Of a stretch of 64,000 bases of DNA, positions 1-64,000 are shown piece after piece. This DNA is from Hyunsoonleella pacifica (GTDB taxonomy: Bacteria > Bacteroidota > Bacteroidia > Flavobacteriales > Flavobacteriaceae). The DNA lies in contig NZ_SIRS01000002.1 of assembly GCF_004310335.1 (NCBI RefSeq), forward strand, positions 496,001 through 560,000, given 5' to 3'. Position 1 is the first letter of the stretch. Every line of letters starts with the position of its first letter. The notes under the pieces were generated by a model. That model did no database searches. It saw only the letters and a list, made by a program, of their open reading frames with translations, and had not been told where the DNA came from. A program made the position numbers and the translations under genes.

Positions 1-266
1 TACATTCACTAATCTTCGAAACAGAAAAAGCTATTGATAAGTTAGAGTTTTTAGATAGGAAAACCAAAGCTTCAATACTAGCACTGGATCCCGAGGAGTT
101 TATTGGGGTAATTACTGGAGACATTGGTACCGCAGCTGGCTGTGATGTAACCTGTACAAGTAGTTGTGGGGTTACATGTAACCAAAGTTGTGGTTACACC
201 ACGAACTTAGTTAATCCTGGAGATTTTAGAACTCTTGCTTTAAACAACAGAAGACTTTTGTTTTAA
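1..266 (+). CDS. lanthipeptide-like precursor peptide, 3' part (5' end outside window)
   Basis: An open frame enters from the left edge and ends at TAA 264-266. The visible part has an acidic, leader-like stretch (LALDPEEFIGVITG) and then a short core with five Cys exactly four residues apart, each of the last four preceded by Thr or Ser (VTC, SSC, VTC, QSC). A 24-residue tail ending RRLLF follows. A Ser/Thr- and Cys-rich core directly upstream of a lanthionine synthetase gene is what a lanthipeptide precursor should look like. The start codon is not in the window, so leader length is unknown. The long Cys-free tail after the core is unusual and could be a follower region or be removed. Ring pattern cannot be deduced from sequence alone. 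Precursor role is inference from composition and neighbour. Confidence 0.7.
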   Translation, partial: HSLIFETEKAIDKLEFLDRKTKASILALDPEEFIGVITGDIGTAAGCDVTCTSSCGVTCNQSCGYTTNLVNPGDFRTLALNNRRLLF

Positions 267-278
267 TCTTTTTAACCT

Positions 279-312
279 AATGCCCAGCCTTAAATAAGGC
301 TGGGCATTTTTA
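279..312 (+). terminator. intrinsic terminator between precursor and synthetase genes
   Basis: Arms TGCCCAGCCTTA (281-292) and TAAGGCTGGGCA (295-306) form a 12-bp stem with a tiny loop, followed by T residues. It ends about 13 bases before the synthetase ATG, so it probably terminates most precursor transcripts and lets a fraction read through, giving more precursor than enzyme. This arrangement is common in lanthipeptide operons. Confidence 0.85.
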
Positions 313-324
313 ATTAAAATAATA

Positions 325-2955
325 ATGGAAACATATAAAAACATCTTAGAGAAACATCATATAGATTTTGAAGAAAAACAACCATGGCTTATTTGCGGAA
401 AAACTAACTTAGTTCAAGGGTGGAAATTACATGTTTCTACAACACCAAATAAGATTCATCAATTATTTACTATCATTTGTCCGTATTTAAAACAAAATAA
501 AATTGCTTTTAAAATCATCGCTAATAAACAGTTGTGTATACAGCTAAACGATGGCGATTTAGGGGTGACACAAATAGGTAAGACTATGACTATTTACCCA
601 GAAAACGAAACAGTTGCAAAACAAATAATTACTTACATAAAGCAGAGAACCGATTTTAAATTTACAGGTCCAAAGATCTCCACAGACATTAGGCTAGGTA
701 GCATTCTTTATACTAGGTATGGTGGTTATAACCCTATTATTGAATATGATAGATTTGGGCGTAAAAAATTAATGATTTATGACCCCTATAACAATCTTAT
801 AGAAGACAACTATACAAGTCATTTAGATTTAAAATATTATAAGTTTCCATTTAATGAATTTAAATATGAGATACCTCAAGAAGAGAGAAGCAAACTTTTA
901 TTCAATCAATATTTAATATTAGATGTATTAAAGTCCCATCCGAAAGGACAAGTCTTTAGAGGGATTGATATTTCAAATAAAGAAAACATTAAACCTGTAG
1001 TTATAAAACAAGCAGTAGCCAATATATTTTGTGATGAAGATAGTGATAGAGACATCATTAACAGGTTGAATTCCCAATTTCAACTTTCAAAGAAAATAAA
1101 AAATATAAATATTCCTACACCATATGATTTAAAAAAGTATAAAGAAAATCATTATCTCATAACCGAATATATAGATGGTGGTAATTTAGAGCATAAAGTA
1201 TTTGAACTTTTAAGCACTTCAACATTTAAAGCATCTAAACTACAAACTAAAAAACTATTAATAAACTACGCTATTCAATTAATAGAAGAAGTTATAAGAT
1301 TACACGATCAAGGTATAGTGCACAGGGATTTATCAGCAAGTAATATATTAGTTTCAAAAAACGACTTTATATATTTATCAGATTTTGAATTAGCTTACGA
1401 TCTAAATAACTCTTCAGAACATCCGTTTAAAGGAGGTACAGATGGGTTCATGTCTTTAGAGCAAAAAGAAAATATGGAGCCTAAATTTGAAGATGACATT
1501 TATTCTGTTGGTGCAATAATTACTTTAATTTTTACGGGCTTAGACCCTAGGCGTGTACTAAAAGGTACTTTAAGTCAAATTAAAAAGCGGTTGTTACATT
1601 TAGCAGGAGGAGATATTGAAATTGTTCTAGATGATTTATTAAACTGTTTTAAACCGAGCAATGATAGACCATCTCTAGCCTATTTAAAATCAAAGTTTAA
1701 ACAGATTAAGTTTAAGGAAGTATCTAATAAAAAAAGTTCGTTTTCAATTACAAAGCAAGAATTAACAACATCAATAAATAATTGTATCAGTTCCATAGCG
1801 CATACTGTCTATACTTTGGATGATTTATGGTTTTCAGAAACTATAGATAAAAGCAATCACGAACAAAACAACAAAGCTTCAAATAAAACATTTTATGGTT
1901 CTTTAAACAGGGGAATTAGTGGTGTGTTATATGTTATGGCGCATGCTAAAATATCTGGTTTTGATATAACATCAAACTCAAAAATCATTGATAAATCCAT
2001 ATCATATTTAAAAAATAATTATGATGTTAACATTAATAAAAATTTATTGCCTGGTCTTCACTTTGGCACAGCCGGTATTGCGGTATCTATAGCATATTGT
2101 ATTTCATCTGGAATATTGCCAAGAAACAACGAAAACTTAGATTTTATAAAGAAAAGTCTCATACGAGATTTAGATTGGAGTGATTATACACATGGTGCTG
2201 CAGGTCAAGGCATGGCATGTTTAAAGGTTATGGAATTAATTGGGTTTGATAAAGATGTTGAGATGTTTTTACAAAAATGTTACGGCTACCTAAAAACTAA
2301 ACAGGAAGCACAAGGCTATTGGGTAATAGAGGAGGGGGTTGATGGTATTAGCGGAGAAACTATGTGTGGTTTTGCTCATGGAGTAGCAGGAATAGCAAAT
2401 TTTGTCTTGTCATATTATAAGTATAGTCAAAATATAGAGGCTTTAGTATGTGCCGAAAAAGCGGCAGAATGGCTTTACAAGAATAAAATTGACAAAGAGA
2501 CATATTACGAGTGGACGTTTAGTGAAACTAATCAAGAAATATGGAATTGGTGGTGCCATGGCGCTACAGGTATCGCTATTTTCTTTTTAAACATTTATGA
2601 TATTACAAAGAAGGAAAAATATTTAAACGTCATAACAAAATCTTTAAATGCGGTAAATAATAAACCCAATTTTCCTAATTTAAGTTTATGCCATGGTTTA
2701 AGTGGTATTGGGGAAATTTTGCTTCATGCTTATGGCATTACTAATAATAGAAGTTACCCAGATCGCATAAATTGGGTCTTAGGTGTTTTACTAAATTCAT
2801 TTATTAAAGAAAATAACAGTATGTATTGGTTAACTGAAAACCCTGATTATCCTACTGCTGATTTTTTTGTTGGCAATGGCGGTATACTTTATTTTTTAAT
2901 TGATTACTACAATATGTTTTACCAAAATAGAGATGCTAGATTTCCTATTACTTAA
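325..2955 (+). CDS. class IV-like (LanL/LanKC type) lanthipeptide synthetase
   Basis: This 876-residue protein matches the three-part class III/IV lanthionine synthetases. Residues ~1-190 form the lyase-like N-terminus (QGWKLHVS; GPKISTDIRLG). Residues ~195-460 form a Ser/Thr kinase-like domain with VVIK Lys228, HRD Asp335, Asn340 and DFE instead of DFG at 353-355. Residues ~520-870 form a LanC-like cyclase. The cyclase keeps all three zinc ligands, Cys744 (WWCHG) and Cys789-His790 (LCHG), which is the class IV hallmark; class III enzymes lack them. The enzyme would phosphorylate and eliminate Ser/Thr of the upstream precursor and then close thioether rings. ATG 325 follows the terminator directly. 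No transporter or protease gene is seen next to it on this side. The next gene is convergent. Confidence 0.85.
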   Translation: METYKNILEKHHIDFEEKQPWLICGKTNLVQGWKLHVSTTPNKIHQLFTIICPYLKQNKIAFKIIANKQLCIQLNDGDLGVTQIGKTMTIYPENETVAKQIITYIKQRTDFKFTGPKISTDIRLGSILYTRYGGYNPIIEYDRFGRKKLMIYDPYNNLIEDNYTSHLDLKYYKFPFNEFKYEIPQEERSKLLFNQYLILDVLKSHPKGQVFRGIDISNKENIKPVVIKQAVANIFCDEDSDRDIINRLNSQFQLSKKIKNINIPTPYDLKKYKENHYLITEYIDGGNLEHKVFELLSTSTFKASKLQTKKLLINYAIQLIEEVIRLHDQGIVHRDLSASNILVSKNDFIYLSDFELAYDLNNSSEHPFKGGTDGFMSLEQKENMEPKFEDDIYSVGAIITLIFTGLDPRRVLKGTLSQIKKRLLHLAGGDIEIVLDDLLNCFKPSNDRPSLAYLKSKFKQIKFKEVSNKKSSFSITKQELTTSINNCISSIAHTVYTLDDLWFSETIDKSNHEQNNKASNKTFYGSLNRGISGVLYVMAHAKISGFDITSNSKIIDKSISYLKNNYDVNINKNLLPGLHFGTAGIAVSIAYCISSGILPRNNENLDFIKKSLIRDLDWSDYTHGAAGQGMACLKVMELIGFDKDVEMFLQKCYGYLKTKQEAQGYWVIEEGVDGISGETMCGFAHGVAGIANFVLSYYKYSQNIEALVCAEKAAEWLYKNKIDKETYYEWTFSETNQEIWNWWCHGATGIAIFFLNIYDITKKEKYLNVITKSLNAVNNKPNFPNLSLCHGLSGIGEILLHAYGITNNRSYPDRINWVLGVLLNSFIKENNSMYWLTENPDYPTADFFVGNGGILYFLIDYYNMFYQNRDARFPIT

Positions 2956-3148
2956 ATAGTAATGTGAGTTTGTGTCTTTTTTTTCTTTATAAGAAATCAG
3001 AGAGTATTTTAGTTTTTTTTTAAGTAATCAAAAACGTTGACTTGAATTTGTGCCATAAAAAGTCTAGTAAAACCTTTAAACTAGAATTATAGCGACAGTT
3101 TAAAACAAAAGTATCTATAGATTTATTAAATAAAATTTTTATAATTTA

Positions 3149-5209
3149 CTAATCGTTAGATTTGAAAAACTGCTTTAGTTTTAAACTTGTGATAGTTAGT
3201 CTATTATAATATTTTTTATTCAATTTAGAGGCTTTTTTATAATGTTTTAAGGCTTTTTCATATTCCATGGTTATATCATAAAGATTATACAACCCCATAT
3301 GGGCATAAAAATAATCTTTGTTATGCTTTAAAGCGTCTAAATAATACTTTTCAGCTTCTACATATTTATTTGTCATTATGTTAGATAAACCATAATTAGT
3401 TAAATAAACAGCTTTATCAGTCTTTGATATATTACGTATTGATAAAGCTTTACGAAAATATATCATTGCTTCATCATAATTTTTGTATTCATTTAAAAAA
3501 AGCAAACCTAGCGAATTATATAAACTAGCATCATTAGGCGAATTACTTATTGCAATTCTATAATTCTCTTCAGCTTTAGCATTATCTTTATAATTATACA
3601 TGTATATATCGCCAAGATGGCTATATGCATAAGAGCTTGTTCCATCTAGTTCTATAGCCTTAATATAAAAAGACTTTGCTTTTGTATAATTTTTAAAATG
3701 ATACTGGTATAATCTTCCATAAGAATTATATAGATAAGAAGAATTACTGTATATTTTTTTTGCTTTGTCTAGATAGTATATAGCACTATCACCATTATTA
3801 TTGTATTTACTTTCTAAATACGATAAATTAGTATATGAACTCAAATAAAGAGAATCTACTTTAATGGCCTTTAAATATTGTTTTTTTGCCTTGGTATAAT
3901 CCTTAAAATGACTATTTGAATACAAGTCTCCTAAGCTGTTGTAAAGTGATGGGTTTTGCTTATCTAGTTCAATAGCTTTTAAGAGTAATTTTTCACTATT
4001 ATCAAATTTTTCAAAATAGTCATTTGCGTATAATTTTGCCAAACTACTATACAAATAAGAATTATCACTTAGTTTTAATGCTAGTCTATAAAATTTTTCA
4101 GCTTTATCATAATTACCATTTTCTTCAAACTCGTAAGCAATATTACTTAATGTTGAAGGTTTTCTTTCTAGTCCATTAACGTTTTTATATAATTCTATTG
4201 TTAAGTCTTTATCATTGGTATGTTGACTCGAAAAGATTGCTAATTCAGTGAATGAAAAAAAAGCAATATTCTCTATTTCTATAAGATTACTAAACTTATC
4301 AATATTATATCCACTGAAGTGGAATAAACACGTTAGTTTTGCCAGATTTATTTCCCGTTTTAATGGAGAATCATTGATTTGTTGAATACTATTTAAATAT
4401 TCTAAGGCTTTACTGTAGTTATTGGATCTTAACTCTTTTATACTAAAAGTCCAAAACAAAATATCATCTACATCCTGTTGAAGATAACCTTGACTTACGT
4501 CTGAAATACCAGTAAAATTGACAAAATCAGATTTTCCTTTTTCGTTCATTCTTTTGGTAACCTTATTCAATAAAAGGTAGCACAATCGTGCTTTTTCGTT
4601 TTTTATGTCTTGATCGCCGAAAATTACAATGTCAGCATTAAATTCTTTTCCAATTTTTTCTGCTTCCTCATGCGTTCTCGCATATTTATAATCTATAAAC
4701 TTTACTGCGATATTAAGTTCTTTTTCATGTTTTAATTCAATAAATCTATTTTTTAGAAAGAATTCTAAATTATCGTCATCATGAACATCTTTTTTAAAAG
4801 GTAGAATTAATATTTTAAACTGATCTTGAATCTTATTGAAGGGCGTACTAGTGTCAAAACGCAAAGATTCTTCATTATTTAACTTATAGTCAGGATTATT
4901 AATTAAAAAGATAAGAAGTGAACTTAAAAGTAAAATTAAAACAATTAAAAATGTTGAAATAGCAAATTGGGTTTTACTTCGCTGAGAAATGATTTCCTTT
5001 AGTTTAATTAATTTATCATCATCATCATTGATGTCATTTAGTTTTTCTTTTATACCGGGTTTTTCAGATAATTCATAAATCCTTTTATCATCCTCTTTTA
5101 ATCTTTTATTAATTACACCTTTGGTAAATAGAATAATAGCATTAATGATAGCAATTATATTAGCTATTAATGTTGAAAGTACTAGTATGTTAGATGATTC
5201 GCTAATCAT
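3149..5209 (-). CDS. membrane-anchored TPR protein with TolB/CsgG-like segment
   Basis: This 686-residue protein has two N-terminal hydrophobic segments (~8-30 and ~80-105) with a charged cytoplasmic stretch between them. A segment at ~130-210 resembles the alpha/beta TolB-N/CsgG-type fold (ILILPF; GKEFNADIVIFGD). About nine or ten tetratricopeptide repeats fill ~260-680, with typical A/Y...Y..A...NP..A..YN.LG spacing. TPR arrays bind other proteins; the partner is unknown. It overlaps the end of the upstream membrane gene by 8 bases, so the two are probably co-transcribed and act together. It is convergent with the lanthipeptide synthetase, and nothing shows a functional link to it. Exact role unknown. 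Confidence 0.7.
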   Translation of the reverse strand: MISESSNILVLSTLIANIIAIINAIILFTKGVINKRLKEDDKRIYELSEKPGIKEKLNDINDDDDKLIKLKEIISQRSKTQFAISTFLIVLILLLSSLLIFLINNPDYKLNNEESLRFDTSTPFNKIQDQFKILILPFKKDVHDDDNLEFFLKNRFIELKHEKELNIAVKFIDYKYARTHEEAEKIGKEFNADIVIFGDQDIKNEKARLCYLLLNKVTKRMNEKGKSDFVNFTGISDVSQGYLQQDVDDILFWTFSIKELRSNNYSKALEYLNSIQQINDSPLKREINLAKLTCLFHFSGYNIDKFSNLIEIENIAFFSFTELAIFSSQHTNDKDLTIELYKNVNGLERKPSTLSNIAYEFEENGNYDKAEKFYRLALKLSDNSYLYSSLAKLYANDYFEKFDNSEKLLLKAIELDKQNPSLYNSLGDLYSNSHFKDYTKAKKQYLKAIKVDSLYLSSYTNLSYLESKYNNNGDSAIYYLDKAKKIYSNSSYLYNSYGRLYQYHFKNYTKAKSFYIKAIELDGTSSYAYSHLGDIYMYNYKDNAKAEENYRIAISNSPNDASLYNSLGLLFLNEYKNYDEAMIYFRKALSIRNISKTDKAVYLTNYGLSNIMTNKYVEAEKYYLDALKHNKDYFYAHMGLYNLYDITMEYEKALKHYKKASKLNKKYYNRLTITSLKLKQFFKSND

Positions 5210-6359
5210 TAAAAAAGGGCCCTTTTTTATAGCTAAACCTAGTTTTGTCTATAGGAATTATTATTTCACTCAATATTTTTGAAGTCCATTTGTTATGCCA
5301 TATATCGACATGATATTTATTGATAAGATCTAAGCTATCCATATATAAATCATTCAATAGATATTTAGTTTTAGTAGATTCTATCCCTAGAATAATCTTT
5401 CCAAACTTCAATATTGCAGGATCGTTATTTAAGTTATTCATTAAATACTTTAGCGTCCAATAAGAGCATTCAACAAAATATTCCTCTACATAGTAATAGT
5501 TTTCATAACTATTTATTTGATTAGTATATTGATTTACGTCCAATGGTTTTACTTCATCATGTATTAATGTTTTAAAATTGGTATACGCAAGTATAAGATC
5601 TTTTAGGCTTTCATTATAGTAGCGGTTTTTTTTACTTGACTTTAAAACAGCTCTATTCATTAGAGCTAAACTAAACCAATCTCTATCTTTATTATCTACT
5701 ATTGGTATATGCTTCCATATATTAATTGCATCAGTGTAGTACTTGATTGCATTAGCAATTCTTCCTTGTTCATGATATTGAACTGCAATTTTATAGTTTA
5801 ATATTTGTGATGCTTCATTTGGTTGTAAATCAAAATCTGTTTTTTTTATAAACAGTACATTACTTTCTTTTGATAACGCCCATTCTGGAAGGTATAAATC
5901 TCTTTCTAAAATAAAATAATCCTTATATTCTTTATATTCTTGCCATATTAACCAAAAACAAAATACATGTAATACGAAAGTGCTTATTTTATGCTCGTAA
6001 GGTAATACGAATATTAAAATTGTATCTAAAAAATATATTATTAAAGTTAGTTTGTAAGCCCACAATTCTCTTTTTTTCGCTCTAATTGCCAAATAAATAA
6101 AAAAGCATATAATAAGGCCATTAATAAATAAGCCAATAATTATCATAATAGTTGGTGCATTATTTATAAGTTCATCAATTACAGTACAAACATTTAATGC
6201 TAGACCAACAAACCTCAATTGGTCAAATTGGCTTAAAATTGAATTTAAGGCTGTGTAAAAGGCAATAAAGTACATAATATTATCCGTGTGAAGCGCTGTT
6301 TTTCTTGCTTCAAAAAGTTTTTCAGCCTTTTCAAAATTTAAGTACCGTATTCTTTCCAT
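5202..6359 (-). CDS. membrane protein with C-terminal TPR-like region
   Basis: This 385-residue protein has four hydrophobic segments in residues ~28-145, including runs such as IMIIIGLFINGLIICFFIYL and LIIYFLDTILIFVLPY. A soluble C-terminal half follows with one or two TPR-like helices (YKIAVQYHEQGRIANAIKYY). No catalytic motif is recognised. It is the first gene of a two-gene unit with the downstream TPR protein (8-base overlap), which suggests a shared membrane complex. The family was not recognised. Confidence 0.6.
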   Translation of the reverse strand: MERIRYLNFEKAEKLFEARKTALHTDNIMYFIAFYTALNSILSQFDQLRFVGLALNVCTVIDELINNAPTIMIIIGLFINGLIICFFIYLAIRAKKRELWAYKLTLIIYFLDTILIFVLPYEHKISTFVLHVFCFWLIWQEYKEYKDYFILERDLYLPEWALSKESNVLFIKKTDFDLQPNEASQILNYKIAVQYHEQGRIANAIKYYTDAINIWKHIPIVDNKDRDWFSLALMNRAVLKSSKKNRYYNESLKDLILAYTNFKTLIHDEVKPLDVNQYTNQINSYENYYYVEEYFVECSYWTLKYLMNNLNNDPAILKFGKIILGIESTKTKYLLNDLYMDSLDLINKYHVDIWHNKWTSKILSEIIIPIDKTRFSYKKGPFFND

Positions 6360-6490
6360 ACAAATAATTTTTCATTTTAACACTTTAATACTGCTAAATA
6401 TATGAAGATATTTCTTTCATGATATTATTTTTTTAAAAATATTTTTTGAAAGTAAGTTTTTATATTGCTAATATTCAGTTCAATAGTCTA

Positions 6491-6540
6491 TTTAGATAGT
6501 TAAAACACGAAGCATCTAAGTTTTTATTAAACTATCTAAA
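6491..6540. repeat. inverted repeat
   Basis: TTTAGATAGTT (6491-6501) and AACTATCTAAA (6530-6540) are perfect 11-bp inverted arms about 28 bp apart. It could be an operator or hairpin upstream of whatever transcript ends at 6767. Function unknown. Confidence 0.5.
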
Positions 6541-6635
6541 TCGTCTAATAATAAAATTAGAATTACAATGGAAAAACACCGTTTTTAATTGAGATAAGAT
6601 GGATAAGTAAATTCATTTTTTAAATCACAGAAATC

Positions 6636-6726
6636 ATGAAATTAGTAACAGCAGAAAAATGCAAAAATTGATAAGCGTCTTAGATGTTTTTCTATAAGTT
6701 CTGCTATTGAGAGTAATATTAGTTAA
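6636..6726 (+). pseudogene. possible broken small peptide gene ahead of a terminator
   Basis: ATG 6636 opens a frame reading MKLVTAEKCK, which stops after 11 codons. Removing one A from the A5 run at 6663-6667 extends it to about 29 residues ending SSAIESNIS, with the stop at 6724-6726 touching the terminator stem. A short Ser-rich peptide in front of a terminator would fit a RiPP precursor or leader, but a chance reading frame is just as possible. Confidence 0.2.
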
Positions 6727-6767
6727 GCCGAACAATATCTATAAAGTAGAATATTGTTCGGCTTTTT
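6726..6767 (+). terminator. intrinsic terminator
   Basis: AGCCGAACAATAT (6726-6738) pairs perfectly with ATATTGTTCGGCT (6751-6763), and a T tract follows on the plus strand only. No complete plus-strand gene lies upstream, so it implies a small RNA or the broken small frame just before it. Confidence 0.8.
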
Positions 6768-6838
6768 GGTAATTATGTATTATGAATATATGTAAACAAT
6801 TTTTTGTTTCATATATTAAATTAACACAAGGGTCTGGT

Positions 6839-8150
6839 TTATTTTGCGACACCTATCCCAGCAAATAGTGTTTTAAAAGAATTGGCTTCAAGAGCAAAAA
6901 CGCCATCATTACCAATAGTGTTTATTGGTCTCCAAAAGCTTCCATCAAAAAATGAAATTAGGCCTTGATAAGTGTTAAGGCCCGCAGGCTCAGTTACTCC
7001 CCAAGGATTGCGCAAAACAATATATTTTTTATCATTATTAAAAGCCCAGCCTAAAACAGTATAGCAATGGCTAGCTACAACATTGGTACCTGTGTAGGTT
7101 TTGCTAGAAGACCCATAGGTCCATGCAGTCATGGGATGGATTGTTTTTCTAGACATAGAGTTTGCTCTCACTATAGAGTACAATTCACTCCCAGTTCTAC
7201 TATTCGTGTTATAATAATGTGGTTTTTTGTTGTTGAGTTGTGCTGTAGCTTTCACGCAATTACCCCATGCAGTTTTGGTAATATCTGGTTTATCAGAGTT
7301 TGTTTTTGTGATCCATTTAGCAAAAGCCTTTTCGTATAATGCAGGATAAATCTCATTATTATCATTAGAGCGGCAATAAATCCAATTACTATTAGAAGCG
7401 TTAACTACAGTTTTATCTGAAACCTCTACGAGTTTAGTAGGCGCATCTTTACCGCCTCCTTTTGAGTAAAATTTAATAGCATTAACCCTTCTGGTTTCCC
7501 CAGTGCTAGTAGCTCTATTTCTATGTACAATCCTGTAAGGATCTGCCCAGGCCACTGCATTTAAAGCTGCAATAAAATAACAATTTGCTACTGCACCTTG
7601 TATAGGGTCTGAATATTCTACCACATCATTAAAAAAATCGCCTTTATTTACCCAAACACCATTTTGTGGCGTCCAATCTTTTTTAGAAGCCCCAGATTTG
7701 TTAAGTACAATAGCAGCTAAAGCTTTACTTAACACCGATTTAGATAATGTACGGTTTATATTTGGGATGTCTAATTTAAGCTCTAAAGAGTCTTTATTAA
7801 TCAAACCAGATTTTATTTTTACATCACTAAGCGTTTCAATACCTAACTTTTTTAACTCGCTTAGTTTTTTTAGTCTAGATATATCTGGGGTCTCAGCGTC
7901 TTCAAGTGTTCTTATTTTAATTTCAGAAGCCTTTAATGGTTCAGGCATATTGTCCTTGTTCAATTTTAATCCAGCATAAATTGGCGAATTAAATTTCATA
8001 TCAAAAAGTTCACTGTAATCCGTTTCCAGAGTGTCCTCCATAATTTTGATTGAGTTTTTTTTTACTCCAATCAATTTTTCTTCCAAGTAGAGTTTCAGTT
8101 AAGGCATAGGGGTTTATTGCTCCTATACTTAGTTTTGGTGCTTTGTCCAT
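6839..8150 (-). CDS. calpain-like (C2 family) cysteine protease, apparent frameshift near N-terminus
   Basis: The long frame (6839-8086) carries the calpain-type catalytic triad. Numbered from the TTG at 8086, these are Cys169 in QGAVANCYFIAAL, His340 in ASHCYTVLGW and Asn360 in LRNPWG. That frame has only a TTG to start from. A better start is ATG 8150-8148, which reads MDKAPKLSIGAINPYALTET and is one base out of frame. The two join exactly if the A9 run on the minus strand (8055-8063) had eight A residues, giving ...DWSKKNSIKIMED. So this is a ~436-residue protease with a homopolymer frameshift, either a sequencing error, a phase-variable tract or a recent pseudogene. No signal peptide is seen. 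It is divergent from the RiPP-like operon at 8631 and could process a peptide, but that is only a neighbour argument. Confidence 0.75.
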
Positions 8151-8630
8151 AATTAAATTAATTAAAAGGTTAATAATAAAGTTTCAAACTTAGATAGCTA
8201 CTGTAGTACAGAAAAGAGGGAAAACAATATTTATAAGGGGGGAGATGCCCCTTTTTTAGAAAAGAGAAAAGCTATAATAACATAACTTTTTGTTGAGAAC
8301 AAGAGTAGATAGGATGCAAGAGGTTTTACATTTTTTAAGGGATAAAATTGCTAATCTAAATAGAATTATAGCTATCTAATTTAATTGAAATATATTTTTT
8401 AAGACTTAAAATTAGTGTCGTTAATGTGGGTTTATTCCTTTCATTTTAAGATTGATTAAAAGATTTTATAAAAATTTAAGTCAATAGAACTGTATTTATT
8501 TTTCGTCAAAAATTAAAGTTGTTTCTGTAAATATGTGTTGTATTTTTTTATTTATTATAGTAATTGTTTATGGTTTTATTTTGAATTTGCGTAATATATT
8601 TATAGTTTTATGCGTATAATACTACGTTGA
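8151..8630. other. 480-bp divergent intergenic region
   Basis: AT-rich spacer between the protease and the 8631 operon; it should hold both promoters. One plus-strand terminator-like hairpin lies at 8235-8257. No further gene is seen. Confidence 0.6.
8235..8257 (+). terminator. terminator-like hairpin
   Basis: AAGGGG (8235-8240) pairs with CCCCTT (8248-8253) and a T6 run follows on the plus strand. No plus-strand gene is recognised upstream; it may end an antisense or small transcript. Confidence 0.5.
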
Positions 8631-9332
8631 ATGTTGAATAAATATATTTCTTGTATTCTAGAATTTATTCCAAACGCTGTTTATGGTACTATTTCTGCGG
8701 ACGATCAACGTTTAAGCAGTATTGTAAATTTGTTAAATCAAGAAGAGTATAAAGAATTCAACAAATATAAAACGGGAAGCTTTTTTGTATTTGGAATTCC
8801 TATTGACGATGAAGCGTTATGGTTTTGGAATCATGTTAATGAGAAAAGATATTTAACTGCAAACCATATACTTGAAAGTACAATTGTGGAATTAAGTAAT
8901 CAATTCCCAGATTCGAGGATTCGTTCTATAGACAGAATATCAAACAATAAAATAGCCCAAGTAGAACTAGCTGAATTAGCAGGTATTGGGACACGAGGAT
9001 GGAATAATTTATTACTTCACCCAGAATATGGAGCATACCTTCAATTAGCTACGATAGTAACTCTTGATAAGTATTCAGAAAAAGAATATTCCACTTCATT
9101 AGTAGAAAATATTTGCATCAAATGTGGAAATTGTATTGATGCGTGCCCAGTAAATGCTATTTCAGAAACTGAATTTATAGCATACAGGTGCTCTAGTGTA
9201 GTTGCATCCCCTGAGAAAGTTAAGAGCAAGGCAGTAGCTGTAACAACTAATAGTTATATTGAATGTAGGGCGTGTATCGATAGTTGTCCTATAGGCTTAA
9301 ATATTGAAAAATTAAATGAATGGAAAAGATAG
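8631..9332 (+). CDS. QueG-like dicluster 4Fe-4S protein
   Basis: This 233-residue protein carries two ferredoxin clusters. The first has Cys162, 165, 168 and 172 (CIKCGNCIDACP). The second uses Cys212, 215 and 219 (CRACIDSCP), probably with Cys187. Just before them, AELAGIG...LLLHPEYGAYLQLATIVT closely follows the epoxyqueuosine reductase (QueG) pattern. QueG itself is longer and binds cobalamin; this protein is shorter at its N-terminus, so it is more likely a specialised electron donor or reductase than the tRNA enzyme. Its stop overlaps the following radical SAM gene by 13 bases, so the two are translationally coupled. Electron delivery to the radical SAM enzyme is inference. Confidence 0.75.
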   Translation: MLNKYISCILEFIPNAVYGTISADDQRLSSIVNLLNQEEYKEFNKYKTGSFFVFGIPIDDEALWFWNHVNEKRYLTANHILESTIVELSNQFPDSRIRSIDRISNNKIAQVELAELAGIGTRGWNNLLLHPEYGAYLQLATIVTLDKYSEKEYSTSLVENICIKCGNCIDACPVNAISETEFIAYRCSSVVASPEKVKSKAVAVTTNSYIECRACIDSCPIGLNIEKLNEWKR

Positions 9333-10573
9333 AAGTTAAAGAAAAGGAGTTAAGAGAAGATGGTGCTTATGTATTTCATCATCCACCAAAATTTCTTTGG
9401 GAGAAAGGAGTTTTACCAAAAATGTCCTGGACAGATTACACTTTATATGTTCATGTTCCATTCTGTAGAGATATATGCACATTCTGTACTTTCGAGCGTA
9501 AAAAATTAGAAAAAGGTTCTTTGAGTCAATTTATGAATAGTGTGATTAAAGAAATTGATATAGTTCTTCAGAAATCAGACTTTTCAAAATCAAAACCTAG
9601 AGCTGTGTATTTAGGAGGAGGAACAGCCTCTTTATTATCTGTTTCTGATTTAGAAATTCTAATTAATAAAATTAAGACTTCATTTAACATTGGTGATGAG
9701 ATAGAATTTACTTTAGAATGTGAACCAGGCACCAAACAAGCAGCCGATTTTAAAAAACTTGTAAAAATTGGTGTTAATCGTGTTTCTATAGGGTTTCAGG
9801 CTTTTCAAAATGAAATTCTTAAATCAATGAATAGAATGCATACCATTGAGCAAAGCATAAAGATGTTTGGAGATGCAAGAGATGCTGGAATTGAAAATAT
9901 GCATATTGATTTAATGTTCGGATTACCAGGACAAGTAATGAGTGATTGGAAATTCTCAATCGATCAAGCGATTATTTTGGCGCCTACACACTTTTCACTT
10001 TATCCATTGATTGTCTTTGAAAGTGAGCTTCTTGATCGTAAAATGACTAATAAACCCGAATTAGAAATGCCACCTTCAGAGGTCATTCATCAAATGCGAG
10101 AATATGCACAACAACAGCTTGCATTACATGGTTATGAACAATATTCTTTAACTGAATATTGCAAAAAAGGGTATGAATGTAAATATGTTATTTCTAATTG
10201 GAACGGATCAGACTATTTAGGGTTTGGCCCCGCGGCCTATAGTCGTAATAAGAATTACTTATGGGAAAACCATGTATTACACCATTTGTACAATTCTGAT
10301 GTAGCAAATGGTAATTTACCATTTAACAAGATGTTTAAAATGAATACATCAGATATCTGTATTCGAGATATCGCTATGGGTATATGTCTGTTGGATGTAC
10401 CTTTAAAACCTATTTTAAATAAAGTTGGGGTTCTAGATCCAATTGTTAAGCAACGCCTTTTAGAACTTGAAAGAGAAGGTCATATAATTTTAAGTGATCA
10501 ATCTATAAAATTGAGAAAAACAAGTCAACGATATGCTACTCATGTAATGAAACAAATTATAGGAGATAGTTGA
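9320..10573 (+). CDS. HemW/HemN-like radical SAM enzyme
   Basis: This 417-residue protein has the radical SAM signature CX3CX2C at Cys49, Cys53 and Cys56 (HVPFCRDICTFC). It also has the GGGTAS strand, HIDLMFGLPGQ, and the HemN-family segment YLGFGPAAYSR with a winged-helix-like C-terminus. HemW is a heme chaperone. HemN-like class C radical SAM proteins also include methyltransferases and RiPP tailoring enzymes. Its position between a ferredoxin-like protein and a small leader-like peptide gene, and next to an ATP-grasp gene, favours a tailoring role over housekeeping heme work. It overlaps the upstream gene by 13 bases. The substrate is not known. Confidence 0.8.
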   Translation: MEKIEVKEKELREDGAYVFHHPPKFLWEKGVLPKMSWTDYTLYVHVPFCRDICTFCTFERKKLEKGSLSQFMNSVIKEIDIVLQKSDFSKSKPRAVYLGGGTASLLSVSDLEILINKIKTSFNIGDEIEFTLECEPGTKQAADFKKLVKIGVNRVSIGFQAFQNEILKSMNRMHTIEQSIKMFGDARDAGIENMHIDLMFGLPGQVMSDWKFSIDQAIILAPTHFSLYPLIVFESELLDRKMTNKPELEMPPSEVIHQMREYAQQQLALHGYEQYSLTEYCKKGYECKYVISNWNGSDYLGFGPAAYSRNKNYLWENHVLHHLYNSDVANGNLPFNKMFKMNTSDICIRDIAMGICLLDVPLKPILNKVGVLDPIVKQRLLELEREGHIILSDQSIKLRKTSQRYATHVMKQIIGDS

Positions 10574-10612
10574 GAATAAAAACTAAGTATAAACCATTAA
10601 AAATAGTAAACT

Positions 10613-10876
10613 ATGATTCAAAAAGCAATGTTAATGAAGGTGTCATTCGTATTTGAAGTGGCAAGAAAAGATTTAGAATTTTCTAAGGATTTACACGAGA
10701 ACCCACTAAAAACACTTCAAGAAAGTGGAATTGATCTTTCATCAAATGAGACGATAGCAGTGATTGATATTGTTAATGATACATCAGTTTCTACATTGGC
10801 CTCTAAATTAAGAGATGTTAGAAAAAGTTGGGAAGCTATTAAAGTAGAACAAAACATTGGTGGTAAACGAAAATAG
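10613..10876 (+). CDS. small protein with NHLP-like leader region, candidate RiPP precursor
   Basis: This 87-residue protein lies between the radical SAM and ATP-grasp genes. Residues ~17-57 (DLEFSKDLHENP, then LKTLQESGIDL and VIDIVNDT) follow the nitrile-hydratase-like leader (NHLP) pattern: D..F...L..NP...L...G..L...........V.DT. The remaining ~30 residues (ending NIGGKRK) have no Cys, a single Trp and several Lys/Ser, so if this is a precursor the modified core is not a thioether type. It could instead be a non-maturing recognition or carrier protein. Spacing is 39 bases from the upstream gene and 25 to the next, consistent with one operon. The precursor role is inference from leader resemblance and context. 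Confidence 0.65.
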   Translation: MIQKAMLMKVSFVFEVARKDLEFSKDLHENPLKTLQESGIDLSSNETIAVIDIVNDTSVSTLASKLRDVRKSWEAIKVEQNIGGKRK

Positions 10877-10901
10877 TGATTACAGTTTTTCAAGTTAAAT
10901 T

Positions 10902-12056
10902 ATGGCATTACTCGGTATTGATTTGATTTTAGATGAATACCGACAATGGCATATATTAGAGGTTAACGACCATCCTACAGGATTATATTTAGCAGATCAG
11001 TTATTAAACACATCTACCCAATTTTCAAAATATTTAAGTAGAAACGGAATAGATAAAATTGCAGAAAAGCTAATATCAAAATGTAGAAATAAAGCTATAG
11101 TACTTCTGCTGCCAGATTGTTTCAGGATAAAAAATGGATTCAGTAATCGTCCTATTTCTATCACAGATAATATGTTTTTGGGCGATTATAGGATAGAGAA
11201 AACGTTGGAAGATTTTAATGCGCTTTTAACATATCTAAATGGCAAAAAAATAGAAACATTTATTGCTGATTTTAGTTCGATTAAGCAAGTAGGTTCTAAA
11301 ATATCATTAAAATCGATAGAGGTAGGAGCCATGTATCGGAGAAGCTCACAATTCCCCAAAAATGAACCAGATTGCTTTTGCTTAAACGACCTTCGCCTTA
11401 GAGCAATTTGTCCTGACAAAAAGCAGTTAGCGGAATTATTGATAGATGTAGGTTTAAGCAGTAACTGTTTAATTTATCATGATTTTAATAATGCATATAC
11501 TTTAGCAGAAGAATGGCTAATATCAGGACAGTCAATTATTATTAAACCTGAAAAAGGCTCTGCTAGTGTTGGAATTCAAAAAGTATCATCAATTAAAGAT
11601 TTAAAAGAAAAGAAAGAGTTACTAGATAAGAGCAAGGATTCATCAAATATGATTTTTCAAAAATGGATTGAGCCCTCTAAAACATTCAAAAACGGAAAGC
11701 CTTATTACTATGATATTCGTATAAATATCTTAGATGGTAAAGTAATATCAGGTTTTGGAAGAAGTTCAGCTGCACCATGTGAAGATGTTTCATGGAGTGA
11801 AACACCCTTAGTATGGCTCACAACTACTGGTAAAGTAGTGCCTTTAGCAATAGGAGAAAACAAAGTAGGGAAAACAGATACTATTTATTTGTCTGAACAA
11901 GAGATGTCTCAACTTGAAACGATAGCAGGCCTTATTAATTTAGCGGTACATACAAATTGTGACAACAGCTTTTATAATGATACTACTAAGAAAATAGGTA
12001 ATTTTAAAAGTCAAGAAGGGATTAAGGATAAAATGCATTACATCTTTCTTGAATAA
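10902..12056 (+). CDS. ATP-grasp family protein with unusual motif order
   Basis: This 384-residue protein contains ATP-grasp signatures. Residues 212-228 (IIIKPEKGSASVGIQKV) form the ATP-binding lobe and 271-287 (DIRINILDGKVISGFGR) the following strands. The metal-binding EVN motif, which normally closes the domain, sits instead at residues 20-22 in LGIDLILDEYRQWHILEVND. The C-terminus has no second EVN/ELN. This looks like a circular permutation, or a tail of one ATP-grasp domain fused to the head of another. An in-frame TAA (10896-10898) lies two codons before ATG 10902, which fixes the start. ATP-grasp enzymes join carboxylates to amines and act in several RiPP pathways; here the likely substrate is the neighbouring small protein (inference). 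Confidence 0.7.
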   Translation: MALLGIDLILDEYRQWHILEVNDHPTGLYLADQLLNTSTQFSKYLSRNGIDKIAEKLISKCRNKAIVLLLPDCFRIKNGFSNRPISITDNMFLGDYRIEKTLEDFNALLTYLNGKKIETFIADFSSIKQVGSKISLKSIEVGAMYRRSSQFPKNEPDCFCLNDLRLRAICPDKKQLAELLIDVGLSSNCLIYHDFNNAYTLAEEWLISGQSIIIKPEKGSASVGIQKVSSIKDLKEKKELLDKSKDSSNMIFQKWIEPSKTFKNGKPYYYDIRINILDGKVISGFGRSSAAPCEDVSWSETPLVWLTTTGKVVPLAIGENKVGKTDTIYLSEQEMSQLETIAGLINLAVHTNCDNSFYNDTTKKIGNFKSQEGIKDKMHYIFLE

Positions 12057-12403
12057 CTCTGCTTTAAGGTATAGTGAAATAAACTTTAATTGTTTCTTAA
12101 GTTTCAAACAGAATTAAACTTCATATAATTTTGCATAACATAAATTACAGTTATCAATTAGATATCAAAAGAGCACTGCAACCTTCTTCGTAATTTGTGA
12201 AAGTTTTTGTTACATATTTAAAAAAAAATCTATCTGCAGCACTTTCCAGTGTTAATAGAATATTTTTAAGTAATGATATAGTGTAAGAACTTAATATATC
12301 AAAACAGGATTAAAAGCAATATTTCTCGTTAAATACCCATTAAAAGGTATTGCATAACATATTTAATTAAAGTACTTTTATTTCTAAACAACATTATAAT
12401 CAA
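12057..12403. other. 347-bp intergenic region
   Basis: AT-rich, with no recognisable gene, hairpin terminator or repeat. It separates the RiPP-like operon from the lipoprotein gene and probably carries the latter's promoter. Confidence 0.5.
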
Positions 12404-14440
12404 ATGCGAAAAGCAATAGCTTTATTACTTATAATCTTAGTTGTCCTCAGTTGTAGTAAAGATTCTAATGAAACTGAGGAGGTTACTAATAATAGTAATT
12501 CAAATATTATAAAACTACAATTAGAAGCGTTTGAACAATTAGATGTAAGCTCTCTTGGAGTACTTTCAATAGGAGGAGAAACTACAATTGATAATGAAGG
12601 TAACTTTCAATATTTAAGGCAAGAATCTGATAATAGTAAATTACCTGTTATTTTAAAACGAAATGCGCAAATTGTTTTAGGGTACTTTCCAGAAACTATA
12701 AAGGATAATACCATCACAAAAGACGATATTTTAACGTTTTTCTTTAACTGTAATCCTAATTTGGCTATATATAACTTTCAGAAGGAAGATATTAAAAATT
12801 CTATAAGTAAACTCCAAGCTTACACAGAGTTAATAGAGAAAATGGTTTCAATAATTAATGCAAATAAATCGCCACTTGCAGATGCTGATTTTGTTAATTT
12901 AATATTTGACAATTCGCAAGAAATAATTTCAGATAAAATAACCTCAAAGTCTTCCAAAAGTAAACTAACAGAATCCTATAGCTTTAACTATCATAGAGAT
13001 GGGAAAATTGAATGGCCATCTAAATCTCCTGTATACTGTGCTTTGGGAGTAGAAATTACTGATTTTGATAGTAATCAAGTGATGACCCCTCAAATCATAA
13101 AACCTAATAATTTAGTATTCTCTCCGGGTTCATTACCCGAAAAAATCTATACCCATTTTGTGGATTCCAACCCCAACCCCAATGATTCATTTCAGCTTTC
13201 ACAAAATTCAAGTTATACTTTAAGTTTTACAAATGGAAATAGGAATGATGTTGGTGATTTAAATGCATTTGTCCAGAAAGAAAATGCACGCTTATTTGCT
13301 AGTCAAATACTTTCTTTTGCAATGCCTATTGATATAATTACTATTTCAAAATATTTAAAGTGTCAAAATTTAAAAGAAAAATTTACAGTATTGGTTTTAA
13401 TGGGACTTAATGAAGGCGTTAACGTTGGAGATGTATTATCAGTAATTCTAGATACTAGGAATGATATAAAAGAAATACAGCCTGAATGCTATACAGAACA
13501 ACGATATTTTGAATATATAAAGTTTTTTATAGATCTATACGAACCCTTTTTAAGTAGATTTGAAAGTGGATCAGAGCTAGCGCGCTTTATTATAGAGTAT
13601 TTTGGTTCAGATATAAAAGGTCAAGAAATTAGGCATTTTAAAGATGGTATCTCTGTTGGGTTCTTAGAACAGAATACTATTTCTGATGTTGCTTTTGAAG
13701 GACAAAAAGGAGATGCGTTTACTTTTGAAACGAGTTTTAAAGAAAGAGAAATTAAGTATAATTTCCAGACAAGCTCTACAAGTTTAAAGTTTACCTCAGA
13801 AGAAAATTTAGTTTCAGCCCAAGACCTACCTTTCACTTATACTATAAATGGAGATGCACAAGTAAATACCAGCAACCCTATTACTACTGATCATACAGGT
13901 AAGCTTACACTAAATTTTGTAGCTAAAGAAAAGGATTCAGAAATTAATATAATGCCACAGTTTTCTAGTCCAAGAGTTTCAGAAATACCAATTGTTTTAA
14001 AAATAAAAACCAAGCCAAATACGATAGATATTATTGGAAAATGGCGCCATAACTATAACTTTAATACTGATCAATATTTTCAAACTGAAGATGATGTACC
14101 TAATGATTTTAAAGGTTTTTATGGTATAGATGATATTGAATTTTTTGCTGATGGCACTATGATTTCAGAATCAAGAGGATCTGGCACATATGAGTTTAAT
14201 GATAATGTATTAACATACGAGTTTAATTTTGATAGTGTATCCCACGCTTACTTTTGTGATGGAGATCAAATATGGGTAAGAGAAGACCGTAAAATAGTTT
14301 ACTCAGGAACTATTGATGTTGTTGGTATTTTTAGAGGTGTATTTACAAGAAGTCTTAGTTACGATAATGTGTGTCCATCAAATGGTTGGAATGATAACTA
14401 TTCTTCAATAACAGTTTCTTCCAATCTTATTAGAAAGTAA
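12404..14440 (+). CDS. large lipoprotein of unknown function
   Basis: The 678-residue protein begins with a lipoprotein signal (MRKAIALLLIILVVLSC) with the lipidated Cys at 17, followed by SKDSNE. It is therefore placed in the cell envelope. The middle part is mixed alpha/beta with no family recognised. The last ~130 residues (GKWRHNY..., then EFFADGTMISESRGSGTYEF) look like a lipocalin-type beta barrel of the kind often found at the end of Bacteroidota lipoproteins. It has its own 5' region and is followed by a dispersed repeat. No link to the RiPP-like operon is visible. Confidence 0.65.
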   Translation: MRKAIALLLIILVVLSCSKDSNETEEVTNNSNSNIIKLQLEAFEQLDVSSLGVLSIGGETTIDNEGNFQYLRQESDNSKLPVILKRNAQIVLGYFPETIKDNTITKDDILTFFFNCNPNLAIYNFQKEDIKNSISKLQAYTELIEKMVSIINANKSPLADADFVNLIFDNSQEIISDKITSKSSKSKLTESYSFNYHRDGKIEWPSKSPVYCALGVEITDFDSNQVMTPQIIKPNNLVFSPGSLPEKIYTHFVDSNPNPNDSFQLSQNSSYTLSFTNGNRNDVGDLNAFVQKENARLFASQILSFAMPIDIITISKYLKCQNLKEKFTVLVLMGLNEGVNVGDVLSVILDTRNDIKEIQPECYTEQRYFEYIKFFIDLYEPFLSRFESGSELARFIIEYFGSDIKGQEIRHFKDGISVGFLEQNTISDVAFEGQKGDAFTFETSFKEREIKYNFQTSSTSLKFTSEENLVSAQDLPFTYTINGDAQVNTSNPITTDHTGKLTLNFVAKEKDSEINIMPQFSSPRVSEIPIVLKIKTKPNTIDIIGKWRHNYNFNTDQYFQTEDDVPNDFKGFYGIDDIEFFADGTMISESRGSGTYEFNDNVLTYEFNFDSVSHAYFCDGDQIWVREDRKIVYSGTIDVVGIFRGVFTRSLSYDNVCPSNGWNDNYSSITVSSNLIRK

Positions 14441-14456
14441 TAGAGTATAAAAATAC

Positions 14457-14665
14457 ACTATAATGTTCTCGCGTGTCGCCTGTGCCGAACTTGATTCGGT
14501 ATAACTTGAGCTTTGGATACCCCTTAATGAGGAAGTTCTTCTTTTAGTAGAGTATGAGTGAGGCAATGCGGGGACAAAGTGCTTTCTACATTTTCTTTAC
14601 GGACGTTAATGGAATACACTTTTTACAAAATGGAGATAGGAATTTAGTGAAATGTTTGTGGAATG
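14457..14665 (+). repeat. dispersed intergenic repeat, copy A
   Basis: Non-coding element with the recurring blocks ATAATGTTCTCGCGTG, CTTGAGCTTTGGATA, GAGGAAGTTCTTCT, GTGAGGCAATGCGG.GACAAAGTG and TAATGGAATACAC. The same blocks recur in the same order at copies B, C and E, in part at D, and inverted at F. Function unknown. Confidence 0.75.
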
Positions 14666-14836
14666 GTATGCTATAATAATTTTCACTTATTCTAGAAACC
14701 AGTAGCTCTATTCTTGTTCGTTTTTTACGTATTAAATTACTTCAAAAGAATGCATTTTATAAGATTTTCTTCTCCAATGCAACTATTTAAAAACCGAATT
14801 GTCTTTAGTATTGTATTAATCAAAAAACAAATATTA

Positions 14837-15751
14837 ATGAAAAAAGTATTCTTAAAAATGAAAAATCAAAATCGGTTTCATTTTGTAATCAATTTAGTGG
14901 TAATAACACTTTTCACAATTTGTACATACTCCTGTTCTAAAGATGATGATGGAGGAAAACAACCTGTAATAGCTGATGAAATATCAGAAGAGATTAAAGA
15001 ACTAATATTTTATAAAGGAGACGAAAAAGCATCTACTGTTTTAATAAATGTTCAAGGAGGACCAGCACCAGTACTTGATGAAGATACTGTAGATTGGTTA
15101 ATTGAAACTTTTAATACTACTGGTATTTTAACTGTAACTGTTCACCAAGCACAAACTAAGAATTCTAACCTATTATTAGGTAATGAAATTACATTAAATG
15201 AAGCAGCTAGTTTTAATACCGAAAGTATAGAAATACTTTATAAAACCATTAAATATTTTAAAGATGAAGGTAGAACAGTGTATGTTGTAGGTGCTTCATT
15301 TGGGGCATTTATTACCCAAGAATTAATTGCGCAAAAAGGGATAGATGTAGCCGATAAATTTTTGATTATTTCTGGCAGATTAGATATAAATGAAGTCTTC
15401 TGGCAAGGATTAGCAGATGGTAGAAACGCAGAGTTCGAAAATGGTGTAACGCCAGTAGTAGCTCCAGAGCCATTTGATAACGTGTTTAATAGAAACGAGG
15501 CAAGATTATTTGCAGCAATTGTAAAGAATAGATATACCCAAGAATTTAATGCTATAGAGAGTTTATCTAACCTAACTTATATCTATGGCGAAACTGACGA
15601 AGCTGTTGGGAGCCTTACAGCTGTTGAAGTTGCATTTCTGGAGTCGAAAAACGCAAATATACTTTCTGGGAGTGGAGGTCATGATGAACCATTTGAGGAC
15701 TTTATTGAACAGGGCTTTAGCGAAGCATTTGATATAGAAGCTCTACAGTAA
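14837..15751 (+). CDS. alpha/beta-hydrolase lipoprotein
   Basis: Start placed at ATG 14837 (or 14858) rather than further upstream, because either gives a lipoprotein signal ending TYSCSKDDDGG. The mature ~270 residues show an alpha/beta-hydrolase pattern: VLINVQGGPAP (oxyanion-hole strand), a nucleophile elbow GASFGAF, and a late GGHDEPF that can supply the catalytic His. The substrate is unknown; the motifs are weaker than in the paralogue at 16388. It is the first of three genes read together with an outer-membrane-type protein and a second hydrolase. The extra 41 N-terminal codons back to 14714 overlap no motif and were rejected. Confidence 0.65.
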   Translation: MKKVFLKMKNQNRFHFVINLVVITLFTICTYSCSKDDDGGKQPVIADEISEEIKELIFYKGDEKASTVLINVQGGPAPVLDEDTVDWLIETFNTTGILTVTVHQAQTKNSNLLLGNEITLNEAASFNTESIEILYKTIKYFKDEGRTVYVVGASFGAFITQELIAQKGIDVADKFLIISGRLDINEVFWQGLADGRNAEFENGVTPVVAPEPFDNVFNRNEARLFAAIVKNRYTQEFNAIESLSNLTYIYGETDEAVGSLTAVEVAFLESKNANILSGSGGHDEPFEDFIEQGFSEAFDIEALQ

Positions 15752-15776
15752 ACAATACCTCTAAAAATTTAGAAAC

Positions 15777-16391
15777 ATGAAAAAATATAGCGTTATTTTT
15801 CTGCTGGTATATGCAATACAATTACGCGCACAAACAAAGGCAGAAGTTGCCTCCTTTTTAGATAGAACCGAATTCAAAATAGGCTATTCTGGAACTATTC
15901 TTTGGAGTAATGGCATAAGTTTAGGTGCTGAATATTTATGGAAAGACATTAAAAAAACCAAAGACAGGAGAGGAGCTTACCGCACTAATACACACCAGTT
16001 TCTTTTTAATGGAAATCTAGGTTTTGTAACCAATTTTGCTTCTAAGGCAGACACAGGAGGTTTTACAAATTTTGGAATTACTTGGAGGCGTACTAACAAA
16101 AAAGGAAAGCAGTTTAGTATCGATTTAAATCCACTTGGTTATTATCGCTCATTCTTACCAGAAACTTACGAAGTTATTGGCGATAAGGTAGACAAAGTAT
16201 TTCTACCGGGACGTGGATATTATAGTCCTTCTCTTTCTGTTGGAATAGGCAAACTGCGCAAAGGAAAAGTACGGTCTGGTAGGTATTTAAATGTTACCTA
16301 TAGCCCACGTTTTAATTACAATACAGGCACACTACCAACATTTTCAATACAATATGGTTTTCGCTTTAATTTTAAAAACAAAAAACAATGA
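15777..16391 (+). CDS. predicted outer-membrane beta-barrel protein
   Basis: The 204-residue product starts with a signal peptide (MKKYSVIFLLVYAIQLRAQ). It then alternates aromatic and polar residues in short strands and ends in a Phe-rich strand (IQYGFRFNF), typical of small Bacteroidota outer-membrane barrels. It starts 25 bases after the first hydrolase gene and shares ATGA with the next (4-base overlap), so all three should be one operon. Role unknown; possibly surface display or import linked to the two hydrolases. Confidence 0.6.
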   Translation: MKKYSVIFLLVYAIQLRAQTKAEVASFLDRTEFKIGYSGTILWSNGISLGAEYLWKDIKKTKDRRGAYRTNTHQFLFNGNLGFVTNFASKADTGGFTNFGITWRRTNKKGKQFSIDLNPLGYYRSFLPETYEVIGDKVDKVFLPGRGYYSPSLSVGIGKLRKGKVRSGRYLNVTYSPRFNYNTGTLPTFSIQYGFRFNFKNKKQ

Positions 16392-17443
16392 AACAGTTTA
16401 ACAAACCATTTTTAAAAATAATATTCGCTATAATTACTCTATGCATAGTAGCTGCTTGCTCTAATGATAATGTTCTAAATGATTTAGATGAAACCATCTT
16501 TGTTCGTCATAAAAATGCAGATATGCCTGCATATGTAAGAGGAAATGCTAGCGAAAAAGTTTTCTTAATAACATTACATGGTGGCCCTGGAGGTACGGGA
16601 TTAGGATTTACTGGAAAAGCGTTTGATGCTATAGAAAACAAGTATGGTGTGGTATATTTTGACCAGCGAGGGTCTGGAAATTCTCAAGGACATTATTCTG
16701 AAAATGACCTAAGCATTGATCTTATGGTAGAAGATGTACTAGCTTTAGTAAAAGTTATGAAATATAAGTTTGGTAATGAAGCACGTTTCTTTTTATTAGG
16801 AGGTAGTTGGGGAGGAACATTAGGCACAGCTACTTTACTAAAAGATCAAAGTAACTTTAAAGGTTGGATAGAAGTAGATGGAGCAAATAACCCCACTGGA
16901 TTATATGATATGTATATAGAAACGTTTATTGCTACTGCAAATACCCAAATTGCGTTGGGTAATAATATTAATTTCTGGGAGACAGTTATAGAGTTTGTAA
17001 ATCAGGTAGATCCAGTAAATAATTTAGATGATTTTTTAAAGCTTAACAATAAAGCTTTTGAAGCCGAAGAAAAATTGTTTGACGATGGCTTTATTGCTTC
17101 AGTTGAAAATGGAATAAGAGGTAATGAAAGTTTCTTCGCCTATAATTTTTTAACTAAAGGGTGGAACAATGCTCAAATATCATCTATACTAGTAGATGAT
17201 AAAGGTTTGTTTCAAACAGTTGATTTCACAAGTCAACTTCCAGAAATAACAATACCATCTTTATTCATATCAGGTCAATACGACATGGTAGTACCTATAG
17301 CTTCTGCTATAAATGCTTACCAAGCCATTGGATCACCATCTAAAGACTTATTAATATTTAAAAAATCAGGTCATGGTCCTATGTTCAGTGAGCCTGATAG
17401 GTTTACAACAGAAGTTCTTCGGTTTATTGATGAACACAAATAA
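16388..17443 (+). CDS. proline iminopeptidase-like S33 hydrolase lipoprotein
   Basis: The 351-residue product has a lipoprotein signal (CIVAACSNDN). It is a clear alpha/beta hydrolase with LHGGPGGTG, YFDQRGSGNSQG, nucleophile Ser in GGSWGGT, Asp in SGQYDMV and His in SGHGPMF. HGGPGG plus DQRGSG is typical of family S33 (prolyl aminopeptidase-like). A lipid anchor puts it in the envelope, so it may trim peptides outside the cytoplasm. It overlaps the upstream barrel gene by 4 bases. The true substrate is unknown. Confidence 0.75.
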   Translation: MKQFNKPFLKIIFAIITLCIVAACSNDNVLNDLDETIFVRHKNADMPAYVRGNASEKVFLITLHGGPGGTGLGFTGKAFDAIENKYGVVYFDQRGSGNSQGHYSENDLSIDLMVEDVLALVKVMKYKFGNEARFFLLGGSWGGTLGTATLLKDQSNFKGWIEVDGANNPTGLYDMYIETFIATANTQIALGNNINFWETVIEFVNQVDPVNNLDDFLKLNNKAFEAEEKLFDDGFIASVENGIRGNESFFAYNFLTKGWNNAQISSILVDDKGLFQTVDFTSQLPEITIPSLFISGQYDMVVPIASAINAYQAIGSPSKDLLIFKKSGHGPMFSEPDRFTTEVLRFIDEHK

Positions 17444-17513
17444 ATTAGGGTTTGTGGACATCTAAAATAAAATTAAGAATTGAGCTGTAAATTAATTTTT
17501 ACATGTATATAGT

Positions 17514-17548
17514 ATTCCCAATATTGATACTCAATCAATATTGGGAAT
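17514..17548. terminator. strong hairpin downstream of the hydrolase operon
   Basis: ATTCCCAATATTGA (17514-17527) pairs perfectly with TCAATATTGGGAAT (17535-17548) over 14 bp with a 7-base loop. No clear T tract follows, so it may be a transcript-stabilising hairpin rather than a terminator. Confidence 0.55.
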
Positions 17549-17618
17549 ATCTTACTCCATATTTTTATTTCTATAATTACAACAAAACCTTCATCTTTAA
17601 TGTTACAAAGATATTTTA

Positions 17619-17837
17619 TATAATGTACTTGCGTTATGTAACTTGAGCTTTGGATACGTCTGAATGATAAAGGTTTAGTAGACCTTTTGAAGTAAGAGTG
17701 AGGTAATGCGGAGGCAAAGTCATTTCTACAGTTTCTTGAAAAATTTATTCCCAAATGTTTCTTTAAAGAAAGGTAATGGAATACGCTTTTCGCTGAAAGG
17801 GCAGAGGAGTTGAGGCAAAATGTGTATAGAATGAATT
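17619..17837 (+). repeat. dispersed intergenic repeat, copy B
   Basis: Same ordered blocks as copy A: TATAATGTACTTGCGTTATG, ACTTGAGCTTTGGATA, GAGTGAGGTAATGCGG, TTTCTACAGTTTCTTGA and GTAATGGAATACGCTTTT. With the hairpin it fills most of the 611-bp gap before the tyrosinase gene; nothing else is recognised there. Confidence 0.75.
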
Positions 17838-18054
17838 ATTATCGAAATATTTTTCTTATATTTAACTGATTACTAAATTAAACGGTAATTATCTCTTCCT
17901 TTAGTAAAACAATAGCACACATAGTATTTTATTAATTACCTATTATTGGGTATATTTTTGATGATATTCTTTTTTAATATTTGAATATCATTATCTATAG
18001 TAGAAAAACTAATCTTCTGATGTAAAAAACTAAAACAAACAAATAGAATTTCTT

Positions 18055-19536
18055 ATGACAATTGAAATTAGAATAAATGATCTCTCAGGAAACAATGTAA
18101 ATACAGATTATATCGGTTGGTCACCAAGGCCGGCATGGGTAAGACAAATTAATGGCAACTCTGATATTTTTGTAGATCTTAAAAATAATGGTCTTTCAGG
18201 TGGAGGAGAGGTAACTTTTTTCCCAACGGATGCAAATGATTTGCCAGATATGTTATTACCTTCTGATGAATTGGCAGGGATTAAGTTAATAAATGACCCG
18301 CAAGATAACGGTTGGGTTAAATTCTATATTGCTGGAAAGTTTGATCAAAACACAGGTGATAGTTTTCCAAGTTCTAAAGATAAAGATACCGGGATTGGTG
18401 TTTATAACTCCCAGGATGCTAGTCTAATTTACACTAAAGAATTGATGGTAAGGGTACGTAAAAATGTAAAGGCCCTTACTTTAGATGAAAGAAAAGATTT
18501 TTTAGAAGCCATAATGTTTTTGAATACAAGAACTTCTTCGAGTCATCCTTGGAAAAATTTTCAAGACATGCATGTAGGAAATACAGGTAGAGAGATTCAT
18601 GGTAGAAGTTGTTTTTTGCCATGGCATAGAATGTATCTTTTAAACCTTGAAAGACTAATCCAGAATGTTACGATATCGCAATCTGATGGCTCAATTAAAT
18701 CTTATGCGCATGTTACTATACCATATTGGGACTTTTTTGATGTTGCTAGTAATGTATTTGTAAAGTCATTTGCTGGTAGTCCGGATGCTGCTGGATTAGT
18801 TGATTTCCATGCAAATAACCCATTGGTTAACTGGAGTACAAACTTACCTGGTATAACCCAAGGTAACATTATATTAGGTCCTAAACTATATCGGGCGCAT
18901 TTAATAGGAAATAATCCTCAAATGTCTTGGAATCCACAGTCTCAAGTTACACCTGTTTATACACATCCTAGCACAAGTTGGGCGCATCGAACAGAACATG
19001 AAACGATTTATCAATATTCAGATTATGATCAATTTAATAATGGACCTGGCCAAGGAGTTCCAGGTTTAGAACAGTCGCCTCATGGAGGAGCTCACGTAAG
19101 TTGGGGAGGCCCAATTAGCTTGATTGGCTATTCACCAGCAGATCCAGTATTTTTTATGTTACATTGTAATGTAGATCGTCTATGGGCCACTTGGCAATGG
19201 AAAACTACCGGATATCGTTTTGACCCTACAGATCCATTTAGTTATGATCGTCAAGGTACCGGATCGAGAACACCAGGGCAACCAATAAGTGATTTAATAG
19301 GTAACTATACTGAAGACACATTATGGCCTTGGGATGGAGATGATCAGCCTCCACGACCACCTCAAGCCAATTGGGGAAATTTTCCAGATTCAGATGTAGC
19401 AAGTGCCCCTGGACCCATTCCAAAATTAAAACAAGCTATAGATTATCATGGGCAACACAGTCAGAATCCAGATGATTATTTGGGATTTGATTACGATGAT
19501 ATACCTTTAGATTATCCAACAGGAACAATTGTTTGA
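18055..19536 (+). CDS. tyrosinase-type copper oxidase
   Basis: This 493-residue protein has both copper sites of a type 3 copper oxidase: CuA His173, His182 and His191 (DMH; IHGRSCFLPWHRMYL), and CuB His343, His347 and His370 (SPHGGAHVSWGG; DPVFFMLHCNVDRLW). It would oxidise phenols or diphenols to quinones. About 130 residues of beta-rich sequence precede the copper domain, and a Pro-rich tail (residues ~410-440) precedes a short C-terminal motif LGFDYDDIPLDYPTG. There is no signal peptide, so it is either cytoplasmic or exported by another route. It is the first gene of an operon with a HEAT protein (34 bases downstream) and a SCO-like membrane protein likely to help copper loading. Confidence 0.88.
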   Translation: MTIEIRINDLSGNNVNTDYIGWSPRPAWVRQINGNSDIFVDLKNNGLSGGGEVTFFPTDANDLPDMLLPSDELAGIKLINDPQDNGWVKFYIAGKFDQNTGDSFPSSKDKDTGIGVYNSQDASLIYTKELMVRVRKNVKALTLDERKDFLEAIMFLNTRTSSSHPWKNFQDMHVGNTGREIHGRSCFLPWHRMYLLNLERLIQNVTISQSDGSIKSYAHVTIPYWDFFDVASNVFVKSFAGSPDAAGLVDFHANNPLVNWSTNLPGITQGNIILGPKLYRAHLIGNNPQMSWNPQSQVTPVYTHPSTSWAHRTEHETIYQYSDYDQFNNGPGQGVPGLEQSPHGGAHVSWGGPISLIGYSPADPVFFMLHCNVDRLWATWQWKTTGYRFDPTDPFSYDRQGTGSRTPGQPISDLIGNYTEDTLWPWDGDDQPPRPPQANWGNFPDSDVASAPGPIPKLKQAIDYHGQHSQNPDDYLGFDYDDIPLDYPTGTIV

Positions 19537-19570
19537 TAGTATAATATTCTCAACTTAAAAAGAAATCAAA

Positions 19571-20623
19571 ATGTCAAAATATAGATACAAAGATTCCAAT
19601 TACAAAAAGGCCATTAAAGAAGCAGATGCCAAAGCTTTAGAAATGGATAAGATGTCTCAAAAGAAGGCAAAAGAAGCTGCTGCTGTTTTTTTGGACGAAT
19701 CTAAATCGCTTGAGGAACGTATTGAAGCTGCAAAGACAATGAGTAGAATAACAGGAGATGATGTTGATAAAGCCCTTAGCTTATTTCGAAATAAGGATCT
19801 ACCTGAAGAACTAAGAGTTTGCGCGTTTTATGGGATATCAGGGCTTGTGTTTTCCCAGGAAGATGTGATGCTTGATGCTATCAATGAAATTAAGAAAGGG
19901 GAGGGCAGTGGAGAAATTGCATTGGCCTCACTTAATGCTGTTAAGGCAGCTGAGATTAGCTCTCCACAGCTCTATGGGGCTAATGTTGCAGAGTATAAGG
20001 ATGCGCTCCGTACAGCTATAGATCATAAAAATGAAAACCTAAGAGGTTCGGCTTTAGAAATTTTGGCAATTAATAAGGATGAATACGCACAAAGACGTTT
20101 GGTTGAATCTTTAGAAGACCCATCTAAAGAATTAATTGCTCCCGAGATTGCCGTACAGTTATTGTCATACGATCTCCATGCAAATCATTTTAAAGTCTTA
20201 CGTAAAGTTGCTAAAAACCCTCCTAACAGTATAGCTAAAAGAGAATCTATCAGAAATTTGGGTTTCGATGAAGAGTCCAAAGAACTATTACAAGAAACAT
20301 TAAACAATTTAGATGAAGAACCAGAAATTCGTCATGCTGCTGCTACCGCATTAATGTGTCTAAATCCGAAATTATCTTCCGAGATATCAAAAAAGATAAT
20401 TATAGAAGAGCAAGGGCATCACCTTGATGAATTAAAGACCGCTTTACTTAATACACTAATTTTTCTTGAAACTGAAGACATTGAAAAAGCTGAACATAAA
20501 ATTATGAGGTTAACAGAAGAAGAAGGTAACTTCAAGGAAAACCTTCTTAAAATTAAAGGAACCTCAAATCTTTCTGAATTAAATGATATGATAGATCTTT
20601 ATTTAAATACAGATAATAAATAG
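19571..20623 (+). CDS. HEAT-repeat protein of the tyrosinase operon
   Basis: This 350-residue, mostly helical protein shows repeated HEAT-type helix pairs (LEERIEAAKTMSRI; LRGSALEILAIN; EIRHAAATALMCLNP). It is acidic, with no signal or membrane segment. HEAT arrays bind proteins. Its place between a tyrosinase and a SCO-like protein suggests a scaffold or maturation chaperone for the oxidase (inference). The next gene starts 12 bases after its stop. Confidence 0.65.
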   Translation: MSKYRYKDSNYKKAIKEADAKALEMDKMSQKKAKEAAAVFLDESKSLEERIEAAKTMSRITGDDVDKALSLFRNKDLPEELRVCAFYGISGLVFSQEDVMLDAINEIKKGEGSGEIALASLNAVKAAEISSPQLYGANVAEYKDALRTAIDHKNENLRGSALEILAINKDEYAQRRLVESLEDPSKELIAPEIAVQLLSYDLHANHFKVLRKVAKNPPNSIAKRESIRNLGFDEESKELLQETLNNLDEEPEIRHAAATALMCLNPKLSSEISKKIIIEEQGHHLDELKTALLNTLIFLETEDIEKAEHKIMRLTEEEGNFKENLLKIKGTSNLSELNDMIDLYLNTDNK

Positions 20624-20635
20624 ATATAATGTGTT

Positions 20636-22225
20636 TTGAATAGAAAAAAATATTTAGTACCCAAATTTGACAGGCATACTATAGAGGAAGATATAGCTAC
20701 TTTTGTTGATCAAGCTGATAAATTAAAGAACAGAATAAATGTCTTAGGGGCGTTATTAGTAGAATCAAATCCTTTATATAATGGACGAGGTACTAATGAA
20801 GTCAATAGAATACAAGGATATATTTTAGCCTCATTTGAAAAGTATGGATTTTCTTTAAAGTTGCTGCCCATTGCATTAGAGTCATTGGAAAGTGGTATGA
20901 GTGCATATATGGTAGCTGCTTCTGCTAAGGCTATTAGAGGTCTTAAACGGAAAAATCCGCGATTAGTTCATTATCTAATGGCTGGAATAACAAACATCTA
21001 CTATAGAGATGATACAATTACATTTAATACTTATAAACCCAAGTGGCCATTAGAATATCCTACTTCTGCTTTAAGAGAAATCATGCTTACTTTACAGTGG
21101 TTAGGAGCCAATGCACAAGATGCAATTGTAGAGTTAGAAGTTCTGTCTGTAAGCAGTGAGATTAATAGTAGCAACCGTAAACTAATTCTAGAAACTATTG
21201 AGAAAATTAAAAAAGACAAAAGTAAACAAGAGCATTGTTGTAATGTCGAAATTGAGTCGCCCATAAAAGTTTCTAAAATAGATTATAAAAAAATAAAGAG
21301 TTTAAAAATTCAGGATCAAGATGGAGAGATTTTTACTTATGGTGATTTTTTCACAGATAAACCTACTGTTTTAGTTTTTTTTTATACACGATGCGAAAAC
21401 CATAATAAATGCTCCTTAACCATAAATAAATTAGGAAAACTACAACAACTATTAAAGAAATTTGAGCTGCATCAAAAAGTAAAAACTGCAGCAATGTCTT
21501 ACGATCCAATTTTTGACACACCAGAAAGACTAAAAACATATGCCCTAAAGCGTCATGTGAGCTTTGATTATTTAAATAGAATATTTCGAGCAAGAGATAA
21601 AAATTCAATGCCGCAAATTCTAAAGTATTTTAATTCTGAAGTTAATTATGCAGGAAACATTATAAATAAACATTTAATTGAGCTCCATATATTAGATGAA
21701 TTTGGAAAACCAATTAAGTCTCTTGTGAGATTTCAGTGGGAACCTGAGGATGTAGTAAATAGCTTATTGGAATATTTATCTAAAAAGCCAAAAACGTCTG
21801 TGATTAATACTTTAGGATTGCAAAATATGGTTGGCACATTTAGAAATATAATTGTTCCAATTTTGATTGTGCTTTTTCCCAAGTGCCCATTATGCTGGAC
21901 TGCCTATATGAGTATATTTGGAATAACAAGTTTATCAACAATTCCTTACAGTCCTTGGATGCTTCCGGTATTATGTGGATTACTTTTTATTAACTTATGG
22001 TTTATTTGGCGCAGATCAAACCAAATAAAAAGTTGGATAGCATTTTATTTAGCAACTGCAGGAACTATTATTCTTATTCTTTTTGGCCCTATTTATATGA
22101 AAAAATCAATTATGAATTCAGGGTTAATATTACTTATTGTTGCAGCTTTATTAAATAGTATTCCAATCAATATATTAGGAAAGATTAGAAATACGACTTC
22201 AGAAAACTTTGGCCAAAACACATAA
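20636..22225 (+). CDS. HEAT-like/SCO-like/polytopic membrane fusion, probable copper-handling protein
   Basis: TTG 20636 is the only usable start close to the upstream stop. The 529 residues fall into three parts. Residues 1-195 are helical and HEAT-like. Residues ~215-385 follow the SCO1/SenC thioredoxin pattern (VLVFFYTRCENHNKC, SYDP, a later His346) but the Cys pair is CX5C (253/259) instead of CX3C. Residues ~400-520 form about four membrane helices opening with FPKCPLCW (Cys417/Cys420), a likely metal-binding pair. SCO proteins deliver copper to oxidases, so copper delivery to the tyrosinase encoded two genes upstream is the natural reading. Domain calls are by eye; function is inference. 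Confidence 0.7.
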   Translation: MNRKKYLVPKFDRHTIEEDIATFVDQADKLKNRINVLGALLVESNPLYNGRGTNEVNRIQGYILASFEKYGFSLKLLPIALESLESGMSAYMVAASAKAIRGLKRKNPRLVHYLMAGITNIYYRDDTITFNTYKPKWPLEYPTSALREIMLTLQWLGANAQDAIVELEVLSVSSEINSSNRKLILETIEKIKKDKSKQEHCCNVEIESPIKVSKIDYKKIKSLKIQDQDGEIFTYGDFFTDKPTVLVFFYTRCENHNKCSLTINKLGKLQQLLKKFELHQKVKTAAMSYDPIFDTPERLKTYALKRHVSFDYLNRIFRARDKNSMPQILKYFNSEVNYAGNIINKHLIELHILDEFGKPIKSLVRFQWEPEDVVNSLLEYLSKKPKTSVINTLGLQNMVGTFRNIIVPILIVLFPKCPLCWTAYMSIFGITSLSTIPYSPWMLPVLCGLLFINLWFIWRRSNQIKSWIAFYLATAGTIILILFGPIYMKKSIMNSGLILLIVAALLNSIPINILGKIRNTTSENFGQNT

Positions 22226-22270
22226 AAAACGAACCGTAATTGTTTCCAAATGATCCCGTTATTAAAAATG

Positions 22271-22440
22271 CATTATAATGTTCTTGCGTGGTGCTTGTGT
22301 CGAACTTGATTAGGTATAACTTGAACTTTTATATCCCTTAATGAGGAAGTTCTTCTAGGGTTTTTAGAGTAGGAGTGAGGCAATGCGGCGACAAAGTGCT
22401 TTCTACAATTTCTTGAAAGCGTGTATGGAATATTATAGAA
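22271..22440 (+). repeat. dispersed intergenic repeat, copy C
   Basis: Carries TATAATGTTCTTGCGTGGTG, CCCTTAATGAGGAAGTTCTT, GAGTGAGGCAATGCGGCGAC and AAAGTGCTTTCTACA in the same order as copy A, and is the closest relative of A. It fills the gap between two convergent genes. Confidence 0.75.
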
Positions 22441-22441
22441 A

Positions 22442-23620
22442 TTATAAACTTAATTTCTCATTTACCTTTTCTATGTACTTGTCAAGCAAATAAGTTTTAT
22501 CATCAAGTTCTTTAGCTTTATTGAAACATTCCAAAGCTTTTTTATACTTACCATTGTCATAATGATACACGCCAAAATTTAGATAACAATACGAGTTGGT
22601 ACCATTCAATGTCATTGATTTTTCTAGGTCTTTGAGACCTTCAGCTTTCAGGCCTAGCTTAATCTTTGCAAATCCTCTATTGTTTAGCGCGTAAGCAAAA
22701 CTATCTTCTAGTGATATAGCTTCCTCAAAATCCAATATTGCACTCTCATAGTCTTTCATAACATTATAAGTATAACCTCTATTATTAAATGCAGTACTAT
22801 TCTTTGGGTCAAGTTCAATAGCTTTATTATAATCAACTAAAGCTTCATTATATGCTCCAGAAAAGGATTTTATTAGCCCCGAATTTGTGTAGTCATTTGA
22901 ATTGAATTCTTTTTTGAATTCGTTATTATATAAATCATTTACTCTTTGTGAGTTAGGGTAATCTTTTATCTGTAAATATGCACTAATTAATAATTGATAA
23001 ATTATTCTTTCTCTATAACCCTTTTCGTAAACTTTTTCTAATGTTACAGCTGCCAGACCATATTCTTCATTGTTATAATATTTAGCTCCAATATTATATT
23101 CCTCAAGTATATTTCTATACTTCAATAAATTCAATATTTGTTTTCCATCATTAAAAACTGTTTTACCGTTATGTAGTTCTATAGGTTTTTTTCTAGGGGC
23201 AATGTTTATGTAAAAGTCATAGATAGACGATAACATAAAAATAAAAAACACAAATATTAAATCATCAGTTTGATTCGTACAAAAAATGAGATATGTGAAA
23301 AACGCAGCTAAGATTAAAGATGCTATAGGGCCAAAAAGAATGATAATTATCTGCCTGTTTAAGGAAATTTCTTGGTCGTGCATTTTACATAATCCATATT
23401 TCCAGAAACAGGGATTGCTTTTGTGCAAGAAAAACTCAAGCCTACTAATATTTAACTTAAAACTATTTTTTGAGTTTCCATATGAACCTAAATAAATACT
23501 AACCTTTCCCTTTGTTAAAAATAATGCAGGTATTCCATGCCCAAGTTCATGTAAAAAGACTGTGATTGGTCTTAGCAGAAATCCGAAAAACATAAGTTTA
23601 AGTATAACTTCTACAGGCAT
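22442..23620 (-). CDS. M50-like membrane metalloprotease with TPR domain
   Basis: This 392-residue protein has a HELGHG zinc motif at residues 24-29 inside an N-terminal hydrophobic helix, two more membrane segments (~92-114, ~120-140) and an NDG motif near 157-159. This is the arrangement of site-2 type M50 peptidases, which cut within membranes. Residues ~170-390 hold about five TPR units (ALVDYNKAIELDPKNSTAFN). M50-TPR fusions may use the repeats to choose substrates. It is a single minus-strand gene whose stop lies just past repeat copy C. Substrate unknown. Confidence 0.72.
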   Translation of the reverse strand: MPVEVILKLMFFGFLLRPITVFLHELGHGIPALFLTKGKVSIYLGSYGNSKNSFKLNISRLEFFLHKSNPCFWKYGLCKMHDQEISLNRQIIIILFGPIASLILAAFFTYLIFCTNQTDDLIFVFFIFMLSSIYDFYINIAPRKKPIELHNGKTVFNDGKQILNLLKYRNILEEYNIGAKYYNNEEYGLAAVTLEKVYEKGYRERIIYQLLISAYLQIKDYPNSQRVNDLYNNEFKKEFNSNDYTNSGLIKSFSGAYNEALVDYNKAIELDPKNSTAFNNRGYTYNVMKDYESAILDFEEAISLEDSFAYALNNRGFAKIKLGLKAEGLKDLEKSMTLNGTNSYCYLNFGVYHYDNGKYKKALECFNKAKELDDKTYLLDKYIEKVNEKLSL

Positions 23621-23737
23621 GGAATAAAAGAATTATTACAAAACGAATTTAAAATAATTATATACAATAAAAACGATTTGTTTTTAGTTTACAAAGCAAT
23701 AGTTTCATTTGCTGATTTTTCTTTTAAAAGTTTTCTT

Positions 23738-23830
23738 CTCCAAAACTTCTTTTACTAAAGTTAATGAAACACTTTTTATGCGACGACGTAGGAGGAAAGC
23801 ATAATGTGTGTGAAATGGAATAATTGTTAA
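23738..23830 (+). repeat. dispersed intergenic repeat, partial copy D
   Basis: Shares the 3' part of the family: AAGTTTTCTTCTCCAAAACT, GTTAATGAAACACTTTTTAT, then GCGACGACGTAGGAGG and GTGTGTGAAATGGAAT. It precedes the HD-GHKL gene. Confidence 0.5.
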
Positions 23831-23883
23831 TTACTTGTTCAGAATTCAATTATAAATTTGAAAGTATTCTATTGTTAAAAAAT

Positions 23884-23891
23884 TATCTTTG
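23884..23891 (+). promoter_or_regulatory. Bacteroidota -7 box TATCTTTG
   Basis: Exact TAnnTTTG match 22 bases before ATG 23913, with a TTTG 23 bases upstream (23857-23860) that can serve as the -33 element. Confidence 0.45.
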
Positions 23892-23912
23892 GATAAGAAA
23901 TAGCTTGAGAAT

Positions 23913-26834
23913 ATGGCAAATATAAAAATTCCTGAATCATTAAATTTATTATTACAAAAAGATCAAAAGTTAGATGGAATAGTAAAAAAAACTCTAGCAG
24001 ATTTTGGAGAAATACTAAAAGAAAATAATCTCTTTTTTTTTGAAGAGTATACTGATCATGGATTAGAACATATTCAAAATGTCTTGCATGGTAGTTCTAA
24101 GTTAGTTTCAGATGATACATTTGAAAATATTCTCACATCTGATGATATAGCATTTTATATTTTATCTGTAATACTTCATGATATTGGGATGCATCTTACT
24201 CTTGATGGATTCAAAATATTTCTTTCTGGGGAATATGATGATTTAACACCTGAATTAAGTGAATTATCCTGGGAGAATCTTTGGCAAAATTATTTATCAG
24301 AAGCTAAAAGATTTAGTGGCAAACAACTAACCTCAATTTTTGGATATGACGATATAGAAATAAGGAATCCACTTATATTAAAAGCTGGAGAATTAAATGG
24401 AAATGATAGAAAATTAATCGGTGAGTTTATTAGAAGACATCATCCAAGAATAGCACACGAAATAGCTATAAACGGTTTCCCTAGTATAGGAAAAAACAAA
24501 ATACCTTTTGCTTCTGAGCTTGATAAAAAACAACTAGACCTTATTGGGCTTATTGCAAGAAGTCATGGAATGAATCTAAGAAAGTGTGTTGAATTTTTAG
24601 AACGAAAACATGGAAGTTCGAGAAGAATACCTCTGGGCATTCACGCCTCATATTTAATGATATTATTAAGAATATCTGATTACTTACAAATAGATAGTTC
24701 AAGAGTTTCTAAAATAATAATGAAGACCAAAACTTTCGAAAGCCCAATATCTGAATTAGAGCACAATTCTCATTTAGCAATTGATTTTATTGATGATAAA
24801 TATCAAGATGACCCTGAAAGAATTTATGTCTCTGCTGCTCCAAAGGATAGTTTTATGTATTTAAAACTAAAAAAATTATTCAGAAGTATTCAATCAGAAT
24901 TTGATATCTCTTGGGCAGTATTAGGTGAGTTATATGGTAATTTAGAAAATAAACCATTAATTAAATTTAGAAGAATATCTTCTAATCTCGATGACTTAAA
25001 TTATATCAAAGAGCAAGCTTATATTGGTGACTATATTTCTTTTAAAGCCAATGATGATATTACTAAGTTATTAATAGGCCCTTTGTATGGAAATCATCCA
25101 AAATATGGTATTCGAGAACTCCTTCAAAATTCAGTTGATGCCTGTAATGAAAGAAGTGAAATTGAAAACTTTAATTTAGATTATTCTGCAGAAGTTACCA
25201 TAGAAATAATAGAAAATGCTAGCGGAAAGTTTTTTATTATAAGAGATAATGGAAAAGGAATGAGCCTTGATGAAATAAAAAATTATTTTTTAAGTGCAGG
25301 TGCTTCGTATAGAAAAAGTAGGGAATGGAAAGAAATGTTTACTGATGAGAAAGGAAAATCGAAAGTTCAAAGAAATGGGAGATTTGGTATTGGAGTCTTA
25401 GCAGCTTTTCTAATAGGAAAAAATATAAGTATAAAAACAAGAAAGATAAATTCTGACTTTGGATATTCATTTGATGCTAATTTGAATATGGATCAGATTA
25501 ATATTTCAAAGGAAATTAATATTGATATAGGTACTTTAATAACAATTGAAATAACTGAAGATGTTTTTGAAATACTTAATAATAATAAAAGATCCTATAA
25601 TGAGAGTGTATTATGGACAGATTGGTATACTTTAAGTAAACCAAAATTAAATATTTCTTTTTTAGGTAAAGACATTGTAGCATATGAAAATTTTGATCCT
25701 CATTATTTGGATTCAAAAATACCTAATGATTGGAATTATGTAGATGTAAAAGGATATAATAAAGTGTTATGGACATATAGTAATAATTATTCGGGTAGAG
25801 ATTTAGTTTGTAATGGTATTGCAATTCCGATAGAAGATGCCAGATATGATGAGAAAAAAATAATTGATGTTGGTTTGTTTTCAAAAAAACCAAAAATATC
25901 AATTTTCGATAATGATGGTGTAACTCCATTGTCATTAAATAGAAATAATCTTTCAGAAAATTTAGATTTTCATGAAGAACTTCAAGAATCAATATATAAA
26001 GATTATATAGCCTATTTGTTAACGTTTAATAATATTAGTATTGTGAAGAATAATACTATTAAAATAAAAGATCAAGCCTTAAGCTATCCTGGAGTTGCAA
26101 GTTATTATCACAATTCTAGAACAAATACTATGGGAACCCAATTTGGAGAGTACTATTATTATAGAGGTTCTCATCTACTGCGCGAAACTTTAATTTCTAA
26201 AAAAGGTTTTATAGTTAATAATAATTATTTTATAAATAGGATAAAACCTTGTAGCTTAGTATTTATACAAACTTTTAATTATGAAAGTCTTAATGAAATC
26301 CATTTAGATTTAAAGAATAATTTTTTAATTATTTCTGATGATACTTCTGACTCAATTGGTCATTATAAATCATTAATAATTAAACCATTTGATTATAGTG
26401 GTTATGTTGATAATCAAGAAGTTACTGATGATGATCTTGATGAAGCTCCAAATTTTTCGGATTATAATACTCATTATTATTTAAAAGAAAAAAAATACAA
26501 ATTTCTATTTGACTCATCAAAAAAGAGAATGCCAGTATGGGTTAGCGAAATGTTGGCAAAAAGCTTTAAAGAAAAAGATTGGATAGCTTTAACTGTTGAT
26601 AAACCAAAAAAATCAATCATTGATAAAGAATTTTTAAAAGTTAATGCTCAAAAGTTTAATTTTATTAGAGAAGCACCTTTAAAATGTGATAGTGAAGGGG
26701 ACAAATTATTAAATTCGTTACTTGAAAAGTATATAGGTAATGATGTTTTAATACCATTTGATATTAAAGAAAGAAGGGCAAAATTTCCATTAGCTTTCAA
26801 GGAGTTGAAAAGATATATGGAAAAATACTTATAA
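23913..26834 (+). CDS. HD-domain/GHKL (HSP90-like) ATPase fusion
   Basis: This 973-residue protein starts with an HD-phosphohydrolase-like region (DHGLEHIQNVL at ~48-58; HDIGMH with His89-Asp90; a later helix with RRHHPRIAHE). It continues with an HSP90-type GHKL ATPase: RELLQNSVDAC near 398, RDNGKGM near 444, GRFGIGVLAAF near 489. The C-terminal ~400 residues are Asn/Tyr-rich and match no known family. Such HSP90-like ATPases fused to other domains often occur in defence islands. Here the gene stands alone beside repeats and a helicase pair, so a defence or stress role is only inferred. Possible HD substrates include nucleotides. Confidence 0.7.
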   Translation: MANIKIPESLNLLLQKDQKLDGIVKKTLADFGEILKENNLFFFEEYTDHGLEHIQNVLHGSSKLVSDDTFENILTSDDIAFYILSVILHDIGMHLTLDGFKIFLSGEYDDLTPELSELSWENLWQNYLSEAKRFSGKQLTSIFGYDDIEIRNPLILKAGELNGNDRKLIGEFIRRHHPRIAHEIAINGFPSIGKNKIPFASELDKKQLDLIGLIARSHGMNLRKCVEFLERKHGSSRRIPLGIHASYLMILLRISDYLQIDSSRVSKIIMKTKTFESPISELEHNSHLAIDFIDDKYQDDPERIYVSAAPKDSFMYLKLKKLFRSIQSEFDISWAVLGELYGNLENKPLIKFRRISSNLDDLNYIKEQAYIGDYISFKANDDITKLLIGPLYGNHPKYGIRELLQNSVDACNERSEIENFNLDYSAEVTIEIIENASGKFFIIRDNGKGMSLDEIKNYFLSAGASYRKSREWKEMFTDEKGKSKVQRNGRFGIGVLAAFLIGKNISIKTRKINSDFGYSFDANLNMDQINISKEINIDIGTLITIEITEDVFEILNNNKRSYNESVLWTDWYTLSKPKLNISFLGKDIVAYENFDPHYLDSKIPNDWNYVDVKGYNKVLWTYSNNYSGRDLVCNGIAIPIEDARYDEKKIIDVGLFSKKPKISIFDNDGVTPLSLNRNNLSENLDFHEELQESIYKDYIAYLLTFNNISIVKNNTIKIKDQALSYPGVASYYHNSRTNTMGTQFGEYYYYRGSHLLRETLISKKGFIVNNNYFINRIKPCSLVFIQTFNYESLNEIHLDLKNNFLIISDDTSDSIGHYKSLIIKPFDYSGYVDNQEVTDDDLDEAPNFSDYNTHYYLKEKKYKFLFDSSKKRMPVWVSEMLAKSFKEKDWIALTVDKPKKSIIDKEFLKVNAQKFNFIREAPLKCDSEGDKLLNSLLEKYIGNDVLIPFDIKERRAKFPLAFKELKRYMEKYL

Positions 26835-26851
26835 AGATAATTTTATTCATC

Positions 26852-27568
26852 ATTATGTAAAATAGAATCTTAAATTTAACTTGGCTCATAAAATTTTGGC
26901 TAAAACAATAGGTGAGTGGAGCGATCATATTTTAGGGGTTTAGTTACTGTTTTTATTGGTATTACTGCTTTTTAAAGGTATTTTCTTTAGTGGTCTAGGT
27001 TAATTACAATGTTTCCTAAAATATAGTGTAACGTGCCGTAATTGTTTCTAAAATTATATGCAGTCTTGATTTTTTCGCTTCTTTATTTATCAAGAAAAAA
27101 AGATAAATGAAACCTTAAGAAGTTCTACTGTTCAATTCTATTTTACATAATATTAGAAGTTACAATAAAAGAATATTCTAATAGAATCAAGAATAAAGCA
27201 AGTGTACAGAAATTTTTAAGTAAGGAATTTAGCAAGGGAAAATTTTGTACTGTTGCGTGAAGTTTACGAGATGTCTTTGAAAACTTTTACTACGAGAATT
27301 TCAATTACAGACGAATTATTAATATGAAGCTAAAAGCTTTTGCTTTTTTTGGCGTTGGTAAGCGATGGATAATTGTGTTATAAATAAATTGCAATAAGCA
27401 ATTTGATTTTATAAAAACAATAAGCGTTGGCAGCGGATATTTTACATAACGTCAAATTATAGTACTAATGTTTTATAAATTCTGCGAAGCAAACCGCTTA
27501 ATAGTTTAATTGCCCCAAGTTCTATAGTTTCTTTAGCAGACAAATGTTTCTGGGGTATTTTACATAAT
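26852..27568 (+). mobile_element. ~0.7 kb non-coding element, copy 1, with 13-bp inverted ends
   Basis: Bounded by ATTATGTAAAATA (26852-26864) and its exact inverse TATTTTACATAAT (27556-27568). No long reading frame lies inside. It shares internal blocks in the same order with the copies at 31924 and 32683, including TATCAAGAAAAAAAGATA, a GGGAAAATTTT.TACT block and the hairpin AAATTGC/GCAATTT at 27386-27404. A second TATTTTACATAAT lies inside at 27139-27151. The ends suggest a non-autonomous mobile element; the internal hairpins suggest a structured RNA. Confidence 0.65.
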
Positions 27569-27805
27569 ATAGAATTATAGCTTACAAACTATATTTTGAT
27601 GGAAAACTGAATATGATATATTTGTACTATAATGTTCTGCGTTATGTAACTTTGCTTTGGTGAAAAGCGAAGTTCTTTAACCCAATTTTCTTGATTTTTT
27701 TTCTTTCTAAAAGTTTCTTTAAAAATGTAATGGAATACTCTTTGCCCGAAGCGACGATAGGAGTGAAGTGGGAATGTGTATGGAATGGGAATGATTTATG
27801 GAATA
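27569..27805 (+). repeat. dispersed intergenic repeat, copy E
   Basis: Adjoins the element end. It reads GAATTATAGCTTACAAA, TTTGTACTATAATGTTCT, GCGTTATGTAACTT, AAAATGTAATGGAATACTCT and TTGCCCGAAGCGACG. The same composite, element end plus these blocks, occurs inverted as copy F at 36225-36457. Confidence 0.7.
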
Positions 27806-27810
27806 TTCTG

Positions 27811-27839
27811 TTGTTAAGCGTTAAATTATTTTATCTTTA
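27811..27839 (+). promoter_or_regulatory. Bacteroidota-type promoter for the helicase operon
   Basis: TTG (27811-27813), 18 bases, then TATCTTTA (27832-27839), close to the TTG-N17-23-TAnnTTTG consensus, 23 bases before ATG 27863. The surrounding text resembles that before the HD-GHKL gene. Confidence 0.5.
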
Positions 27840-27862
27840 GCAGTTCAAGTTTTAGAGTTAAA

Positions 27863-30124
27863 ATGGAATACTTAGCAGGAAATATTGAAATTGAAAATAA
27901 ACCTATAGAAATTGATTTATGGGATAAAATCACTGAATTAATTGATAATGATAGGGGAGTTTTTGGTTATAAAATACCTTCATTAGGCGAAAGCGATTAT
28001 AATAATATCCCTTCGTTTGTATTAAGAAGTTCAAAGTATGGTATCATTATTTTTGAAATCATTGATGAAAAAATAGCAGATTTTGATGAAGAAAATGAAT
28101 ATTGGGAAACTTCAAATGGAGAATTTATATATTCAAGAGAATTAATAATTAACTTATACCTACAAGAACTAGAAACAAGATTAAAAAAAGATAGTAGAAT
28201 TTTCGATATTAGAAGAAATAAATGGTTAGAAGAAATTAATATTCAAAGTTATTTGATTTTCGGTTTTAATACAAATGAAGAAATAAGTGCTTTAAATCTG
28301 AAAGCCAAGAATCCAATTCTATCAAATTATATTTCTAGTGATAACTTAGATAATGACTTAAAATCACTATTGGATGTAAACCATAGTATTGACCAAAATA
28401 AAATAGATGTAATTGATGCTATTTTTGATGGTTCCGATGTTTTTAGTAAAACGAAGAAAAAGAAAATAATTGAGCAACCTGAAAATGTAAATGATTTTAT
28501 AAAAAAATCTCTAAACTATACTTTTAAATTAGACCATATACAACGTCAAGTTGCTTTACAAGTCCCACCAGGACCACAGAGAATAAGAGGCTTGGCAGGT
28601 ACAGGAAAAACTGTAATTCTTTGTATGAAAGCAGCACTAGCGCATAAAGCGTTTCCTGAAAAGAAAATACTATTTGTTTTTAATACTCAAAGTATGTATG
28701 GTCAAGTAAAGAAAGCAATTACTGAATACTATTTTAACGAAACAAAGACAATGCCTAATTGGGCTAACTTACATATTTTACACGCTTGGGGAGGAAGTAG
28801 TAAACCAGGAGTTTATTATAATACTGCAAATTCAGCTGGTGTAAAGCCAAAAACTTTTATGAATGTCAAGAATAGAGCTAATCCACTAGATGCAGTTTTT
28901 GAAGATTTATTATCAAGTTCAAAAAGTAAAATTATTCCAGAATATGATATTTCTTTAATAGATGAAGCACAAGATTTTTCTACATCATTTTTCGAAACGA
29001 TATTTCATATTACTAAATCTGTTAATGATGAAAATAATGATAAAAGAATAATTTGGGCTTATGATGAGTTCCAATCTCTTACAGATATAAAAATAAGAGA
29101 GCCTGAAGAGTTATTTGGAAAGGCTGATTCTGGAGAACCAAATATACCTAATTCTAAATTGGAAGGATATTATAAAGGAAAAATTGAAAAAGATTTTGTT
29201 TTACCTAATTCATATAGAAATCCAAGAATTAGTTTGATGGTTGCACACGGACTTGCTTTAGGTTTATATTCTAAATATGGAAAAGTACCGATGGAAGATA
29301 GTAAAGATTGGGTAGCTAGAGGATATGCTATTCACTCTCCAGACAAAAGGATTTTTGAAAGTGGTGACAATGTAAAAGTTGAAAGACCAGAAAGATTTAG
29401 TAAAAATATTCTCGAACGCTTGCTAAAAGAAAGTGATAGTGAGGAAAGAAAACTGGTACAGTTTAAAAAATTTGAAGATATTAACTCAGAATTAAATGCA
29501 GTAGTTTCAAAAGTTGAATGGTTAATTAATAATCAAAAAGTTGAACCCGAAGAAATAGTAATTATCAACTTAGATACAAGAAATTCAAGAAGTCAGTTCC
29601 AATATATCCGTCAACAATTAGATATTAAAGACATAAAAGCTATAACTCCAGGTTATGTAGAACGTTCAGATGTATTCAAAGAACCTGGTTTTGTTACTCT
29701 TACCACAGCTTTTAGAGCAAAAGGAAATGAAGCAAATATAGTATTTGTTATAAATACTCAGAAAGTTATAAACGACTCAACCTTTAGAATGAGAAATGCT
29801 ATTTTTGTTGCAATAACAAGGTCAAGAGGATGGAATTACATTTATGGGTATGGAGATAAAATTGATGATTTAGAAAAAGAAATTGATGATATAAAAACAG
29901 ATTATCCATTTTTTAACTTTCCATTCCCAAGTGAAGATGAAATAAAACGACGTTTAACAATATTACAAAGTAACAAGAATGTTGAAAAAGCGGATAAAGA
30001 AATTGATAAACTTCTAAAAGAAGCTGATTACAAGGCTTTATTACTAGAAAAACTTTCTAAAGACCCAGAACTATTAGCTGAAATATTGAAGTTAGAAAAG
30101 TCTAAAAAGAAAGAAAATGATTGA
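27863..30124 (+). CDS. UvrD/Rep-like superfamily 1 helicase with N-terminal accessory domain
   Basis: This 753-residue protein contains Walker A GLAGTGKT near residue 243, Walker B-type SLIDEAQDF near 365, a motif with AFRAKGNEANIVFVI, and the closing AITRSRGWNYIYG, all typical of UvrD-type SF1 helicases. Residues 1-200 hold a small alpha/beta domain (LRSSKYGIIIFEIID) resembling nuclease-related NERD modules, without catalytic residues I can assign. The C-terminal ~80 residues are charged and helical. It overlaps the downstream DUF2290-like gene by 8 bases, so both are expected in equal amounts. It probably acts on DNA, possibly in phage or plasmid defence, given the island context (inference). 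Confidence 0.8.
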   Translation: MEYLAGNIEIENKPIEIDLWDKITELIDNDRGVFGYKIPSLGESDYNNIPSFVLRSSKYGIIIFEIIDEKIADFDEENEYWETSNGEFIYSRELIINLYLQELETRLKKDSRIFDIRRNKWLEEINIQSYLIFGFNTNEEISALNLKAKNPILSNYISSDNLDNDLKSLLDVNHSIDQNKIDVIDAIFDGSDVFSKTKKKKIIEQPENVNDFIKKSLNYTFKLDHIQRQVALQVPPGPQRIRGLAGTGKTVILCMKAALAHKAFPEKKILFVFNTQSMYGQVKKAITEYYFNETKTMPNWANLHILHAWGGSSKPGVYYNTANSAGVKPKTFMNVKNRANPLDAVFEDLLSSSKSKIIPEYDISLIDEAQDFSTSFFETIFHITKSVNDENNDKRIIWAYDEFQSLTDIKIREPEELFGKADSGEPNIPNSKLEGYYKGKIEKDFVLPNSYRNPRISLMVAHGLALGLYSKYGKVPMEDSKDWVARGYAIHSPDKRIFESGDNVKVERPERFSKNILERLLKESDSEERKLVQFKKFEDINSELNAVVSKVEWLINNQKVEPEEIVIINLDTRNSRSQFQYIRQQLDIKDIKAITPGYVERSDVFKEPGFVTLTTAFRAKGNEANIVFVINTQKVINDSTFRMRNAIFVAITRSRGWNYIYGYGDKIDDLEKEIDDIKTDYPFFNFPFPSEDEIKRRLTILQSNKNVEKADKEIDKLLKEADYKALLLEKLSKDPELLAEILKLEKSKKKEND

Positions 30125-30911
30125 TTCAGTATTATCCAATATTGAGTTAACAAAAAATATTTTCAGGAAATTAATAGTTACCTCGAATTATAAAAAAACA
30201 TCTGAAAGTACCATTGGTTGGGATAAATACTCATCTGGTATATTTAAAAATTTATATGCCAAGGAGTATGAATCCCTAATTCGTAATAGACAATATAGTT
30301 TTTTATTAAAAGATGATTTAGGTTTTATCCAGTTTTATTACAAATGGAATAAATACAATGTTCTTGAAAAATTGAAAATGGCATATTACCCTTATCCTCT
30401 AAGAGTGAGAGATGATGTTGGAAGTATAGAAACATATATTGATGATTCTGATGATTTAGTATTAGAAGAATATTATTATGATTTATGGAATATTCTAAAT
30501 CATAATTTTGAACTTAATGTAGATGATGAAAATTTGGAAAAAGCATTGAAATATGCTATTAAATTTGGTAATACAGAAAATAAAGAGCAACTTATTTTAG
30601 GAAGGTTTGAAAGTAAATATGAATTTACAAATAGTTCACACTTAAGGATTGATTATGATTCGAAAGTAACTAGTCATCATAAGACAGAAATACAAATCGG
30701 AGCTATTAACGATTTAAGATTACCTTTAAATAGAATAATAAGTCCTTTTACTTTTTTTGATTTTATCTCAAAAAATATTTTCCGAAATGATAGAGATTTT
30801 ATCGATATTATTTCTTCCCAAAACTATTCAACAAACTTTAATAATTCTAAAAAATTATCATTTGAAATTAATCCTTTTGAAGAATCAAATATTTATGTAA
30901 GTCATCTATAA
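30117..30911 (+). CDS. DUF2290-like helicase partner
   Basis: The 264-residue product has no signal or membrane segment. Motifs YYPYPLRVRDD, SSHLRIDYDSKVTSHHKTEIQIG and LPLNRIISPFTFFDFI look like the DUF2290 family, from memory rather than a search. The HLR.DYD...HH segment is a candidate active or binding site. The gene starts inside the helicase gene (8-base overlap), so the two products very likely form one system. Function of the family is unknown to me. Confidence 0.6.
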   Translation: MIDSVLSNIELTKNIFRKLIVTSNYKKTSESTIGWDKYSSGIFKNLYAKEYESLIRNRQYSFLLKDDLGFIQFYYKWNKYNVLEKLKMAYYPYPLRVRDDVGSIETYIDDSDDLVLEEYYYDLWNILNHNFELNVDDENLEKALKYAIKFGNTENKEQLILGRFESKYEFTNSSHLRIDYDSKVTSHHKTEIQIGAINDLRLPLNRIISPFTFFDFISKNIFRNDRDFIDIISSQNYSTNFNNSKKLSFEINPFEESNIYVSHL

Positions 30912-30920
30912 AATATTATT

Positions 30921-31106
30921 CTATTTACCATAATTAACCCGTTTCTTAAAATCTATGACTTCATCTTTTAATTTCTTATTGGCATTTTCAATTAATTCAT
31001 TTTGAAGTTTCATAATGCGTAATAAATCGTGAATAGCATTTAGATTATCCAGTTGTGTATATACGATTCTCTCTAAGTCTGCTTTGGTGTATTTAGGATA
31101 TGGCAT
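30921..31106 (-). CDS. small coiled-coil protein, left copy of mirrored module
   Basis: This 61-residue protein is helical and charged (LDNLNAIHDLLRIMKLQNEL...). It is nearly identical to the product at 34250-34447: after about the first 10 residues the two differ at only a few positions. It is divergent from the XRE regulator gene at 31301 across a 194-bp gap, and the other copy is likewise divergent from an XRE gene. Such pairs suggest that the regulator controls the small gene. Function unknown; no toxin-like motif is seen. Confidence 0.65.
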   Translation of the reverse strand: MPYPKYTKADLERIVYTQLDNLNAIHDLLRIMKLQNELIENANKKLKDEVIDFKKRVNYGK

Positions 31107-31300
31107 AAAATTTGAAATAAAGTTATTAACAATAAAAATTTAATTAAAAATTACATTTATATAATTTTAACTTACATAATGTTAATTCAAACTTATAAAT
31201 TAAATTTTAAAAACACAAGTTTAGATTACTAAAAGTTAACTTAAACTTATGTTTTAGTAAGTATGTGTTATATCTTTAAAGTAGAATACATCAAATAGTT

Positions 31301-31507
31301 ATGGCAATAGAAAGGATAAATAGAATAAAAGAAGTATTAGTAATTCAAGGAAAATCGCAGGTTTGGCTTGCGGAAGAGTTGGGAAAAAGTACAACTTCTG
31401 TAACGGCTTTTTGCAATAATAAATCACAACCACATTTAAAAGATTTAAAAAAAATAGCTGAAATCTTGGATGTGGATATTAGAGAGTTATTAGTTTCTAC
31501 AAAATGA
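31301..31507 (+). CDS. XRE-family HTH regulator
   Basis: This 68-residue protein is a single Cro/CI-type helix-turn-helix (SQVWLAEELGKSTTSVTAFCNNKSQPHLKDL). Its last codons overlap the next gene by 4 bases (ATGA), making a two-gene operon. It probably binds the divergent spacer 31107-31300 and represses itself and the small coiled-coil gene. Confidence 0.85.
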   Translation: MAIERINRIKEVLVIQGKSQVWLAEELGKSTTSVTAFCNNKSQPHLKDLKKIAEILDVDIRELLVSTK

Positions 31508-31914
31508 TTGCCTTAGAGTTTCTAAAATCAGAATTAAAAAGTCATAACTTAGAATTAACCGCTAAAACCGATGGGAGGGAAGGGGCTGATTTTTTTATAG
31601 AAAACTACCAAATATACTTACAACCACTAGATTTAGATATTGTAAAACAAAGTATCAAAATAACAAAACAGGATTTAGGAGAATTAAACGATAACTTGTT
31701 TATCGCTTTAATTTTAATCATAGAGCAACAACCAAGAGTTGTTTATTTAATTCCACCCAAACAATTACAGGATTCTGATAATAATTTCTTCGTAGATAAT
31801 GAAGTGAGTTTAATGCCCAGTTTATCCAATTGGGAAATTAAAATATCAAGCAAAACTATAGGAGAGCTAGAAAAATACGCTTTAAATAATATGATTGACA
31901 AATTAAAAGTTTAG
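31504..31914 (+). CDS. unknown protein partner of XRE regulator
   Basis: The 136-residue product has no recognised family. It contains NLELTAKTDGREGADFFIENY near the N-terminus, an acidic middle (KQDLGELNDNLFIALILIIEQQ) and a helical end. It starts 4 bases inside the XRE gene. A decayed piece of a homologous gene (ELATKTDGRKVVDFLIGSK) lies after the second XRE gene at 33824-33889, showing that this gene was once part of the duplicated module. The ATP/DNA-related meaning of the TDGR segment is unclear. Possibly the effector of a regulator-effector pair. Confidence 0.6.
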   Translation: MIALEFLKSELKSHNLELTAKTDGREGADFFIENYQIYLQPLDLDIVKQSIKITKQDLGELNDNLFIALILIIEQQPRVVYLIPPKQLQDSDNNFFVDNEVSLMPSLSNWEIKISSKTIGELEKYALNNMIDKLKV

Positions 31915-31923
31915 TTTTTTAAT

Positions 31924-32612
31924 ATTATGTAAAATAGAACGTGCGTTTTTACCCAGATGAAGCGATGGCAAAACGGCCTCAGAAAACTTTGGTAAAACAA
32001 TAGGTGAAAGAGCGTATATATTTTAGAGGGCTAGTAATACATATTCTTAATAATAACAAGGTTTAAAGCTAGTTCAAAGCAATCTTAAGCTGTTAGATTG
32101 TTTTCTAAAATATAGCGATTGAGCCGTACATTGTTTCTAAAGTTTTGTGCAGCCTTGATTTTTTTGTTTCTTTTTTTATCAAGAAAAAAAGATATGCAAA
32201 CTCTAAAAATGTTTAATTATAGTTCTTTAGTTAACAAGTGTATAGAAATTTTAGAGCGTGGATTTGAGCTAGGGAAAATTTTATACTCTTGTGGCAAGCT
32301 TACGAGAATGTCGTAGAAAAAAATTTTACGGGATTTTCCTCGAATACGAGAATTATAATTAATAGCAAAAGGTTTAGCTTTTTTTGGTGTGGCCAAGCGA
32401 TGGCAAATTGAGTTTAAAAATAAATGCCATAAAGCATTTAATTTTTTAAAAACAATAAAGCGGTTGGGCGCGGCAATTTTACATAGCGTCTAATTATAGT
32501 ACAAACAGCAGGATGTTTCTTGTTTAGTACTAAACCAAAAAGCCAAATGTTTAATGACCCAATTACTAGAGTTTATTGTACGTACAAAACTTTCTGGGAT
32601 ATTTTACATAAT
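31924..32612 (+). mobile_element. ~0.7 kb non-coding element, copy 2 (left arm of palindrome)
   Basis: Ends are ATTATGTAAAATA (31924-31936) and TATTTTACATAAT (32600-32612). The interior matches copy 3 read on the other strand through most of its length (for example CAGATGAAGCGATGGCAAAA near the outer end and GGGAAAATTTTATACTCTTG in the middle). Hairpin AAATGC/GCATTT lies at 32422-32439. The short frame starting at 32119 inside it is not conserved in copy 1 and is not called. Confidence 0.7.
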
Positions 32613-32682
32613 ATAAATTATAGTACAAATGTAATTATGTTGTTTGTTTTTCCAAACGTACATTTGATATCTATAATTCTAC

Positions 32683-33385
32683 ATTATGTAAAATATCCCC
32701 AGAATATGTAGTCTATTTAAAGAAACTTTCGTCTGGGGGTCATTAAACATTTTGCTTTTTTAATTTCTTTTGATTCGTCTAGAATTGAAAATTTCGTCGG
32801 TATGTACTATAATTTGCCGTTATGTAAAATATCCGCTCCCAAGCGCTATATTGCTAAATAAAATCAAATTGCTTTATGGCAATTTATTTTAACCACAATT
32901 TGCCAACGCTTGCCAGCGCATAATAAAAGCTTCGTTTTGGCTACCTATTATAATTCTCGTAAACAGGAAAATGTACGTCAAAAAAAATTTTAAGCGATTC
33001 TCGTCAAGGTTGCCGCAAGAGTATAAAATTTTCCCTTGCTCAAATCCACGCACTAAAATTTCTATACACTTGCTTTATTTGGCGTTTGTTTTAAACTTTC
33101 AAGTGTTTGCATATCTTTTTGTCTTGATACAAAAAGAAACAAAAAAATCAAGGCTGCAGAACCCTTTGGAAACAATGTACGGCTCAACCGCTATATTTTA
33201 GAAAATCTAGGAACGTCTTAAGACTGCTTAGAAATTATATTGAAACTTTGGTTAGTATTTATAATATGTATGGCTAGCTCTCTAAAATATGGCCGCTCAT
33301 TTCACCTATTGTTTTGACCAAAGTTTTCTGAGGCCGTTTTGCCATCGCTTCATCTGGGTAAAAACGCACGTCTATTTTACATAAT
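32683..33385 (-). mobile_element. ~0.7 kb non-coding element, copy 3 (right arm of palindrome)
   Basis: Ends are ATTATGTAAAATA (32683-32695) and TATTTTACATAAT (33373-33385). Inverted relative to copy 2 and separated from it by a 70-bp centre (32613-32682). Together they form an imperfect palindrome of about 1.46 kb. Hairpin AAATTGC/GCAATTT lies at 32866-32885, one base pair longer than in copy 2 but symmetric, which points to conserved pairing. Confidence 0.7.
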
Positions 33386-33600
33386 ATATTAATGGTTGAC
33401 AGTTTTGATACACACAAGTCGCACCAAAGTTATGTTTTTCGGTTCGTGAAATACAAGGGTAAAATGAAATAAAGCTATTTAGCCAACGCTTCACCCAACG
33501 CACCGTAAACCGCTTTATCCCTTGCATTTGACTCATTCAAAACAAATTATACGGTTTGCCTTGGCAATATTGTTAAGGTTTAACTTTTAATATTTTTATT

Positions 33601-33801
33601 ATGGATGTTTATTATCTTTTTTATTTCAGAATTACACCTCGTAATAGTCGTTTTCCTAATCGTCGTTTTTTATTCTTAAATGTAGAGCGCAGGTGTCGTT
33701 TTAAAATAACTTATATGCCTAAAAGCCTAATTTATGTATATGCTATTCAGTTATTTTGGGTAGAGCTTGGCATCACTAATTTTCCACCTCCTCCATCTTA
33801 G
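33601..33801 (+). other. possible small RNA or 66-codon frame ending in a terminator
   Basis: An ATG-started frame (66 residues, basic, Arg/Phe-rich, ending FPPPPS) runs to TAG 33799-33801, which lies inside the terminator hairpin at 33784-33813. A stop inside a terminator is unusual for a real gene and fits a small RNA or leader transcript better. 33386-33600 holds only the hairpin-rich CCAACGC text and no gene. Confidence 0.25.
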
Positions 33802-33813
33802 GAGGTTTTTTTT
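33784..33813 (+). terminator. intrinsic terminator
   Basis: ACCTCCT (33786-33792) pairs with AGGAGGT (33800-33806), followed by an eight-T tract. It ends a plus-strand transcript starting between the palindrome and this point. Confidence 0.75.
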
Positions 33814-33823
33814 GTTCTCAAAA

Positions 33824-33889
33824 CTACTTACTACCAATTAAAAAGTCAACCACTTTCCTCCCATCGGTTTTGGTTGCTAATTCGAAGAC
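33824..33889 (-). pseudogene. remnant of the 136-residue partner gene
   Basis: Reading minus-strand from 33889 gives VFELATKTDGRKVVDFLIGSK then TAG. This aligns with LELTAKTDGREGADFFI near the N-terminus of the protein at 31504. The expected start, ATG overlapping the XRE stop as TAATG, is in another frame and stops after four codons, so the copy is both frameshifted and truncated. Confidence 0.65.
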
Positions 33890-33890
33890 A

Positions 33891-34112
33891 TTAATTTTCT
33901 TCTTTTAATTTAAGGTCTTTGCAGACTTGCTTAAATACTTCGCAAGGGTCTACATCAATTGCTAAAGCAATTAGATATAATTCGTCAGCTCTAAGTTTAG
34001 TACGCTGATTATTAGCTAACTCACTAAGTCTAGTTTTACTTATTCCTGTTTTTCTTGAAACATCGGAACGATTAACTGATTTTCTTGATAGGAACAATCC
34101 TAATTCGGTCAT
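33891..34112 (-). CDS. XRE-family HTH regulator, right copy
   Basis: This 73-residue Cro/CI-type HTH (SDVSRKTGISKTRLSELANNQ) is divergent from the small coiled-coil gene at 34250 across 137 bp. It occupies the mirror position of the 31301 regulator but is clearly diverged in sequence from it. The spacer contains repeated TCCGAT/ATCGGA-type text (AATCGGAAT near 34218 and its inverse near 34160), possible operator half-sites. Confidence 0.8.
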   Translation of the reverse strand: MTELGLFLSRKSVNRSDVSRKTGISKTRLSELANNQRTKLRADELYLIALAIDVDPCEVFKQVCKDLKLKEEN

Positions 34113-34249
34113 TATTGTCTGATTTTAAGAACATAAATTTACATATTAAGATAAAGTATTCCGATTTTGTAAACTATTGATTTTTATTTTATCCGAAATA
34201 ATGTATATTTGTTCTGATAATCGGAATATTTAATCTTAAAACAAGAACA

Positions 34250-34447
34250 ATGCCAAGTTCAAGATATACAAAAGCACAATTAGAAGAGATAGTTTATACA
34301 CAACTTGATAACTTAAATGCTATTCACGACCTCTTAAGAATTATGAAACTTCAAAATGAACTTATTGAAAATGCCAATAAAAAATTAAAAGATGAAATTA
34401 TTGATTTTAAGAAACGGGTTAATTATGGGAGTGGAAAGTTTGAGTAA
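34250..34447 (+). CDS. small coiled-coil protein, right copy of mirrored module
   Basis: This 65-residue protein is nearly identical to the 30921-31106 product from LDNLNAIHDLLRIMKLQNEL through to KKRVNYG, differing mostly at the first residues and in a slightly longer tail (SGKFE). Near-identity at protein level while the flanking XRE genes have diverged suggests gene conversion or selection on this small protein. Promoter region is the 137-bp spacer shared with the XRE gene. Function unknown. Confidence 0.65.
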   Translation: MPSSRYTKAQLEEIVYTQLDNLNAIHDLLRIMKLQNELIENANKKLKDEIIDFKKRVNYGSGKFE

Positions 34448-34500
34448 ATTAGCTAATATCTCGTTTGCCTCTGTTTGCAAAATCTGACAGGTATATAAAT

Positions 34501-34578
34501 TTATTTTTTAGAAATTAAATCACTTATTCGTTTATCCAACTCATCAGTTGCTTTGATTTTAGAGTATTGGTCTTTCAC
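34501..34578 (-). CDS. possible 25-residue ORF
   Basis: GTG 34578 to TAA 34501 reads KDQYSKIKATDELDKRISDL, then ISKK. It lies just downstream of the coiled-coil membrane gene and looks coding-like (SHOCT-like helix), but is too short to be certain. It may be a remnant of a longer C-terminus. Confidence 0.2.
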   Translation of the reverse strand: MKDQYSKIKATDELDKRISDLISKK

Positions 34579-34598
34579 TTAGAATTTTTGATTAATGA

Positions 34599-36104
34599 TT
34601 ATATGACAATTTCATCATTATCATTAGGTATATCTTCTCCATTCTCACTAATTCCAGAAAGAGCCTTATCAACCACTTTTTCTTTATTACTTAACTTCTT
34701 TTTAGACTTCTTTTCTAACATTGCAGCGACTTTACCCATGCCAGGAATACCATGGAGCTTGTCAATAGTCATCTGAAATTTGTAACTCTGCTCTAATGCT
34801 TCCATAACTGGATGGTCTGATGCTTCATAATTAGATATAAGTTTTCCAGGATTTTCAGAAGAGACCTGTAAAAAGTTAGCAAGTAATCTAAATTTTAACT
34901 CTTCAGACTGCTCTGGATTCTCGATATTTTCAATTTGTGTTGACAAGCCTTCATACGTTTTACTTAAAACTTCTTTATGTGAATATTCCTCTATTAATCT
35001 CTTTGAAAGATTTAGCTTTTTGTTCGCTGAATAAGTAAACCATAATACTGGAATATACATTGGAATTATAGCTAGTACAAGTCTTGGAACACGAGTAATG
35101 ACTTGTTCAATTGTGATTCCTTGATATAAGAATACAATACTCACTATTACAGGTATTAAACTGACGACAATCATTAAATAAATACCTAGATTGAATCGTT
35201 CCTGTAATTTTTCGGAAGCCTCGACTTCCTTATCTTTTTTACTAGAAAAAGCTGAACTCAAACCTGCTGTTAAAGCATCAGGAAGCAATTTCGCAATGTC
35301 ATCATTGATTTTCTTGTATTGCTTTTTGTATTCGTCTTCAAATGACTGGTATTTATTGCCATACAAGGAATTAATCTCATCAACATTTTCAAAAGATTTA
35401 TCTATTTTCTCTTTCAGTTCCTCATATGATGCGTCTAACTCATCTTTTAAGCCTTCAATTTTGTTTTCCTCACCTGTATCTTCATCTGTTTGTGTATAAC
35501 CAAAAACCTCTAAATGTAGTTCGTCTATATCTTTTTTACGTTTATTTAATGCATTAAGGCTTACTGATGATTTCTCTAAATTTTCTTCAACTTTCAAAGT
35601 GAAATTATCAATTTCATCTAGTTGGGATTCTAAATCAGGATACTTTTCTAAAATGCTATCAATATTGCCAATTCTAGAATTAATTAGTTCTAGTTTTTTT
35701 TCAAATTCGGATTCTGCATCATCTAATCGACTTTTAGATTCGTCAACAGCTAGTTTAGATTGATTGGCTTCATTGCTGTAACCATTAATTTCGTTCTTGG
35801 TATTTCTTGCAGATTCTAATTCGTTTTCTAATTGTTCAACTAAACTCTTTGCTTCGACCAATTTGTCTTCAACTCTATTTCTATACTCTGATGCTTTTTT
35901 TGAACTCTGTTTAGCCTCTCTTTCATCATCAGAAGCTTTCCTTTCAATTTCAGCTTTGAGTTCTTGTGTAAATTTTTCCAAACCTCCTACTCTATCCCAG
36001 AGTTTTTGTCTTTCTTCTTCGAGATATTGTATTTGTTTAGCCTTTGAGTCGTCGAAAAATGCCATAATTCTATTTTTGAATTGAAAGCCCAATTTTTGTG
36101 CCAA
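34599..36104 (-). CDS. large coiled-coil membrane protein
   Basis: This 501-residue protein has residues ~20-270 as long, highly charged coiled coil, two membrane helices near 305-330 and 340-360 (LGIYLMIVVSLIPVIVSIVF; LVLAIIPMYIPVLWF), and a Lys/Asp-rich C-terminus (KKSKKKLSNKEKVVDKALSG). No enzyme motif is seen. The shape suits a membrane-anchored tether or sensor. It is the last gene of the repeat-bracketed island, and its upstream side is repeat copy F. It could be an effector in a defence setting, but nothing in its sequence proves that. Confidence 0.65.
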   Translation of the reverse strand: MAQKLGFQFKNRIMAFFDDSKAKQIQYLEEERQKLWDRVGGLEKFTQELKAEIERKASDDEREAKQSSKKASEYRNRVEDKLVEAKSLVEQLENELESARNTKNEINGYSNEANQSKLAVDESKSRLDDAESEFEKKLELINSRIGNIDSILEKYPDLESQLDEIDNFTLKVEENLEKSSVSLNALNKRKKDIDELHLEVFGYTQTDEDTGEENKIEGLKDELDASYEELKEKIDKSFENVDEINSLYGNKYQSFEDEYKKQYKKINDDIAKLLPDALTAGLSSAFSSKKDKEVEASEKLQERFNLGIYLMIVVSLIPVIVSIVFLYQGITIEQVITRVPRLVLAIIPMYIPVLWFTYSANKKLNLSKRLIEEYSHKEVLSKTYEGLSTQIENIENPEQSEELKFRLLANFLQVSSENPGKLISNYEASDHPVMEALEQSYKFQMTIDKLHGIPGMGKVAAMLEKKSKKKLSNKEKVVDKALSGISENGEDIPNDNDEIVI

Positions 36105-36224
36105 TTAACAATTTTTTAAGAAACACTAATTATTGACATAAATGAGCATTAATTACTGACAATGTGACATATATGTTTTTGAATTGTGCTAATTAATCCA
36201 TTTCATATACATTCCCCTACTCTC

Positions 36225-36457
36225 CTCGCCTACACTTTAGCCAACGCAGTTCGTCGCTTCGGGCAAAGAGTATTCCATTACCTTTTTTAAAAGAAACTTT
36301 AGGGAATAAATTTTTTCAAGAAACTGTAGAAAGGATTTGAGCTTTTATCCAAAGCTCAAGTTACATAACGCGAGAACATTATAGTACAAATATCATATTT
36401 CCATTATATCTTGTTGTTATGCCATTTGTAAGCTATAATTCTATATTATGTAAAACA
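36225..36457 (-). repeat. dispersed intergenic repeat, copy F (inverted) with element end
   Basis: Inverse of copy E: CGAAGCGACGAACTGCGTTGG, then block TAATGGAATACTCTTTGCCC, AAAGCTCAAGTTACATAACG as its inverse, ACTATAATGTTCTCGCG, and a lone element end ATTATGTAAAACA at 36445-36457 (12 of 13 match). It fills the gap between the coiled-coil gene and the DUF4132-type gene. Confidence 0.7.
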
Positions 36458-36505
36458 GAAAATCTGAATACAATACCACATCAAAAATAAGAACATTTTA
36501 AAATA

Positions 36506-39500
36506 TCAATACCGCTGTATCTGAGCTAAAATTGTTGGGTCTTTAATTTTATTGTCTTCTGATAATAATTTCATTTTTGAAATGATTTCAGCAGTTTTTG
36601 GATCATCATCAATAAAAGGTAAAAATAAACGTCCACGATGTTGGCTATGAACAGGTATAATAGATAATTGTAAACCTGTTTTGCTTACTATACCGCTTCC
36701 TAGATGAATACTATAATCGGCTAAAGTGCCTTTTATTAAAATATGTCGTTCTTTTACAGTAACATTATCTGTTTTAAATAGCCTTGCGGTTTCTCTTGCT
36801 AAAGCACCTCGCATTTGCATGGTAGAATGACTTGCTTCTGGATCTACACCACCAACATCCGCCACACTTACTACTAAATCTAAATCGCGCATAACTTCGC
36901 TAAAAGTTACACTATCAATTTCAGTAAGTGGTATTGGTTTGTAATTATTTCTGGAATGAAACGCTACATGCTCTAATGTTGGTGCTTCAATATCGGCTGG
37001 AGAAAACCAGTCGGCCATAGCATAAATTGAGGCTATAAATCCTTTTTTATGATACACTTTTTGCAAACCTTCTTCATGATTTACCGTCCATCCTCGTGAA
37101 CGTAATAATGCTACCGTTTTTTGAGGTTGTATTTGGTGCCCTTGGTACCGTTCTGATTGTAAATTACTTTCTATTTCGTCTTTAGTAATTACATACAGCT
37201 CTCTAAATATCTGTTTAAATGGTTGTACCAACTTTGTGTCAAAAGCATATTTTTGATACAAATCCCATACAACGTTTTCATATAAATGTGAAGGATGCGC
37301 AATAATAACAACATCATCTTCTGTAATGCTACTTACCTTACCTTCACTATCTTCTAAGCTACCTTCCTTATAAAAACCAAACCTATTTTGTGTTTTATTG
37401 TACAACACTAACTTATTTAGCATCGCTTTTACAACAGGATGTATCTGGATGTTTTTAAGCTCTTCTTTACTAAACACTTCTTCTCTTAACATCGCGTTTT
37501 CTAATGAAATACGTGTTCTGGAATATTGTTTTCTTAAGTACGTTTTATTTTTTTGAAGCGCTTTAATCTGTTTATCCTTTCTGTATTTAGTAGGAATAGA
37601 TTTTTGGGATTTTCCATCTTTATGAACTCTTATATCTGCTTTTCCTTGTGCGTTAACAAATAATTCTACAACTACATTATCAATCTCAACAAGCGCTTGT
37701 TTCATAATATTTTGGGTAGCCTCCCCTTCCATTGCCCAAGAAAATCTAATGCTATCGTCATATCCTGCATTTCTTGCCAAATTGTCCAAAGCTATTTCTA
37801 CAGCATTTTTTTCACTTTCTTGTCGTTGTGCTCCAAACTGCTTACTTTCTCTTAAAAACTCCTGTAAAATTGTATACCTACTTAAAAGGTCTTTTTTTCT
37901 ATTGACTTTACTTAAAGGAATTAATCCGAATGCTTTTACATAATCCTTATCTCGCTTATCTTTTATTTTAGCAAGGGTTTCTCTTATTTTAATTTCGCCA
38001 AGAATTACGGAAGAATATAGTTTTACAAGTCGGTGACCGTTACCATCAGAAATATACTTTGCAGCATCATGGAGTACTTTCCAATTTTGTTTTCCAAACT
38101 TGGGATATACTTCATTAAACCAATCTAAATCTATCACTCCTTTGGCAAAATCGGCTTTTTCAACATTAGAATATCTAGAAATTAAGGTCTCCTTTTCAGC
38201 ATTCATATAGTCTGACGTATGTGCATGAAACCACCAAACTGCATCTTCCAGTTTTTCTATATTTAAAAATTTGCCAATCCAGTTTGCCCATTGTGGTGCA
38301 TAAATAGCTGTTTCAATCCAGCGTTTTTTTGTGATTTTTGATGTTTTTGCTAGTGTCAGAAAATCAGTGTATGTTTCTGTTTCTTTCGGAATACTCTTCT
38401 TTATTAAATTACTAAAAACTTCCTTTTTCGAATCAAAATTATACCATGAGTATCCTCTATGAAAGGTGTCTTTTCCTAATCGTGTTAATAATTCAAATAA
38501 ATAGGTTGTACCCTCTACGCTACCAAAATGATTCATGTAATGCGTCGCTTCAGTAGCCAAGTCTCCCCGTTCTAATTCAACAGAAATCATGTTCTTCTTT
38601 AAATCATATGCAATATCATTTGGTATGCCATCAATATTAACATCGTTGCGTCTATAATATCTGGTTTTCTCTATAATATTTAGTAAACCGGTATTTACAA
38701 GTAGCTGGTATTTAAAATTATCTACACTTATAGTATTTGCTTTGTATAATGCAACTGTTATCCATTCGGGTGGGTAATTTGGTTGCAAAATAGTAACGTT
38801 TGTTTTAGCAATATCCGAAATATTTGTTGGTACTTTAGGGTAGGTTAATTTTGCGGCAAATAGATACATTTTTAAATCCCAATAACGTTTCAGCAATTTG
38901 GTGTTATTTGAAATTTGATGCAATTCTGTTCCTAATGTATTCAAATCTAAAGTTTGATATTCAATAATATCTGTCCAATGTGTCACTTTGTTATTCCATT
39001 GCTCTTTAGAGGTTTTACGTTTTAAATCTTCTGGGATTCTTGCAATAGCATCTTCTAACAAATCTATTTTAAACTGTAATATTGTTGGGAAATCGGCATA
39101 AGCTTTAAATATAAAATCGAGTAGTCTCGCAACTTTTTTGTTTATGGAATCCCATCTATTGGTTTTCACTAAACGCAAGCCCTTTAAATTGGGCAAATAT
39201 TGTTTTACAAAATGAACATAATTTTCGCTTTTGAATAGATAGGGAAAGTTATCGCAATAGTAGATTGCCACCAATAATTCAAAATCGTTCAACTTTGAAT
39301 TTTCATACCAATCTATCCATACATCTGCCATAGGAAGGAACTGTAATTGTGTTTTTGCATCCTCTAAATGATATGCCTTTTTTTCTGTATAATTGATACT
39401 GTTTGAAAGTAAAACTGTTTCTTTAGCGCCGTTTTGATAGTGTGCTTCATACTCGTAATTTTGATGTTTTTCAAAAAGACGGATGAGTGTATTTACAGCA

Positions 39501-41533
39501 TTTACTGTTTTTTCAGTATCAATTAAATTGTTGAAAAGAAAGTTGGTTTTTGGCGTTAATTTAGACATGATGTTGGAAAGCAATGATTTGTCTTTACCAA
39601 AAATAATTTTAGGCGTAATTAATGGTTCTAGATTAGTGTAATCTATAGCACCAAAGCCGTTTTCAAAACTGTAATCTTGTGTGGTTTTAGAAAACTTATC
39701 AATATATACTTGCTCGTTTTTAGAGAGTTTTGGTCTTTCAGTATATAAATTGATTTGTGTATCCACAAAAGCTACCATGCGATTACTATCGTGTAAAACG
39801 GTCATTATTTCTAAAGCAGCTAGCCTTTGGTCTACTTTTGGAGATGCTATAAGGTTTGAAGTAATAGCCTCCACTCTATTTTCTTTTTGCTTCAGTATGA
39901 GCTTAATGATGTTTTCTCTTAAATCTTTGTTCTTACGCTGAAGCAAATCTTCAAGTACAAAAATATCATCATCATTTAAATCTATCGATTCAAACAAGCT
40001 AATTCCCGTTGCCATTACAGAAGTATTTCTATCCTTAATAGCTTGATGAATAACATCTCGTTTCCAAGGTGCTGCTTTTAAATTAATCTTAGGGTTTTTC
40101 TTTTGATTTGCATTATAGTATGACCAAGAATAATGATCGGGAAACAACTTTCTAATAAAGTTACTACGCTCATCAGAGGTTATGGTACTCAAATTTTTAG
40201 CCAATAATTGGTACTGGTCTTTATTGGCGTGATCAACCAAATACTCAAAAAAGTAATTGGGTTTAATAGTGTATGCAGTCCATGAAAACACCTGACCTTT
40301 AATTATTTTTCCTTTAGAAGGTAGCTCTTCTCCATAGTGTTTTATTTTGTTGAATAAATCATCATTAAGTTTAGAATTAATTGGGATGGTTTGCAAAACC
40401 CAGAAATCTATTTCTAAATCGTTTCCAAAATTAGAGTTGATCCAATCTAAAACTTTATGATTTGTTCGCCCTGTTTGAGATATAAACATACAAGCCAATA
40501 TTTTTTTCTCTTTACTGTCTGTATTGATTAAATCGATTGCCTTTAAATTTGCATTATCAACATCTTCTAAACCTAAAAACCATAAAGCAACATAAACCTC
40601 TAAATTGTCTTTACTGGTTAATGCATTTTTGGTTAAAATAGGGTTCTCAAAAAAAGATAAGCTTAACTCTAAAACTCTTTTTATTGTTGCTTTTTTAGGA
40701 GCTTCCCAACCAAAACCAAACCAAGTATCTACAGCTCTAACTACACTACTAAATCGTATTAAATTATGCTCTAAAATTACTTTTATAAAATGCTGTAGTG
40801 CACCGATTGAAGTTTCATCCAAAGCTTCCAAAATAGTTTGTCTTAAGCCTTCTTGCCGTTGGGCTGCCAGTAATAAATCTTCAACTAATTTCCAGTTTTC
40901 AGGATTATCGGTAAGTAGTAAGCCTTTTACTAGACCTCTAGTAACACCTCCTATTTCATCTTCACCTAAAAAAATATCTTTTATTAAATTGTGAATGGCT
41001 ACCGATGCTTTCTCATCATTTAAAGCTGCAGCAAATACATACGAATGATTCTTATAATAATACTCATCGTAAACATCATATTGTACCAATTCTAGAATAT
41101 TTAATCCTGAATATCCTAAATTTCCAGACTGATATAAATTTTGTAAAAACCGAATTCTGTTTACAGTATAGTCATCTGTTGACTTACATCTAAACGAGCG
41201 CCTTGTATAGTCGCTTTGGTAGGGCGATTTTAAGATTAAATCCCAAATATCTGAAATGTACTCAGCCTGATAATTCCCAAATAATAACTTGGCTAATTTT
41301 ACACCTTCTTTACTCTTCCACGGATTAGTGATTATATCACTACCAAAATAATCTTTATAAGGCGTTATATTTAAGTTGTTTGAGTAATAACTTTGCCTTG
41401 TGTTTTTTGAAAGTTGTGTAATCAATAACCCCAAAACATTGTATTTTTTACTGAAACCATCTAAGTGATTTCTTGTTAATTTTGAAGTTTTTTTGCTTTC
41501 AATAAAGGCTTGGGCGCTTTCTAATTTTATCAT
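36506..41533 (-). CDS. very large DUF4132-type protein
   Basis: The 1675-residue product is soluble and mostly helical at the N-terminus with HEAT-like repeats. The C-terminal ~400 residues contain the conserved segments I associate with DUF4132 proteins (RYQGHQIQPQKTVALLRSRGW; DLVVSVADVGGVDPEASHST; TLADYSIHLGSGIVSKTG). E. coli MolR belongs to the same broad family, but the function is not established. It forms an operon with the 152-residue gene upstream (18-base gap). It has no signal peptide or membrane helix. The length fits Bacteroidota members of the family as I recall them. Confidence 0.65.
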   Translation of the reverse strand: MIKLESAQAFIESKKTSKLTRNHLDGFSKKYNVLGLLITQLSKNTRQSYYSNNLNITPYKDYFGSDIITNPWKSKEGVKLAKLLFGNYQAEYISDIWDLILKSPYQSDYTRRSFRCKSTDDYTVNRIRFLQNLYQSGNLGYSGLNILELVQYDVYDEYYYKNHSYVFAAALNDEKASVAIHNLIKDIFLGEDEIGGVTRGLVKGLLLTDNPENWKLVEDLLLAAQRQEGLRQTILEALDETSIGALQHFIKVILEHNLIRFSSVVRAVDTWFGFGWEAPKKATIKRVLELSLSFFENPILTKNALTSKDNLEVYVALWFLGLEDVDNANLKAIDLINTDSKEKKILACMFISQTGRTNHKVLDWINSNFGNDLEIDFWVLQTIPINSKLNDDLFNKIKHYGEELPSKGKIIKGQVFSWTAYTIKPNYFFEYLVDHANKDQYQLLAKNLSTITSDERSNFIRKLFPDHYSWSYYNANQKKNPKINLKAAPWKRDVIHQAIKDRNTSVMATGISLFESIDLNDDDIFVLEDLLQRKNKDLRENIIKLILKQKENRVEAITSNLIASPKVDQRLAALEIMTVLHDSNRMVAFVDTQINLYTERPKLSKNEQVYIDKFSKTTQDYSFENGFGAIDYTNLEPLITPKIIFGKDKSLLSNIMSKLTPKTNFLFNNLIDTEKTVNAVNTLIRLFEKHQNYEYEAHYQNGAKETVLLSNSINYTEKKAYHLEDAKTQLQFLPMADVWIDWYENSKLNDFELLVAIYYCDNFPYLFKSENYVHFVKQYLPNLKGLRLVKTNRWDSINKKVARLLDFIFKAYADFPTILQFKIDLLEDAIARIPEDLKRKTSKEQWNNKVTHWTDIIEYQTLDLNTLGTELHQISNNTKLLKRYWDLKMYLFAAKLTYPKVPTNISDIAKTNVTILQPNYPPEWITVALYKANTISVDNFKYQLLVNTGLLNIIEKTRYYRRNDVNIDGIPNDIAYDLKKNMISVELERGDLATEATHYMNHFGSVEGTTYLFELLTRLGKDTFHRGYSWYNFDSKKEVFSNLIKKSIPKETETYTDFLTLAKTSKITKKRWIETAIYAPQWANWIGKFLNIEKLEDAVWWFHAHTSDYMNAEKETLISRYSNVEKADFAKGVIDLDWFNEVYPKFGKQNWKVLHDAAKYISDGNGHRLVKLYSSVILGEIKIRETLAKIKDKRDKDYVKAFGLIPLSKVNRKKDLLSRYTILQEFLRESKQFGAQRQESEKNAVEIALDNLARNAGYDDSIRFSWAMEGEATQNIMKQALVEIDNVVVELFVNAQGKADIRVHKDGKSQKSIPTKYRKDKQIKALQKNKTYLRKQYSRTRISLENAMLREEVFSKEELKNIQIHPVVKAMLNKLVLYNKTQNRFGFYKEGSLEDSEGKVSSITEDDVVIIAHPSHLYENVVWDLYQKYAFDTKLVQPFKQIFRELYVITKDEIESNLQSERYQGHQIQPQKTVALLRSRGWTVNHEEGLQKVYHKKGFIASIYAMADWFSPADIEAPTLEHVAFHSRNNYKPIPLTEIDSVTFSEVMRDLDLVVSVADVGGVDPEASHSTMQMRGALARETARLFKTDNVTVKERHILIKGTLADYSIHLGSGIVSKTGLQLSIIPVHSQHRGRLFLPFIDDDPKTAEIISKMKLLSEDNKIKDPTILAQIQRY

Positions 41534-41551
41534 GCTGTGTTTAGTTTTTTA

Positions 41552-42010
41552 CTAATACGTTCCTGTTAAAAACGTCATTCTTAAAAAAGTGATATTTGTG
41601 TCTTTAGAGAGTGAAACTTTAGTGTCGAGTGTTGAAATTTCGTTATCATCTACAAATACTAAAAACATACCGTCTTTATAGGCTTGAAGGGCAGTTTCAA
41701 TACTTTCTATTTCATCTGCCATTTTAAAATTAGCAATATCTTCAAAGCCTATTTTACCAGTTTCTGATTGGTCTTGAATTTGTGAAGGTGTTAAAAACGA
41801 CAGCAATTGATTGTCTTCTCTTTTGGAATTATATTGTTTTACCTTACTTGAAACACAAGCCACAATTAAATCTTTTAGGTCATTAATCTGGTGTTCTACT
41901 GTGATGGTCTCAGTGTAAATTTTTCTTTTGCCTAAACGCTTTAAATTAATAAGAAATTTTTGCAATCTGTAATCTGTGTTGTTTATTGCAATATAAGATA
42001 ATTTATACAA
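41552..42010 (-). CDS. unknown protein co-transcribed with the DUF4132-type gene
   Basis: The 152-residue product has an alpha/beta look (MFLVFVDDNEIST near the C-terminus) and no recognised family. It is the first gene of the minus-strand pair. Close spacing implies co-function, for example as a partner of the giant protein. Confidence 0.55.
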   Translation of the reverse strand: MYKLSYIAINNTDYRLQKFLINLKRLGKRKIYTETITVEHQINDLKDLIVACVSSKVKQYNSKREDNQLLSFLTPSQIQDQSETGKIGFEDIANFKMADEIESIETALQAYKDGMFLVFVDDNEISTLDTKVSLSKDTNITFLRMTFLTGTY

Positions 42011-42085
42011 AAAAAGAATACTGTATCTACTGATTTAGCACTAAATATTGAATTTTGGTAGCGCAAAAAATCTATATATTTTCAA

Positions 42086-42093
42086 TACATTTG
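42086..42093 (+). promoter_or_regulatory. Bacteroidota -7 box TACATTTG
   Basis: Exact TAnnTTTG just upstream of ATG 42106, implying a very short leader for the membrane peptide gene and possibly driving the gcvT operon. Confidence 0.45.
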
Positions 42094-42105
42094 TGTACCT
42101 TGATT

Positions 42106-42252
42106 ATGGAAGATATTCTTGTTGGAATTATTAAATTTTTTGGAGAAACAATTCGCGATATTGTTAATTCCTTTAAACCAATTAAAGGTTTTTTTATTGG
42201 AATGCTAATTGTTGCAATATGTTTTCTAATTTTATACATTTTATTACATTAA
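42106..42252 (+). CDS. small single-pass membrane protein
   Basis: This 48-residue peptide is MEDILVGIIKFFGETIRDI, followed by a C-terminal hydrophobic helix (FFIGMLIVAICFLILYILL). ATG 42106 is preferred over an upstream TTG (42055) because the promoter box lies between them. It is 19 bases before gcvT. Function unknown. Confidence 0.5.
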   Translation: MEDILVGIIKFFGETIRDIVNSFKPIKGFFIGMLIVAICFLILYILLH

Positions 42253-42271
42253 TACCTAAAGATATTAATAT

Positions 42272-43354
42272 ATGAAACACACTGCTTTATCAAAAACACA
42301 CAAAGCACTTGGTGCTAAAATGGTGCCTTTTGCAGGATACAACATGCCCGTACAATATGAAGGCGTAACCATAGAACACGAAACAGTTAGAAACGCTGTT
42401 GGTGTTTTTGATGTATCGCACATGGGAGAATTTTTGGTTGAAGGCCCACATGCTTTAGAGCTGATACAAAACGTATCTAGTAATGATGCTTCAAAATTAA
42501 CTATTGGTAAAGCACAGTATAGTTGTTTACCAAATGATGACGGTGGTATTGTAGACGATTTGATTATTTATCGTATTAAGGATGAAACTTATTTATTAGT
42601 TGTAAATGCAAGTAATATTGAAAAAGATTGGAACTGGATTAGCTCTAAAAATAATGTTGGAGCTACTATGCGAGATTTAAGTGAGGACTATTCCCTACTC
42701 GCTATTCAAGGACCAAAAGCAATAGAAGCGATGCAATCCTTAACTAGTCATGATTTATCAGCTATTAAATTTTACAATTTTGAGGTTGGCGATTTTGCAG
42801 GAATAGAACATGTTATAATTTCTGCTACAGGATACACAGGTAGCGGTGGTTTTGAGATTTATTGTAAAAATAGCGAAGTAGAGCAAATTTGGAAAAAGGT
42901 ATTAGAAGCTGGTGCCGACTATGGTATTAAACCCATAGGACTAGCCGCTCGCGATACCCTGCGTTTAGAAATGGGATATTGCTTATATGGTAATGATATT
43001 GATGACACTACCTCTCCTATTGAAGCAGGCTTAGGCTGGATTACTAAATTCACAAAAGAATTTACAAATTCTAAAGCTTTAAAAGCTGAAAAAGAACAGG
43101 GACCAGAACGTAAATTAATAGCGTTTGAATTGGACGATCGTGGTATTCCACGTCAGGGTTATGATATCGTAGATGGTAATGGTAATAGCATTGGTAATGT
43201 TACTTCAGGAACAATGTCCCCATCATTACATAAAGGTATTGGCTTAGGGTACGTCCCTCCTATTTTTTCAAGTCCAGATAGTAAAATCAATATTCAAATC
43301 AGAAAAAAAACAATTCCAGCAACGGTTGTAAAACTTCCTTTTTATAAGCAATGA
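42272..43354 (+). CDS. gcvT: aminomethyltransferase (glycine cleavage T protein)
   Basis: This 360-residue protein is full length for GcvT. It has the N-terminal folate-binding signature [18 protein letters not shown], then [11 protein letters not shown], and the late [18 protein letters not shown] and [10 protein letters not shown] segments. It transfers the aminomethyl carbon of glycine to tetrahydrofolate, releasing ammonia, in the glycine cleavage complex with GcvP, GcvH and lipoamide dehydrogenase, none of which is in the window. It overlaps glsA by 4 bases. Confidence 0.93.
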
Positions 43355-44265
43355 TAAATTACCAGGACGTTTTAAATGGTATTTACCAAGAAGTAATGGC
43401 AATGAAGGATAGAGGTGTTCCAGCATCTTACATTCCAGAATTGGCAAATGTAGACATCAATAACTTTGCTTTGCATCTTAAGATGAATAGCGGAGAAACC
43501 TATGGTGTTGGACAATCTACAACAACATTTTCTGTACAAAGTATTACCAAAGTTTTAGCCTTAGCACTTGCTGCATCTATTGATAATAATGACATTTTAG
43601 AGCGTTTAGATGTTGAACCTTCAGGACATCCATTTAATCAATTGGCACTTTTAGAAGTTGAAAATGGTATTCCTAGAAATCCTTTTATAAATTCTGGAGC
43701 TATCGTTATTTCTGATATTATAGTCTCAGCATTTAAAAACCCAAAGCAAGAATTTTTAAACTATGTAAGAGATATTACTGGAGATAATTCTATTGATTAT
43801 GATTTAAAAGTAGCTAAGTCTGAAAAAGAAACGGGTTACAGAAACTATGCAGCAGCCCATTTATTAAAATCCTTTGGGAATTTAAAAAATGAAGTTAATG
43901 ATGTACTAGATTTTTATTTTGTACAATGTTCTTTAAGTATGACTTGTGAACAAATTTCTAATGCCTTTTACATGTTTGCTAATCGAGGGAAATGCATTTC
44001 TAACGTTACAAGGCTTACAGAACAAAAAGTTAAGCGTATCAATGCTATTATGTTAACTTGTGGCTTTTATGATGAAGCTGGTGAGTTTGCTTTTGAGGTT
44101 GGCTTACCTGGAAAAAGCGGTGTTGGCGGAGGTATTGTAGCTTTATTACCAGAACACTTTGTAATATCAGTTTGGTCTCCTGGATTAAACTCCAGAGGAA
44201 ATTCTAAATTGGGCATGTATGCCCTTGAACAATTCACTACTAAAACACAACTATCTATATTTTAA
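43351..44265 (+). CDS. glsA: glutaminase
   Basis: This 304-residue protein has the serine-dependent glutaminase pattern: [14 protein letters not shown] (Ser-X-X-Lys), [10 protein letters not shown], and the closing [15 protein letters not shown]. It hydrolyses glutamine to glutamate and ammonia. The start codon overlaps the gcvT stop (ATGA). Coupling to the glycine cleavage protein suggests shared nitrogen handling. Confidence 0.92.
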
Positions 44266-44288
44266 TTTCTTTTTTTGATGTTTGATTA

Positions 44289-45119
44289 ATGATGAAGAGT
44301 AAAGAAAAACATAGAATCCTCATATTAGGTGGTAGCGGTTTCTTAGGAAACGTTATTTATGGAGAACTCTGCTCCTATTTTAGAACTTTTGCTACTTACA
44401 ACACTTCTAACACACAATTAGAAAAAAACCATCATTTTTTTCAATATAATTTTGAAGAAGATGATATCTATGAGATTCTAGATATTGTTAAGCCCACAAT
44501 AATTATTTCAGCACTTAGAGGCGACTTCTCTAAACAAGTGCTACTACATCAACACTTAGTTGAATATGTTTTTAACAATAAGATAAAATTGTTATTTCTA
44601 TCTTCTGCTAATGTATTTGATGCTTATAGCAAATTTCCAAGCTATGAAGAAGACAAAACACTAAGCAATAGCATATATGGGCATTTTAAAATAAAAATTG
44701 AAAATATGCTTTTGCGATTACCTAAAAAGCAAGTAGCTATACTGCGTTTACCCATGGTTTTTGGTAGTGGTTCTCCTAGAATTCAAGATATAGTTCAGTC
44801 CATCAAAGAAAAAGTGCCTATCGAAATATTTCCAAACTTGATTATGAATGTTACTACAGATTCAAAAGTAACACAACAAATTCACTATATCATAAATAGA
44901 AATAAATATGGCGTTTTCCACCTAGGAAGTACAGATTTAGTACACCACGACGATTTTATTAAAGATTTAATATCTACTTTAGAATTAAAAGAAATAGCAC
45001 ATTACAAAAGGGTGTATACTACAAATGATGACAGATATCTTGCAGTATTGCCTAAATTCAACAAGCTACCTAAGCACTTGCAAATTCAGAGCCAAGATCT
45101 ATTAAAAGAATTAAAGTGA
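44289..45119 (+). CDS. SDR-type NAD(P)-dependent reductase, RmlD-like
   Basis: This 276-residue protein begins with a Rossmann Gly motif LILGGSGFLGNV and has the YGHFKIKIE (YxxxK) catalytic pair and RLPMVFG, as in dTDP-4-dehydrorhamnose reductases and related sugar epimerases. No nucleotide-sugar genes surround it, so the substrate is uncertain. It lies 23 bases after glsA and is probably co-transcribed. Confidence 0.75.
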   Translation: MMKSKEKHRILILGGSGFLGNVIYGELCSYFRTFATYNTSNTQLEKNHHFFQYNFEEDDIYEILDIVKPTIIISALRGDFSKQVLLHQHLVEYVFNNKIKLLFLSSANVFDAYSKFPSYEEDKTLSNSIYGHFKIKIENMLLRLPKKQVAILRLPMVFGSGSPRIQDIVQSIKEKVPIEIFPNLIMNVTTDSKVTQQIHYIINRNKYGVFHLGSTDLVHHDDFIKDLISTLELKEIAHYKRVYTTNDDRYLAVLPKFNKLPKHLQIQSQDLLKELK

Positions 45120-45230
45120 TATTCGTTTAAAGACTTGAATACTTGTTAAAATACTAGCTAATACTTAAGTAAATTCTTTAAATTAGTATTAATTAAATTA
45201 TTAGCTATAGCGTTGAAAAATTAATAGTTT

Positions 45231-45524
45231 ATGAATAAACTTTCAGAAGAAGATATAGAAGCAAAATTATTACGTTTTCCAGATTGGGAATACTACGATA
45301 ATGCAATACATGCTGAATTTGAATTTGAGAATTTCAAAGACTGTTTTAGCGCTATGAGTCGTATTGCTTTTGAGTGTGAAGCCTTAAACCATCATCCAAA
45401 TTGGTCTAATGTATACAATGTATTAACCATTTCACTTACTACGCATGATGCGGGTGGTGTTACCAACAAAGACTTTAAGTTAGCAGAAGCTATTGAAACT
45501 ATTGTTGAGCCTGATGAAGACTAA
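45231..45524 (+). CDS. pterin-4a-carbinolamine dehydratase
   Basis: The 97-residue protein contains the PCD signature: ALNHHPNWSNVYNVLTISL and THDAGGVTNKDFKLAEAI. It dehydrates 4a-hydroxytetrahydrobiopterin, recycling the pterin cofactor of aromatic amino acid hydroxylases. No hydroxylase gene is in this window. Confidence 0.9.
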   Translation: MNKLSEEDIEAKLLRFPDWEYYDNAIHAEFEFENFKDCFSAMSRIAFECEALNHHPNWSNVYNVLTISLTTHDAGGVTNKDFKLAEAIETIVEPDED

Positions 45525-45577
45525 TCTAGTAGTTACTGCGGATAGTAGTTTACAAAAATAAAAACTAATATTTTTTA

Positions 45578-45585
45578 TAAATTTG
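45578..45585 (+). promoter_or_regulatory. Bacteroidota -7 box TAAATTTG
   Basis: Exact TAnnTTTG match 51 bases before yebC ATG 45637. Confidence 0.45.
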
Positions 45586-45636
45586 CGTGCCTTCACTTTA
45601 GGCACTTTAAATACTAGTAACTTTTAACTGAAAATT

Positions 45637-46383
45637 ATGGGAAGAGCTTTTGAATTTAGAAAAGCAAGAAAAATGAAACGTTGGTCTGCCATGAGTAAAG
45701 CTTTTACTCGCATTGGTAAGGATATTGTAATGGCTGTTAAAGAAGGAGGCCCAGACCCCGATAGTAATTCCCGTTTACGTGCAGTAATACAGAATGCAAA
45801 GTCTGTAAATATGCCTAAAGATAATATAGAGCGTGCTATAAAACGTGCTTCAGATAAAAATCAGGGCGATTACAAAGAAGTGGTTTTTGAAGGTTATGCG
45901 CCTCATGGTATTGCAGTTTTAGTAGAAACTGCAACTGACAATAATACTAGAACTGTAGCTAACGTAAGAAGTTATTTTAATAAATGTGATGGTAGTTTAG
46001 GAACATCAGGTTCTGTAGTTTTTATGTTTGACCATACATGTAATTTTAAAATAAAAGGCGAAGAACTCGATTTGGAAGAGCTAGAATTAGAACTTATAGA
46101 TTTTGGTGTTGAAGAAATTTTTGAAGATACCGATGAAGATGCTGATGGCAATGAGATTGAGAGTGTTATGATTTATGCACCTTTTGAGAGTTTTGGTAAA
46201 ATTCAATCGTATTTAGAAGACAACAAAATCGAAATTTTATCTTCTGGGTTTGAGCGTATACCTCAGGTTACAAAACCTTTATCAGAAGAACAAGTTGCAG
46301 ATGTTGAAAAATTGCTTGAAAAATTAGAAGAAGATGATGATGTACAAAACGTATATCATACCATGCAAGAAACTGCAAATTAG
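45637..46383 (+). CDS. yebC: YebC/PmpR family protein (TACO1)
   Basis: This 248-residue protein has the family start MGRAFEFRKARKMKRWSAMS, KAFTRIGKDI, NAKSVNMPKDNIERAIKRA, and the acidic C-terminal LEKLEEDDDVQNVYH. YebC proteins bind DNA and regulate transcription, and some relieve ribosome stalling. The gene stands alone with its own promoter and a terminator. Confidence 0.93.
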   Translation: MGRAFEFRKARKMKRWSAMSKAFTRIGKDIVMAVKEGGPDPDSNSRLRAVIQNAKSVNMPKDNIERAIKRASDKNQGDYKEVVFEGYAPHGIAVLVETATDNNTRTVANVRSYFNKCDGSLGTSGSVVFMFDHTCNFKIKGEELDLEELELELIDFGVEEIFEDTDEDADGNEIESVMIYAPFESFGKIQSYLEDNKIEILSSGFERIPQVTKPLSEEQVADVEKLLEKLEEDDDVQNVYHTMQETAN

Positions 46384-46420
46384 TATTGAAATATAATCTA
46401 CTATCAAAAATAATAGATAT

Positions 46421-46456
46421 AAAAAATCCGAATCGTATGAGATTCGGATTTTTTTT
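46421..46456. terminator. bidirectional terminator between yebC and menE
   Basis: AATCCGAATC (46425-46434) pairs with GATTCGGATT (46441-46450), with A residues on the left and T residues on the right, so it can end both convergent transcripts. Confidence 0.85.
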
Positions 46457-47531
46457 ATGCTTTTAAAATAGATTGCATAGTTTTTGCTCTGTGAATTTTG
46501 CCAGACGCTGTTTCTTTAAACTTTCTTGTGAAAAAGACGTCTTTTGGTTTTTCATATTTATCTAAAACATCAAACAGAGTAGCATCTAAATCATGTTCAG
46601 TTCCTTCTACTACCATAACTATTTTTTCCCCTAAAGTGTCATCTTCAATACCATAAATAAAAAATTGTTTACCTTTCATTTTATCCTGAAGCTTCTCCTC
46701 TATTTTTTCAGGAAACACTTTAATACCTCCTGTATTAATCATATTATCAAAGCGTCCAATCCACTCAAATTGGTTTTCAGAATAAATTTCAACTAAATCA
46801 TTAGTTATTATTTTATCTTCTGAAAGCTTGGGGGCTTCAATAACCAAACATCCACGATTATCTTTTGATATGCTAACACCAGGTAAGGTGGTAAAATAAT
46901 TGTCAGATTCAGTGCCAGAAAAATTATTAAGCTTTTTTACTGCAATATGAGACACAGTTTCTGTCATCCCATAAGTTTCATAAACTTGTGGCTTTTTATT
47001 TTTTATTAAATCCTTAATATGGTTTGAAACACGCCCCCCTCCTACTATAACGGTCTTTATAGATTTTAAATACTTAGCAAAGTTTTTTAATTGCATTGGC
47101 GTAAATGCACAAAAATCATAATCTTTATCATAATCTATTCTAGGCAACGCAGAAGGTACTACCATATCTACTTCTAGCCCTAAAATAATGGCTCTAACCA
47201 TCATCATTTTTCCGGCAATGAAATTTGATGGTAGGCAGTTTAATACTTTTTTGCCAGGTGTTAAATTAAAAAAGTCTCCAGAGGTAATGGCAGAATTAAC
47301 CATAGCCTGTTTCTTTATTTTGAGTTTTTTAGGTTTCCCTGTGGAACCTGATGTTTTAACTTTTATATAATCTTTATTATCTAACCAGTCTAATAAAAAA
47401 AGACCTAATTCTCGCTGGTAAGGGTAGCCTTCTTTTACGAAACTGTATGCCACGTCCATTAAATCTTCACGATTATAATGGTAACCTTCTAGCATAAATC
47501 TGTTGTGTACTTTGGTGTAATCTGGAGTCAT
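46455..47531 (-). CDS. menE: O-succinylbenzoate-CoA ligase (AMP-binding family)
   Basis: This 358-residue protein has the acyl-adenylate pattern: VKTSGSTGKPKKLKIKK (P-loop), YETYGMTETVSHIAV, GRFDNMINTGGIKVFPEKIE, and the C-terminal ASGKIHRA. It is short, as is usual for Bacteroidota MenE. It activates o-succinylbenzoate with CoA in menaquinone synthesis. It is the last gene of the menB-menA-...-menC-...-menE minus-strand cluster, 9 bases after the CPBP gene. Confidence 0.85.
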   Translation of the reverse strand: MTPDYTKVHNRFMLEGYHYNREDLMDVAYSFVKEGYPYQRELGLFLLDWLDNKDYIKVKTSGSTGKPKKLKIKKQAMVNSAITSGDFFNLTPGKKVLNCLPSNFIAGKMMMVRAIILGLEVDMVVPSALPRIDYDKDYDFCAFTPMQLKNFAKYLKSIKTVIVGGGRVSNHIKDLIKNKKPQVYETYGMTETVSHIAVKKLNNFSGTESDNYFTTLPGVSISKDNRGCLVIEAPKLSEDKIITNDLVEIYSENQFEWIGRFDNMINTGGIKVFPEKIEEKLQDKMKGKQFFIYGIEDDTLGEKIVMVVEGTEHDLDATLFDVLDKYEKPKDVFFTRKFKETASGKIHRAKTMQSILKA

Positions 47532-47540
47532 AAGGTAGTT

Positions 47541-48500
47541 TTAGTCTTCTAAAATCTTATAATCTTCTTTAGTTGGTTCTACTACGGGACCAAACAATTT
47601 GTCTTTCCAATTGGTCCATTTGTATTTCTTAGACAAAATAAATAAAAGAATTGGAAACACTACTAGTACGGGAACAATTATTTCTGTAATTACCATCTCA
47701 GAAGGATCACTAATATCTTTAAGTATGCTATCAGTTTGTAATACTGTCCAATCTGTAGTTACTAAAAGTGCAGTGAACAGATTATTGGCAAAATGAAATC
47801 CTAAGGCTAATTCTAAACCTTCATCCATTAACGTGATAATACCTAAAAAGAATCCAGTTCCTATATAATATACCATAATAATATAGCCTAGCTTTTCTAC
47901 TTCTGGATTTAAAATATGCATCAAACCAAACGCAACTGATGTTATAATTAAAGGAACCCATCTGTTTTTACATAAAGTACCTAGAAAATGCATCCCGTAG
48001 CCTCTAAAGGCATATTCCTCAAAACTTGTTTGTAACGGTAACAAGAAAATGCCAATAACTAAAAGAATCAAAAAAGGTTTTAATTGAAAATTAAACACAT
48101 AGTTTTCTGGTGTTATATAGTAATAATCTAATAGTACCATTCCAGTAGTTATTCCTCCCCATAACAAGAAAATAAAACAAAAGCGCTTCCAATCAATTTT
48201 TTTTCTAGTAGTTGTTAAATTCTTTATAGATAATTTATGGAGATATTTAGATGATATAAAAACACCAATAAGCCCTAGGGCAAATGAAATTAGCATTAAA
48301 AAGAGAAAGAGATTATTTCCCAGTAGAGCTACCATACCAGAAATATCAGATGGGAAATTCTCAAATCCATCCATGTTTATAAAAATACCTGCCATTAACG
48401 GAATGGCCCCTAAAATTTGCCACGCAAAAAATATAATTGCGCCACCAACAATATAACGCCATGCATCGGTTAACCCTTTATAAGCTTGTTCTATGTACAT
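47541..48500 (-). CDS. CPBP-family intramembrane metalloprotease
   Basis: This 319-residue protein has about eight hydrophobic segments and the CPBP (CAAX/Rce1-like) motifs: FEEYAFRGYG (Glu-Glu...Arg), FGLMHILNP and GFHFANN. These proteases cleave membrane-bound substrates. It is placed between menC and menE with gaps of 3 and 9 bases, so it is co-transcribed with menaquinone genes without an obvious biochemical role there. Confidence 0.8.
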   Translation of the reverse strand: MYIEQAYKGLTDAWRYIVGGAIIFFAWQILGAIPLMAGIFINMDGFENFPSDISGMVALLGNNLFLFLMLISFALGLIGVFISSKYLHKLSIKNLTTTRKKIDWKRFCFIFLLWGGITTGMVLLDYYYITPENYVFNFQLKPFLILLVIGIFLLPLQTSFEEYAFRGYGMHFLGTLCKNRWVPLIITSVAFGLMHILNPEVEKLGYIIMVYYIGTGFFLGIITLMDEGLELALGFHFANNLFTALLVTTDWTVLQTDSILKDISDPSEMVITEIIVPVLVVFPILLFILSKKYKWTNWKDKLFGPVVEPTKEDYKILED

Positions 48501-48503
48501 AAT

Positions 48504-49538
48504 CTATAAATTAATATTCCAACTTTTATTTTTATTATAATGTAATTCCCCATGGTTTACAAAAAGTGGCGATTCAAAATTATTTGTAAATAAACTGCCA
48601 GTACCTAAACCTTGTGGAAGGTGGTTTTGTTTTTTAAAAGTGTATTGTGCTATCGCATTTAAACCAATATTACTTTCTAAAGCACTTGTAATCCACCATC
48701 CTATATTATTTTGTTCTGCAATATCTATCCAAATATCACTTCCTTCATAACCGCCAACTAAAGTAGGTTTTAATATAATGTATTGCGGACGAATAGTTTG
48801 TAGTAATTCTGCTTTTTTTGTTACATCAAAAACACCAATTAGTTCTTCATCTAAAGCTATAGGTAAAGGTGTAGTTTCGCATAAGCTAGTCATTTCTTCT
48901 ATTTGCCCCTGTTTTATAGGTTGTTCTATAGAATGTAAATCTAAATCAGAGAGAATTTTTAATTTTTCTGAAGCATCATTTGGGTTAAAAGCACCATTGG
49001 CATCAATCCTTAATTCTATATCTTTTGAGGTAAACGTTTTTCTAATAGATTTTAACAAATCAACTTCTGTATCAAAATCAATAGCTCCAATTTTCATTTT
49101 AATGCAACTAAAACCTGCATCAATTTTTTCTGCAATCTGTTTCTGCATAAAGGCTTTATCTCCCATCCATATTAAGCCATTAATAGGAATTGAAGCGTTT
49201 CCCTTTGTAAAATTAGATGCGAATAATTCAAAGGAATGTTGCGCTTCTAAAGCTTTAAAAGCCATTTCTAATCCAAATTGGACACTAGGAAATGCTTTTA
49301 ATTCTAAAAGCAAAAACTCTAGTCCTTTGTCTATATTTTTACATGTCCATTCTAATGTAGCAATAAAGTCTGGTCTATCATCAATAGATAAACCTCTAAA
49401 CATACCACACTCCCCTATTCCTGTTTTCCCTTGGGAATAAATAGTAATAATCCATGTGTCTTTTGTTTTTAAAACACCTCGGGATGTACCACTAGGATTC
49501 TTAAAATTTAAAATATAGTGTTGAAATGATGCTTTCAT
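48504..49538 (-). CDS. menC: o-succinylbenzoate synthase
   Basis: The 344-residue protein is an enolase-superfamily enzyme with Lys pair CIKMKIG, metal ligands in ELRIDANGAF, SIEQPI and LDEEL, and the late ILKPTLVGG. It dehydrates SHCHC to o-succinylbenzoate in the menaquinone pathway. Neighbouring menE and menB support MenC over other enolase-family enzymes. Confidence 0.87.
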   Translation of the reverse strand: MKASFQHYILNFKNPSGTSRGVLKTKDTWIITIYSQGKTGIGECGMFRGLSIDDRPDFIATLEWTCKNIDKGLEFLLLELKAFPSVQFGLEMAFKALEAQHSFELFASNFTKGNASIPINGLIWMGDKAFMQKQIAEKIDAGFSCIKMKIGAIDFDTEVDLLKSIRKTFTSKDIELRIDANGAFNPNDASEKLKILSDLDLHSIEQPIKQGQIEEMTSLCETTPLPIALDEELIGVFDVTKKAELLQTIRPQYIILKPTLVGGYEGSDIWIDIAEQNNIGWWITSALESNIGLNAIAQYTFKKQNHLPQGLGTGSLFTNNFESPLFVNHGELHYNKNKSWNINL

Positions 49539-49544
49539 GTTTGC

Positions 49545-50237
49545 TTAGAAACTATGATGAAAACTGAGTTGCAACTGTCCTTTTCCCCAGGTTACTGTTT
49601 TTTGATTCATCCAACCTAATTGGAATTTCATACTAGGTTTTAATACGTATCCTAAACCTAAATAGGTTCTATTTCTATCAAATAGTTGTACCGTAGTACT
49701 GTTACCTATTTCAGTTTGGCCATTTATGAACAGTTCGTTGTATAATGCTATATAAGTGGTTTTAGCAATTAATGCGTTGTTATTAATAGGAATGTTTAGA
49801 AAAAGATTATATCTATATCGAGTTCTAAAATCTTGGTCTTCAACAAAGCGTTGTTCGTATCTAAAACGATGTGCTAAATACAATCTATTTCCTAGCTTTT
49901 GAGGGATAAACACTTCTTGGTATATTCTGCTTTCAGAAGTTGTAGTATTACTATCCCCAAATTGACCTGTTGTTATGTTAGCATAACCTAAAGTGAGTAA
50001 AACATTCGCATTTTTTGGAGTTAAGGTTATACCCGAACGTATTAATAATTGCTCTAAATCGCCTATTGTATTCCAATTTCTAAATTGTAAATCTCCTTGA
50101 ATTCCGAAAGCACTATTTTTAAACTGATGCTTATAAAAGTACATATACCAAGCTCCTGTTTTAGACTGATCTACTTGTGCAGATACATCAATAGTGCAAT
50201 ACAAAGCTATTATACTAATAAGTAAATATTTCTTCAT
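49545..50237 (-). CDS. DUF2490-type outer-membrane protein
   Basis: This 230-residue protein has a signal peptide (MKKYLLISIIALYCTIDVSAQ). The mature part is beta-rich with AWYMYFYKHQF, RYEQRF and a Phe-ended last strand (QLSFHHSF), as in DUF2490 proteins of Bacteroidota. It is probably a small beta barrel in the outer membrane. It lies within the men cluster (6-base gaps) with no known link to quinone synthesis. Confidence 0.7.
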   Translation of the reverse strand: MKKYLLISIIALYCTIDVSAQVDQSKTGAWYMYFYKHQFKNSAFGIQGDLQFRNWNTIGDLEQLLIRSGITLTPKNANVLLTLGYANITTGQFGDSNTTTSESRIYQEVFIPQKLGNRLYLAHRFRYEQRFVEDQDFRTRYRYNLFLNIPINNNALIAKTTYIALYNELFINGQTEIGNSTTVQLFDRNRTYLGLGYVLKPSMKFQLGWMNQKTVTWGKGQLQLSFHHSF

Positions 50238-50242
50238 TTATA

Positions 50243-50920
50243 CTATACTTCTATAGAGTCTCCAATATTTAACAGTGATAACGATTTAAGTTCTGCATCA
50301 AATTTTGCTTTAGCTTTTACTTTGTCAATTTCAATATAGCCAAAGGTATCATAGTGATACCCTAATATTTTGTCACATTTGATAAAATCTGATGCTATAA
50401 TTGCATCTTCCACTCCCATTGTAAGGTTATCTCCTATGGGTAATACAGCTAAATCTAAATCATGGTATTTACCAATAAGTTTCATATCATAAGTAAGTGC
50501 TGTATCTCCAGCTATGTAAATACATTTTTTATCTGTTTCTATGATAAACCCTCCTGGTTGCCCGCCATAACTTCCATCAAGAAAAGAAGAACTATGTATA
50601 GCGTTTACATATTTCACTTTTCCAAAATTAAATTGCCATGCCCCACCATGATTCATAGGGTGTCCTTTAAGCCCTTTTTGCTCGTAATGTGTAACAATTT
50701 CATAGTTTGATACTATGATTGCTCCTGTTCGTTTAGCAATGGCTTCAGCATCTAATATATGATCTTGATGTGCATGTGTCAATAAAATATAGTCTGCTTT
50801 TAAGGTGTCAATAGCAATAGTATTTGCTTTAGGGTTTCCAGAGATAAAAGGGTCTACTAGAATATTAAAATCGCCTGTTTCAATTCCTAAACTAGCATGT
50901 CCAAAAAATGTTATTTTCAT
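50243..50920 (-). CDS. metallo-beta-lactamase-fold hydrolase (UPF0173-like)
   Basis: This 225-residue protein carries the MBL-fold motif THAHQDH, an early GHASL and IAGDTALTYD. It resembles the UPF0173 metal-dependent hydrolases; substrate unknown. It is between menA and DUF2490 in the same transcription direction. Confidence 0.8.
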   Translation of the reverse strand: MKITFFGHASLGIETGDFNILVDPFISGNPKANTIAIDTLKADYILLTHAHQDHILDAEAIAKRTGAIIVSNYEIVTHYEQKGLKGHPMNHGGAWQFNFGKVKYVNAIHSSSFLDGSYGGQPGGFIIETDKKCIYIAGDTALTYDMKLIGKYHDLDLAVLPIGDNLTMGVEDAIIASDFIKCDKILGYHYDTFGYIEIDKVKAKAKFDAELKSLSLLNIGDSIEV

Positions 50921-50984
50921 AAAAAAATCTTTAACAACTAAATTAATACTTTTAAAGGGAACACTGAAATTATTTACCCTACAG

Positions 50985-51899
50985 TTAAAATAGATGTCCT
51001 ACAGCTAGAAGCACGGAAAGAAAAAATGTAGAAAGTGCTACTTTTTTTAATTCAGGATCTAAATCTTTAGAAATTTTAGTGTTTTTAACTGTTTTAAGGT
51101 GTTTTATGAGTGGAATATAAGCTACAAAGTATATTAAATTGTAAAGTGAAGTGTAGTATAATATTCCGAATAATGCTGAGATAATGATGGCAGAAATTAT
51201 TAAAATGGAATGATATCTTTTAGCCCTATCTATACCTAATTTTACTGCTAAAGTTATTTTTCCAGATGCTGAATCTGATTTAATATCTCTCATATTATTT
51301 AAGTTAAGAACAGCTGCTGATAACAAACCTATAGTGATAGCTGGAAGAAAAACAACATGATGTATTGTTTTTGCATAGAGCACATAACACCCAATAACAC
51401 TAACAAGACCAAAGAAAACAAAAACAAAAACATCACCTAACCCACGATAGCCATAGGCTTTATTTCCAACAGTGTAACGAATAGCTGCTATAACAGAGCA
51501 TATACCCAAAAGAAAGAATAAAAGTGTTAACAGAAAATATTGAGAACCAAACGCTTTAAAGATTAAAAGAAAGGCAAGAACAATACAAATTAGAATATTC
51601 AATTTAATAACTTCAAACATTTCATTTGGCGTAATTTTGCCACTCTGTATGGCACGTTCTGGACCTATCCTATTGTTATCATCTGTACCTTTAATACCAT
51701 CGCCGTAGTCATTTGCTAAATTTGAAAGTATTTGTAAGCTAATAGTTGTTAATAGCGCCAAAATAAATATTGACCAATTAAAACAGCCATTATACTCTGC
51801 AAAACTAGAAGCAATTATGATACCTGAAACAGACAATGGCAATGTTCGTAGCCGCATTGCTGAAATCCAAACTGAGAGATTTTGCATTATGGAATCCAT
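50985..51899 (-). CDS. menA: 1,4-dihydroxy-2-naphthoate prenyltransferase
   Basis: This 304-residue polytopic membrane protein of the UbiA family has the Asp-rich motif LANDYGDGIKGTDD and the second NNMRDIKSD. MenA attaches the polyprenyl chain to DHNA, producing demethylmenaquinone. It overlaps menB by 13 bases, giving coupled translation. Confidence 0.9.
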   Translation of the reverse strand: MDSIMQNLSVWISAMRLRTLPLSVSGIIIASSFAEYNGCFNWSIFILALLTTISLQILSNLANDYGDGIKGTDDNNRIGPERAIQSGKITPNEMFEVIKLNILICIVLAFLLIFKAFGSQYFLLTLLFFLLGICSVIAAIRYTVGNKAYGYRGLGDVFVFVFFGLVSVIGCYVLYAKTIHHVVFLPAITIGLLSAAVLNLNNMRDIKSDSASGKITLAVKLGIDRAKRYHSILIISAIIISALFGILYYTSLYNLIYFVAYIPLIKHLKTVKNTKISKDLDPELKKVALSTFFLSVLLAVGHLF

Positions 51900-52726
51900 T
51901 TTTTATCAAAGTTCGGCTTACGCTTTTCTAAGAATGCATTACGCCCTTCTTTAGCTTCATCAGTCATATAAGCTAATCTTGTTGCCTCACCTGCAAATAC
52001 TTGTTGTCCTACCATGCCGTCATCTGTGAGATTCATAGCAAACTTAAGCATTTTAATAGATGTTGGCGATTTTGCCAAAATTTCCTGAGCCCATTCATAA
52101 GCAGTACTTTCTAATTCATCATGCGGTATAACTGCATTAACCATACCCATTTCAAAAGCTTCTTGGGCTGAATAATTTCTACCTAAAAAGAAAATCTCCC
52201 TAGCCTTTTTTTGCCCTACCATTTTAGCTAAATATGCTGAACCATATCCACCATCAAAACTCGTAACATCAGCATCGGTTTGTTTAAAAATTGCATGTTC
52301 TTTACTGGCTAATGTTAAGTCGCAAACTACATGTAAACTATGGCCACCACCAACAGCCCAACCAGGAACAACAGCAATAACTGCCTTTGGCATAAAACGA
52401 ATTAACCGTTGTACTTCAAGAATATTTAAGCGATGGTAACCATCTTCTCCTACATACCCTTGGTGTCCCCTAGCCTTTTGATCTCCTCCGCTACAGAATG
52501 AATAAATACCATCTTTAGTAGACGGACCTTCTGCAGAAAGTAAAACAACTCCTATAGAAGTATCCTCATTAGCATCGTAAAAGGCATCATAAAGTTCACT
52601 TGTGGTCTTAGGCCGGAATGCATTTCTAACGTTAGGCCTATTAAATGCAATTCTGGCTACACCATTATACTTTTTGTATGTGATGTCTTCATATTTTTTT
52701 GCAATTACCCATTCTGGTTTGCTCAT
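51887..52726 (-). CDS. menB: 1,4-dihydroxy-2-naphthoyl-CoA synthase
   Basis: The 279-residue protein is a crotonase-fold enzyme with ARIAFNRPNVRNAFRP, FCSGGDQ, PGWAVGGGHSLHVVCD and TSFDGGYGSAYLA, the MenB-specific signature. It closes the second ring of the naphthoquinone. First gene of the menaquinone cluster, with its promoter in the 280-bp region upstream. Confidence 0.95.
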   Translation of the reverse strand: MSKPEWVIAKKYEDITYKKYNGVARIAFNRPNVRNAFRPKTTSELYDAFYDANEDTSIGVVLLSAEGPSTKDGIYSFCSGGDQKARGHQGYVGEDGYHRLNILEVQRLIRFMPKAVIAVVPGWAVGGGHSLHVVCDLTLASKEHAIFKQTDADVTSFDGGYGSAYLAKMVGQKKAREIFFLGRNYSAQEAFEMGMVNAVIPHDELESTAYEWAQEILAKSPTSIKMLKFAMNLTDDGMVGQQVFAGEATRLAYMTDEAKEGRNAFLEKRKPNFDKKWIP

Positions 52727-52892
52727 AGTCTAAAATTTGCATCAAAAGTAAATTTTATTTTTTTAAGAGTTAAATGAAAATGTAAAAATGAAAGAATAAC
52801 TGCTTTAAAATAAGATATCATCATTTTTTGTACAATAAATTTGAAGAATTATAAGAATTTTCTTTTTAAATAGATATATGTAGTCTTACGTC

Positions 52893-52922
52893 TTGTACTT
52901 TGTTAATTTTTATATAAATTTG
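52893..52922 (+). promoter_or_regulatory. Bacteroidota-type promoter
   Basis: TTG (52893-52895), 19 bases, TAAATTTG (52915-52922), a full match to the TTG-N17-23-TAnnTTTG pattern; reads toward the small gene at 53007. Confidence 0.55.
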
Positions 52923-53006
52923 TACAGATAATTACATTTTAACCATAAAATTTGTTTTTCATCGAAAAATCATGTAGTTTCGTCGAAAATTAAACCCCAT
53001 TTGCCT

Positions 53007-53198
53007 ATGTTATTTAACATTACTATTTTTATATTAGCACTAGTTGCAGTAAATACTATAATGTTTTTTGTGGCCCGTCTAATACCTAAAATGAAACAAT
53101 TAGAGAATGAGGGGCTCAAAAATACTGAAGAGCCAATCAAATTGAATCAAAACATTGAAGTGGATACTCAACAAGAATTAGCTCCTACAGGAAGTTAA
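53007..53198 (+). CDS. small membrane-anchored protein
   Basis: This 63-residue peptide has an N-terminal hydrophobic helix (MLFNITIFILALVAVNTIMF) and a polar tail (KNTEEPIKLNQNIEVDTQQE). ATG 53007 is preferred over the in-frame TTG 53001. It is convergent with ung, whose stop follows directly. Function unknown. Confidence 0.5.
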   Translation: MLFNITIFILALVAVNTIMFFVARLIPKMKQLENEGLKNTEEPIKLNQNIEVDTQQELAPTGS

Positions 53199-53864
53199 TT
53201 ACCATTTTATAGTTTCTTTACTAAACTTATTAAGTAATTCATTTGTTTTACTAAAATGTTTGTTGCCAAACCAATAACCTCTATTGGCGCTTAAAGGAGA
53301 TGGGTGTCCTGATGTTAAAATCTCATGTTTGGTTTTATCAATCAGTTTTACTTTTTGTTTAGCATAGCCGCCCCATAGTAAGAAAACGATGTTCTCTTTT
53401 TTAGAATTTATTATTTGTATAACTGCATCGGTAAACGTTTCCCAACCTTGCTTTTGATGACTTCCTGCTTGATGTGCTCTTACTGTTAATGTTGCATTAA
53501 GTAATAATACACCTTGTTTAGCCCAACGCGATAAATCCCCACTACTTGGATACATAACTCCTAAATCATTTTCTATTTCTTTAAATATATTTATTAATGA
53601 AGGTGGATGCGTTACTGTATCTTTTACCGAAAAGCACAAACCATTAGCCTGTCCAGGACCATGATAAGGGTCTTGCCCAATAATAACTACTTTTACTTCA
53701 TCGAAAGTACAATGATTAAATGCATTAAAAATTTCTCCTCCGGGAGGAAAACAGCGGTAATTTTTATATTCCTCTTTTACAAACCCAACTAAATTTTTGA
53801 AATATGTTTTCTCAAACTCATTTTTTAAATGTGGTTTCCAACTTTTATGAATGTCAACTTCCAT
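53199..53864 (-). CDS. ung: uracil-DNA glycosylase
   Basis: This 221-residue protein has the family 1 UDG motifs: VVIIGQDPYHGPGQANGLCF (water-activating Asp), LLLNATLTVRAHQAGSH and HPSPLSANRGYWFGNKHFSK. It removes uracil from DNA at the first step of base excision repair. Abuts holA with a 1-base overlap. Confidence 0.95.
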   Translation of the reverse strand: MEVDIHKSWKPHLKNEFEKTYFKNLVGFVKEEYKNYRCFPPGGEIFNAFNHCTFDEVKVVIIGQDPYHGPGQANGLCFSVKDTVTHPPSLINIFKEIENDLGVMYPSSGDLSRWAKQGVLLLNATLTVRAHQAGSHQKQGWETFTDAVIQIINSKKENIVFLLWGGYAKQKVKLIDKTKHEILTSGHPSPLSANRGYWFGNKHFSKTNELLNKFSKETIKW

Positions 53865-54868
53865 TAATTCAATATTCTAACTAATAATTCTTTTAATAGA
53901 TCGCCTTGTGATACAGCATTAGCGCCAACACCTTTACTCTTCACATCAAAATCACGTAATGTAGAAACTACTGCGCTTACTTTTCGCATAGGGTAATTTC
54001 TTGCTGCTTCAGTATATTCATTAACAAAATATGGATTGATTTTTAATGCAGTGGCAACATTCCTTGGCGACTTATCTTTTAATCCATGGAAATGCAACAG
54101 CTGTGAAAAAAAATTAAAAAGCAGCGAAACAGTTACAACCATAGGGTTATCTTTAGGGTTTTCGGCAAAGTAATTAACTATTTTGTAGGCTTTTACAGTG
54201 TTCTTACTTCCAATTGCTTTTCTTAACTCAAAATTGTTGTAGTCCTTACTTATACCAATATTTTCCTCAATAACTTCTGGCGTAATTTGGCTGTTTTTAG
54301 ATAAAATTATTTGAAGTTTCTCTAACTCGTTATTAATTTTACTTAAATCAGTACCCAAGAACTCCACTAGCATTTGTGCCGCTTTTGGGGTAATCGTGTA
54401 GCCCTTTGGTGAAAGTACACGCCTTATCCAATCCGCAACTTGGTTTTCGTAAAGGGTTTTACTTTCGTAAACTATTCCTGTTTTTTTTAAGGTTTTATAT
54501 AAGCTTTTTCGCTTGTCAATTTTTTTGTATTTATAATTGATTACTAAAACTGTCGTGGTTTGTGGATTCTCTGCATACGAAGCAAGCTTTTCAATAGTTC
54601 TGGATAAATCTTGGGCTTCTTTTACAATTACAACTTGATATTCGGCCATCATAGGATAACGCTTGGCATTACTAATTATATCTTCAACAGATATATCTCT
54701 ACCATATAATACCATTTGATTAAAACCTCGTTCTTCTTCAGTTAGAATAGAGTCTTCAATAAAATCAGAAATTTTATCAATATAATAAGATTCCTCTCCC
54801 ATTAAAAAATAAATAGGTTTAAGGTTCCTGTTTTTAATATCGGTAACTAATTGTTTAACCTCGTCCAA
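53864..54868 (-). CDS. holA: DNA polymerase III delta subunit
   Basis: The 334-residue protein begins with PIYFLMGEESYYIDKI, the HolA clamp-loader start, and continues with VIVKEAQDLS and ELEKLQIIL. It opens the sliding clamp for loading at replication forks. Head of a minus-strand pair with ung. Confidence 0.88.
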   Translation of the reverse strand: MDEVKQLVTDIKNRNLKPIYFLMGEESYYIDKISDFIEDSILTEEERGFNQMVLYGRDISVEDIISNAKRYPMMAEYQVVIVKEAQDLSRTIEKLASYAENPQTTTVLVINYKYKKIDKRKSLYKTLKKTGIVYESKTLYENQVADWIRRVLSPKGYTITPKAAQMLVEFLGTDLSKINNELEKLQIILSKNSQITPEVIEENIGISKDYNNFELRKAIGSKNTVKAYKIVNYFAENPKDNPMVVTVSLLFNFFSQLLHFHGLKDKSPRNVATALKINPYFVNEYTEAARNYPMRKVSAVVSTLRDFDVKSKGVGANAVSQGDLLKELLVRILN

Positions 54869-54919
54869 AGTGCTATAGAAAATTTTTAGGGAAGTATATC
54901 AATTGTAGCATTATAATGA

Positions 54920-54927
54920 TACATTTG
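54920..54927 (+). promoter_or_regulatory. Bacteroidota -7 box TACATTTG
   Basis: Exact TAnnTTTG just before the GTG start at 54932, giving a very short leader or pointing to the next start at TTG 54941. Confidence 0.4.
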
Positions 54928-54931
54928 TGAG

Positions 54932-55378
54932 GTGCACAAATTGAATTTCCCAACATATCGATTCCGTTTCAAAAATAGCGAAAATAAAGTTCTAATTTTT
55001 GACATTATTCGTAAAAAGTTTGTGGTTTTACAACCTGAAGAATGGGTAAGGCAAAATTGTATTCACTTTTTAATTGAAGATAAAAACTATCCTAAATCAT
55101 TGATTAACGTTGAAAAAGAGTTGAAAATTAATGATTTAAAAAAACGTTATGATATTATAGTATTCAAACCAAATGGAGATATTCAGCTTGTTATTGAGTG
55201 TAAAGCGCCCTCCATTAATATAGACCAAAAAGTGTTTGATCAAATAGCTAGGTATAATTTAGTACTTAACTCTGATTATTTAATGGTTACTAATGGGTTA
55301 AATCATTATTATTGCGAGATGGATTTTGGAAAAGAACGGTATCAGTTTTTAAAAGATATTCCAGATTATAAAAAATGA
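54932..55378 (+). CDS. HsdR_N-like single-domain nuclease-fold protein
   Basis: This 148-residue protein has the PD-(D/E)xK core of type I restriction HsdR N-terminal domains: YDIIVFKPNGDIQLVIECKAP (Asp...Glu-X-Lys). It is a lone domain with no helicase or HsdM/S partners nearby, a common Bacteroidota conserved gene. Start is GTG 54932, possibly TTG 54941. It overlaps the next gene by 4 bases. Confidence 0.75.
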   Translation: MHKLNFPTYRFRFKNSENKVLIFDIIRKKFVVLQPEEWVRQNCIHFLIEDKNYPKSLINVEKELKINDLKKRYDIIVFKPNGDIQLVIECKAPSINIDQKVFDQIARYNLVLNSDYLMVTNGLNHYYCEMDFGKERYQFLKDIPDYKK

Positions 55379-56364
55379 AAATTGCTGTAGTTATATTAAA
55401 TTGGAATGGAAAAAAGCTCTTAGAACAGTTTTTACCTTCAGTAATTAAGCATTCTGAGGTTGCCGATATTTATGTAGCTGATAATGCTTCTACTGACGAT
55501 TCTATTTCATTTTTAAAATCTAATTTTCCACAAGTAAAAATTATTAAGAATACCGTTAATGGTGGTTATGCTAAAGGTTATAATGATGCTTTAAAGCATG
55601 TTGATGCTGATGTGTTTTGTCTTTTGAATAGTGATGTTGCAGTTACAAAAGGTTGGCTAGGCCCAATACAACGGACTTTTGGTAGTAATTTAAGTATAGC
55701 CATAGTGCAGCCTAAAATTTTAGATTTTAAGCAAAAACACTTTTTTGAATATGCAGGAGCTGCAGGTGGTTTTATAGATAAATATGGGTATCCATATTGT
55801 AGAGGACGAATTTTTAATACTTTAGAAGAAGACAATGGGCAATACAATGATGTACAGCCTATTTTTTGGGCCTCTGGAGCGTGTTTATTTATAAGAAAAC
55901 ATGTTTACAATGAGCTTAATGGCTTTGATGAATTATTTTTTGCACATATGGAAGAAATAGATCTATGTTGGCGTGCAAAAAACAAAGGATATCAAGTGGT
56001 ATATAATGGTAATTCTGAAGTTTATCATGTAGGAGGAGCAACTTTAAACAACTCTAATCCTAAAAAAACATTTTTAAACTTTCGTAATAGTCTGTTTGCA
56101 CTTGTAAAAAATGCTAAGGGCAATGTGTTGTTTTTAGTAGTTGTAAGATTGATTTTAGATGGCATTGCTGGTGTGAAATTTTTGTTGGATTTTAAGTTTC
56201 TTCACTCCTTAGCTATTGTAAAGGCGCATTTTAGTTTTTATGCTCATTTTTATGGGCTTCTTCAAAAGCGAAAAGCAGTAAAAGAGAAAACAAAATACTA
56301 CCAAAAAACATCTATAGTTTGGTTGTATTTCGTAAATAGAAAAAAATTCTACAAAAGTTTATAA
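55375..56364 (+). CDS. family 2 glycosyltransferase
   Basis: This 329-residue protein starts with VVILNWNGKKLLEQFL and has IYVADNASTDDSI, the LLNSDVAVTKGWL (D-X-D-like) site and FAHMEEIDLCWRAKNKGY. This is a GT2 rhamnosyl- or other transferase for cell-surface glycans. Coupled to the nuclease-fold gene by a 4-base overlap. Confidence 0.85.
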   Translation: MKIAVVILNWNGKKLLEQFLPSVIKHSEVADIYVADNASTDDSISFLKSNFPQVKIIKNTVNGGYAKGYNDALKHVDADVFCLLNSDVAVTKGWLGPIQRTFGSNLSIAIVQPKILDFKQKHFFEYAGAAGGFIDKYGYPYCRGRIFNTLEEDNGQYNDVQPIFWASGACLFIRKHVYNELNGFDELFFAHMEEIDLCWRAKNKGYQVVYNGNSEVYHVGGATLNNSNPKKTFLNFRNSLFALVKNAKGNVLFLVVVRLILDGIAGVKFLLDFKFLHSLAIVKAHFSFYAHFYGLLQKRKAVKEKTKYYQKTSIVWLYFVNRKKFYKSL

Positions 56365-56415
56365 CTCAGTTAGTAAAAGTTTTGTTAACTGTACTGTTTT
56401 CAACTGATTTTTATA

Positions 56416-56423
56416 TACTTTTG
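56416..56423 (+). promoter_or_regulatory. Bacteroidota -7 box TACTTTTG
   Basis: TAnnTTTG match 50 bases upstream of ATG 56473; likely promoter of the OmpA-family gene. Confidence 0.5.
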
Positions 56424-56472
56424 TCGAAACAAAATGGCAATTATTTTATTCAATAAAACCTTATTATTAATT

Positions 56473-57312
56473 ATGAAGAAAGTCCTATTACTTAGTTTAT
56501 CAACTTTATTTATTCTAAGTTCTTGTGTTTCCAAAAAGGAATTTTTGGCATTAGAAGAAAAGCAAAAAGAAACTCAAGATTTATTAAACTCAGCTACCGT
56601 TAAATTGAATTCTTGTTTAGAAGAAAGAGCTTCAGCGACAGCGAAAGTATCTGTTTTAGAAGAGCGCGTTAAAGATTTAAAAGATGCAAATGATAATCTT
56701 GGAATAATATCTGCAAAGGGCGCTAACAATATGGAGAAAACTCTAGAGAGTTTGAAAGAGAAAGATCTTAAAATTACACGTCTTCAAGATGCTTTAACAC
56801 AAAAAGACAGTGTTACTCTAGCGTTAGTAACAAGCTTTAAACGTGAGGTTGGAATAAATGATCCTGATATTGAAGTAAACGTTGAAAAGGGTGTTGTATT
56901 TATCTCTATATCAGATAAGTTACTATTTAAAAGTGGAAGCTATAATGTAACCACAAGAGCTCAAGAAGTTTTAGCTAAAGTAGCTAAAGTTGTAAAGGCT
57001 AAGCCAGATTTTGAGTGTATGGTTGAAGGACATACAGATAGTAGATCTTACCAAAGTGGAGTACTTTTAGATAATTGGGATTTAAGTGTAAAAAGAGCAA
57101 CATCTGTAGTTCGTGTATTAGAAGACTTAGGTGTTAAACCTGGTAGGTTAATCGCTGCTGGACGTAGTTCTTATGTGCCATTAGTTGATAATGAAACTGC
57201 AGAAAACAGAGCAACTAACAGACGTACAAGAATTGTTGTACTTCCAAAATTAGATCAATTCTATGATTTGATTGAAAAAGAAATGAAAAATTTAGAAGCT
57301 GGAGGGAATTAA
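56473..57312 (+). CDS. OmpA-family lipoprotein
   Basis: Start at ATG 56473 gives a lipoprotein signal (MKKVLLLSLSTLFILSSC, lipidated Cys18) before VSKKEF. A coiled coil (~25-110) precedes the OmpA peptidoglycan-binding domain, whose core is VEGHTDSRSYQ and DLSVKRATSVVRVL, ending in NRATNRRTRIVVL. It would tie the outer membrane to peptidoglycan. The 13 extra N-terminal codons back to 56434 spoil the signal and were rejected. Confidence 0.85.
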   Translation: MKKVLLLSLSTLFILSSCVSKKEFLALEEKQKETQDLLNSATVKLNSCLEERASATAKVSVLEERVKDLKDANDNLGIISAKGANNMEKTLESLKEKDLKITRLQDALTQKDSVTLALVTSFKREVGINDPDIEVNVEKGVVFISISDKLLFKSGSYNVTTRAQEVLAKVAKVVKAKPDFECMVEGHTDSRSYQSGVLLDNWDLSVKRATSVVRVLEDLGVKPGRLIAAGRSSYVPLVDNETAENRATNRRTRIVVLPKLDQFYDLIEKEMKNLEAGGN

Positions 57313-57337
57313 TAAAATCCTTTTAAATAATCATATA

Positions 57338-57368
57338 AAAGCTCAACCGTAAGGTTGAGCTTTTTTTG
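57338..57368 (+). terminator. intrinsic terminator of the OmpA-family gene
   Basis: AGCTCAACC (57340-57348) pairs with GGTTGAGCT (57353-57361) across GTAA, followed by T residues. Confidence 0.9.
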
Positions 57369-57377
57369 TTTTGGTAT

Positions 57378-57405
57378 CATGGCGTTACCCACAAGGGGTC
57401 AGGCT
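57378..57405 (+). repeat. REP-like hairpin
   Basis: GGCGTTACCC...GGGTCAGGCTTT, a palindrome type I recall as common in flavobacterial intergenic regions. Together with GCTCCCTCCTACGTCGGGG to 57485 it fills the 244-bp gap before the array. No anti-repeat to the CRISPR repeat is visible here. Confidence 0.45.
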
Positions 57406-57556
57406 TTATTCATTGGTCAATATTTTTTATTATTGTATTCATGAATGTTAACATTTCAGCAGTCGCTCCCTCCTACGTCGGGGAGTTTCAATCACGCCAT
57501 AGCGTGACTTCAATCCTTAACGCAAAGCACTATTATTTTTTTAGAGGATTTCATCG

Positions 57557-59804
57557 GTTGCTGTATTCGGTTAGTTCTTTAAATTTATGGAGAATTCACA
57601 GGTAATTTTTCATTTAAACCAACAACAACTCAGTTGTGAATTGCTTTCAGTTCTTTAAATTTATGGAGAATTCACAGGAAGGCTGGTAAATTGTCTTTGG
57701 CTTTGGTAGTTGTGAATTGCTTTCAGTTCTTTAAATTTATGGAGAATTCACAGGCCTATAGGCTGCCATGATGTCCCGTCCCAAGTTGTGAATTGCTTTC
57801 AGTTCTTTAAATTTATGGAGAATTCACAGGCCGTATTTTTACCGTTGTATTTTTCAATAGTTGTGAATTGCTTTCAGTTCTTTAAATTTATGGAGAATTC
57901 ACAGGACAATCTTAAAAGATAGATTTGACAATGGAGTTGTGAATTGCTTTCAGTTCTTTAAATTTATGGAGAATTCACAGGTAACCTAAATAATGTATTT
58001 CATTATGTTGGGTTGTGAATTGCTTTCAGTTCTTTAAATTTATGGAGAATTCACAGGGAATAGTTAGGTTAGAATCTAACGGCTCTAGTTGTGAATTGCT
58101 TTCAGTTCTTTAAATTTATGGAGAATTCACAGGTTCGCCTGCAGAAATTGTATTGGTTTCTAAGTTGTGAATTGCTTTCAGTTCTTTAAATTTATGGAGA
58201 ATTCACAGGTTGCTGATACTGTACCGTGTTGGTCTACTAGTTGTGAATTGCTTTCAGTTCTTTAAATTTATGGAGAATTCACAGGACCTATTTATTTGTT
58301 TTTGCACATATTTTGGTTGTGAATTGCTTTCAGTTCTTTAAATTTATGGAGAATTCACAGGGTTGCGGTGTAATGCACTTGTAAAACGCAGGTTGTGAAT
58401 TGCTTTCAGTTCTTTAAATTTATGGAGAATTCACAGGTATCATGTTACGCACAGTATGAGCTGTGGGTTGTGAATTGCTTTCAGTTCTTTAAATTTATGG
58501 AGAATTCACAGGAGCGATAAAGAGTGCGGTGGCAAATGAACGGTTGTGAATTGCTTTCAGTTCTTTAAATTTATGGAGAATTCACAGGGTGGTTTGATGA
58601 GAATAAAACAAAGTTTTGGTTGTGAATTGCTTTCAGTTCTTTAAATTTATGGAGAATTCACAGGAAATCTGTCCAATGGATGATTTGCCCACTAGTTGTG
58701 AATTGCTTTCAGTTCTTTAAATTTATGGAGAATTCACAGGGCTAGCTAGTGCAATTAGCCATGGTAGTACGTTGTGAATTGCTTTCAGTTCTTTAAATTT
58801 ATGGAGAATTCACAGGTTTGATGTCTTTTACTCCTCTAATGCCTAAGTTGTGAATTGCTTTCAGTTCTTTAAATTTATGGAGAATTCACAGGTCCTCTTC
58901 TGGAGGCCCCCCCGCCCCGCAGGTTGTGAATTGCTTTCAGTTCTTTAAATTTATGGAGAATTCACAGGTTTAGCACAAAATTAAGTGATGACCAAATAGT
59001 TGTGAATTGCTTTCAGTTCTTTAAATTTATGGAGAATTCACAGGGACAGCCCCTAGAAGCTTAACGGTTTACTGGTTGTGAATTGCTTTCAGTTCTTTAA
59101 ATTTATGGAGAATTCACAGGTTTGGCATAAATTCATTTTCATCTTCGCCTGTTGTGAATTGCTTTCAGTTCTTTAAATTTATGGAGAATTCACAGGGGAT
59201 ATACAAAAAAAAGCAACAACATCTAGGTTGTGAATTGCTTTCAGTTCTTTAAATTTATGGAGAATTCACAGGATACCCAACAAAAGAAACTTTATAAGCC
59301 TGGTTGTGAATTGCTTTCAGTTCTTTAAATTTATGGAGAATTCACAGGAAGGCGATAGTTTTTGTTATCGCTCTCATGGTTGTGAATTGCTTTCAGTTCT
59401 TTAAATTTATGGAGAATTCACAGGTGGGAGGTATAGATTTAAAAAAGAACCGGAGTTGTGAATTGCTTTCAGTTCTTTAAATTTATGGAGAATTCACAGG
59501 AACGGAACGCGCTATGGGTATACTGTTGCGGTTGTGAATTGCTTTCAGTTCTTTAAATTTATGGAGAATTCACAGGAACAACCATATTCATGATAAAAGT
59601 ATTGTGGTTGTGAATTGCTTTCAGTTCTTTAAATTTATGGAGAATTCACAGGACGACAAAACCATCTATTATCACATCCGTAGTTGTGAATTGCTTTCAG
59701 TTCTTTAAATTTATGGAGAATTCACAGGTTATCATTTACTTATACCATTGGCGAACAGGTTGTGAATTGCTTTCAGTTCTTTAAATTTATGGAGAATTCA
59801 CAGG
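57557..59804 (+). CRISPR. type II-C CRISPR array: 30 repeats, 29 spacers
   Basis: Thirty 46-bp repeats starting GTTGTGAATTGCTTTCAG and ending GAGAATTCACAGG, with 29 spacers of 30 bp (two are 29 bp) at a 76-bp period. Repeats 2-30 are identical. The first (57557-57602) keeps positions 1-4 and 17-46 but is largely changed at 5-16. The 5' half resembles the B. fragilis type II repeat, so crRNA reads on the plus strand, opposite to the cas genes. A terminator follows the last repeat (59816-59838). One spacer (58893-58922) is strikingly GC-rich for this genome. Targets cannot be tested without a database. Confidence 0.98.
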
Positions 59805-59815
59805 ATACTTACTGT

Positions 59816-59838
59816 AACAGGCTGGTATCCTGTTTTTT
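59816..59838 (+). terminator. terminator after CRISPR array
   Basis: AACAGG (59816-59821) pairs with CCTGTT (59829-59834) and a T run continues to 59838. It supports plus-strand array transcription. Confidence 0.65.
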
Positions 59839-59880
59839 ATGTTATGGGTTTGGATTTTAATAATTTGGCTTTCAAATGGA

Positions 59881-59998
59881 CTTCGACTGCGCTCAGTCTG
59901 ACATTTTAAGTTCTATTTGTATAGTATTTGAGATGCTGAATCGAGTTCAGCATGACAGGGCGTGTTTAAATGGATTCCTGCCTTCGCAGGAATGACAA
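59881..59998. repeat. cluster of REP-like hairpins
   Basis: Three different palindromes in a row: CTTCGACTGCGCTCAGTCTG, GCTGAATCGAGTTCAGC, and ATTCCTGCCTTCGCAGGAAT (59974-59992), each followed by ACA or nearby TGACA. The last recurs at 60421 and, inverted, at 60536. Confidence 0.65.
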
Positions 59999-60000
59999 TC

Positions 60001-60360
<360 letters not shown>

Positions 60361-60382
60361 TTAGTTAAAAGTATCTGTCTTG

Positions 60383-60560
60383 TTGTTCCGCACTTGATAC
60401 GGAATCCAATTTTATCTTAGATTCCTGCCTTCGCAGGAATGACAACCTAATGTTGAGAAAAATTTATTCTTTTGTTTAAAACTATTGATTCCAAATCCAT
60501 AATGGTTTATTTTAGTTAAAGGTCTCTGCCTTGTCATTCCTGCGAAGGCAGGAATCCATT
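60383..60560. repeat. REP-like hairpins between cas1 and cas2
   Basis: TTCCG..CGGAA hairpin (60386-60403), ATTCCTGCCTTCGCAGGAAT (60421-60440) and its inverse at 60536-60555. The spacer is otherwise AT-rich and holds no gene. No tracrRNA anti-repeat is seen here. Confidence 0.6.
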
Positions 60561-61481
60561 TTATCCCACAAAAGCCTCCAAAGACGACTTAAATCCTGGA
60601 TATAACAATTTCCGTCTACTGCCTTCAAAACATTCAAAAAGGCTAGTTGTAGTTCTACTCATGGCATTCATTAATGGACTTTGTTTTCCATCAATAACCA
60701 CATCCATGGCTGGAATCATTAATAAGTCTGTTTTTATACTCGTGTTTAGTTCTTCTATTTGGCAGCCTGTTTCTACAATATCATAAACTAGGGCATCAAC
60801 AAAAGGGCGGTAAGGTTCCATAACATCATCTGCCAAACAAAACGCGTTATACTTATTGTGATGAAAAATACCAACCGAAGGCAACAAACCGCTACTTACC
60901 AATGCCCTAGCCGCAACGGCACGTAAAATAGCATAACCATAGTTTAGTAAATTATTTGGTGCAATGCCTTTTTGGTTACGGCTAAAACCATCTATATCAA
61001 ATAAATTTTGAAAGTAAAACGCTGCCGCAATCGCTTCTTGATTATCTAAATCTCCACTTTTTACTTCCTTTACGTAGCGTTTTAGGCGTAGTGCATTCTT
61101 TTGCCGTAATAAAAAATGATTGGCTTGATTATCAATTTTTGCAACCACCGTTTGTTGCCATAAATTCTTTTTTAGAGGCACACTAGCATTAAGTTGATAC
61201 CGCATACGCTCCGTCTGTTCGCTATGACCCGTTAGTGGTTGTAAGAGTGAACAAGGTAAATGTTGTTGGTCGCAGGTAATCACTGCAGTTTTATTTTCTA
61301 CCAATTTACGCAACAGACCATTGGTAATGGTAATTTGTGGGTCTTCTAACACCACATAGCCCAAATCCTCAATGGGGATGGTTTTTTCGTCCTTATTTTC
61401 TTCAGGAAAGTTTACCACTAATTGCTGATTTTTGGTGCTTAGGTAGGCGGGGTTGCCAAAAAAGAGGGTGCGTTTAATCAT
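60561..61481 (-). CDS. cas1: CRISPR-associated Cas1 (type II)
   Basis: This 306-residue protein has the type II Cas1 start MIKRTLFFGNPAYLSTKNQQ and the metal-site segments around QEAIAAAFYFQNLF (Glu), HHNKYNAFCLADDVMEPYRP (His, Asp) and a nearby Glu. It integrates spacers with Cas2. It starts 3 bases after cas9 ends. Confidence 0.96.
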   Translation of the reverse strand: MIKRTLFFGNPAYLSTKNQQLVVNFPEENKDEKTIPIEDLGYVVLEDPQITITNGLLRKLVENKTAVITCDQQHLPCSLLQPLTGHSEQTERMRYQLNASVPLKKNLWQQTVVAKIDNQANHFLLRQKNALRLKRYVKEVKSGDLDNQEAIAAAFYFQNLFDIDGFSRNQKGIAPNNLLNYGYAILRAVAARALVSSGLLPSVGIFHHNKYNAFCLADDVMEPYRPFVDALVYDIVETGCQIEELNTSIKTDLLMIPAMDVVIDGKQSPLMNAMSRTTTSLFECFEGSRRKLLYPGFKSSLEAFVG

Positions 61482-61484
61482 TTT

Positions 61485-64000
61485 CTAAAATTTCCAATTG
61501 ATTGAACCGTCTAATTCCATTTCAAAATCTTTATGCTCTATTGCAAAATCCCAGTTTTTTTGTCTGAGTCTAAGTAATGGTTGGTAACCATCAAATTTAA
61601 ATAAAGATACCTCTTTGTATTTCTTCTTTATATCTGTGTTACTGCCAGCAATCAAATGATGCTTTAGCTTGATCCTTCCATCACTTTCAAACTGATAGGC
61701 CTTATATAGTCTTTGAGATAACTCCATCTTATTCAATTCTTTCAATTCTTCCATACCATCTTTATAGAATAAAACTTTTTGACCAGACTTAAGGATATGG
61801 TACAATTGAATCGTGGATTTCTTTTTTCCTCTTCCAACTTCTGATGTATTAAATAATGGAATTTTATAAATATCCTTTTCACTTCTAATTTTCAACTTTA
61901 CTAAATCAAAAATACCTATGATTTCTATTGTTCGTTCTTCTTTGCCATTAACAATGCCTTTATAGAATAAACAGAAAACGTTTTCCCCATTTTGAGCTAA
62001 AGTTGTTTGCTTATAATCTTTATCAGATTTATAAGCATGTTCATGTACTTTTGCAGCCGTTTCATACTTCAAAGACTCAAAACATCTTATACGTCTAATT
62101 CTATTAATTTTCTCTCCTTTTTTGTTAAGCATCCAAATCCCTTTATCTAAGGCTGATTTTAAACTTCCTCCTGCAGAAATCTCTAGTTTAACCTGTTCTT
62201 CAATAATTTCTCCAACTGATTTATCAACAATTTTATTCTTAATTTCTTCTAAAGTTTTAAAACCATTTGAATTTGCATCCTTCTTAAAAACTAAATCTTT
62301 TCTAATAACAAGTGAAATAGTATCTTCTAAAAGCATTTTGCTTTTTTCATCAAAAAGTACTTTGTTTTCTTCATCTCTTTTTGGTTGTTTTATTGCTCCA
62401 TAAAAAGATTCTCCGTGTAATTGCCCTCTAACGGTATCGCCTTTTGCAATCAATGGAATTTTATTACCATAAACATCTAATTTAAAATGTTTTTTACCAT
62501 TTTCATCAATAAAAGTAGCATATTGAATTCTGCCTCGTTTTCGCACTTTTTTAACTGATGGCGTTAACGCAGTGAACTCTAATTGGTTATTAATGAGTGT
62601 TTCCTTCTCAAAATCTAAAATATATGATGGCTTAAAGTTTTCCCAATTTCTGGGCCTTTCATGATAGGTTTTACCTGTATGACTATCCTTTTCTTCATTA
62701 TATTTTTCTATTATAGAATCTCTAACTGAAAATTTTGGAATTAATGTTAAAATAGCGGCGTCAATGGCATGGTGACTATGTTTTGTTCTATCTTTTTTGT
62801 CGGAAGAAAGCTTTATATTATATACTTCTTTAAAAGCATTTACCACATTACCTTTTTGAACTTCTACCTTTTTAAAAACAGTTTTAAGATAGGGCAATGC
62901 ATATTTTGTCATGGTTTGAGTGTCTCGTAATTGACTATTTTTCCATCCCGCTTTGTATTCTGTGATTGTAAATGTTTCTAACTTTTTCTTCCAATAATCC
63001 CGATTAAACCTATTATAATGACGCATTTGTATGCAATAGTCTTTATACTCTTTTGTACTTGCATATTTTGTCTTTTTTAGCCAATCGTCAAAAAGATTTT
63101 CATAATGTTCTAGTTTATCCTTTATAAATTGAAGACGAGGTTCTATTGCCGAATACTGTACGCCTTTAAAATCAACTGTTTCAGAATAATTGGGAAGTTG
63201 TGTTGGGATTTGCTTCTTTTTCACAGTTCGGTTATAAATTGCATCAGCAATAGTTAAATTTTTTAGTTCGTTGTCAAAACACATACTAGCAGGAATAGTA
63301 TGCTCAAAATCGTACTTATTACCACTAAATAAGTCACATACATTTATAGAATTCCCAGTGTAAATACATATTTTATTTTGTTCATTCCATAAACGTATTT
63401 TGTGGATTAGTGACATATCATTAGTGTCATAGCTTGTATCGCACTCTTTATTTATTTCTTCTATTGTTTTCTTGAAATTATTGTTTTCCCGTTCACGTTC
63501 AGCTTGCCATTTTTCAATCGCTTTTCTCTTGTTAGCATCATTTAATTCTCTTGCGATTTCAACAACAATACGCGTATCTTCATCAATTTGGTTAGTTTGT
63601 AAAAGATAATTAAGCAAGTGCCTTAATTTATGAAGCGTTTTTAATGCCATTGGGTTTTTAAATCCCTTTGAAAGAGGCTCTGGACTACCCAATAATTTTA
63701 ACGAGATAGCTTCCTGTTCCGCATTGGGGTTTTTGTACAAAAAGTTTTCTAAGTCTGAATCTTTAATGTAAACAGTATTTCCTTTTGCCTTTATTTCATG
63801 ATAGTATTCAGCATTACTATATTTTTCTTGCTCTGAAGGATGCCAAAGATATTTTTTATTTTCATCCGGTACTTGATATGTTTCCTGAAGCCAATTAAAA
63901 ATTCTATCATGCAACCGTGGTTGTTGTAAAAAACCTGTTTTTCTATTTTTTAAGAACTCCCGAAACTTTTCAGAAACATATGTTATAGCGAACTCTTTTT
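61485..64000 (-). CDS. cas9: Cas9 (type II-C), C-terminal part; 5' end beyond window
   Basis: The frame stays open to the right edge; the apparent TTG start at 63914 is not real because coding-like sequence (KEFAITYVSEKFREFLKNRK) continues upstream in frame. The visible ~838 residues hold RuvC-II (TRIVVEIARELNDANKR), the HNH core (CIYTGNSI...YDFEHTIPAS...NLT...NR), and RuvC-III (KHSHHAIDAAILTLIP), followed by the PAM-interacting C-terminus. RuvC-I, the bridge helix and most REC lie outside. Catalytic motifs seen are intact, so the nuclease is probably active. Large size fits Bacteroidota type II-C Cas9. No cas4 or csn2 is next to cas1-cas2, as expected for II-C. Confidence 0.97.
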   Translation of the reverse strand, partial: KEFAITYVSEKFREFLKNRKTGFLQQPRLHDRIFNWLQETYQVPDENKKYLWHPSEQEKYSNAEYYHEIKAKGNTVYIKDSDLENFLYKNPNAEQEAISLKLLGSPEPLSKGFKNPMALKTLHKLRHLLNYLLQTNQIDEDTRIVVEIARELNDANKRKAIEKWQAERERENNNFKKTIEEINKECDTSYDTNDMSLIHKIRLWNEQNKICIYTGNSINVCDLFSGNKYDFEHTIPASMCFDNELKNLTIADAIYNRTVKKKQIPTQLPNYSETVDFKGVQYSAIEPRLQFIKDKLEHYENLFDDWLKKTKYASTKEYKDYCIQMRHYNRFNRDYWKKKLETFTITEYKAGWKNSQLRDTQTMTKYALPYLKTVFKKVEVQKGNVVNAFKEVYNIKLSSDKKDRTKHSHHAIDAAILTLIPKFSVRDSIIEKYNEEKDSHTGKTYHERPRNWENFKPSYILDFEKETLINNQLEFTALTPSVKKVRKRGRIQYATFIDENGKKHFKLDVYGNKIPLIAKGDTVRGQLHGESFYGAIKQPKRDEENKVLFDEKSKMLLEDTISLVIRKDLVFKKDANSNGFKTLEEIKNKIVDKSVGEIIEEQVKLEISAGGSLKSALDKGIWMLNKKGEKINRIRRIRCFESLKYETAAKVHEHAYKSDKDYKQTTLAQNGENVFCLFYKGIVNGKEERTIEIIGIFDLVKLKIRSEKDIYKIPLFNTSEVGRGKKKSTIQLYHILKSGQKVLFYKDGMEELKELNKMELSQRLYKAYQFESDGRIKLKHHLIAGSNTDIKKKYKEVSLFKFDGYQPLLRLRQKNWDFAIEHKDFEMELDGSINWKF

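Follow-up and report, generated by a model that had tools for sequence, protein, structure and literature searches.

A predicted class IV-type lanthipeptide gene pair in Hyunsoonleella pacifica with a near-identical core peptide in Haematobacter massiliensis

The window, the whole stretch of 64,000 nucleotides of the Hyunsoonleella pacifica genome that was analysed, begins within a short gene for a Cys-repeat peptide (lanA), which is followed by a gene for a large enzyme (lanL). The question that this pair raises is whether it is a class IV lanthipeptide system in a member of the Bacteroidota and, if so, what the enzyme would make of the peptide. A sequence-only reading had considered such a member unusual. 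According to a 2025 review, genomes of Actinobacteria and Firmicutes are so far the only source of class IV lanthipeptides (PMC12328550), but a passage in another paper had already reported VenL-like lyase domains from proteobacteria and sphingobacteria (PMC4159009). A literature search combining LanL, class IV and Bacteroidota found no paper. The features of the locus are given in Table 1.

Table 1. Features of the lanA-lanL locus and its insert (window coordinates)
Feature	Position	Strand	Basis
lanA, 3' part (residues 21-107)	1..266	+	ORF; homology to Haematobacter precursor
Predicted core C67-N88, CDVT CTSS CGVT CNQS CGYT TN	141..206	+	Sequence comparison
Rest of Cys-free C-terminal tail, possible follower, ends RRLLF	207..263	+	Two-sequence alignment
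Terminator/attenuator-like hairpin in the lanA-lanL gap, 13-bp stem then T-rich stretch	279..308	+	Terminator scan, folding
lanL, class IV-type lanthionine synthetase, 876 aa	325..2955	+	ORF, domain scans, alignment, trees
Phospho-Ser/Thr lyase domain (RamC_N, residues 16-163)	370..813	+	Pfam + alignment
Ser/Thr kinase domain (residues about 207-410; Pfam Pkinase 218-410)	943..1554	+	Pfam + alignment
LanC cyclase domain (LANC_like, residues 526-863)	1900..2913	+	Pfam + alignment
Zinc ligand codons C744, C789, H790	2554-2556, 2689-2691, 2692-2694	+	Alignment
TPR protein, 686 aa, same insert	3149..5209	-	ORF, Pfam
385-aa protein, no Pfam match at E<=0.01, same insert	5202..6359	-	ORF, Pfam
Decayed direct repeat, insert right edge	6494..6766		Alignment to sequence left of insert

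The lyase, kinase and cyclase regions that had been proposed for the enzyme are present in that order, and all three score above their Pfam cut-offs (RamC_N, 97.9 bits against 27; Pkinase, 76.4 against 31.7; LANC_like, 134.9 against 23.2). An alignment of 14 rows shows that the lyase residues K34, H36, K63, K86, Y91 and R131 are conserved, that the kinase keeps K228, D335 of HRD, N340 and D353 of DFE, and that the cyclase keeps D620, H685 and the zinc ligands. Residue roles are those given in parts of the papers on VenL (PMC2843593) and ThurKC (PMC10604976); these two enzymes stand outside the alignment and were matched by residue spacing, as derived from the numbering in the papers, and the comparison left out the counterparts of ThurKC K108, D152 and R191. 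The complete Cys-Cys-His zinc site is where it had been claimed to be. The column is C-C-H in all five LanL-like references and in the Haematobacter enzyme described below, but in none of the seven LanKC references, which also lack a counterpart of H685 (7/7) and mostly of D620 (6/7). Structure predictions were of low confidence (mean pLDDT 37.8 and 47.5).

The NCBIfam model that scores highest on the window enzyme is LanL (NF038150, 386.5 bits), followed by LanKC (249 bits), which argues against a non-lanthionine kinase family. The profile search suggested earlier thus places LanL first, but 386.5 bits is under the equivalog cut-off of 650 bits, as 249 bits is under the LanKC cut-off of 575. 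Because of this the enzyme is called a divergent class IV-type one rather than a LanL equivalog. The Haematobacter enzyme is also below the NF038150 cut-off, at 551.2 bits.

In a tree of only 14 sequences, with reference enzymes taken only from plasmid records, the window and Haematobacter enzymes are paired (support 100/99). The pair shares its side of the tree with five LanL-like enzymes that bear the zinc site, two of which are annotated lanL, and all seven class III enzymes are apart (100/100). For three of the references (L031, L032 and L034) the protein was taken from one stop codon to the next, which makes the N-terminus too long. Separate domain trees also keep the seven class III enzymes apart (lyase, 100/99; kinase, 100/99; LanC, 100/100). 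The branch of the window enzyme is long (1.73) and was flagged by the tree tool, and there were long-branch warnings in the domain trees too. There is no clustering with zinc-free class III enzymes in any of these trees, consistent with the earlier class IV-like reading. LanKC enzymes such as ThurKC have the same three-domain order and a RamC_N-type lyase, but are described in part of the ThurKC paper as having no zinc ligands (PMC10604976); as the window enzyme has them and LanKC lies on a separate side in every tree, a class III identity was rejected. The likeness to VenL, as far as part of the VenL paper describes it, extends to domain order, catalytic residues and zinc Cys-Cys-His (PMC2843593), although the window enzyme scores under the curated cut-off and has no recognised adjoining ABC exporter. 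Judged by its sequence, the window enzyme is a divergent class IV-type lanthionine synthetase.

The 5' end of lanA was retrieved from outside the window, as had been proposed, and gives an ORF of 107 aa (L002:11943-12266) that begins some 57 bases ahead of the first base of the window and has a leader of about 66 residues. The five Cys are at 67, 71, 75, 79 and 83, each four apart, so that the core is made of five C-x-x-[S/T] units. This spacing, the Ser/Thr directly before most Cys (4/5) and the Cys-free tail (24 residues) had all been read correctly from the window. Five random Cys in 107 residues would be at exact spacing 4 with P about 9e-7, or evenly spaced by any distance of 1-20 with P about 1.2e-5, both computed after the pattern had been noticed. 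Ser/Thr is also found at +3 of all five Cys; because the Cys spacing is 4, these and the preceding Ser/Thr are largely the same residues and are not independent. The chance of 5/5 at +3 is about 7e-5 using the Ser/Thr frequency of the whole precursor and about 0.02 using that of the core (8 of 17 non-Cys residues). The precursor is unlike the 39-aa ALQxL-type class IV precursor of L033, and Pfam and NCBIfam gave nothing above cut-off on either the window or the Haematobacter precursor (NHLP leader, 11.4 of 50.9 bits). A radical SAM CXXX-repeat peptide was rejected on low TIGR04117 scores (10.0 bits for the 87-residue part in the window and 10.8 for Haematobacter; cut-off 50) and a neighbouring enzyme that is LanL-like. 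There is a HemN-like radical SAM gene, identified by eye, 6.4 kb beyond lanL and outside the insert.

The same two genes are found in the same order on plasmid pOT1-4 of the alphaproteobacterium Haematobacter massiliensis (NZ_CP035514.1), and the locus is also present in strain CCUG 47968 (NZ_JGYG01000008.1). The precursor, WP_131389806.1, is annotated 'hypothetical protein' and the enzyme, WP_035712020.1, 'lanthionine synthetase LanC family protein'; a literature search found no paper linking a lanthipeptide with Haematobacter. The enzymes are about 30% identical and the precursors 52% identical over residues 1-88. The leader is homologous and the core is the same, but in the plasmid-borne Haematobacter gene the core is present twice, each copy matching the window at 22 of 24 residues (A65-N88). 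All eight core Ser/Thr are kept together with the Cys in both species, giving the consensus CDVTCTSSCG[V/A]TC[N/A]QSCGYTTN. The two Haematobacter copies differ in 12 of 24 codons without a residue change, and the window core differs from each by 12-13 silent codon changes. That the core passed recently as DNA from one phylum to the other was rejected because the core DNA is only 75-78% identical with this many silent changes. A near-identical core beside very different enzyme copies suggests that this peptide is tightly preserved; it appears to be under strong selection, in a precursor family of two members found and thus two species only. In the tail, R103, R104 and F107 have aligned counterparts in that of Haematobacter (two-sequence alignment, second row joined by hand).

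Taken together, the genes, domains, catalytic residues, phylogenetic placement, two-species core conservation and insert form the shown part of the case, and they suggest, with a probability of roughly 0.8, that lanA-lanL is a two-gene class IV-type operon making a polycyclic (methyl)lanthionine peptide. The chemistry is predicted by analogy with characterised class IV enzymes. The leader would guide the enzyme, the kinase domain would phosphorylate Ser/Thr of the precursor, and the lyase domain would remove the phosphate to give dehydroalanine and dehydrobutyrine. The zinc LanC domain would then add the Cys thiols to these residues to form the polycyclic product. Cleavage is probably after Ala-Gly (AG|C), a tentative placement; AG|C also stands before both Haematobacter copies.

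The ring pattern that we prefer, although with confidence well short of even, is five tandem C-x-x-Dha/Dhb rings with the Cys first. The forward direction, with Ser/Thr upstream of Cys, is the common one in lanthipeptides. Under it C67 has no core acceptor and C71 only the adjacent T70, which counts against the lanthipeptide reading as a whole. An overlapping forward ladder at i+5 (T70-C75, S74-C79 and T78-C83 interlocked, with C67 and C71 as free thiols or disulfide-bonded) would have this direction and its spacing suits three of the five Cys. However, two invariant Cys would stay unused. C-x-x-[S/T] suits all five, which is weak alone given the Ser/Thr-rich core, and T63, a possible partner for C67, has no counterpart within 10 residues before the second Haematobacter copy. 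We regard the forward ladder as unlikely. It is quite improbable that the Cys ladder itself is what matters, in metal binding or a disulfide fold with partial cyclisation and few lanthionines. The exact spacing of 4 between the five Cys, which both species keep unchanged, would suit that proposal, as would the lack of a recognised export gene directly beside either pair, but the zinc ligands and acid/base residues of the cyclase are kept and the eight conserved Ser/Thr would be needless for a pure metal site. The preferred tandem pattern resembles freyrasin/PapA, in which, according to part of a published account, the radical SAM enzyme PapB links Cys to a residue on its C-terminal side by thioethers, in line or nested, in six Cys-X3-Asp motifs (PMC9413430). 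The likeness is only to the ring arrangement proposed for the window peptide: freyrasin is made by radical SAM chemistry with Asp as the acceptor at +4, in contrast with kinase, lyase and zinc cyclase domains and Ser/Thr at +3 in the window.

The lanA-lanL pair is carried by an insert of about 6.8 kb, the left edge of which is about 319 bases before the window. The direct repeat at its right edge copies the left flank (the 3' end of an SPFH gene, part of a 76-aa gene and a terminator hairpin) with 77.8% identity over 320 aligned columns. The insert is absent at this site from G1458, the closest relative found, where the 76-aa gene is directly beside a calpain gene. None of the 11 other genomes of the genus has a LanL-like gene, or DNA of window positions 2956-6400 save for one 26-base match. 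The G+C content of the insert is 27.8%, compared with 32.7% and 35% beside it and a window mean of 30.9%. The data show that lanA-lanL is a small acquired gene pair; nothing was found that ties the TPR protein or the 385-aa protein to a lanthipeptide pathway. These features, and the long branch of the enzyme, would also be expected of a decaying, non-functional passenger of a mobile insert. The frames, however, are open without stops, the catalytic residues checked are intact, and the core protein is conserved despite the silent changes, so that a passenger is highly improbable.

There is a 63-nt stretch between lanA and lanL that contains the hairpin and folds with an MFE of -23.7 kcal/mol (z -4.87; 0/200 shuffles as low). 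The Haematobacter intergenic gap of 89 nt folds too (-32.2, z -4.24, 0/200 shuffles), without the T-run, and an Rfam search of 6 kb of the locus gave no match. More tentatively, the hairpin probably holds the lanL transcript below that of lanA.

Neither pair has an export gene or a protease as its direct neighbour (ORFs by eye; Pfam on the six neighbours of the window pair). By eye, no ABC exporter was recognised in the 12 kb preceding the window pair (ORFs of 60 aa or more) or up to base 30000 (ORFs of 110 aa or more). Neighbouring genes were mostly judged by eye and the PLSDB gene tables are incomplete. In the resident flank of the window, 3.9 kb downstream, is the nearest protease candidate, a calpain-like peptidase; the nearest transporter in Haematobacter is EhuAB, an ABC system for ectoine-type uptake that lies about 3.2 kb further downstream than the enzyme. 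Neither looks dedicated to the pathway, although either may take part. This is in contrast with the venezuelin cluster, for which the relevant part of its paper describes the ABC transporter genes venT and venH (PMC2843593); no counterpart of these was recognised directly beside either pair. The window genome has two C39 peptidase transporters on contig C32, near other small peptides, but a search of the Haematobacter genome at E<=0.001 found none, which makes a shared C39 export route unlikely. An unusually invariant core and no recognised export or immunity gene directly beside the pair suggest that the peptide may have a role other than ordinary antibiotic warfare. A doubtful but possible extension of this is that five four-residue thioether rings follow one another in line along the peptide, each formed within a single C-x-x-[S/T] unit with its Cys on the N-terminal side, and that two phyla keep it almost unchanged for a fixed job, such as signalling or binding one target.

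Further relatives were sought in sampled taxonomic groups, with few candidates scored per genome and with two peptide patterns only in the precursor scan of genome contigs, so that altered cores would be missed. Viral contig scans with the enzyme and the precursor found no relative. A phage collection gave 17 records, and all 10 among the matches listed cover the kinase part only; a further search of it gave a single match (E 0.2). Plasmids searched with an 85-residue part of the Haematobacter precursor gave only itself and one Natronococcus match (E 0.3), and the core string had no match in a literature search. A second Bacteroidota precursor match (L060, E 0.0015) was taken as chance because it overlaps, by eye, a TonB-dependent-receptor-like frame. 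Two other Bacteroidota genomes carry RamC_N proteins: one of 467 aa (L024), which by eye consists of a lyase and a kinase part and leaves no room for LanC, and one of 388 aa (L025).

In summary, the locus widens the range of class IV-type lanthipeptide biosynthesis, as a complete gene pair, to the Bacteroidota and an alphaproteobacterium. It offers a natural pair of enzymes that have drifted to about 30% identity while their substrate core is still the same at 22 of 24 residues, and allows two questions to be put directly to the test: which features of a class IV enzyme determine the direction and size of the rings, and whether some lanthipeptides are kept for a fixed role other than that of an antibiotic. 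Peptide engineering would gain a very regular scaffold if each of the five C-x-x-[S/T] units self-closes, and tandem in-line rings from a zinc class IV enzyme would be a lanthionine counterpart of the radical SAM product freyrasin. If the peptide does have a fixed job, it would not be a diversifying antibiotic.

The 5' end of the precursor gene, missing from the sequence-only reading, was recovered upstream and gives the full open reading frame. SusC/SusD-like genes, recognised by eye, lie upstream of the gene pair and are consistent with Bacteroidota.

Positions of the gene pair and of the insert that carries it
Feature	Position	Description
lanA precursor gene	start about 57 bases before window base 1, 3' part in the window	107 aa at full length, read from upstream DNA
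lanL synthetase gene	window 325-2955	876 aa
Insert of about 6.8 kb	window -319 to 6766 (left part in fetched locus L002:11681-12000)	missing from the matching site of genus member G1458

Pfam analysis of the synthetase shows RamC_N (97.9 bits), protein kinase (76.4) and LANC_like (134.9), all above their cut-offs, and it is the sole LANC_like match in its own genome (E<=0.001). The best NCBIfam models are LanL, the class IV family with a zinc cyclase (386.5 bits, cut-off 650), and LanKC, the class III family with a zinc-free cyclase (249 bits, cut-off 575). The profile search therefore favours LanL, as proposed, but below its cut-off, and these scores place the enzyme outside both curated sets, nearer to LanL than to LanKC.

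The window enzyme and that of the alphaproteobacterium Haematobacter massiliensis were aligned with five LanL-like (two annotated lanL) and seven LanKC references from plasmid records; three reference sequences were read stop to stop. The window enzyme has the lyase residues K34, H36, K63, K86, Y91 and R131, the kinase residues K228, D335 of HRD, N340 and D353 of DFE, and the cyclase residues D620, H685, C744, C789 and H790. Their roles follow the available text on VenL (PMC2843593) and ThurKC (PMC10604976), which are outside the alignment and were matched by spacing. The Cys-Cys-His zinc site noticed at 744/789/790 is thus present in the alignment; it and H685 are absent from all seven LanKC references, one of which keeps D620. 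The tree pairs the window enzyme with that of Haematobacter (100/99) on the LanL-like side, with a Rhodococcus enzyme adjacent, and groups all seven LanKC on the opposite side (100/100), which upholds class IV over zinc-free class III. The split is also kept in separate lyase, kinase and LanC trees, the last pairing the two enzymes at 89/89. The window row is a long branch that drew a tool warning on exact placement, and the lyase-only tree a warning that long branches meet. The class split is stable, the exact neighbour of the window enzyme less so.

The best plasmid match to the window enzyme, on Haematobacter pOT1-4, covers 98% of it at 30% identity. Directly 5' of this synthetase there is a 146-aa 'hypothetical protein' with a leader homologous to the window precursor, carrying the core twice: AGCDVTCTSSCGATCAQSCGYTTN. 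The window and Haematobacter cores are identical at 22 of 24 residues; the variable positions, 77 and 80, are both spacers, and in the two species all five Cys and all eight core Ser/Thr are kept. At the DNA level 12-13 of the 24 codons are silently different and 2 are residue-changing, and the two Haematobacter copies differ from each other in 12/24 codons, every change being silent. Taken together with the 30% enzyme identity, these two species suggest that the peptide is held while the DNA and the enzyme drift. In the window precursor and both Haematobacter copies the first core Cys follows Ala-Gly, a plausible site for leader cleavage. The precursor tails have R-R-x-x-F in common (alignment with the second row joined by hand). 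The candidate precursor at a more distant LanL-like locus, in Rhodococcus, is also Cys-rich but different, so the core is, as far as seen, specific to the window/Haematobacter pair. The candidate, belonging to a divergent LanL-like enzyme on R. oxybenzonivorans plasmid pRB98 (locus L031:1886-2293), ends ...DCCCSSCCFTCSMATQVTGCTSTFVQ and has adjacent-Cys runs.

The core is made of five exact tetrads C-x-x-[S/T] (CDVT, CTSS, CGVT, CNQS and CGYT), then T and N. Ser/Thr is at -1 of four of the five Cys, in agreement with the ladder described from the sequence (five Cys four apart, mostly preceded by Ser/Thr), at +3 of all five, and at the forward Ser/Thr-to-Cys distance i+5 in three of five. Given the spacing of 4, the residues counted at -1 and +3 largely coincide, and the chance of 5/5 at +3 in so Ser/Thr-rich a core is about 0.02 by our arithmetic; Cys-first rings are therefore favoured mainly by exclusion. 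Lanthipeptide rings usually form in the forward direction; here this would leave C67 without a core partner and C71 with only the adjacent T70. If each ring instead began with its Cys, every Cys would have an acceptor at equal distance. Dehydration, cyclisation and a function of the product are predicted, and we hypothesise that the peptide forms a row of Cys-first thioether rings. This direction is described in class II peptides, as in SyncA6 (PMC9872173, partial text). PapA has thioether rings of the Cys-first kind, arranged in line or nested (PMC9413430, part of the text); in contrast to the C-x-x-[S/T] core, it has six Cys-X3-Asp motifs and is made by a radical SAM enzyme.

There is a hairpin in the window lanA-lanL gap, with a 13-bp stem and a T-rich tail (MFE -23.7, z -4.87), and another, without a T-run, in the Haematobacter gap (MFE -32.2, z -4.24); in each case 0/200 shuffles were as low. 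Attenuation between the genes may occur here. No export gene or protease directly adjoins the pair in either species (by eye, with Pfam on six neighbours). The nearest candidates are, in the window, a calpain-like peptidase gene (6839-8086) that lies 3.9 kb past lanL and belongs to the resident flank, not to the insert, and, in Haematobacter, the ectoine-type uptake genes EhuAB, about 3.2 kb past the synthetase. Further along the window (8631-12056), an Fe-S protein (Pfam) and HemN-like radical SAM and ATP-grasp-looking proteins (by eye) are encoded one after another and may form a separate small biosynthetic cluster. Elsewhere in this genome (contig C32, L047:3293-11941) there are two C39-peptidase ABC transporters; membrane-fusion proteins were recognised by eye beside them, as were two small peptides (60 and 64 aa) with Gly-Gly-like leaders. 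Judged partly by eye, this looks like a separate bacteriocin-type export locus.

Three relatives were compared at the SPFH gene, and G1458 alone has both flanks in common with the window. There the calpain gene comes immediately after the SPFH and 76-aa genes; in the window the 76-aa and calpain genes are about 6.8 kb apart. This interval carries lanA and lanL together with genes for a TPR protein and a 385-aa protein. It is bounded by copies of about 300 bp (SPFH gene end, part of the 76-aa gene, terminator), the left intact and the right decayed (6494-6766), and has the appearance of integration with duplication, or of recombination with a diverged copy.

Of 12 genomes of the genus, only that of the window has a LanL-like gene (E<=1e-10), and within the genus the DNA of window 2956-6400 is likewise confined to this genome, besides one 26-base match. 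In the family 27/397 genomes have some enzyme match (E<=0.001), the window's own being the only full-length one among the matches listed. RamC_N occurs in 3/395 genomes of the phylum, the window's included; a 467-aa RamC_N protein in Bacteroidota genome G635 (L024:544-1947) has, by eye, lyase and kinase parts and is too short for LanC. The precursor profile finds 2/395, the window's and one taken as chance. Haematobacter itself is the only match among sampled genomes of its family (1/295) and phylum (1/398; both E<=1e-20). Two precursor patterns run against the genome_contigs set, described as covering 84,980 species, in a scan that may leave the window's own genome out, gave 26 matches, one of them a relative: Haematobacter. 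A Salipiger sp. CCB-MM3 plasmid has a 'protein kinase' (L042:4992-6563, 523 aa by CDS coordinates) resembling the Haematobacter lyase and kinase part, preceded by a small precursor-like protein (L042:4587-4862, core ACTCHSRTVITTSTPLCTTTTTTTSA) and followed by a methyltransferase, a possible dehydratase-only peptide system. On Anaerococcus prevotii plasmid pAPRE01 (L035:1-796), a radical SAM maturase annotated as CXXX-repeat target family neighbours a class III lanthipeptide cluster.

Class IV in Bacteroidota had been thought unusual. It is outside the range in the available part of a 2025 review, where class IV lanthipeptides are so far only in Actinobacteria and Firmicutes genomes (PMC12328550), but excerpts of a 2014 study already place VenL-like lyase domains in proteobacteria, sphingobacteria and mollicutes (PMC4159009). 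A 2020 survey, in which 815 class IV clusters were sorted, places most LanKC and LanL together in Actinobacteria and Firmicutes (PMC7268733). A class IV-type enzyme in Bacteroidota is thus a range extension and no surprise in principle. No earlier report of the conserved five-tetrad core or its near-invariance across two phyla was found in the literature searched.
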